Part shown: positions 1 to 24,509 of the stretch, in pieces
How the letters are laid out: each line of letters starts with the position of its first letter
Numbering within the stretch: the stretch's first letter is position 1
Source of the DNA: a virus
Length of the DNA stretch: 24,509 nt
IMG/VR virus record: IMGVR_UViG_3300042337_000059
Location: 1-24,509 of that record
Direction: 5' to 3' (one strand)
Notes under the pieces: generated by a model
Databases searched by the model: none
What the model saw: the letters and a program-made list of their open reading frames with translations, nothing else
What the model was told of the DNA's origin: nothing
Made by a program: the position numbers and the translations under genes

Positions 1-540
1 GAGCTTTTGGGCGGCTCTCATGTCGTTAGCCTCAGTGCAGATGACGAGCTGATGCCAGGTGTGGTTCAGAGTGTCATGCGTCACCGGCAGGCTGCTGTGA
101 TTTTCCATGACTACTATTGCCGCAAGCCAGGTAAGTGGCCGCATGGCATAGTGAGGTGTGCTGAGCCTTCACAGCAGGTGACGCTGCCTGCGTTGTTTGT
201 TCGTGAACGCCTGCTAAGCGATGCCCTGCCGGTCGAGACTGGCATTGGCTCTGCCATCAGGCACGACTGGCTCATGCGTCTTTGTGAGCTTGAGTATTGG
301 CGAATGGGGCCATGGGCTGACGCTATCGGATACGCCGTCGTGGCGGCTCTTGGTGGTGCTGTCTACGTCCCGCAGCCTGGGGCGATCTTCACAGAAGACG
401 ATGCTGGCTACGGAGAGAAGTCGAGAACTGGCCCGGACGCTGCTCGGTACATGGTGGAAGTCTGGGCCTTTCTCAAACGCGCAGAAGTTCCGCCAGACGT
501 GGCGGCAGCCCTGTGCCGAAAGCGGGGTGTGCATGCCTGA
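1..540 (+). CDS. Glycosyltransferase family 2-like protein, 5' truncated
   Basis: The frame is open from the first base, so the true start lies upstream and only the C-terminal part is present. The first residues read ELLGGSHVVSLSADDELMPG, which matches the hallmark of GT-A (family 2) glycosyltransferases, where an Asp-rich D-D motif follows a hydrophobic strand and binds the metal and nucleotide sugar. The rest (RHDWLMRLCELEYWRMGPWADAIG region, then a Trp/Tyr-rich tail) fits the acceptor-side half of such an enzyme. Its stop overlaps the start of the next glycosyltransferase-like gene by 8 nt, so the two are probably co-translated and may act on the same glycan. The target is unknown and could be a virion protein, phage DNA or the host surface. 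The family call rests on one motif in a fragment. Confidence 0.6.
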   Translation, partial: ELLGGSHVVSLSADDELMPGVVQSVMRHRQAAVIFHDYYCRKPGKWPHGIVRCAEPSQQVTLPALFVRERLLSDALPVETGIGSAIRHDWLMRLCELEYWRMGPWADAIGYAVVAALGGAVYVPQPGAIFTEDDAGYGEKSRTGPDAARYMVEVWAFLKRAEVPPDVAAALCRKRGVHA

Positions 541-1423
541 GATGCCATCTAATCTGTGGCAGCCGCATGAGCCCTTTTCTCACGACTACGCCCAGCGTGC
601 CGAAGAAGGCGCGGCCCGGCTGCGAAACTCAAAGGTTGCGTTTGTTGGGCTGGCCCGAAACTGCGCCGTGCGACTTGCCCAGAATCTTGGCCACCTCGAG
701 CAGCTGCAGGATGTCTGCGGCTCATGGTCGATGCACATTGAGAGCAACGACTGCGAAGATGCCACGCTAGACGTGCTGCATGACTACTGCCGCGAGAAGC
801 CGCAGGCGACTTTTCACTACCAGATTCTCGGGCGCGAGCAGCATACTTCAGAGTTCGCCGGCCGCCGCACGATCGCCCTAGCGGAATACCGGGACTCATG
901 CCAGCGGTGGGTCAAGTCATGTTCCGCCGATGCGGATTACGTGTGCGTCATTGACTGGGATGCGTGGGGCGCATGGAACCATCAAGGCGTGCTCAACGGC
1001 TTTGGCTGGCTGGTTGAGTTGCAAGGTGCGTACGGCATGGCTAGCACCAGTTTGTTTCAGTACGACTTCGGCAGTGGCCCGCAGTGGCACCATTACGACT
1101 TGTGGGCCCTGCGTGGCGTTGGCCAGGCCGATTGCTACTTTGACACATACCAAAACGGGTATGGCGGCTTTGGGTACACATGGCTGCCGCCGGTTGGCTC
1201 GCCGCCCGTGCTTGTCTCGTCTGCATTCGGCGGCCTGGCGATCTATCGCACCGAGGCCTACCTGCGTGGAACGTATGACGGCGTGAGAGACTGCGAGCAC
1301 GTTCCGTTTCACGAGAGCATCGCACGGGCGACAGGGCAGCACCTGTACCTAAACCCGTCGCAGCGAATGCTGATGAGTTGGATGGAGACTGCTGATGCGG
1401 CGAACAGTCTCAACCGCGTGTAA
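533..1423 (+). CDS. Glycosyltransferase, CAP59-mannosyltransferase-like GT-A fold
   Basis: This is a 296-aa protein. I chose ATG 533, which overlaps the preceding stop. The frame stays open upstream to 221, but that stretch lies wholly inside the previous gene. The N-terminus has a VAFVGLARNC strand (about residues 35-44) followed by a SND motif (71-73). A hydrophobic strand then ends in a D-W-D motif (VCVIDWDAWG, about 137-146), expected to bind metal and nucleotide sugar. The 'ARN ... ND ... GrR ... LAEYR ... DWD' layout resembles the CAP59-type mannosyltransferase family (PF11735) and related GT-A enzymes. The C-terminal half contains a GGLAIYRTEAYL segment typical of these enzymes near the acceptor site. 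No signal peptide or membrane segment is seen, so it should act in the cytoplasm. Family assignment is from motif memory only. Confidence 0.65.
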   Translation: MPEMPSNLWQPHEPFSHDYAQRAEEGAARLRNSKVAFVGLARNCAVRLAQNLGHLEQLQDVCGSWSMHIESNDCEDATLDVLHDYCREKPQATFHYQILGREQHTSEFAGRRTIALAEYRDSCQRWVKSCSADADYVCVIDWDAWGAWNHQGVLNGFGWLVELQGAYGMASTSLFQYDFGSGPQWHHYDLWALRGVGQADCYFDTYQNGYGGFGYTWLPPVGSPPVLVSSAFGGLAIYRTEAYLRGTYDGVRDCEHVPFHESIARATGQHLYLNPSQRMLMSWMETADAANSLNRV

Positions 1424-1784
1424 GTCCTTCCAATCGTTGCTGGCGAACGTGTGGGCATCTGGTTCCACATACGCCGAGATGACGCTGTTTCTGGGCGTCA
1501 CGAAAGACCAGCTGTTTCGGCTTCGTGACCGGCTGAAGCTGCCTCTGCGGCTGGACCGCAGTAAACGGCAGAAGCCACCACGCCAGCGAGATCCTACGCC
1601 CGAAGAGATTGCCCAGCGGTGTGCTGAGATTCGGTCCAAGCACCTCGAGGCCCGTATGGCTGAGCCCGACAACCGGGTCTATCGCAAGGGCGAGCACGAC
1701 TTTATCCGGTTCAAGCTGGAGCGTGCCCGCGACCAGGACGCCGACGCCCTAGAGCAACTGATCGACGACTTTGGTGACCCATGA
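1395..1784 (+). CDS. Small helix-turn-helix protein, GcrA-like motif
   Basis: This 129-aa protein starts inside the end of the glycosyltransferase gene (29-nt overlap). Residues about 14-52 read as a short helix, a 'W-x-S-G-S-T-Y-A-E-M' turn and a recognition helix (FLGVTKDQLFRLRDRLKLPL), followed by a basic stretch RLDRSKRQK. The pattern 'W-G-x-s-y-x-e-I-a-x-x-L-G-v-t-x-x-x-v-x-x-x-x-x-R-L-x-L' is that of the GcrA cell-cycle regulator family and similar small phage HTH proteins. The second half is charged and probably helical. It could bind DNA and regulate late genes, or serve as a small-terminase-like DNA binder, although a P27-type TerS is present later. Its stop overlaps the next ATG (ATGA). 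Confidence 0.5.
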   Translation: MRRTVSTACKSFQSLLANVWASGSTYAEMTLFLGVTKDQLFRLRDRLKLPLRLDRSKRQKPPRQRDPTPEEIAQRCAEIRSKHLEARMAEPDNRVYRKGEHDFIRFKLERARDQDADALEQLIDDFGDP

Positions 1785-2038
1785 AGAAACCACACGATCA
1801 GGTAGTACGTCGGCTCGTCGTCGAATACGGGCACTGGTACGTGTACGTGTATCTCACGGACGACGCCGGGAAGGTTGTCGAGGAAGAGGCGTTCAAGCAG
1901 CCGTTTCGGCTAGAGCGCAAAGAGGTGGCCGACGAGTCAATGGACTGCTTTCACCAGACGTACCAATGGATCTTGGACACCACCGTGTTTTCTGCAAGTG
2001 ACGGCAAAGAGCCGCCAGACTTCAAGGAAGGAGACTGA
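1781..2038 (+). CDS. Hypothetical protein, 85 aa
   Basis: The ATG at 1781 overlaps the stop of the HTH gene (ATGA), a strong sign of a real coupled gene. The protein is small, acidic and rich in aromatic residues near the N-terminus (VVEYGHWYVYVYLTDDAGKV), a pattern that suggests a small beta-sheet. I see no membrane segment, cysteine motif or signal peptide and do not recognise the family. An AAGGAGA Shine-Dalgarno for the next gene lies inside its last codons. Confidence 0.6.
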   Translation: MKKPHDQVVRRLVVEYGHWYVYVYLTDDAGKVVEEEAFKQPFRLERKEVADESMDCFHQTYQWILDTTVFSASDGKEPPDFKEGD

Positions 2039-2040
2039 AC

Positions 2041-2340
2041 ATGCCCGACTTTGGTGCCACGCCCGTCGAAGCCCAGCAGTACGGGAACCTGAACCTCTGG
2101 CAGTCGCTCATGCTGCTCCAGCGGTGGGCTCCACTCATTGGCTACGGCCAGCGGTTCATGGCTGAAGCTGACCCGTACAAGCGGTCGCTGATCGTGTCGG
2201 ACGCCGTCGAGTGGCTGGCGTCGCAGACGCAGGCCAAGGCTGACGACGAGCTCGTGACCAAGCTGGCCGCCGTGCTCAAGACGCCGGCCGGCGAGGATCT
2301 GGTGCGTTGGGTGATGGCGCAGGTGGAGGCCGTGCGGTGA
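2041..2340 (+). CDS. Hypothetical protein, 99 aa
   Basis: The ATG at 2041 has a good Shine-Dalgarno (AAGGAGA, about 9 nt upstream). The protein is predicted to be mostly helical. It begins MPDFGATPVEAQQYG, has an aromatic helix (LNLWQSLMLLQRWAPLIGYG) and ends in amphipathic helices. It has no obvious long membrane span. I do not recognise the family. The next gene starts at a GTG that overlaps its stop, and that product has two membrane segments, so this protein may belong to the same envelope or lysis cassette. Confidence 0.6.
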   Translation: MPDFGATPVEAQQYGNLNLWQSLMLLQRWAPLIGYGQRFMAEADPYKRSLIVSDAVEWLASQTQAKADDELVTKLAAVLKTPAGEDLVRWVMAQVEAVR

Positions 2341-2945
2341 CAAATGAGTCCCTCATTCGCACCGCCGCCGTGGTGGCGGCAGCTGCTTTTCTCGCTGCGC
2401 CGTACCGGCAGCAGCTGGCTGGCTGGCTCTCTCAGGCCGCCAAAGCCGCCCAAGCCCACGGACCACTTGTCGGCCGATTCGCCGCAGCGGTCCTGCTAAT
2501 CGCCGCAGCCTGGGGCAAGGTGCCGCTACCCCGGCTGCCGGAGCCGGCCGTGCCTGTTGTCACCGTTGATACGCCGAGCGACTCCATGCAAGCCACCGTC
2601 CAACCGATTTCCCAGGCACTGAAGGCCGCGCCGATTGGCGACAGGATGCTGTGGGCCAACCTCTGGAGCAAGGCGGCCACCGTCGTGGCCGGCGACGAGC
2701 TGGGCACCGAGGTTGTCATCACTGACACTCGTGCCCTGCGGCTGTTCACGACGCTGGCTCTCGACATCGGCTGGCGTCGAATCGGCGACCACAAGCCAGG
2801 GACGTACGCCGGCCTTCGCCAGGCGGTCGAGAAGGCCATGGGCGAAACACTGAGCCTGGACGCTCGGCCGGTGGACGCCGAGACGCGAGCCAAGGTAGTC
2901 GAGCTCTATCGGGCAATCGCATGGGCCGGCATGGCCAAGGAGTGA
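2337..2945 (+). CDS. Membrane protein with two N-terminal helices and a soluble domain
   Basis: I start this 202-aa protein at GTG 2337, which overlaps the previous stop as GTGA. The frame is open to 2307, but that adds only residues inside the neighbour. Two alanine-rich hydrophobic segments lie at about residues 8-22 and 45-60, separated by a short polar loop, followed by a Pro-rich linker (about 61-75) and a soluble helical domain of about 125 residues. The topology suggests a small two-pass inner-membrane protein with a cytoplasmic or periplasmic C-terminal domain. Its position just ahead of the papain-like gene makes it a candidate holin-related or envelope-modifying partner, but the family is not recognised and that role is inferred from context. 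Confidence 0.55.
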   Translation: MTNESLIRTAAVVAAAAFLAAPYRQQLAGWLSQAAKAAQAHGPLVGRFAAAVLLIAAAWGKVPLPRLPEPAVPVVTVDTPSDSMQATVQPISQALKAAPIGDRMLWANLWSKAATVVAGDELGTEVVITDTRALRLFTTLALDIGWRRIGDHKPGTYAGLRQAVEKAMGETLSLDARPVDAETRAKVVELYRAIAWAGMAKE

Positions 2946-2948
2946 GCG

Positions 2949-3947
2949 ATGCCCTGGGATGCCAATGCCGAGTACCTGAGCGGCCTTGCAGGCGTCTACG
3001 CCGACCCGGCTGCGTCTGAGCGTCTGACTCAGTACCTGCTCCAGCAGGGCCAGGCTCCTGACGGTGGCACGACATGCCGACGCTACGGGCTCGTGGGCAG
3101 CGGTGCCGGCAAGCTCTGGGCACCGTTTGAAATCATGCAGCGAGTTTTTCCAGACTGCCTGCCGGCGTCGGCACAGACCCGAGGCGACTGCGTCAGCCAC
3201 TCGACACGGAACGCCTGTCTGGGCACGCTCGCCTGCGAGATTGCCGCTGGCAAGCCAGACGAAATCACAGGCCTGGTTGAGGGCTCGCCAGACCTTGCCG
3301 ATGCCGCCCGTCGTGACGGCGTGCTGAGCACCGAGGCGATCTATTGGTTTCGCCAGCATGGCGGCGATGGCTGGAGTTGCGACCACGCCGCCGAGGTGGT
3401 GCTGAAGGAGTCGGGCCTGTGGGTGCGAAAGCGTTACGAAGCCCTCGGCATTGACCTGACGCAGTACGACGGCAAGGTAGCTGGCAAGTGGGGGGCGACG
3501 AGGCCACCCGCCAGCGTGCTCGAGATCGGCCGGCAGCACCTCGTACGCACGGCCACTCGGGCCCGGACGTTTGAGGAAGTCCGCGACTTGGTCGCCAACG
3601 GCTACTGCATCAGCAGCTGCGGCACCGAGGCGTTCCAGAACACCCGCGACGCCAACGGAGTCTCTAAGCGGTCAAGCGGCACATGGGCACACGCCATGGC
3701 CTACCTCGGCGTGGACGACCGAGACGAGACGCGAAAGGCCTACGGTCAGCCGCTCGTGCTGGTACAGAACTCGTGGGGCAAGTGGAACACGGGCGGGCGT
3801 GCAGTCATGGGCACGATGCTTGAGATCCCTCACGGCTCGTTCTGGGCCAAGTGGTCCGACATCAGCGGACGCTACTGCATCGCCTTCTCTGGCGTGAATG
3901 GGTGGCCAGCCCAGCAACTGCCCAACTGGACGGGAGACGTACTGTGA
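2949..3947 (+). CDS. Papain-like (C1A-type) cysteine peptidase, possible endolysin
   Basis: This 332-aa protein carries the four landmarks of the papain superfamily in order: Q76 and C81 in SAQTRGDCVSHS (oxyanion Gln and nucleophile Cys), H248 in GTWAHAMAYLGVDD, and N274 in VLVQNSWGKW, which includes the NSWG signature typical of C1A enzymes. The spacing from Cys to His (167 residues) and His to Asn (26) is close to that in classical papains. I see no signal peptide, so export would need a holin or other route. It sits between membrane protein genes and a possible lipoprotein, which suggests a lysis or cell-wall role, but it could also be a virion-maturation or ejected protease. Family recognition is from the motifs; the substrate is unknown. 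Confidence 0.75.
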   Translation: MPWDANAEYLSGLAGVYADPAASERLTQYLLQQGQAPDGGTTCRRYGLVGSGAGKLWAPFEIMQRVFPDCLPASAQTRGDCVSHSTRNACLGTLACEIAAGKPDEITGLVEGSPDLADAARRDGVLSTEAIYWFRQHGGDGWSCDHAAEVVLKESGLWVRKRYEALGIDLTQYDGKVAGKWGATRPPASVLEIGRQHLVRTATRARTFEEVRDLVANGYCISSCGTEAFQNTRDANGVSKRSSGTWAHAMAYLGVDDRDETRKAYGQPLVLVQNSWGKWNTGGRAVMGTMLEIPHGSFWAKWSDISGRYCIAFSGVNGWPAQQLPNWTGDVL

Positions 3948-4210
3948 GGCTCTTGGTCGCCATCTGCATTGTGACGGTTGGGTGCGTGATGACGCTGCCG
4001 GCCGATGACGCATCACTGACTGCGGACCTGGCTGCCGAGACGGCAAAGGCTGTGGTGCAGATGCGGAAAACGCCGGGGCCTGCTCCGAAGCCTGCTGGTG
4101 ACAAGTGCTCGACTTGCGGAACCAAAAACCCGCCGGGCGGTGGCTGGCTCGGTGACGGCACGGTCAAGGTTCCGTGCCCAGAGTGCAACAAGGCGAAGGC
4201 AGCGAAATGA
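3944..4210 (+). CDS. Possible lipoprotein with CxxC...CxxC zinc knuckle
   Basis: GTG 3944 overlaps the papain-like gene's stop (GTGA), giving an 88-aa protein. The N-terminus VRLLVAICIVTVGCV looks like a short lipoprotein signal with the acylated Cys at 14, although the -3 position is Thr rather than Leu and only one basic residue precedes the hydrophobic core. A helical stretch and Pro-rich linker lead to a C-terminal C55-x2-C58 ... C78-x2-C81 pair, expected to bind zinc. Small lipoproteins in lysis cassettes often serve as outer-membrane spanins, but a zinc knuckle is not usual there. A longer upstream start at 3851 was rejected because it lies entirely inside the previous gene. Confidence 0.55.
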   Translation: MRLLVAICIVTVGCVMTLPADDASLTADLAAETAKAVVQMRKTPGPAPKPAGDKCSTCGTKNPPGGGWLGDGTVKVPCPECNKAKAAK

Positions 4211-4527
4211 CCCGCGACCAACTCATTTCCGAAGTCTGGGCCGAGTTGCCGCCAAGGCGTTACCTGCTCGGCCGCAAGCGTGGCGAGCGGATCATTGCCC
4301 GCACGCTCAAGCGGTGGCCTGTGCCAGTGCTCTACCAGTGCGACGCCGAGCAGACGAACGTGGTGGGCGAGCACCTGGCCCGCACCATCGAACGCCAGGA
4401 GCGTGCCGAGTACGGCATGGGCTTCTTCGCGTCCATCATTCTGGCCGCCATCGTTTCCGAGATCGTGAAGATCCTGGTGCGTCGTTGGCTGGAGAACCGG
4501 GTCGAGATGCTGGAGGCACTCCAGTGA
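4207..4527 (+). CDS. Small membrane protein, 106 aa
   Basis: ATG 4207 overlaps the previous stop (ATGA). The first 70 residues are soluble, basic and charged, with an LGRKRGERIIARTLKRWP segment. One hydrophobic segment follows at about residues 71-91 (MGFFASIILAAIVSEIVKIL), then a short charged tail. It is a single-pass membrane protein with a large N-terminal domain. It overlaps the next small membrane protein gene (GTGA), so the pair is probably made together. The size and setting suit a holin, antiholin or inner-membrane spanin partner, but no family is recognised. Confidence 0.55.
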   Translation: MTRDQLISEVWAELPPRRYLLGRKRGERIIARTLKRWPVPVLYQCDAEQTNVVGEHLARTIERQERAEYGMGFFASIILAAIVSEIVKILVRRWLENRVEMLEALQ

Positions 4528-4757
4528 CTGACGCCGCCAAGGAGACGATTTACTCAGCGTTGAGAGATTACGGTTTCAGCGTAGTCGTGGCCTTGGCCGC
4601 CGGCTGGGTGCTGCGGAACGACGTGCTGATACCGCTGGTGGAAGAGCACCGGACGTTCGTGCGGTCGCTGAGCGAGACGCAGAGCGAGATCAGCAAGGCC
4701 GTCACCGAGCAGACCAAGCTGCTCTATGAGATGAAGCACATGAGGGACCAACCATGA
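4524..4757 (+). CDS. Holin-like small membrane protein with coiled-coil tail
   Basis: GTG 4524 overlaps the previous stop and gives 77 aa. A polar N-terminus (about 15 residues) is followed by one membrane span (YGFSVVVALAAGWVLRNDVL, about 16-35) and then a heptad-rich charged tail (SLSETQSEISKAVTEQTKLL) likely to form a coiled coil. This 'one TM plus coiled coil' shape is common among phage holins of the BhlA/UviB sort and also fits inner-membrane spanins. The gene ends by overlapping the LamG protein gene (ATGA). Holin is my preferred reading from size and shape only. Confidence 0.55.
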   Translation: MTDAAKETIYSALRDYGFSVVVALAAGWVLRNDVLIPLVEEHRTFVRSLSETQSEISKAVTEQTKLLYEMKHMRDQP

Positions 4758-5632
4758 GCATGTCGCCAAGACTCCTGCGGCCTCGAGCCACGGGGTTCAA
4801 TCCGAAGAGCATCAGCGGGCTTGTCGCTTGGTTTGACGCCGACGACACCTCTACGTTCACTCTGTCTGGCACCGCCGTATCAGAGTGGCGAGACAAAAGC
4901 GGAAACGGATATGCGGTATCGCAGCCCACGGGAAACAATCAGCCGGCCAGGACTGGAACACTTCGCGGCCGCGCGACGGTCGGCTTTGACGGCACTAACG
5001 ACGTTCTCTTCGCCGACAACACCGGACTCTCGGCCGCCTATAGCGGCGACAAGAGCATCACCGCCTTCGCTGTGGGCGAGATGCACACGTCCGCCGAGTA
5101 CGGGGTTAACTTGCTAGGCACATGGTTCTCGTTCGGATCTACGTCGTCAGGGGTGCCGTTCTGGTACATGCGATCCACTCCTGGCGCAGGCGGCGCACAG
5201 GTGCAACTGCGGAACGACGCCTCCTCCGCTACTGGCTCAATCACCAACGCGCAAGGCCCAGCAGGAGACGGAGCAGCAGCCGAATCGCTGCGCGACTTTT
5301 TCATCTGCTCGGCGACCAGCCCTTCGCAGGGCACGCAAGTCTGGCGCACGCACACCGTGATGTATTCGGAAGGCGACGGCATCGGTAACCGAAGCTCAGC
5401 CGGCGGCTTGTTCGGCAGCGTGACAACCGCTGCAGCAAGCAGGCCAGCAGGGAACACGACAGTGAACCGGTTCTCAATCGGGTGCCTCGGACGGAACACG
5501 TTTTCAGATTATTTTCCGGCTAGGCTCTCCGAAATCATCATCTACGGGAAGGTTCTGTCGGATGCAGAGCGCACGGCGGTCGTGCGATTCCTCGCCAAGA
5601 AATACACCAACGAGCCGATTCCGGTGCTTTGA
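4754..5632 (+). CDS. LamG/ConA-like lectin-fold protein
   Basis: This 292-aa protein begins at ATG 4754, overlapping the holin-like stop; a second ATG two codons later is also possible. Residues about 17-57 carry 'ISGLVAWFDADD...W-R-DKSGNGY' and about 65-85 'GRATVGFDGTNDVLF', the start of a LamG/ConA-like jelly-roll common in phage appendage and cell-surface proteins. The C-terminus 'RLSEIIIYGKVLSDAERTAV' (about 257-276) is the usual closing strand and helix of the same fold. Such domains bind carbohydrate or polymer, so it may be a receptor-binding, fibre or decoration protein. It sits away from the tail-tip genes, next to the putative lysis genes, so a role in cell-envelope attachment is also possible. 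No signal peptide is seen. Confidence 0.75.
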   Translation: MSMSPRLLRPRATGFNPKSISGLVAWFDADDTSTFTLSGTAVSEWRDKSGNGYAVSQPTGNNQPARTGTLRGRATVGFDGTNDVLFADNTGLSAAYSGDKSITAFAVGEMHTSAEYGVNLLGTWFSFGSTSSGVPFWYMRSTPGAGGAQVQLRNDASSATGSITNAQGPAGDGAAAESLRDFFICSATSPSQGTQVWRTHTVMYSEGDGIGNRSSAGGLFGSVTTAAASRPAGNTTVNRFSIGCLGRNTFSDYFPARLSEIIIYGKVLSDAERTAVVRFLAKKYTNEPIPVL

Positions 5633-5919
5633 TGAAATACTTTCGCTGCGATGCTGGCGACGAGGCGTACGAGCAGGCACGGCTCGCCTTGGACGCCGCA
5701 TGGGGCCACCCAAACGCCGACACGAAGACTCAGACGTGCATTGACCCTGCGGCGGTTGCGCCACGCGACTCAGCAGGCCGCATCGTGCTGGCGGTCAATG
5801 ACGAGTTCTGTGCCTACCCGGCCGCTGCCGAGATGCTCTCGTTGATGCTTGGAAGCGGTGCGGCAGTAGAGATTTCAGAGGCCGACTACCGAGCGGCGAC
5901 AGATAGGCCGCTGAGCTAA
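5632..5919 (+). CDS. Hypothetical protein, 95 aa
   Basis: ATG 5632 shares one base with the stop of the LamG gene (TGATG). A TTG one codon upstream extends the frame, but ATG is preferred. The protein is small, acidic and soluble (starts MKYFRCDAGDEAYEQARLAL) with scattered Cys residues that do not form a clear zinc motif. No family is recognised. Its coupling to the LamG gene suggests a fibre accessory or chaperone-like partner, which is inference from position only. Confidence 0.55.
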   Translation: MKYFRCDAGDEAYEQARLALDAAWGHPNADTKTQTCIDPAAVAPRDSAGRIVLAVNDEFCAYPAAAEMLSLMLGSGAAVEISEADYRAATDRPLS

Positions 5920-6062
5920 CCAAACGTGAAACCCCCCAGAAAACGCACGCAGCAGATACCCTAGAAGCAGGCCACGCATAACTGCAAGACGCCCAGCCTT
6001 TTGGCGTATGGTGACGGCAGGCCACGATTCGGGCACGACCCGAGCCAAACCAAGGAGCAACC
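5920..6062 (+). promoter_or_regulatory. Intergenic leader with hairpin before the 6063 gene
   Basis: This is the first real gap in the window (about 140 nt). It contains a small inverted repeat TCGGG-CACGA-CCCGA (6029-6043) followed by a good Shine-Dalgarno, AAGGAG, 5-10 nt before ATG 6063. A gap here, after a run of overlapping genes, suggests a new transcription unit, but I cannot point to a convincing -35/-10 pair. The hairpin has no T-run and is more likely a leader structure than a terminator. Confidence 0.35.
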
Positions 6063-6416
6063 ATGTCACAGGTCAAGATCAAGCGTCTGTTCCGGGTGGT
6101 GACCGCAACGGTTACCACGGCCACCAGCACCTGCACGACACTGCGCATGGAAGACATGGCCGGGGCGATCCTCGAGCTGCCGACGATCACGACGAACGCC
6201 GCCACCATCAACGTCTGGGGCAACGACACTGACAGCGGTTCGTTCTGCCAGCTGTACGGCAGCGACGGCTCAGTTGCGTCTATCACCCTCAGCCCGAGCA
6301 CGGTGAACCGCACGGCATACGCCCTGCCCGACGCTGCGTACGCTTTCCCGTACGTGAAGCTCGTGGCGGCAAACACCAACGCCACGGCCACGGTTTCCGT
6401 GGTCATGAAGTCCTAG
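6063..6416 (+). CDS. Small beta-rich protein, possible structural or decoration protein
   Basis: This 117-aa protein has a clear Shine-Dalgarno and ATG. It begins with a basic strand (MSQVKIKRLFRVVTATVTTA) and continues with alternating Thr/Val/Ala strands and short turns, ending in TVSVVMKS. The composition is that of a small beta-sandwich typical of virion decoration or tail-associated proteins. It resembles in style the 143-aa protein just after the capsid gene (strand-rich, Thr/Ser/Ala-rich), but I cannot show homology by eye. It lies directly upstream of the HNH-terminase block, and its stop overlaps the GTG of the HNH gene. Confidence 0.55.
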   Translation: MSQVKIKRLFRVVTATVTTATSTCTTLRMEDMAGAILELPTITTNAATINVWGNDTDSGSFCQLYGSDGSVASITLSPSTVNRTAYALPDAAYAFPYVKLVAANTNATATVSVVMKS

Positions 6417-6808
6417 TGCCTAATCGCATCCCCGCCCACAGGCCGCTGCGTCTGGTAGTCCGCCGTTCGCGCGACGACTCGGCCAGGCCAAACGCGGCAG
6501 CCCGTGGGTATTGTGACAAGGCACACCGAGCGTGGCGTAAGGCCGTGCTCACCCGTGACGCATGGACGTGCCGTGAGTGCGGGCGCGTGTGCAGCGACAA
6601 GCGAGAAGCCCAGGCGGACCATATCGTGCCGATACGCCAGGGTGGCGCGCGGTACGACCTGGCTAATGGACAGACGCTGTGCCTGGTGTGTCACGGGCGG
6701 AAGACCGCTTGCGAGGGTAGGGGGCGTCAAAAAGTGCAGGGCGAAATGGTCGCCAAACCGCTCGGCTTAGTCAAGCGCACTCACCCGCAGGAAATCGCAG
6801 AGGGGTAG
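6416..6808 (+). CDS. HNH endonuclease
   Basis: This 130-aa protein starts at GTG 6416, overlapping the previous stop by one base. It has a typical small HNH (His-Me finger) layout: C52-x2-C55 (TCRECGRVC), a D-H pair at 68-69 (QADHIVPIRQGG), an Asn at 84 (DLANGQTLC) and C89-x2-C92-H93 (LCLVCHGRKT). The D-H, N and H residues form the metal-binding beta-beta-alpha catalytic core and the Cys pairs bind structural zinc. HNH genes next to terminase are common in HK97-type phages, where they assist cos cleavage during packaging. The basic N-terminus (about 1-48) likely contacts DNA. Here it is followed by a second, larger HNH gene rather than directly by TerS. Confidence 0.88.
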   Translation: MPNRIPAHRPLRLVVRRSRDDSARPNAAARGYCDKAHRAWRKAVLTRDAWTCRECGRVCSDKREAQADHIVPIRQGGARYDLANGQTLCLVCHGRKTACEGRGRQKVQGEMVAKPLGLVKRTHPQEIAEG

Positions 6809-6830
6809 GACTGCCTGAACATTTGACAAG

Positions 6831-6847
6831 GCCCGCATCTTGCGGGC
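6831..6847 (+). promoter_or_regulatory. Perfect 7-bp hairpin abutting a start codon
   Basis: GCCCGCA (6831-6837), a TCT loop and TGCGGGC (6841-6847) form a perfect GC-rich stem that ends on the base before ATG 6848. An AAGG element (6828-6831) sits at the 5' foot of the stem, so folding would bring it close to the ATG while keeping the stem out of the way, or would block ribosome entry. There is no T-run after it, so it is not a canonical terminator. It could regulate translation of the following HNH protein. Confidence 0.5.
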
Positions 6848-7954
6848 ATGTGTTACACGTGCCGTGATTGTCAGCAGCCCGTTGCCAAGAAGGGCTTGAG
6901 GGGGCCGACGCCACAGAGATGTGAGGTATGCAACAAACGCCGCACTGCGTTTCGGCAGCGGCAATGCCAGAAACGCTACTGCGAAAAGATTGGGCGTCCG
7001 TACCGGGGCCGAGACGAAGACGTTTCTCAGTGTTGCGATTGCGGGCACGCAACGCCACCTCGAGGTAATCGCGGGCCAATCAAGCTGCGATGCGAAAGTT
7101 GCAGTAAGCGCAAACAAAAAGAGGGGCGACGGCTTCGGCACGAACAATCAAAGGCTCGCTTCTCGCACCAGTGCGAACGCTGCAAGAAAACATTCTGCTG
7201 CTCGCGATCGCGTCAGCCGTACTGCTCGTACGAGTGCATGCACCTTGGCCAACGACGCCGCATTACGGTGAAGTGCGCGCGTAGTGGATGCGAAACATAT
7301 TTTGAGGCGCAGCCCAGCCAACTCCAAGGCGGGCGGCGATACTGCTGTCGAGAGTGCTCATACCCACCGAAGCATGTGTGCCAGAACCCTTCATGCGGCA
7401 AGCCGTTCAGGCCTAAGCATAAGCGCGCAAACTCGCCATGGGCCGGCAAAGGAAAATACTGCTGCAAGACCTGCTATCAGGACCATCGTTTCGGTGTGGA
7501 GCGGCCAGGCAAACGGCCAGGGCCTGCGTTGCTCAAGGCAGCGTCACGCAGCGCATTGAAAACATCGCTGCGGAAGAAATGTAGGCTGCTAAATGTTCCC
7601 TTCGATCCTGAGTGCACTCGGCATGCAGTCTGCGAGCGAGATAGTTGGGTGTGTCAGCTGTGTCACGTAAAATGCAACGTCGAGTACATCCTTGATCCAG
7701 TGACCAGAACCCCAAGCAGGCTAAATGCGGAGCACGATCACATAATTGCCCTTACGACCGCCGGCAGCCCAGGCAACGTATTCCCGAACTCTCAGTGTTT
7801 GTGTCGTGCGTGCAACAGCAGCAAGAGGACAAAGAGCAGAGGCCAGCACCGCCTAGACTTTGAAGGATCGGTAAAACGATGGGAAAACGAGGACCGCCGG
7901 CGACGCCAACGACACTCAAGATCTTGCGAGGAAACCCCGGCAAGCGCCGTCTAA
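6848..7954 (+). CDS. HNH endonuclease with array of five zinc modules
   Basis: This 368-aa protein begins at the ATG directly after the hairpin; no in-frame start lies between it and the upstream stop. Five Cys-pair modules precede the nuclease: C5/C8-C25/C28, C62-65 with C82/C85, C109/C112-C126/C130, C143/C148-C167/C170 and C178/C183-C206/C209. The first two are clear repeats (pattern C-x-D-C ... RG-x-RGP ... RCE-x-C-x-KR). The HNH core follows: C269-x2-C272, E295-H-D-H298, N314 and C319-x2-C322 (AEHDHIIALTTAGSPGN region). The protein is very basic, as for a DNA-binding homing-type nuclease. It looks lower in GC than its neighbours and its last 76 nt overlap the TerS gene, with a tail (RRRRQRHSRS) read from the TerS sequence. 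This suggests insertion of a mobile nuclease gene ahead of TerS. Confidence 0.82.
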   Translation: MCYTCRDCQQPVAKKGLRGPTPQRCEVCNKRRTAFRQRQCQKRYCEKIGRPYRGRDEDVSQCCDCGHATPPRGNRGPIKLRCESCSKRKQKEGRRLRHEQSKARFSHQCERCKKTFCCSRSRQPYCSYECMHLGQRRRITVKCARSGCETYFEAQPSQLQGGRRYCCRECSYPPKHVCQNPSCGKPFRPKHKRANSPWAGKGKYCCKTCYQDHRFGVERPGKRPGPALLKAASRSALKTSLRKKCRLLNVPFDPECTRHAVCERDSWVCQLCHVKCNVEYILDPVTRTPSRLNAEHDHIIALTTAGSPGNVFPNSQCLCRACNSSKRTKSRGQHRLDFEGSVKRWENEDRRRRQRHSRSCEETPASAV

Positions 7955-8358
7955 ACAAGGACGAGCCGCAGCCTCCGGTCGGTGGCGTGACTATGCCAGC
8001 GCACCTTGGCGAAATCGCCGCTGCCCGTTGGCGTGAACTGCTGCCGATGCTGCAAGCCGTCCGGGTGATGACGCAGGCCGACATTGAGGCGCTTGCTCGT
8101 TATTGCGACACGTACGAGTGGTGGCTTGCCACAAGGGTCAAACTCAAGAAGGACGGAGACACGTATCCGATCCTCAACGATGGCGGTGAAGTGAAATACA
8201 TCGCCCAGCGGCCAGAGGTGTCGATTGCTCACAAACTCGCCCAGCAGCTGCGACAGCTAGAGCAGGACTTCGGCCTAAACCCGTCGGCCAGGGCGTCACT
8301 GCATGTCGAAAAGCCGCAAACGTTCGACGACGACGAAGACAGAAAGATGTTCGGCTGA
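7879..8358 (+). CDS. terS: Terminase small subunit, P27 family
   Basis: This 159-aa protein starts MGKRGPPATPTTLKILRGNP and continues GKRRLNKDEPQP, the characteristic N-terminus of the P27 small terminase family (PF05119). TerS binds the packaging-initiation site on concatemeric phage DNA and recruits the large subunit. The middle is helical (ARWRELLPMLQAVRVMTQAD), and the C-terminus carries the 'LNPSARASLHV' motif also typical of the family. The start is overlapped by 76 nt by the upstream HNH gene, and the 3' end overlaps TerL by 56 nt, so the three are in one transcript. Confidence 0.9.
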   Translation: MGKRGPPATPTTLKILRGNPGKRRLNKDEPQPPVGGVTMPAHLGEIAAARWRELLPMLQAVRVMTQADIEALARYCDTYEWWLATRVKLKKDGDTYPILNDGGEVKYIAQRPEVSIAHKLAQQLRQLEQDFGLNPSARASLHVEKPQTFDDDEDRKMFG

Positions 8359-9877
8359 AAAGCCGTGCAATGACTGCGCGTCGTGCATCGCTGTGCGTTT
8401 CTTTGAGAAGCACCTGACACACGCCAAGGGCGAACTCGGCGGCAAGCCGTTCGTGCTTGAGCCGTGGCAGAAGCAGTACGTGTGGTCGCTCTTCCGCGAG
8501 CGTGACGGACGACGAGTGGTCCGCACGTCGCTGCTCGCACTTCCTCGCAAAAATGGCAAGAGCACGCTTGCGGCCGGGATCGCTCTAAGGGGGCTAATGG
8601 AGCCGGAGCCAGGAGCCGAGTGCTATTCCTGCGCTGCGTCTCGTGATCAAGCACGGCTTGTCTTTGATACCGCAAAGATCGCCGTTGAGCAGTCTCCGGT
8701 ACTGTCGAAGTACCTAAAGGTTTACCGCAACGCCATTGTGCGTGAGTCAACGCACTCCACGTACAAGGCACTTTCTGCTGAGGCAGGAATCCAGCACGGG
8801 CTTTCGCCGCATCTGGTGGTTTTTGACGAGTTGCACGTGAGCAACCGTGAGATGTGGGAGGTGATGATCAGCGGCCAGGGCGCACGCCGCAACCCGCTGA
8901 CGGTGGCGCTGACAACGGCCGGCTGGGATCGCCGAAGCGTGTGCTGGGAAGTTTGGAAGTACGCGGAGGCCGTCAGGGACGGCGTCGTTAAAGATGACAC
9001 TTTTCTCCCGCTGATCTTTAGTGCTCCGAGCGACGCCGACTGGAAGGACGAGTCAGTTTGGGCGAGTGCTAATCCAAACCTTGGCGTGTCGGTAAATCTG
9101 GACTTCCTCCGCAGCGAGTGTGCTCGAGCCGTTGAGATGCCGGCTTATGAGTCTGCGTTCCGGCAGCTGTACTTGAATCAGTGGGTGGAAGTGGAAACAA
9201 GGTGGCTGCGCATGGACCACTGGTCGCAAGGCAACGGGGCCTGCCCGGTTGATCTTTCCGGCCGGGAGTGCTGGGCAGGGCTCGATTTGGCCACGACGTT
9301 CGACACTACGGCACTTGTCCTGCTGTTCCCTATGGACGACGGCACGTTTTGGGTTGAGCCGCACTTTTGGATACCCAGCGAAAACGCTCATCAACGTGAA
9401 CGTCGAGACAAGGTGCCGTATGTGACGTGGAGCCGTCAGGGACATCTGCACACGACAGACGGAAACGTGACGGACTTCGAGCAACTGCGGCGAGACATCA
9501 ACGGCATCTGCGCAAAATACCGAGTTCGTGGCATAGGCCTTGATCCATGGAACGCTGCCCAGCTGGGCCAGCAACTGCAAGGGGATGGCCTTCCTATGCA
9601 AGACTTCCGGCAGGGCTATGCCTCGCTCTCAGCGCCCAGCAAGCAGCTGGAAAACTGGGTAGTCAGCGGCAAGCTTCTACACGGCGGCCACCCAGTGCTC
9701 GGCTGGCAGGCTGCCAACGTGGCCATTCAGAGCGATTCTGCGGCCGGAAACATTAAGCCAAGCAAGAACAGAAGCACAGAGCGAATAGACGGCATTGTGT
9801 CGCTTGTAATGGCTATTGGCCTCTGGCAGACGGCCACGGCACCAACGGAACAAAACTGGGACATCGTCACCATATGA
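8303..9877 (+). CDS. terL: Terminase large subunit, HK97-like
   Basis: This 524-aa packaging motor starts at ATG 8303. It has an adenine/LEPWQ motif at about 51-56, a Walker A-like loop ALPRKNGKST (79-88), Walker B LVVFDE (171-176) and a coupling motif ALTTAGW (202-208). The C-terminal RNase H-like nuclease has D328 (WAGLDLATTFD), D414 (GIGLDPWN) and D496 (TERIDGIVS), the expected metal-binding acids. The layout is the Terminase_1 / HK97 family, and the length is usual. It drives ATP-dependent DNA translocation into the prohead and cuts the concatemer. An N-terminal C16/C22/C25/C28 cluster, mostly encoded in or just after the TerS overlap, is not needed in most relatives, so a later start near 8391 (GTG) is possible. 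Confidence 0.95.
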   Translation: MSKSRKRSTTTKTERCSAEKPCNDCASCIAVRFFEKHLTHAKGELGGKPFVLEPWQKQYVWSLFRERDGRRVVRTSLLALPRKNGKSTLAAGIALRGLMEPEPGAECYSCAASRDQARLVFDTAKIAVEQSPVLSKYLKVYRNAIVRESTHSTYKALSAEAGIQHGLSPHLVVFDELHVSNREMWEVMISGQGARRNPLTVALTTAGWDRRSVCWEVWKYAEAVRDGVVKDDTFLPLIFSAPSDADWKDESVWASANPNLGVSVNLDFLRSECARAVEMPAYESAFRQLYLNQWVEVETRWLRMDHWSQGNGACPVDLSGRECWAGLDLATTFDTTALVLLFPMDDGTFWVEPHFWIPSENAHQRERRDKVPYVTWSRQGHLHTTDGNVTDFEQLRRDINGICAKYRVRGIGLDPWNAAQLGQQLQGDGLPMQDFRQGYASLSAPSKQLENWVVSGKLLHGGHPVLGWQAANVAIQSDSAAGNIKPSKNRSTERIDGIVSLVMAIGLWQTATAPTEQNWDIVTI

Positions 9878-11241
9878 TCGCTCACGTTGAGTCTGCCGAA
9901 GAGAAGGGTTACCGCATCATCGACTTGCGGGGCTCGTACGGGGACAGCTGGAGCGAGTCGCCGGCCCGTGGCCCGGCTGGTGTGCGAATCACGCCCGAGA
10001 CGGCCCTGCAGTGCTCGGCGGTGCTGGCCTGCGTGCGGCTGATCGCTGAGAACCTTGCCACGGTGCCGCTGCACCTGTACCGGCGGCTGTCTGAGGGCGG
10101 CAAAGATCGCGCCCGTGATCTGCCGCTGTACCGCATCCTGAACCAGCAGCCCAACGGCTGGCAGACGAGCTTTGAGTTCCGGGAGATGCTCACGGCTCAC
10201 TGCCTACTCTACGGCAACGCCTACGCCGAGGTCCGCAGCGGTGCCGCCGGTGCTGTCTCTGAGTTGTGGCCACTGCACCCGAGCCGGATGAAGGTTGAGC
10301 AGCTGGAAGACGGCAGCCTGCGGTACTGCTACCGGGAGCAGCACGGAAACGAGACGCACTACCGGCAAGACCAGATCTTTCATCTGCGGTGGCTGAGCAA
10401 CGACGGCGTGATGGGCATGCTGCCGATCACGCTGGCTCGTGATGCCATCGGCCTGGCCCAGGCCTTGGAGGCTCACGGCGGTGCCTACTTCGGCAACGCC
10501 TGCCGGCTGTCGGGGCTCATGGAGTCCGACAACCCGATCACAGTGGAGACGGCCGAGCGGCTGCGTGAGCAGTTTGAGCGGTTGCACCGTGGGGCCGACC
10601 GTGCGTTCCGCACCGCCGTTCTACCGCAGGGCGTGAAGTGGAAGGACGTGCAGGGCACGAACGAGTCGAGCCAGTTCTTGGAGTCTCGGTCGTATCAAGT
10701 GGTCGAGATCTGCCGGGCCTACCGCGTCGATCCGTCCTACGTGCAAGACAAGACCAAGGTGGGATACGCCAGCCAGGAGCAGGCGGCCATCGACTTGGTT
10801 CAGCAGACTCTGCTGCCGTGGTTCCGTCGCTGGGAGTCCGCCATCACCCGTGATCTCGTCGTGCGGGATGACGTGTACTTCGCCGAGTTCGACACCCGAG
10901 GCCTGCTGCGTGGCGATTTGGCCGCCCAGGCCAACTGGCTGCGGGAGATGATCGGCCTCGGCATCTACTCGGTGAACGAGGCCCGCGAGGTTCTCAACAT
11001 GAACCCGATCGGCCCCGAGGGCGACCAGCGGTACATGCAGCTGAACATGACGACGATGCAGGGCATTGCCCTGGACGCTGCCGGCAACGCTGGCACGCCA
11101 GTGCCGGCCGCTGACACGTCGCCGCAGTCCTACACAGACAAGCTGCTGGCCGGGCCGCCGCCAGAGAACGACACGCCCGTGAGGCCCGCCGGGCCTGCAC
11201 CTCGAGCCCGCCGCAACACTCGCAAGAAGCCCAATGGCTAA
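9874..11241 (+). CDS. Portal protein, HK97 family
   Basis: This 455-aa protein overlaps the TerL stop (ATGA). The N-terminal third contains 'ALQCSAVLACVRLIAENLATVPLHLYRR' (in parts), then 'LLYGNAYAEV' and 'ELWPLHPSRMKVEQ', followed by 'IFHLRW', all hallmarks of the Phage_portal family PF04860. The middle 'RVDPSYVQDKTKVGYASQEQ' and 'FVLRTLLPWFRRWE'-type region (here LVQQTLLPWFRRWE) are also standard. Twelve copies would form the ring at the head vertex through which DNA enters and leaves. The last 50 residues are Pro/Arg-rich and probably disordered. The stop overlaps the prohead protease start by 8 nt. Confidence 0.95.
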   Translation: MIAHVESAEEKGYRIIDLRGSYGDSWSESPARGPAGVRITPETALQCSAVLACVRLIAENLATVPLHLYRRLSEGGKDRARDLPLYRILNQQPNGWQTSFEFREMLTAHCLLYGNAYAEVRSGAAGAVSELWPLHPSRMKVEQLEDGSLRYCYREQHGNETHYRQDQIFHLRWLSNDGVMGMLPITLARDAIGLAQALEAHGGAYFGNACRLSGLMESDNPITVETAERLREQFERLHRGADRAFRTAVLPQGVKWKDVQGTNESSQFLESRSYQVVEICRAYRVDPSYVQDKTKVGYASQEQAAIDLVQQTLLPWFRRWESAITRDLVVRDDVYFAEFDTRGLLRGDLAAQANWLREMIGLGIYSVNEAREVLNMNPIGPEGDQRYMQLNMTTMQGIALDAAGNAGTPVPAADTSPQSYTDKLLAGPPPENDTPVRPAGPAPRARRNTRKKPNG

Positions 11242-12214
11242 GTACGACAACATCGACTTCACGCCGCCCATGGGCGTGAGAAAGGAGGCGGCCAAGGGGC
11301 TGGAGTGGCGTAACAAGTTCAACCGTGGAGGCACCGCTGTTGGCGTTGCCCGTGCGCGGGACTTGTCGAACGGCACGAACATCAGCCCCGACACCGCACG
11401 CCGCATGGCGTCGTACTTCGCTCGCCACCAAGTGGACAAAAATGGGCATGGCTTCCAGCCTGGCGAAGACGGCTTCCCGAGTGCTGGGCGTATAGCGTGG
11501 GCGCTGTGGGGCGGCGACCCCGGACAAGCATGGGCAAACAAACTCACCAGGCAGATGGATGCCGCTGATAACGAGGGCCGAACAATGACCACTGAGATGG
11601 AACGCCGATCAATCCCGCTGCCCCTTAGCATCGAAACCCGTGCCGACGGAAAGTCGGTGATTCGTGGCATGGCGGCCCGCTACCGGGTTCGCTCTGTGGA
11701 TCTCGGTGGCTTTACCGAAGAGATCATGCCTGGGGCGTTTGATGGCGTGATGAAGCGAGAAGGCCGCAACGTCGTCGGGCTCTTCAACCATGACAGCAAC
11801 ATCGTGCTTGGCACCGAGCGTGCCCGTACGCTGCGGCTGTCGGCCATGGAGGACGGGCTGGGCTACGAGCTCGACCCGCCGGCCACCAGAGCGGACATCG
11901 TTGAACTCATCCAGCGCGGCGACGTGTGGGGCTCTTCGTTTGCGTTCACGATTGCCCGAGACGGCGACGAGTGGACGACCGACGACGACGGCCAGCACCT
12001 GCGATACGTTCGCCAGATCGACGGACTGTACGACGTTGGCCCCGTGCTCACGCCGGCCTACGGCGACACGAGCGTGACGGTGGCCCGCCGTTCGTTGGAG
12101 CGGCACCTACAATCGCACCGACCGGCGCTGAAGCTGCCGGCTCTTCGACGGGACGCGAAGACCGAGACGGCGATTCGTCGGTTTCTGAGGCAGCATGGCC
12201 GTAAAGTCCGGTGA
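11234..12214 (+). CDS. Prohead protease (S78/U35-like) with extra N-terminal module
   Basis: This 326-aa protein has two parts. Residues about 8-104 form a module (FTPPMGVRKEAAKG ... GGTAVGVARARDLSNG ... MASYFARH ... PSAGRIAWALWGGDPG) that I have seen in other phage proteins but cannot name. Residues about 120-300 are an HK97-type prohead protease: GMAARYRVRS, EEIMPGAFD, H186 in LFNHDSNIVLGT and S234/S235 in VWGSSFAFTI as likely catalytic His and Ser. The protease cleaves the capsid delta domain and itself during maturation. An ATG at 11585 (residue 118) with GAGGG 7 nt upstream could give the protease alone, so two forms are possible. The 3' end overlaps the small zinc-ribbon gene by 20 nt. 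Confidence 0.88.
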   Translation: MAKYDNIDFTPPMGVRKEAAKGLEWRNKFNRGGTAVGVARARDLSNGTNISPDTARRMASYFARHQVDKNGHGFQPGEDGFPSAGRIAWALWGGDPGQAWANKLTRQMDAADNEGRTMTTEMERRSIPLPLSIETRADGKSVIRGMAARYRVRSVDLGGFTEEIMPGAFDGVMKREGRNVVGLFNHDSNIVLGTERARTLRLSAMEDGLGYELDPPATRADIVELIQRGDVWGSSFAFTIARDGDEWTTDDDGQHLRYVRQIDGLYDVGPVLTPAYGDTSVTVARRSLERHLQSHRPALKLPALRRDAKTETAIRRFLRQHGRKVR

Positions 12215-12371
12215 TTCGTGCTCCTGCTGCAAGCGGGCACGCCTTGGCGTAGTGCGTTCGTGCGCTGCTGGCCAGTACCAGATCCGCTACCTCAAGTGCC
12301 CCAAGTGCGGCGCTCGGGAGCGTAGCGTCGTGGCTGCAGACAACATCCGTCGGCGGGGCGTCGTTTCCTAA
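12195..12371 (+). CDS. Zinc-ribbon microprotein, 58 aa
   Basis: This short ORF starts at ATG 12195 within the end of the protease gene, with GAGG 4 nt upstream, and ends TAA 12369-12371. It has Cys at 9, 11 and 12 (SCSCCKR), 23 and a C35-x2-C38 pair (LKCPKCGARERS), followed by a basic tail (DNIRRRGVVS). This is a compact zinc-ribbon or zinc-finger layout, similar in size to phage translational regulators such as Mu Com, though the match is only in general shape. The stop codon lies inside a perfect palindrome that begins the capsid leader. Good codon usage and the ordered Cys pairs argue that it is expressed. Confidence 0.65.
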   Translation: MAVKSGDSCSCCKRARLGVVRSCAAGQYQIRYLKCPKCGARERSVVAADNIRRRGVVS

Positions 12372-12452
12372 GTAGGAAACAACTCGCTCCTGCGTTCTGC
12401 AAGGAGTGGCACGGCCGGCTCTACGGTGCGGATAGGTCACCACCTACCGCAC
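12363..12452 (+). promoter_or_regulatory. Major capsid leader with three tandem hairpins
   Basis: Between the zinc-ribbon stop and the capsid ATG (12468) I see three inverted repeats. The first is perfect: GTTTCCTA (12363-12370), AG, TAGGAAAC (12373-12380). The second is CTCCTGC (12387-12393), loop GTTCT, GC-A-AGGAG (12399-12406), with one bulged A. The third is GTGCGG-A-TAGGT (12426-12437), loop CACC, ACCTACCGCAC (12442-12452), 11 bp with one bulge. A CAGGAG Shine-Dalgarno (12454-12459) then precedes ATG. Structured leaders can stabilise or regulate highly expressed capsid mRNA. The first could also be a protein-binding operator. Confidence 0.55.
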
Positions 12453-12467
12453 ACAGGAGCCACTCAC

Positions 12468-13859
12468 ATGGCCAGCCGCGTCAAGGAACTGCTCGACGAA
12501 CTCGCTTCGACCCTCGCCGAACTCGGCATGCTCGAGGAGAGCGAGCCGACGGAAACCGCGATGCAGGGCGACGAGTCCGCGCCCGCTGATGGCGAGCGAT
12601 CGGTCGTCTCGGCCGTCGAGGCCCGCCAGGCGAAGTACGACGAGCTCCTGGCGAAGGCTGAGCGGATCAAGTCTGCGATTGCCAAGGCCGAGCAGGCCGA
12701 GGCCCGCAAGGCCGAACTGCTCAAGACGCTCAACCGGGCGGCCCCGGCCGCTGAGGTTGCCAAGCCCCGCATCGAAGCGGTCAGCACCCGTGGCTACAAG
12801 CCCGGCGTTTTCGAGTCGCCCGAGGTGGCCCACCGCTGCGGCCAGTGGCTCAAGGCTCACTTCGGTGATCGTCAGGCCCGTCAGTGGTGCTCGGACCACC
12901 TCGGCGCTGAGTACCGCGACATGGGCGGCCAGGTGAACAGCCTCGGCGGTGCCCTGGTCTTCGAGGATTTCAGCAATTCGATCGTGAGATTGGTCGAGCG
13001 CTTCGGCGTGGCCATGAACGTCTTCCAGAACGTGACCATGTCTTCGGACACCCTGTTGGTGCCCAAGCGTCTGACCGGCGTCACCTCGTACTGGCTGGGT
13101 GAAAACTCGACCATCACGACCAGCGACCCGACCGCGACGATGGTGCAGCTGGTGGCCAAGAAGCTGGCCTGTGCGACGAAGGTGAGCAACGAGCTCCTGG
13201 CCGACAACGCCATCTCGGTGGCCACGTGGCTGGCCCAGGAGTACGCCACCTCGCTCTCTGGTGCCATCGACGACGCAGCGTTCAACGGCACGGGCACCTC
13301 GAGCTACGGCGGCATCCGTGGCCTCGCCCAGATCGACGACGGCACGCACACCGCGTCCGTGCACTCTGCGGCCAGCGGCAACACCTCGGTGGCGGCCCTG
13401 GACATTGACGACTACCTCGGTGCTCTCGCCAAGCTGCCCAGATACGCCATCGGCACCTCGGCCTGGTACATGCACCCCGGCGTGTACCACAACTCGGTGC
13501 AGCGCATGATGCTGTCGAGCGGCACTGCCGGCTCGGGCACCATCGGTGCTCTGGCTGGTGGCAACACGGCGGCTAACCTCGCCCAGGGCACGCCCAACAC
13601 CTTCCTCGGCCTCCCGGTCGTCTGGGTGCTGAAGATGACGGCGGCTCCGACCACGGGCACCATCGCTGCCTACGTCGGCGACCTGTCGCTGGCCGGCATC
13701 ATGGGCATCAAGTCCGACATGCAGGTTGCGACCTCGTCTGACCGCTACTTCGAGGCGGACCAGACCGCCTTCCGTGCGGTGCAGCGGCTCGACATCAACG
13801 TGCACTCGCTCGGCTCGACCAGCGAGGCTGGCCCGGTCGTGGCTCTCAAGCTGGCCTGA
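12468..13859 (+). CDS. Major capsid protein, HK97 fold, with delta domain
   Basis: This 463-aa protein starts at ATG 12468; an in-frame GTG at 12426 lies inside the leader hairpin and is rejected. Residues 1-90 form a charged coiled coil (SRVKELLDELASTLAELGM, then AKYDELLAKAERIKSAIAKA), the delta/scaffold domain that the prohead protease removes. The mature part follows, with 'SLGGALVFEDFSNSIVRLVE', 'VPKRLTGVTSYWLGENSTI' (E-loop region), 'VSNELLADNAI' and the C-terminal P-domain strand 'AFRAVQRLDINVHS'. This is the Phage_capsid (PF05065) family. Cleavage is likely somewhere in residues 100-160, but I cannot fix the site. Its leader and terminator suggest high expression. Confidence 0.93.
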   Translation: MASRVKELLDELASTLAELGMLEESEPTETAMQGDESAPADGERSVVSAVEARQAKYDELLAKAERIKSAIAKAEQAEARKAELLKTLNRAAPAAEVAKPRIEAVSTRGYKPGVFESPEVAHRCGQWLKAHFGDRQARQWCSDHLGAEYRDMGGQVNSLGGALVFEDFSNSIVRLVERFGVAMNVFQNVTMSSDTLLVPKRLTGVTSYWLGENSTITTSDPTATMVQLVAKKLACATKVSNELLADNAISVATWLAQEYATSLSGAIDDAAFNGTGTSSYGGIRGLAQIDDGTHTASVHSAASGNTSVAALDIDDYLGALAKLPRYAIGTSAWYMHPGVYHNSVQRMMLSSGTAGSGTIGALAGGNTAANLAQGTPNTFLGLPVVWVLKMTAAPTTGTIAAYVGDLSLAGIMGIKSDMQVATSSDRYFEADQTAFRAVQRLDINVHSLGSTSEAGPVVALKLA

Positions 13860-13890
13860 ACCTGACACCCTCCCCGGAGAACCTTGATCC

Positions 13891-14322
13891 ATGAACCACG
13901 CATCGGGCAACAAGAGCGTCACCAAGGCGGCGTCGAGCGTTGCGGCTTCCGCTACGCACTCGCACGAGATCGACACGCTCGGCTTCAAGTACGCCAGCAT
14001 CGACGTGATCTACTCGCCGTTCACGGCGGCCACCTCGAGCTACGCCAGCGTCTTGAAGGTGCAGGAATCGGACGCCAGCGGCTCTGGCCAGGCGGACGTG
14101 ACCGGCCTGTCTATCACGGCGGGCGCGGGCAGCACGACCGGCGCGAACGTCGGGGCGGTTGCCCGGTTCAACGTCGATCTGCGTGGCCGCAAGCGGTATC
14201 TGACCGTGGTGACGAGCCCCGGCAACACCGTGGCGGTTGTGACGAGCGCCCGGCTCAGCAAGGGCGAAAGCCACGCCGTCACGGCGACTGAGTCCGGCGT
14301 CAACAACGTCGCCAGCCTCTGA
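13891..14322 (+). CDS. Small beta-rich protein, possible head decoration protein
   Basis: This 143-aa protein follows the capsid gene by 31 nt with a GGAG element upstream. It starts MNHASGNKSVTKAASSVAAS, has strand-rich segments (DTLGFKYASIDVIYSPFT, RKRYLTVVTSPGNTVAVVTS) and ends with a Ser/Asn-rich tail. Proteins of this size and style immediately after the major capsid gene are often head decoration or stabilisation proteins. No family is recognised with certainty. It is followed at once by a strong hairpin terminator, so capsid and this gene form one high-output unit. Confidence 0.6.
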   Translation: MNHASGNKSVTKAASSVAASATHSHEIDTLGFKYASIDVIYSPFTAATSSYASVLKVQESDASGSGQADVTGLSITAGAGSTTGANVGAVARFNVDLRGRKRYLTVVTSPGNTVAVVTSARLSKGESHAVTATESGVNNVASL

Positions 14323-14342
14323 TCGCTGGACACGCCACGTAC

Positions 14343-14389
14343 AACGCCCAAAGCGGGCGGCTGGGTTCGCCCGGCCGCCCGTTGGCGTT
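14343..14389 (+). terminator. Strong stem-loop terminator with UUCG tetraloop
   Basis: The stem CGGGCGGCTGGG (14354-14365) pairs with CCCGGCCGCCCG (14370-14381) as 12 bp with one G-U wobble, closed by a TTCG tetraloop (14366-14369), which is an exceptionally stable RNA loop. An outer AACGCC/GGCGTT pair (14343-14348 with 14384-14389) extends it across a small internal loop. Only three T residues follow (TTTACA), so termination may be partial or Rho-assisted. It would separate the capsid unit from the glycosyltransferase and connector genes. Confidence 0.75.
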
Positions 14390-14406
14390 TACATAGGAGC
14401 CTGCCC

Positions 14407-15168
14407 TTGAAAGTCCGTGTCGGCCAGGTTGAGCACGATCTTCGAGTCGAGGCGGCGTTCAGCGTGCCGCGTCTCGGCTTTCAGGACAACTTCTTCTGCA
14501 CCATGCAGAGCCTGCTGCCGCTGAACATTCGCCCTACCAAGTTCACGGGGGCATTCTGGGAACAGTGCCTAGATCGTGTCCTGCTGGACATGATTGAACG
14601 GACTGACTGGGTTCTAGTTGTCGATTTCGACAGCGTGTACGAGGCCGACACCATCCAGCGTCTGATGACGGCAGCCTTGATCAGCGGGTACGACGCCGTG
14701 GCCCCGCTGCAGACGAAGCGTGACGAGGGCGTGCCTATGTTCACGCCCGAGGGCCACGACGGCACCATTGGCACGGTGCAGCTGCCAAACGCATGGTTTG
14801 AGGCGGTAATTCAGCCCGTCGAAACTGCTCACTTTGGCTGCACGCTCATTCGCTCGTCAGCACTCAAGCGGACGGCAACGCCGTGGTTCCTGGGCACGCC
14901 CAGGCCCGATGGCCATTGGGGTGACGCACCAGCCGGCGAAGTGACACGGACAGACCCGGATATTCACTTCTGGCGTCAGTTCAAGGCCGCTGGCAACACG
15001 CTAGGTATTGCCCCGCAGGTGGCGATTGGCCACGCAGAACTCAAGTTCACCTGGCCGGGCCGGGATCTCAAGCCCGTCTACCAGAGCCCCAGCGACTACT
15101 GGAACAAGGGTGGCCGCAGGCCGCCCGAGGCGTGGGGCAGCATTGAACACGGGGAGATGAACGCATGA
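14407..15168 (+). CDS. Glycosyltransferase, GT-A/family 2-like
   Basis: This 253-aa protein starts at TTG 14407, with TAGGAG about 7-9 nt upstream; no ATG fits. A hydrophobic strand leads to D73-F-D75 (LVVDFDSVYEADTIQRLM), the DxD metal site of GT-A enzymes. Further conserved-looking parts are GYDAVAPLQ (about 98-106), HFGCTLIRSSAL (about 141-152) and DPDIHFWRQFKAAG, ending in a His (VAIGHAELKF), which match the acceptor and base positions of family 2 enzymes. It may glycosylate virion proteins such as the capsid or tail. Its location inside the structural operon, directly coupled to a small connector-like gene, supports a role on the virion, but this is inference. Confidence 0.72.
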   Translation: MKVRVGQVEHDLRVEAAFSVPRLGFQDNFFCTMQSLLPLNIRPTKFTGAFWEQCLDRVLLDMIERTDWVLVVDFDSVYEADTIQRLMTAALISGYDAVAPLQTKRDEGVPMFTPEGHDGTIGTVQLPNAWFEAVIQPVETAHFGCTLIRSSALKRTATPWFLGTPRPDGHWGDAPAGEVTRTDPDIHFWRQFKAAGNTLGIAPQVAIGHAELKFTWPGRDLKPVYQSPSDYWNKGGRRPPEAWGSIEHGEMNA

Positions 15169-15380
15169 GAGATGACCAATCCCGTATCCGTTTCGTTCGG
15201 CCCTACCAAGCGTACCGGCGTGGTGACGTGATCGTGATGGACAAGGGGCCAGCCAAGAGCCTTGTGCTGCATGGCTACGCCGTCAATCACGTCGAGGAGC
15301 AGCCCCTGCTCGAGGTAGCGACCGTTGAGCGCCGCGACGTTGAAACCGCAGACGCCCCGCGTAGGAGAAAGCGCCGATGA
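15165..15380 (+). CDS. Small hypothetical protein, 71 aa
   Basis: The ATG at 15165 overlaps the glycosyltransferase stop (ATGA). The body looks like a small beta barrel (IRFVRPYQAYRRGDVIVMDK, GPAKSLVLHGYAVNHVEE), and the end is strongly basic (APRRRKRR). Short proteins of this kind often lie between capsid and connector genes in HK97-type modules, with an unknown or head-completion role. The basic tail may touch DNA or RNA. It overlaps the next gene's start (ATGA). Confidence 0.6.
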   Translation: MRDDQSRIRFVRPYQAYRRGDVIVMDKGPAKSLVLHGYAVNHVEEQPLLEVATVERRDVETADAPRRRKRR

Positions 15381-16057
15381 GGTACCGCAGTTTGATTCGC
15401 AGCACGGAACCCGCCAGCAACCCCGTAACGCTGGCCGAGGCGAAGCTGCACCTACGCATCGACAACACCGACGACGATGCCTTGATTGGCAACCTTATCA
15501 CGGCGGCTACCCGCTGGGCTGAGGATTATTGCGACCGGACGTTTTGCAACACGCGGTGGCAGATGCGCGTGGACTCGTTCTACGGGGCCATCGGCTCGCC
15601 GGTGCAGTTTGGCTTGAAGGCGGACGGCAACAACATTGACGGCCGCCAAGGCACCGTGCCGCAGTTGGACTTGGAGTTGCCACGCCCGCCGATGGTGACG
15701 GCCGGAACGGCCACGGCCATCACGATCACGTACACGCCCGCTGTGAGCGGCACCACGGCCACGCTGGACTCCACGTCGTACCGGGTGGACCGCCAGGCCA
15801 CGCCGGGGGTTTGCCGCCCGCTGTACGGCCAGACGTGGCCCTCGCACCTTGTTGATCAGAACAGCGTCACGGTGACGTGGTGGGCTGGCTACTCGTCAGA
15901 CGGCACGAGCGTCCCGGCCCCGGTGAAGTCTGCTATTCTCCTGATCGTCTCGCAACTGTGGAGCAACCGTGACGCAGCCCAAGAGGCGGCCTTGAATGAG
16001 GTTCCGTTTGGCGTCAAAGCGATGCTCAACACGCTGCGGTGGGGGAGTTATTGCTGA
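15377..16057 (+). CDS. Head-tail connector, phiE125 gp8/HK97 gp6-like
   Basis: This 226-aa protein has the family start 'PVTLAEAKLHLRIDNTDDDALIGNLI', followed by 'AATRWAEDYCDRTFCNTRW', the N-terminal helical signature of the phiE125 gp8 / HK97 gp6-like adaptor family. The middle contains a strand-rich region ('TAITITYTPAVSG', 'SVTVTWWAGYSSDG'), and the end is helical (VKSAILLIVSQLWSNRDAA). Rings of this protein attach below the portal and link it to the head-closure protein. It is a little longer than HK97 gp6 because of the beta-region insertion seen in the phiE125-type subfamily. Confidence 0.85.
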   Translation: MRYRSLIRSTEPASNPVTLAEAKLHLRIDNTDDDALIGNLITAATRWAEDYCDRTFCNTRWQMRVDSFYGAIGSPVQFGLKADGNNIDGRQGTVPQLDLELPRPPMVTAGTATAITITYTPAVSGTTATLDSTSYRVDRQATPGVCRPLYGQTWPSHLVDQNSVTVTWWAGYSSDGTSVPAPVKSAILLIVSQLWSNRDAAQEAALNEVPFGVKAMLNTLRWGSYC

Positions 16058-16647
16058 TGATGCTTCCTGCTGGGAAAATGTGGACCCGCGTGACGATTCA
16101 GCAACCGTCTCCAACGGCAAACGAGGTTGGCGAGCCGGTGCTAACGTGGTCCACTTTTGCCACCGTGTGGGCCGACGTGCAGCCGCTGTCGGCTCGAGAA
16201 ACTGAGCGGTACGCCGAAGCCGTTGGATTCATGAGCCACAAGGTGCGGATTCGTTACCTCAACGGCCTTACGTCAGCCATGCGGATTGTGTACCGAAACA
16301 GAGTTCTGGAGATCGGCCAAATAACGGAACACGACAGGTTGGATTATCAGGAAATCGTCTGCACTGAAAAAAGAGACGCATCTTTCGTGCCTACTGTTCC
16401 TTCCGCTCCTGTGATTTACACGGCTAGGGATACGGAACTGATTCAATGGACAACTCCCAGTGACGGCGGCTCTGCTCTCACGGGGTACAAGCTCTACAGA
16501 AACGGCGTTCTGGTGGAGCCTGACGACCCAAACAATCCGTGGACCGAATCTAGTTCGGACACGTATGTAGTCGGTTCCGTGATGCAAGTCCGCGCCGTGA
16601 ACGCCGTTGGGGATGGACCGCTTTCAGATCCGGTAACGGTGGCATAA
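16057..16647 (+). CDS. Head closure protein fused to fibronectin type III domain
   Basis: I start this 196-aa protein at ATG 16057, one base overlapping the connector stop, with GGGGGAG at 16041-16047. Residues about 7-105 match the SPP1 gp16-like head-tail joining family (PF05521): 'RVTIQQPSPTANEVGEPVLTW', 'VWADVQPLSARETERYAE', 'HKVRIRYLNGL' and 'VLEIGQITEHDRLDYQEIV'. Residues about 113-196 are an added FN3 domain with its landmarks PSAPVI, I-Q-W-T-P-S-D-G, TGYKLYRNG, and MQVRAVNAVGDGPLS. The FN3 stretch looks lower in GC than the flanks. Head closure plugs the connector after packaging; the FN3 module probably projects outside and may stick to carbohydrate or the cell surface. Confidence 0.85.
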   Translation: MMLPAGKMWTRVTIQQPSPTANEVGEPVLTWSTFATVWADVQPLSARETERYAEAVGFMSHKVRIRYLNGLTSAMRIVYRNRVLEIGQITEHDRLDYQEIVCTEKRDASFVPTVPSAPVIYTARDTELIQWTTPSDGGSALTGYKLYRNGVLVEPDDPNNPWTESSSDTYVVGSVMQVRAVNAVGDGPLSDPVTVA

Positions 16648-16657
16648 GGAACACGCC

Positions 16658-17080
16658 ATGAGCCTGCCCGAAGCCCCAGAAGCATTTCTGTACGCACGCC
16701 TGACGAGCCGCACGGCCGTCTCTTCTCTCATTAGCACGCGCGTGTACCCGCTGATTGCCCCACAGGGCGCGCCGCTGCCGCTCGTTGTGTATCAACGCAC
16801 TGCGGTGGAGCGTCCCCAGTCGCTTGCTGGCAACGTCGGCAACCCCGTGGTGACGCTGCAGCTGACCACCTACGGCACGTCGTACACGTCGGTAAAGTCG
16901 ATTGCTCGAGCGGTACGCCTGGCGGTGGATGGCTGGACTGGCACGACGGCAGGCGTGACGATCCAGCGGAGCACGTTGCAGAGCGAGGCTGACGGCGTGG
17001 ACTTGCCCGCCGATGACCAGATGCTGCCGTACTACTCAGTGGTGCAGTCGTTTCAGTTTCGCATCAACGAGGCGACGTAA
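16658..17080 (+). CDS. Tail terminator / DUF3168-like protein
   Basis: This 140-aa protein has AAGGA 7 nt before its ATG. It fits the DUF3168 tail-completion family: N-terminal 'EAFLYARLTSRTAVSSLISTRVYPLIAPQG' (in sections), a 'PLVVYQRT' strand, then 'TLQLTTYGTSYTSVKSIARAVRLAVDG' and a C-terminal 'YYSVVQSFQFRINE' strand. Hexamers of this family cap the tail tube and dock to the head. It follows head closure as expected. The next gene overlaps its stop (TAATG). Confidence 0.78.
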   Translation: MSLPEAPEAFLYARLTSRTAVSSLISTRVYPLIAPQGAPLPLVVYQRTAVERPQSLAGNVGNPVVTLQLTTYGTSYTSVKSIARAVRLAVDGWTGTTAGVTIQRSTLQSEADGVDLPADDQMLPYYSVVQSFQFRINEAT

Positions 17081-17532
17081 TGGCCCGCCAAGTCACGTTC
17101 AAGATCAACACGACGCAGAAAGATGCCCGCTGGCTCAAAGAGAAAGCGTTGGCGGACGCCTTTCAGGTTGAGCCGTCTGAGGTGGTGGAGGCCGTAGAGC
17201 ACGCACTGCAGCCTGCACTGTGGGCTCTTCGCAAGAACGTCTTAGCGGCTAAGGTTCGCACTGGCAGGCTGCGTTCATCGCCTGGGACTGTGGTGCGGAA
17301 ATATGGCGGCAAGTCCCGGCTGACGGTTGTGGGGCTTGTTGGCTACAAGTCGGGCGTGGCCCCGCACAGCCCGTATCTGGAACTTGGCACGCCCCCTCGT
17401 GCCGGGCGTGGCAAAGTCGTGGCCCGCCGGTTTGCGTGGCTGGCCTACTACCAAAACAAGGCGGCCATGAAGGCAACCCTTCAAGCCAACCTTGAAGCCG
17501 TCATGCAGAATGCCATAGACGGCGTGGAGTAA
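17080..17532 (+). CDS. HK97 gp10-like minor tail / completion protein
   Basis: This 150-aa protein starts at an ATG that overlaps the previous stop by one base. The centre contains 'VRTGRLRSSPGTVV' and 'GVAPHSPYLELGTPPRAG', the typical 'TG-x-L-x-x-S ... H-x-x-x-L-E-x-G-T' signature of the HK97 gp10 family (PF04883). These proteins act at the head-tail joint or tail completion. In many phages this gene precedes the DUF3168 gene; here the order is reversed. The N-terminal half is helical and charged. Confidence 0.8.
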   Translation: MARQVTFKINTTQKDARWLKEKALADAFQVEPSEVVEAVEHALQPALWALRKNVLAAKVRTGRLRSSPGTVVRKYGGKSRLTVVGLVGYKSGVAPHSPYLELGTPPRAGRGKVVARRFAWLAYYQNKAAMKATLQANLEAVMQNAIDGVE

Positions 17533-17544
17533 CTGCAAGGGGTG

Positions 17545-17596
17545 CCTATTGGTCGCCTAGTTTGTGAATAGGGCTTGCCGCCCATAACTCACTAGG
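17545..17596 (+). promoter_or_regulatory. Structured leader of the tail-tube genes
   Basis: This 74-nt gap holds two mutually exclusive pairings. CCTATT (17545-17550) can pair with AATAGG (17567-17572). CCTAGT (17556-17561) can instead pair with ACTAGG (17591-17596), enclosing GGGC-TTGCC-GCCC (17571-17583). The last pairing covers the start of the AGGAGAGG Shine-Dalgarno. This could be a simple translation control or chance; the arms are short. Confidence 0.3.
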
Positions 17597-17606
17597 AGAG
17601 GCCACG

Positions 17607-17933
17607 ATGGCAACTGATTCGCAGGGCAATAGCTTTGTCTTTGCTAGCTCGACGTACACCGTCACGAGCGTCACCGTCACGCCCGGCGGCGATCTGCTGG
17701 ACGAGTCGCACCTGGGCCTTGCCACCGGTGCGGGGCGACGATACCAGACCCCGGCGCTCAAGGATGACGAGATCAGCATGGAGGCCCTCGGCACCTCAAC
17801 CGTGGCGGTTGGCACTAGCGGCAATCTCGTGTTTGCCAGCACGACGTACACCGCCATCTGTGCGAGCTCGAGCGTGGCCTACGCCGTTGGTGAGTTGGTC
17901 AAGCAGTCCCTGACGTTCAAGGTTCGTTCATAG
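17607..17933 (+). CDS. Tail-tube-like protein 1
   Basis: This 108-aa protein has an excellent Shine-Dalgarno (AGGAGAGG). The sequence is beta-rich: 'GNSFVFASSTYTVTSVTVTP', 'DLLDESHLGLATGAG', 'RRYQTPALKDDEISMEALG', and it ends 'LVKQSLTFKVRS'. The 'D-x-x-D-x-(T/S)-H/x-L ... D-D-x-E-I-S-M' layout is typical of small siphovirus tail-tube proteins, which stack as hexamers around the tape measure. The position after tail completion and before the tail chaperone fits. The family is inferred from layout, not from a specific match. Confidence 0.6.
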   Translation: MATDSQGNSFVFASSTYTVTSVTVTPGGDLLDESHLGLATGAGRRYQTPALKDDEISMEALGTSTVAVGTSGNLVFASTTYTAICASSSVAYAVGELVKQSLTFKVRS

Positions 17934-17945
17934 CCGAGGGACGGC

Positions 17946-18299
17946 ATGGCGAACGTCTCGCAGGGCACGACCGTCACCTGGAAAAGCACTGCGCTTTCTG
18001 AGGTGATTTCTATTTCCGTGGACGGCGTGTCTGCGGACGTTGTTGAGATAACGCCCAGGAGCTACCAAGGGCGCGACAAGCGTTTCAAGTCCGCAGACGG
18101 CGACTATGGCACCATCACCGTGCGATGCCGTGGCACAGCGGCAATGAATACGTCGTACGTCACGACCACGGGCTTACTTTCCATCACGGCCCCCGGCGCG
18201 TCGTTCTCTTCTAGCAAGAGCATCCTTCAATCGCTTGCGTGGAATGCTAGCGTGGGTGAACTGCAGGAGTGGACCGCTGTATTCAAGATTACGGAGTAG
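17946..18299 (+). CDS. Tail-tube-like protein 2
   Basis: This 117-aa protein follows the previous gene after 12 nt. It has the same layout: 'GTTVTWKSTALSEVISISVD', 'GVSADVVEITPRSYQG', 'RDKRFKSADGDYGTITVRC' and a closing strand 'WTAVFKITE'. It therefore looks like a diverged tandem copy of the first tail-tube-like gene. In tube proteins of this type the 'S-x-D-V-V-E-I-T' strand is a usual landmark. One copy may be the main tube subunit and the other a tip or connector variant. Its stop is followed at once by the chaperone gene, with GGAG at 18293-18296. Confidence 0.62.
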   Translation: MANVSQGTTVTWKSTALSEVISISVDGVSADVVEITPRSYQGRDKRFKSADGDYGTITVRCRGTAAMNTSYVTTTGLLSITAPGASFSSSKSILQSLAWNASVGELQEWTAVFKITE

Positions 18300-18301
18300 C
18301 C

Positions 18302-18649
18302 ATGCCGTCTCTGACAAAAGACCAGATTCTTGCCGCTGACGATTTGGGAATGCTCAAGCTCACTGTGCCCGAATGGGGTGGTGATGTGTACGTGAGAGTT
18401 ATGAGCGTGGGAGAGCGTGACGCCTACGAAAACGAATGGATGCGAAAGAAGGAAACGGGCGTTGACGATTTCCGCTCCAAGTTTCTAGTGCGGTGCCTTG
18501 TGGACGATAAGGGCAACCGGCTCTTTGACAACGGCGACGTTGCGAAGCTGGCGGCAAAGTCTGCCAAGGTTGTGAATCGCGTTTGGCAGGCCGCCATGGA
18601 ACACAACAACCTTTCCGATGAGTCGATTGAGGAACTGGCAAAAAACTGA
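18302..18649 (+). CDS. Tail assembly chaperone (G-like)
   Basis: This 115-aa protein starts at ATG 18302 with GGAG 6 nt upstream; a longer start at 18269 lies inside the tail-tube gene. The sequence 'LTKDQILAADDLGMLKLTVPEWGGDVYVRVM' (in parts), 'GERDAYENEWMRK', 'FLVRCLVDDKGNRLFDNGDVAKLAAKSA' and the final 'LSDESIEELAKN' follow a widespread siphovirus tail assembly chaperone family placed just before the tape measure. It binds the tape measure and recruits tube subunits, and is absent from the virion. Its last codons contain the slippery site described separately, giving a minor GT-type fusion. Confidence 0.87.
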   Translation: MPSLTKDQILAADDLGMLKLTVPEWGGDVYVRVMSVGERDAYENEWMRKKETGVDDFRSKFLVRCLVDDKGNRLFDNGDVAKLAAKSAKVVNRVWQAAMEHNNLSDESIEELAKN

Positions 18650-18668
18650 GAGCCCGGCCAGACCGGGC
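18640..18668 (+). promoter_or_regulatory. Programmed -1 ribosomal frameshift signal
   Basis: The zero-frame codons GCA AAA AAC end the chaperone before its TGA (18647-18649). They contain the heptamer A_AAA_AAC (18640-18646), one of the classical -1 slippery sites. After a 5-nt spacer comes a perfect GC stem: GCCCGG (18652-18657), loop CCAGA, CCGGGC (18663-18668). The -1 frame has its own stop at 18628-18630, so a shift must occur in 18631-18649, exactly where the heptamer lies. After slipping, reading continues CTG AGA GCC from 18646. Confidence 0.9.
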
Positions 18669-18954
18669 CTTCCTGTTTCGTTTGGCGTTAGCGACTGGCT
18701 GGAGTTGGGAATACGTCAACGCGATGCCGGTGACGTTGCTGAGAGAGTGGATGGCGTTCGATAGGTACGTGGAGCCGTTTGGCAGGGAGTGGCAGCAGAC
18801 TGGAACGCTGGCGGCGTTGACGATAGCCCCGCACGTCAAAGGCAGGACACCAAAACCGGAAGACTTTATGCCGATTCGTCGGCCGCCGATGACAGGTGCT
18901 GAGATTGCCGCAGAGCTCGGAAAGCTAAGACCGCAGAACAATGGCCAAACTTGA
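18646..18954 (+). CDS. Tail assembly chaperone frameshift extension (T-like part of GT)
   Basis: This -1 frame carries about 102 residues, read as an extension of the 115-aa chaperone to give a fusion of about 217 aa. The extension begins LRARPDRAFLFRLALATG, then WSWEYVNAMPVTLLREWMAF, the standard sequence style of siphovirus T-domains, where a 'R-L-A-L-A-x-G' helix precedes an 'L-x-E-W-x-A-F' helix. The first possible independent start (TTG 18682) would cut off the conserved helix and lacks a Shine-Dalgarno, so expression by frameshift is preferred. It overlaps the tape measure start by 14 nt. Confidence 0.88.
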   Translation: MRARPDRAFLFRLALATGWSWEYVNAMPVTLLREWMAFDRYVEPFGREWQQTGTLAALTIAPHVKGRTPKPEDFMPIRRPPMTGAEIAAELGKLRPQNNGQT

Positions 18955-20821
18955 CCTAGCATTTCAGCTGAGCGCGAACGCCGATGGCGTAGCAGCCGGC
19001 GTTGCGCAGGCAGACCGCGAGTTGGCCAAGGTTGGGGCCAGTGCAAAGGCCACGGCTGCTGAGTTTCGCCAGGCGGCGAAGATCACGGCGGAACTGCGGA
19101 CGCCCGCCGAGAAATACGCCGACACGATCGGCAAGCTCGACGCGATGATGCAGAAAGGCATTCTGTCGCAAGAAGTCTACGGCAGGGCCGTTGCCAAGGC
19201 CGACGCAGAACTCAAGGCGGCCACCTCGAGCACCGACCATATGGCCCGAGCGGCCAGCGTCACTGAGCGAGTCGTGAACGGTCTGAGTGGTGCGATTGGC
19301 GGTATTGGCAATGCCACCAAGAGCGTGGCGGATGCTGGCGTGAGCGTCATTGCGTTTGGCAAAGACATCGCGTGGACGTACACCCAATGGCGAGTGCTCA
19401 GTGCCATTCGTAATCCTGCTGGGCTCAAGGATTTTGCCATCAGTGCCTTTAAGGGTGCCATGGCCGCCCGCACGATGATTCTGGCCGCCAAGGCTCTTGG
19501 CGTCGGCCTGGCCCTTAGTGGAGGTGCCGCTGGAACTACTGCAGCTGCTGTGCTGGGGCTGAGCAATCCGCTCATCGGCGGTGCCTTGCTGGCGATCAAT
19601 CTCGGCAAGGCGTTTCTGAACGCAAAGGACCGAGCCTTTGAGATGGCAGCCGGAATCACTGCCGGTACCGTCGCGTTGGAATCGCTGAACGCTGAGCTTG
19701 GCCAGGTGCAGGCCCAGCAGGTGGACAACCTAGCCTTTGCCATGGAAGAGGCGACTGCTGCCGGCGAACGCTCTGAGAGTGCATTCGCGGGGCTGGCTGA
19801 TGTGTTCGTGACGCCTTTCATCGGAGCCTTTGCAGCCGTTCAATCCGGACTTGCTGGCTTTACGGACGGGATCAGCGGCGTCATCGAGGGCATCACGTCG
19901 ATTCTGTCGCCAATCGCTCAAGCATTTGCACCAGTGGCCACGCTCCTTGGAACGGTTGTCGAAGGCGTGCTGAAGCTTATTGGAGTGCTGGGGGAAGCTC
20001 TTGGCATTGTGCTGAAGGTGGCCGGAGCGGTTGTGCAAACTTTCCTTTCGCCGTTCATCGTCGGGCTCACAAATGTCGTGGAAGCCATCCGCAGCGGGAT
20101 GAATGCGGCCTTTGGCTACATCGGGGACCAGATTGATTGGGCCAGTCAGAAGATTAAGGACTTCTACGCCTTCATGTCGAAGGTGCCAATCATCGGCCGG
20201 GCGTTCTCTGGTGGTAGCAGTCCTGCCGCTGGTGCTGCGGCGGATGCTGCTGCGGCTGGAGGCTCTTCTGAAACAAAAGACACCCTTGATGCAGACTTGG
20301 AGATTTACAAGGCAAGGCTGGCCAATCAACAGGCTCTTGCCGATGCAGACCAAAAGGCTGCCCAAGACCGCATGGACATGGAGCAGAAAATCTTTGAGGC
20401 ACAGCGAGCCAACGAAGAATCAATCGTCGCCGCACGCAAGAAAGCGGAGCAAGAGAAGTTTGACTTTGAAATGAATCTGCTTGCTGCTCAGCGAGAGAAC
20501 GAGCAGAAGCTGATTGAAGCAGACCGGAAACGGGCAGAGGACGCCGCTGCCGTTGACGAGAAGATGGCCGGCAAGCAAGGCGACGTTGACGCGATCGTGG
20601 CTGAGCGTCAGTCGGCCCTTGGCGGCAAGTCCAACGAAGCCTTGAAGGCCAGCGACGTTCGCTCTAGCGAGGGTATGGCCCAGTTCCTGGCCTTAGCATC
20701 GGGCCGCGAAGATCCCGCCATTGCTGAGTACCGCAAACAGACTCAGAAGCTTGACGAGATCCGTGGCGAGCTTCGGGCCTTGCAGCAGGAAAAGGTAGAC
20801 ATCCTAGGAGCAGCCGCGTAA
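18941..20821 (+). CDS. Tape measure protein
   Basis: This 626-aa protein is the largest in the block. The N-terminus 'AKLDLAFQLSANADGVAAGV' and a helical region with repeated heptads fit a tape measure. Hydrophobic, Gly/Ala-rich segments at about residues 175-228 and 310-385 could insert in the host membrane during DNA ejection. A Ser/Gly/Ala linker (about 420-445) leads to a coiled coil with three tandem repeats of 27-29 residues (452-478, 479-507, 508-536) sharing 'D-x-E-x-x-x-x-x-A-x-R-x-N-E-x'. The usual 1.5 angstrom per residue gives a tail of about 94 nm. It overlaps the chaperone extension and, by TAATG, the next tail gene. Confidence 0.92.
   Translation: MAKLDLAFQLSANADGVAAGVAQADRELAKVGASAKATAAEFRQAAKITAELRTPAEKYADTIGKLDAMMQKGILSQEVYGRAVAKADAELKAATSSTDHMARAASVTERVVNGLSGAIGGIGNATKSVADAGVSVIAFGKDIAWTYTQWRVLSAIRNPAGLKDFAISAFKGAMAARTMILAAKALGVGLALSGGAAGTTAAAVLGLSNPLIGGALLAINLGKAFLNAKDRAFEMAAGITAGTVALESLNAELGQVQAQQVDNLAFAMEEATAAGERSESAFAGLADVFVTPFIGAFAAVQSGLAGFTDGISGVIEGITSILSPIAQAFAPVATLLGTVVEGVLKLIGVLGEALGIVLKVAGAVVQTFLSPFIVGLTNVVEAIRSGMNAAFGYIGDQIDWASQKIKDFYAFMSKVPIIGRAFSGGSSPAAGAAADAAAAGGSSETKDTLDADLEIYKARLANQQALADADQKAAQDRMDMEQKIFEAQRANEESIVAARKKAEQEKFDFEMNLLAAQRENEQKLIEADRKRAEDAAAVDEKMAGKQGDVDAIVAERQSALGGKSNEALKASDVRSSEGMAQFLALASGREDPAIAEYRKQTQKLDEIRGELRALQQEKVDILGAAA
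20294..20548 (+). repeat. Three tandem coiled-coil repeats in the tape measure gene
   Basis: Residues 452-536 of the tape measure fall into three consecutive units of 27, 29 and 29 residues. Each begins with Asp-hydrophobic-Glu (DLE, DME, DFE), then A-x-x-A/E-N-E/Q and an A-(D/R)-x-K-x-A stretch. Repeat units in tape measures can change tail length by whole steps. The DNA copies have diverged, so this is an old duplication. Confidence 0.6.
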
Positions 20822-21687
20822 TGGGCGTCGTCTCCTATACCGAGCTCGCCACCGTCGCCGCTTCGCGGAAGTTTGGCGAAGCGCCCACTTTTCAACGCAA
20901 GTTCGTTGTTGAGGTGGATGACCCGGCGACTTCTCAGACAACAATTGCCAACGCGCCCGGCATTTCGTTTCTGGCAGCACATCCAGAAGCGTCCTACTGC
21001 AAGGCAATGAATGTAGGCGTTTCCAACTACAGCGGCTCCCGCTGGCACTACGAGGTGACGTGGGACTACGAACTGCCCAAGCAGCAGAACGTAGACCCGA
21101 ATCCGCTAGCTCGAGCAGACATTTGGAAGTGGAGCACAGGCGGACTGCAGGTTCCGGCGCTCTACTACTACGAGACTGGCGACGTTCTCACGCCGCTCCA
21201 AAACTCCGCTCAGGACTTCTTTGAAGGCGTGCAAACCGACATTTCTACGCTCCAAGCGTCCATCAGCGGCAATCGTGCCACGTTTGATTACGGGCTGGCC
21301 ACGACGGTGACTAACGCAATCAACTCGTCTGCGTACCTTGGCGGTGCTGAATACACATGGAAGTGCTCAGGCATCGCAGCCACGCCTGCCGTCGAGGTGG
21401 TGAATGAAGTCGAGATTCGCTACTGGCAAGTTGAAGTGACGCTGGAGTATCGCCCTGACGGGTGGCCGCTGCAGCTGCCCAACGTCGGGTGGAACTACCT
21501 GGACGGCGGCACCAAGGAGCGAGTCTACGTGATTGATTCGCAGACTAAGGAAAGGGTTCCATCGAGCAACCCGCAACCACTCAACACCGATGGCACTCTA
21601 TCCACAGGAGCGCCTACCATCCTTTACCGCCGCGTTCATAAGGCCGTGAACTTTCAGCAATATTTCGGAACGCCAACACAGCAGTAG
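20821..21687 (+). CDS. Tail tip / distal tail-type protein, unassigned
   Basis: This 288-aa protein starts at an ATG overlapping the tape measure stop. It is beta-rich with many aromatic residues: 'RKFVVEVDDPATSQTTIANA', 'SRWHYEVTWDYELPKQ', 'EVEIRYWQVEVTLEYRPDGW', and ends with 'YRRVHKAVNFQQYFG'. Position right after the tape measure is normally taken by the distal tail or baseplate-hub protein, and the length suits a distal tail protein. I do not see a specific family signature, so the role rests on gene order. No signal peptide or membrane span. Confidence 0.6.
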   Translation: MGVVSYTELATVAASRKFGEAPTFQRKFVVEVDDPATSQTTIANAPGISFLAAHPEASYCKAMNVGVSNYSGSRWHYEVTWDYELPKQQNVDPNPLARADIWKWSTGGLQVPALYYYETGDVLTPLQNSAQDFFEGVQTDISTLQASISGNRATFDYGLATTVTNAINSSAYLGGAEYTWKCSGIAATPAVEVVNEVEIRYWQVEVTLEYRPDGWPLQLPNVGWNYLDGGTKERVYVIDSQTKERVPSSNPQPLNTDGTLSTGAPTILYRRVHKAVNFQQYFGTPTQQ

Positions 21688-21695
21688 GAGCAGCC

Positions 21696-22073
21696 ATGCC
21701 TGATCTCACTTGGAACATCAACGCCCAGCTGGCCAAGGGCTCGCTCAACCAAGCCCTAGTGGCGTCTGGCGTCACCGCTGATTGCAGTGCCAGCGGCATC
21801 AACACGCTGACGCTCACGCCAGGGACCAACGCCGCCGGCACTGTGGCGATCACAACGGCCATGATGTCTAGCGTTGGCCTGTTCTTCGCCCGCAACCTGT
21901 CCACGGTGGCCACAGCGGCCGTTTCCTTTGGCCAGCTGTCCGCAGGGGCTCTCGTGCCTTGCGTGTCGCTCAAGGGCGGCGAGGCTGCCGTAGGGCGTCT
22001 GGCTGCTGGCAACTACGCGGCTCAGTCCAACCTCGCCGGCACGCAGCTGGTGGTCAGCATCGTTGAGGGCTGA
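21696..22073 (+). CDS. Small tail-tip beta protein, 125 aa
   Basis: The ATG at 21696 has AGGAG 6 nt upstream. The sequence is Ala/Thr/Ser-rich with regular strands (LTWNINAQLAKGSLNQALVA, INTLTLTPGTNAAGTVAITT, GTQLVVSIVEG) and no charged helical regions, as expected of a small virion beta-barrel. Its position among the tail-tip genes suggests a tail-associated protein. No family is recognised. Confidence 0.58.
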   Translation: MPDLTWNINAQLAKGSLNQALVASGVTADCSASGINTLTLTPGTNAAGTVAITTAMMSSVGLFFARNLSTVATAAVSFGQLSAGALVPCVSLKGGEAAVGRLAAGNYAAQSNLAGTQLVVSIVEG

Positions 22074-22075
22074 CC

Positions 22076-22462
22076 GTGGCAGAGCAGGGAGCAAGCAACG
22101 GCGCAGGGCAGGCGGCTGGCAAGTCGTTCGTGTCGTTCTCTCGCCCGGCGGCCCAGCGGATCGCCAAGGCGGTTCGCACCGTTGAGGCCGGCGACCGCAA
22201 CCAGCCTGGGCTCACGTTTGACCACCCAATGCCGGGCGGCGTGGCGGGCAAAGTCTTTCGCGTCTGCACGTTTACGGGTGCGTGGAGCAAAAACTCTGCA
22301 AAGGTCGTGACGTTTCGCGGGATTACGTCAACGCCCAACACTGCGGTGGCCCAAAACATCTTCGTGGCAATCACCGGAACTACATCAACGTCTACAACAA
22401 AAAACTGCGCGATCGCCAAAGACGGCACAGCGTGGTACCTGATCGCCGCGGAGTGCTCGTGA
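22076..22462 (+). CDS. Small tail-tip protein, 128 aa
   Basis: The protein begins at GTG 22076, 2 nt after the previous stop. The first 45 residues are Gly/Ala/Arg-rich, followed by beta strands: 'GVAGKVFRVCTFTGAWSKNS', 'AKVVTFRGITSTPNTAVAQN', and 'NCAIAKDGTAWYLIAAECS' at the end. Three Cys are present without a zinc pattern. It is likely a small structural protein of the tail tip or fibre, from its position. The stop shares one base with the next ATG (TGATG). Confidence 0.55.
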   Translation: MAEQGASNGAGQAAGKSFVSFSRPAAQRIAKAVRTVEAGDRNQPGLTFDHPMPGGVAGKVFRVCTFTGAWSKNSAKVVTFRGITSTPNTAVAQNIFVAITGTTSTSTTKNCAIAKDGTAWYLIAAECS

Positions 22463-23178
22463 TGGTGCTACTTCCGGGGTGTTCGTGCTGCGCGGCGACG
22501 TGCGCAAGCCTCGCCACGTTCTACAACTCAGCAACAAGCCTAGAACTAGACATAGAATCGTATGACTGGGAGCGTACAACTGTCTATGAGACAAAAAACA
22601 GTTTTTGTAACCTAGGCAACGGATCGACTGTTACCGGCAGAGTTTCGTCGCCGTGGTCGGCGCTCAATGGCTCTTACTCTTTGACAAAATACTCCTCAAA
22701 CTCAACTGGATCAACATGGAGGCATCAGTTCACGAGCCCTTGTTCTGGCGTGTTTGGGTTTTTTGATCCACCAAGAATTGATATTGGCGTTTCGATTGCT
22801 GGTCTTAGTATTCTTGTGAAGTACATTACTTACAGCGCGTGCGACTACTTGGGTGGTAGCCTTTCGGATACATGCACGATAAATGCAGACGTGCAATGCA
22901 GCGGAAGCCCTCTGGCTATTACGCAGCGGTATAAACGATCTCCTGCACAGCAGGAAAAAACCAGTACTATTAGCTGCGACGCCGGCTTTTGGGCATCAAC
23001 TGAAATAGGCGTCACTACGAACACATTTCCATCCCCGGCTTTTTCCGAAAGCATTGCCGTTCCTGATCTCGGGCCATGCACAATCAACGACGCAGGGATT
23101 CAGTATGTTGGTCCTGTTAGTTCATCGACGAGCGGCGACCCTGTCGTAAAAATCAAAAACCTTAAGTTTGTTTTCTAA
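22462..23178 (+). CDS. Cysteine-rich tail-tip or receptor-binding candidate
   Basis: I start this 238-aa protein at ATG 22462, which overlaps the preceding stop; the frame extends to 22282, but only inside the neighbour. It begins MVLLPGCSCCAATC with four Cys in eight residues, followed by a Ser/Thr/Tyr-rich beta domain with further Cys spread through it (for example SACDYLGGSLSDTCTINADV, and VPDLGPCTINDAG). The gene is clearly richer in A and T than those around it, with long A and T runs. Such composition shifts are common in host-range genes exchanged between phages, so a receptor-binding role is plausible. No known family is recognised. Confidence 0.6.
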   Translation: MVLLPGCSCCAATCASLATFYNSATSLELDIESYDWERTTVYETKNSFCNLGNGSTVTGRVSSPWSALNGSYSLTKYSSNSTGSTWRHQFTSPCSGVFGFFDPPRIDIGVSIAGLSILVKYITYSACDYLGGSLSDTCTINADVQCSGSPLAITQRYKRSPAQQEKTSTISCDAGFWASTEIGVTTNTFPSPAFSESIAVPDLGPCTINDAGIQYVGPVSSSTSGDPVVKIKNLKFVF

Positions 23179-23182
23179 TCAG

Positions 23183-23428
23183 ATGGACTGCGACATCGAC
23201 CCATCGTCGCTCCGCTGTCGCGTCTGCGGCGCGGCAGTCTCCGCTCCGCACGTCCGCCGCAACTGCGGCACGCCGCCACGGCCCGGCCTGGGCGACCTAT
23301 TGAAGGCTGGCCTATCCGCCATCGGCATCACCGAAGAGCGAGTCAGTGCAGCCATTGGCCGCCCATGTGGATGCTCTCAAAGGGCCGAGGCGCTCAACGA
23401 ACTGGGCCGCAAGATCGGCATCGGTTGA
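23183..23428 (+). CDS. Small Cys-rich (zinc-binding?) protein, 81 aa
   Basis: ATG 23183 is preferred over the TTG at 23168, which lies inside the previous gene. The N-terminus has C12-x2-C15 (LRCRVCGAAV) and a Cys at 28 (RRNCG), and the C-terminus has PCGCSQRAEALNELGRKIGI. The last part, a CGC pair followed by a short amphipathic helix, recurs in many small phage proteins. The Cys spacing suggests one zinc site built from N- and C-terminal parts. The function is unknown. It follows the tail-tip gene by 4 nt. Confidence 0.62.
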   Translation: MDCDIDPSSLRCRVCGAAVSAPHVRRNCGTPPRPGLGDLLKAGLSAIGITEERVSAAIGRPCGCSQRAEALNELGRKIGIG

Positions 23429-23463
23429 CGCCCCCGCTACGGTGGTTCTTGAAAGGGCGAGCC

Positions 23464-23751
23464 GTGGCAGACGATCACGTTTTTACGTTGAACGGCGACG
23501 AGCGGTGGCTAGTCCGGTTCACTGATCTCAAGGGCCAGGCGTACGGCTACACCTACAGCCAGAAGAGCAAGCGGCCAAGGATCTTGATTCACAGCGGGCT
23601 CAAGGGCCGGCACAAGCTCACGATCCTGACGCACGAGCTACTCCATGCTCTTTTTCCCACGGCCAGTGAAGAGCACGTCGAGCAGGCAGGCAAGGACATC
23701 AGCAAGGTGCTCTGGGCGTTGAACTTCCGCGAGGTGACTGATGGGCCGTAG
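23464..23751 (+). CDS. HExxH metallopeptidase-like protein, 95 aa
   Basis: The start is set at GTG 23464 (35 nt after the previous stop); the frame is open further upstream but inside that gene. Residues 57-61 are HELLH, within LTILTHELLHALFPTASEEH, with Glu69/Glu70 downstream as possible third ligand, the short-spacing arrangement of zincin-type metallopeptidases. The first half is a small beta sheet (VFTLNGDERWLVRFTDLKGQ). The protein is very short for a peptidase, so it could be a compact SprT/ImmA-like domain or an inactive relative. It overlaps the phosphoesterase gene by 11 nt. Confidence 0.65.
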   Translation: MADDHVFTLNGDERWLVRFTDLKGQAYGYTYSQKSKRPRILIHSGLKGRHKLTILTHELLHALFPTASEEHVEQAGKDISKVLWALNFREVTDGP

Positions 23752-24509
23752 CTCTGGCACATTCCGCAGGAAGAACGCATCGGACGCCTGGAACGTCACG
23801 AGCTTAGATGGCAGCGTCACCCGCATAGACTTCCAGACACGCCTATGGGTGCTGCTCTCTAGCGACTGGCACTGGGACTCGGTGAAGTGCAACCGCGAGA
23901 AGCTCACGGCGGATCTGACGAAAGCCCGTGAGTTGAACGCCGCAGTGCTCAGCATTGGCGACCACTTTGACGCGATGGGTGGCAAGTACGACCCGCGATC
24001 GAATGGCAAGTGGGACGTAAGGCCAGAGTTTCAGAGGGGCAACTACTACGACGACATCGTGACGCAGTGCGCCGAGTACCTCGAGCCGTACCGCGAGCAG
24101 ATGGCGCTGATAACGCCGGGCAACCACGAGACGGCCGTCAGGAAGCGCATGGAGACGTGTTTGACTACGAGGCTAGTTGAGCAGCTGCGGGTGCGTGGCA
24201 GCAAGTGCCGACACGCTGGCTACTCAGGCTGGGTCATGTTCCGGGCCAAGGCCGGAAAGACGAGCACCGCACTGTACCGACTTTGGTACCACCATGGTTA
24301 TGGTGGAGGTGGGCCTATAAGTCGTGGAATTTTGGACTACTCACGGTATCTCATCGACGTTGACGCAGACTGCATCCACGCAGGGCACGTCCATCAACGC
24401 ACGATGGTGGAGGCCAGCCGGCAACGGCTCTCGCCTACGGGGCTCGTGCGGGTGCGGCCGATTCACCTCGTGCGATCGGCGGCCTACAAGCAGGAATCAT
24501 TAAGCGACG
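23741..24509 (+). CDS. Calcineurin-like metallophosphoesterase, 3' truncated
   Basis: The frame is open from ATG 23741 to the end of the window (256 residues seen). It contains the metallophosphoesterase motifs in order: D42-x-H44 (LLSSDWHWDS), G-D74-H75 (LSIGDHFDAMGGKYD), G-N128-H129-E (TPGNHET), H184-H185 (WYHHGYGGG) and G-H216-x-H218 (AGHVHQR). These residues bind two metal ions in calcineurin-like enzymes, which cleave phosphoester bonds in proteins, nucleotides or DNA. Phage members include protein phosphatases and SbcD-like nucleases; the absence of a visible capping domain in this fragment does not decide. It overlaps the metallopeptidase-like gene by 11 nt and probably belongs to the same operon. 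Confidence 0.88.
   Translation, partial: MGRSSGTFRRKNASDAWNVTSLDGSVTRIDFQTRLWVLLSSDWHWDSVKCNREKLTADLTKARELNAAVLSIGDHFDAMGGKYDPRSNGKWDVRPEFQRGNYYDDIVTQCAEYLEPYREQMALITPGNHETAVRKRMETCLTTRLVEQLRVRGSKCRHAGYSGWVMFRAKAGKTSTALYRLWYHHGYGGGGPISRGILDYSRYLIDVDADCIHAGHVHQRTMVEASRQRLSPTGLVRVRPIHLVRSAAYKQESLSD

Follow-up and report, generated by a model that had tools for sequence, protein, structure and literature searches.

A divergent C1A-type peptidase in a conserved phage operon with relatives in planctomycete prophages: a possible envelope-breaking cassette

Introduction

The gene at positions 2949–3947 of a 24.5 kb virus record (the window, meaning the whole stretch of DNA analyzed) raises the question of what a papain-like C1A cysteine peptidase does for a phage. 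The window carries an HK97-type head module with genes for the terminase large subunit, portal, head maturation protease, and major capsid protein, after which come connectors and a tape-measure candidate. A sequence-only reading of this DNA had proposed that the enzyme is a non-standard lysin directed at the host wall or envelope or, alternatively, that it processes a virion protein, and had guessed at a planctomycete host.

There is disagreement over what the planctomycete wall is made of. According to gene-loss data cited in PMC8567305, most Planctomycetales lack genes for peptidoglycan synthesis, whereas lysozyme-sensitive peptidoglycan sacculi were found in several planctomycetes (PMC4432640). 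Cysteine-rich YTV proteins are present in wall preparations of Planctomycetales, which are reported to be the only carriers of these proteins (PMC8567305).

Results

The papain ORF (2949–3947, plus strand) starts with an ATG preceded by AGGAG and has Q at position 76, C at 81, H at 248, and N at 274, the last opening an NSWG motif, exactly as the sequence-only reading claimed. The set is conserved among 85 related loci, many of them redundant, with identities of 36–95%. Q76, G79, D80, C81, W142, C144, C224, W246, and H248 are invariant across the 85 members, and the active-site set is therefore not a chance occurrence, because Q76, C81, and H248 are among these positions. Position 274 is N in 78/85 members. 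When divergent planctomycete copies (22%–26% identity) were added to the alignment, Q76, G79, C81, W246, H248, and S275 were still invariant. Profile alignment with what we take to be the papain sequence, with its catalytic set Q19/C25/H159/N175, pairs Q76 with Q19, C81 with C25, H248 with H159, and N274 with N175 (pairwise P 3e-6); the Q-to-C spacing is 5 residues in the window protein versus 6 in papain. The remaining seven members carry Q at catalytic position 274, and in-frame stops occur in four of the genome copies (G637, G545, G624, and G466), which suggests decay or relaxed use in some lineages.

Single-sequence searches with the window protein against Pfam, PHROG, PDB, and INPHARED (tblastn) returned nothing relevant. 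No CHAP or NLPC_P60 profile was matched in Pfam at E up to 1, and neither Pfam nor PHROG gave a known endolysin catalytic or wall-binding profile. PF00112 was not matched above the cut-off by the window protein; Pfam searches with 17 or 18 family members produced sub-threshold matches only (SPOR, E 0.015; PF00112, best E 0.071, in 2/18 members). No signal or membrane anchor was detected in the window papain or in the first family set (0/85).

Structure prediction gave a much clearer assignment. The AlphaFold model, built from 17 sequences, has a pLDDT of 86 and a pTM of 0.90; in it, a helix spanning 81–100 begins at C81, a strand (238–256) holds H248, and another strand (269–274) ends at N274, so that the predicted order of secondary structure around these three residues is the papain layout. 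Foldseek placed xylellain at the top (E 3e-11), with procathepsins next, and VIA aligned xylellain over 229 residues (Z 20.4), many cathepsins (Z 16–19), and the C. difficile surface-layer protease Cwp84 (Z 16.7); the top structural matches listed by both programs are all C1A-type enzymes. The structure prediction and fold search that the sequence-only reading had called for thus gave C1A as the best fit, and the four residues map to those of papain by alignment and by the secondary structure of the model. The VIA alignment to C1A zymogens begins near residue 6, and hence the N-terminal segment of about 50 residues resembles a pro-region. The profile that was aligned with papain, built from an 18-member alignment that includes planctomycete copies, also matches C1-family PDB chains (best E 2.8e-4), whereas PF00112 does not match, which indicates a divergent branch of C1A. 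Taken together, the model, the fold searches, and the alignment with papain support a papain fold of the C1A type in which the active site is complete, and identification of the window protein as a divergent C1A peptidase is well supported in fold and active site. The protein is probably proteolytic.

The papain gene lies within a tightly packed block at 2041–4757, bounded by a region with a putative glycosyltransferase and small genes on one side and a gene for a LamG-like virion protein on the other. The relevant features of the window are as follows.

2041–2340, plus strand: 99-aa protein, conserved in the cassette of siphovirus-like relatives
2307–2945, plus strand: upstream partner (family c11), N-terminal hydrophobic segments and a C-terminal all-helical domain
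2949–3947, plus strand: papain-like C1A cysteine peptidase, 332 aa, Q76/C81/H248/N274
3944–4210, plus strand: lipoprotein-like partner of 88 aa (family c6), whose GTG start overlaps the stop codon of the papain gene
4207–4527, plus strand: small protein with one C-terminal transmembrane segment (...SEIVKILVRRWLENR)
4524–4757, plus strand: small protein with a weakly scoring transmembrane segment, then a probable coiled coil
4754–5632, plus strand: LamG/concanavalin-like virion protein adjoining the cassette (PHROG 10356, E 6.5e-18)
8303–9877, plus strand: terminase large subunit; the head module starts about 4 kb downstream of the cassette
11234–12214, plus strand: head maturation protease

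The expected membrane and lipoprotein flanks are therefore present: a hydrophobic segment is encoded upstream, at 2307–2945, and the lipoprotein-like product of 3944–4210 is followed by two small predicted membrane proteins. No clear holin was identified in the window. The 4524–4757 product is holin-like in layout only and matched no profile, and look-alikes of the 4207–4527 protein are located downstream in the prophage-type loci L227/L228. Ahead of the block, the gene at 221–1423 has weak similarity to glycosyltransferase family 2 (PF13704, E 0.025), and the cluster to which it belongs is common to 15 related loci, where it precedes the cassette. Immediately before the terminase genes are tandem HNH-endonuclease-type genes (6416–6808 and 6848–7954), the second of which encodes an unusually cysteine-rich product with repeated CxxC motifs.

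The partners of the papain recur across the family. The c11 protein, whose start codon in the window is uncertain (TTG 2307, GTG 2337, or GTG 2370), is exported or membrane anchored with a helical C-terminal domain; its gene precedes the papain gene in 78/85 loci, and a profile search also picked it up in several planctomycete loci (best E 2.8e-8); the homologs there may carry a PKD-like domain, judging from a sub-threshold match. We also considered c11 as a known C1 inhibitor fold, but a fold search with the c11 model gave no significant PDB match and the idea is unsupported. In many of the phages of about 200 kb described below, the c11 and papain genes are separated by one for an Ig-like membrane protein (c25). 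The window c6 protein has a signal/lipobox-like start followed by CxxC...CxxC, and the exported Cys-pair proteins encoded downstream of the papain elsewhere often have the form CxxCxGxG...CxxC, sometimes with a C-terminal C-x-x-G-x-C. In some prophages, c6 is replaced by exported thioredoxin-fold proteins (PF00085, E 3.7e-10; PF13899, E 1.3e-7). An automatic screen with a hydrophobicity threshold found an exported CxxC partner in at least 47/85 loci, a count from which many versions in the phages of about 200 kb are missing because their weaker signal sequences fell below the threshold. These results bear out an envelope-related neighborhood of exported and membrane partners around the papain.

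C-termini resembling C-x-x-G-x-C were seen on exported proteins encoded downstream of planctomycete papains at L224:2215–2619, L230:7762–8166, L258:8835–9110, L269:8898–9320, and L225:6433–7164, in the variants CTRNGC, CDGRQC, CVNGQC, CPNGTC, and CEGGQC; a thiol or metal function is possible for this motif.

A first scan found 26 viral loci that encode papain relatives, and a second scan found 106 relatives, of which 80 were kept. They form two main groups: siphovirus-like contigs resembling the window, and many phages with contigs of up to 192–205 kb. Strict patterns applied to 84,980 prokaryote genomes recovered one close relative, on a Planctomycetaceae MAG contig (L217/L218), and this single scan is the basis for the frequency outside the planctomycete phylum. 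The MAG contig is phage-like by gene content but was not matched by terminase or portal profiles, and it is consequently weak evidence for a host. A more sensitive profile detected homologs in 106/397 genomes from a single planctomycete class, and 95 of these matches were strong. When 382 genomes were drawn from across the phylum, the strong matches besides the G001 MAG numbered 11, every one in a genome that had also been drawn for that class; the other matches were weak and partial.

Many of the planctomycete copies are in prophages. At least 22 of the 32 planctomycete loci examined have phage structural genes within about 10 kb. Clusters of terminase, portal, or protease-like genes account for 19 of these loci, and terminase or tape-measure genes for a further three; cluster identities were checked against PHROGs on representatives. 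The terminase typically starts 2.3–3.6 kb past the papain start, and in prophage L230 the cassette is placed between the head and tail genes. Neighbors are mainly host-like at L226, L229, L257, L260, L265, and L269, and four other loci are ambiguous; these operons may be remnants or domesticated copies. An N-terminal hydrophobic anchor is present on 5/12 papain copies from the first draw of planctomycete genomes, in contrast to its complete absence from the first family set. The guess of a planctomycete link is upheld by these prophage relatives; that the window phage itself infects a planctomycete is unproven.

The YTV wall repeat was found in 293/297 genomes of the papain-bearing class versus 0/14 control genomes, and the YTV content of this class fits that of Planctomycetales. 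As a discriminator within the class, the repeat proved useless because nearly every genome carries it. The murG gene, scored as present below E 1e-25, was missing from 74/95 strong papain carriers versus 171/302 other genomes (Fisher P 1.7e-4, which ignores phylogeny and genome incompleteness) and was present in 21 strong papain-positive genomes.

Additional proteases accompany the papain in some relatives. In the phages of about 200 kb, a matrixin with a peptidoglycan-binding domain (PF00413, PF01471) is encoded about 1.3 kb upstream of the papain; it was found in 12/13 large-phage records tested and is confined to large phages. At L013:3894–4721 and in 11 other records, this M10 metalloprotease has its peptidoglycan-binding domain at the N terminus. 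The similarity of the matrixin to a PHROG endolysin runs through that binding domain, and the protein is a candidate for an unusual protease-type lysin. Just before it, 2.5 kb from the papain, lies a gene whose product weakly resembles Phage_holin_10. Candidates for holin- or spanin-like company in the window are the small membrane proteins and lipoprotein adjoining the papain; weak holin similarity was seen only in the phages of about 200 kb. In L031 and G401, which have this locus in common and represent one siphovirus lineage, a signal-bearing trypsin-like protease is encoded about 4 kb upstream of the papain; the gene, at L031:1085–1858 and again at L232:11580–12353, specifies a serine protease of the trypsin family (AAH..., GDSGG) that is apparently exported. 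About 2.5 kb downstream of the papain, the phages of about 200 kb also encode an RNA polymerase beta-subunit-like protein (L013:9467–12970; Rpb2 domain 6, E 1.3e-50).

Amidase_2, Peptidase_M15_3, SLT, and Phage_lysozyme had no match in 26 related records, and the lack of peptidoglycan hydrolases is only suggestive because many of these records are fragments and the search covered four lysin families. In the largest siphovirus-like relative (50 kb), a Pfam scan showed no lysin among the 25 families listed of 53.

Discussion

Sequence and model support the C1A fold, the conservation of the active site and of the operon, the presence of exported partners, and the location in planctomycete prophages. 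Our preferred reading, to which we give slightly less than an even chance, is that the window protein is a phage C1A protease active outside the inner membrane, in an envelope-breaking and most likely lysis cassette of planctomycete phages. The window's own papain, which lacks a signal, would have to reach an extracytoplasmic site; its substrate would be a wall protein, its Cys-pair partner would open disulfides, and the cassette would act at the time of lysis. Points against this reading are the signal- and anchor-free window protein, the peptidoglycan seen in several planctomycetes, the strong carriers that retain murG, and the operons set among host-like genes. The broader proposal that planctomycete phages lyse their hosts by proteolysis of a disulfide-rich protein wall, with the cassette replacing a peptidoglycan-cutting endolysin, is rather doubtful. 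The cassette meant here comprises the C1A protease, the exported thiol or Cys-pair protein, the helical exported partner, and the small membrane proteins, a combination that recurs in diverse planctomycete phages. What has stood of the original lysin proposal is its fold, envelope-related neighborhood, and planctomycete link; lysis itself keeps the strength given here.

Under the preferred reading, the enzyme would be made with an N-terminal pro-like segment in the window lineage or with a membrane anchor in some prophages, and would reach the periplasm through its own anchor or through a holin-like protein encoded alongside it. Its exported partner, a Cys-pair protein or a thioredoxin, would hold thiols reduced or open disulfides, and the papain would cut cysteine-rich wall or envelope proteins to allow virion exit. 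The papain would often be assisted by a second protease, the matrixin in the phages of about 200 kb or the trypsin-like enzyme in one siphovirus lineage.

An unlikely but substantial alternative is that the protease is virion associated and acts on entry, being packaged or injected to digest surface or periplasmic protein as the genome enters. The viral family has no signal peptide or anchor in any of its 85 members, the window cassette adjoins the LamG virion protein, the L230 cassette sits between head and tail genes, and the papain of the phages of about 200 kb is near RNA-polymerase-beta-like genes. RNA polymerases of the beta-like type are virion proteins in some large phages. Against this, the flanking genes of the operon encode exported or membrane proteins and no recognizable virion proteins, thioredoxins occur among the partners, and the membrane anchors on several prophage copies would be odd for a packaged protein. 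The frequency of the operon in genomes (106/397) and its location among host genes at L257, L260, L265, and L269, with no phage genes in view, would fit lysogenic conversion or superinfection exclusion, in which a prophage-expressed or host-domesticated operon trims host surface proteins. Exclusion systems commonly include exported lipoproteins. We nonetheless consider this role improbable, because the same module is found on phage contigs of about 200 kb and on siphovirus-like contigs and is often closely ahead of the terminase, a late-gene position.

Processing of a virion protein, the alternative offered by the sequence-only reading, is weakened by the separate gene at 11234–12214, which means that the window phage already has a dedicated capsid protease. 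An auxiliary cytoplasmic protease that matures a structural protein would suit the signal-less window family and the adjoining structural genes, but the anchors and exported partners argue against the cytoplasm, and with the dedicated head maturation protease they make this explanation very improbable. There is equally little to recommend a catalytically inert structural or binding protein that retains the papain fold: seven of the 85 members do have Q at position 274, yet Q, C, and H are invariant even among very divergent copies.

The preferred reading of an envelope-breaking cassette bears on how phages leave bacteria with little or no conventional peptidoglycan synthesis. The protease and thiol-protein operon, carried by about one in four of the sampled genomes of one class, often within prophages, is a testable candidate for proteolytic lysis and a possible tool for probing the planctomycete wall, and it adds a divergent C1A branch that is invisible to single-sequence profile searches. 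A literature search returned no account of phage C1A lysins, of planctomycete phage lysis, or of this operon in a planctomycete-phage setting. The kind of enzyme is therefore known and its branch divergent, and the operon with its phage and planctomycete setting was not found described.

The closest known enzymes are the bacterial C1A peptidases xylellain (PDB: 3ois) and Cwp84 (PDB: 4ci7), which are alike in fold, in the order and identity of the active-site residues, and in the pro-like N-terminal segment; Cwp84 is also tied to a protein surface layer. The window papain differs from both in its sequence (13%–22% identity), its shorter Q-to-C spacing, its lack of a Pfam match, and its phage operon with Cys-pair and membrane partners. 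The same fold occurs in phages among the C1-type peptidases of uncultured Caudovirales in BFVD (e.g., A0A6J5TCZ4; E 1.6e-10 and weaker), so the earlier view of C1A enzymes as unusual in phages holds in the sense of uncommon but not of unprecedented. Identity to these proteins is 12%–18%, and the window protein lacks domains such as those for which A0A6J5MXS7 is annotated as peptidoglycan-binding-like and A0A8S5PQA2 as an N-acetylmuramidase.

CHAP, NlpC/P60, and Amidase_5 endolysins belong to the broad papain-like superfamily and are phage enzymes that act on the envelope, as proposed for the window protein, but they cut peptidoglycan, whereas the window protein carries the NSWG motif of C1 enzymes and matched neither a CHAP nor an NlpC profile. 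Signal-anchor (SAR-like) lysis enzymes have an N-terminal anchor of the kind that is missing from the window papain and its viral relatives and present in some planctomycete copies. Holin/endolysin/spanin cassettes resemble the window block in that a lipoprotein, a degradative enzyme, and small membrane proteins are encoded together near the terminase; they differ in that the enzyme here is a predicted protease and in that they contain nothing equivalent to the exported Cys-pair or thioredoxin protein. A proteolytic lysis system of this composition, if proven, would be a new kind.
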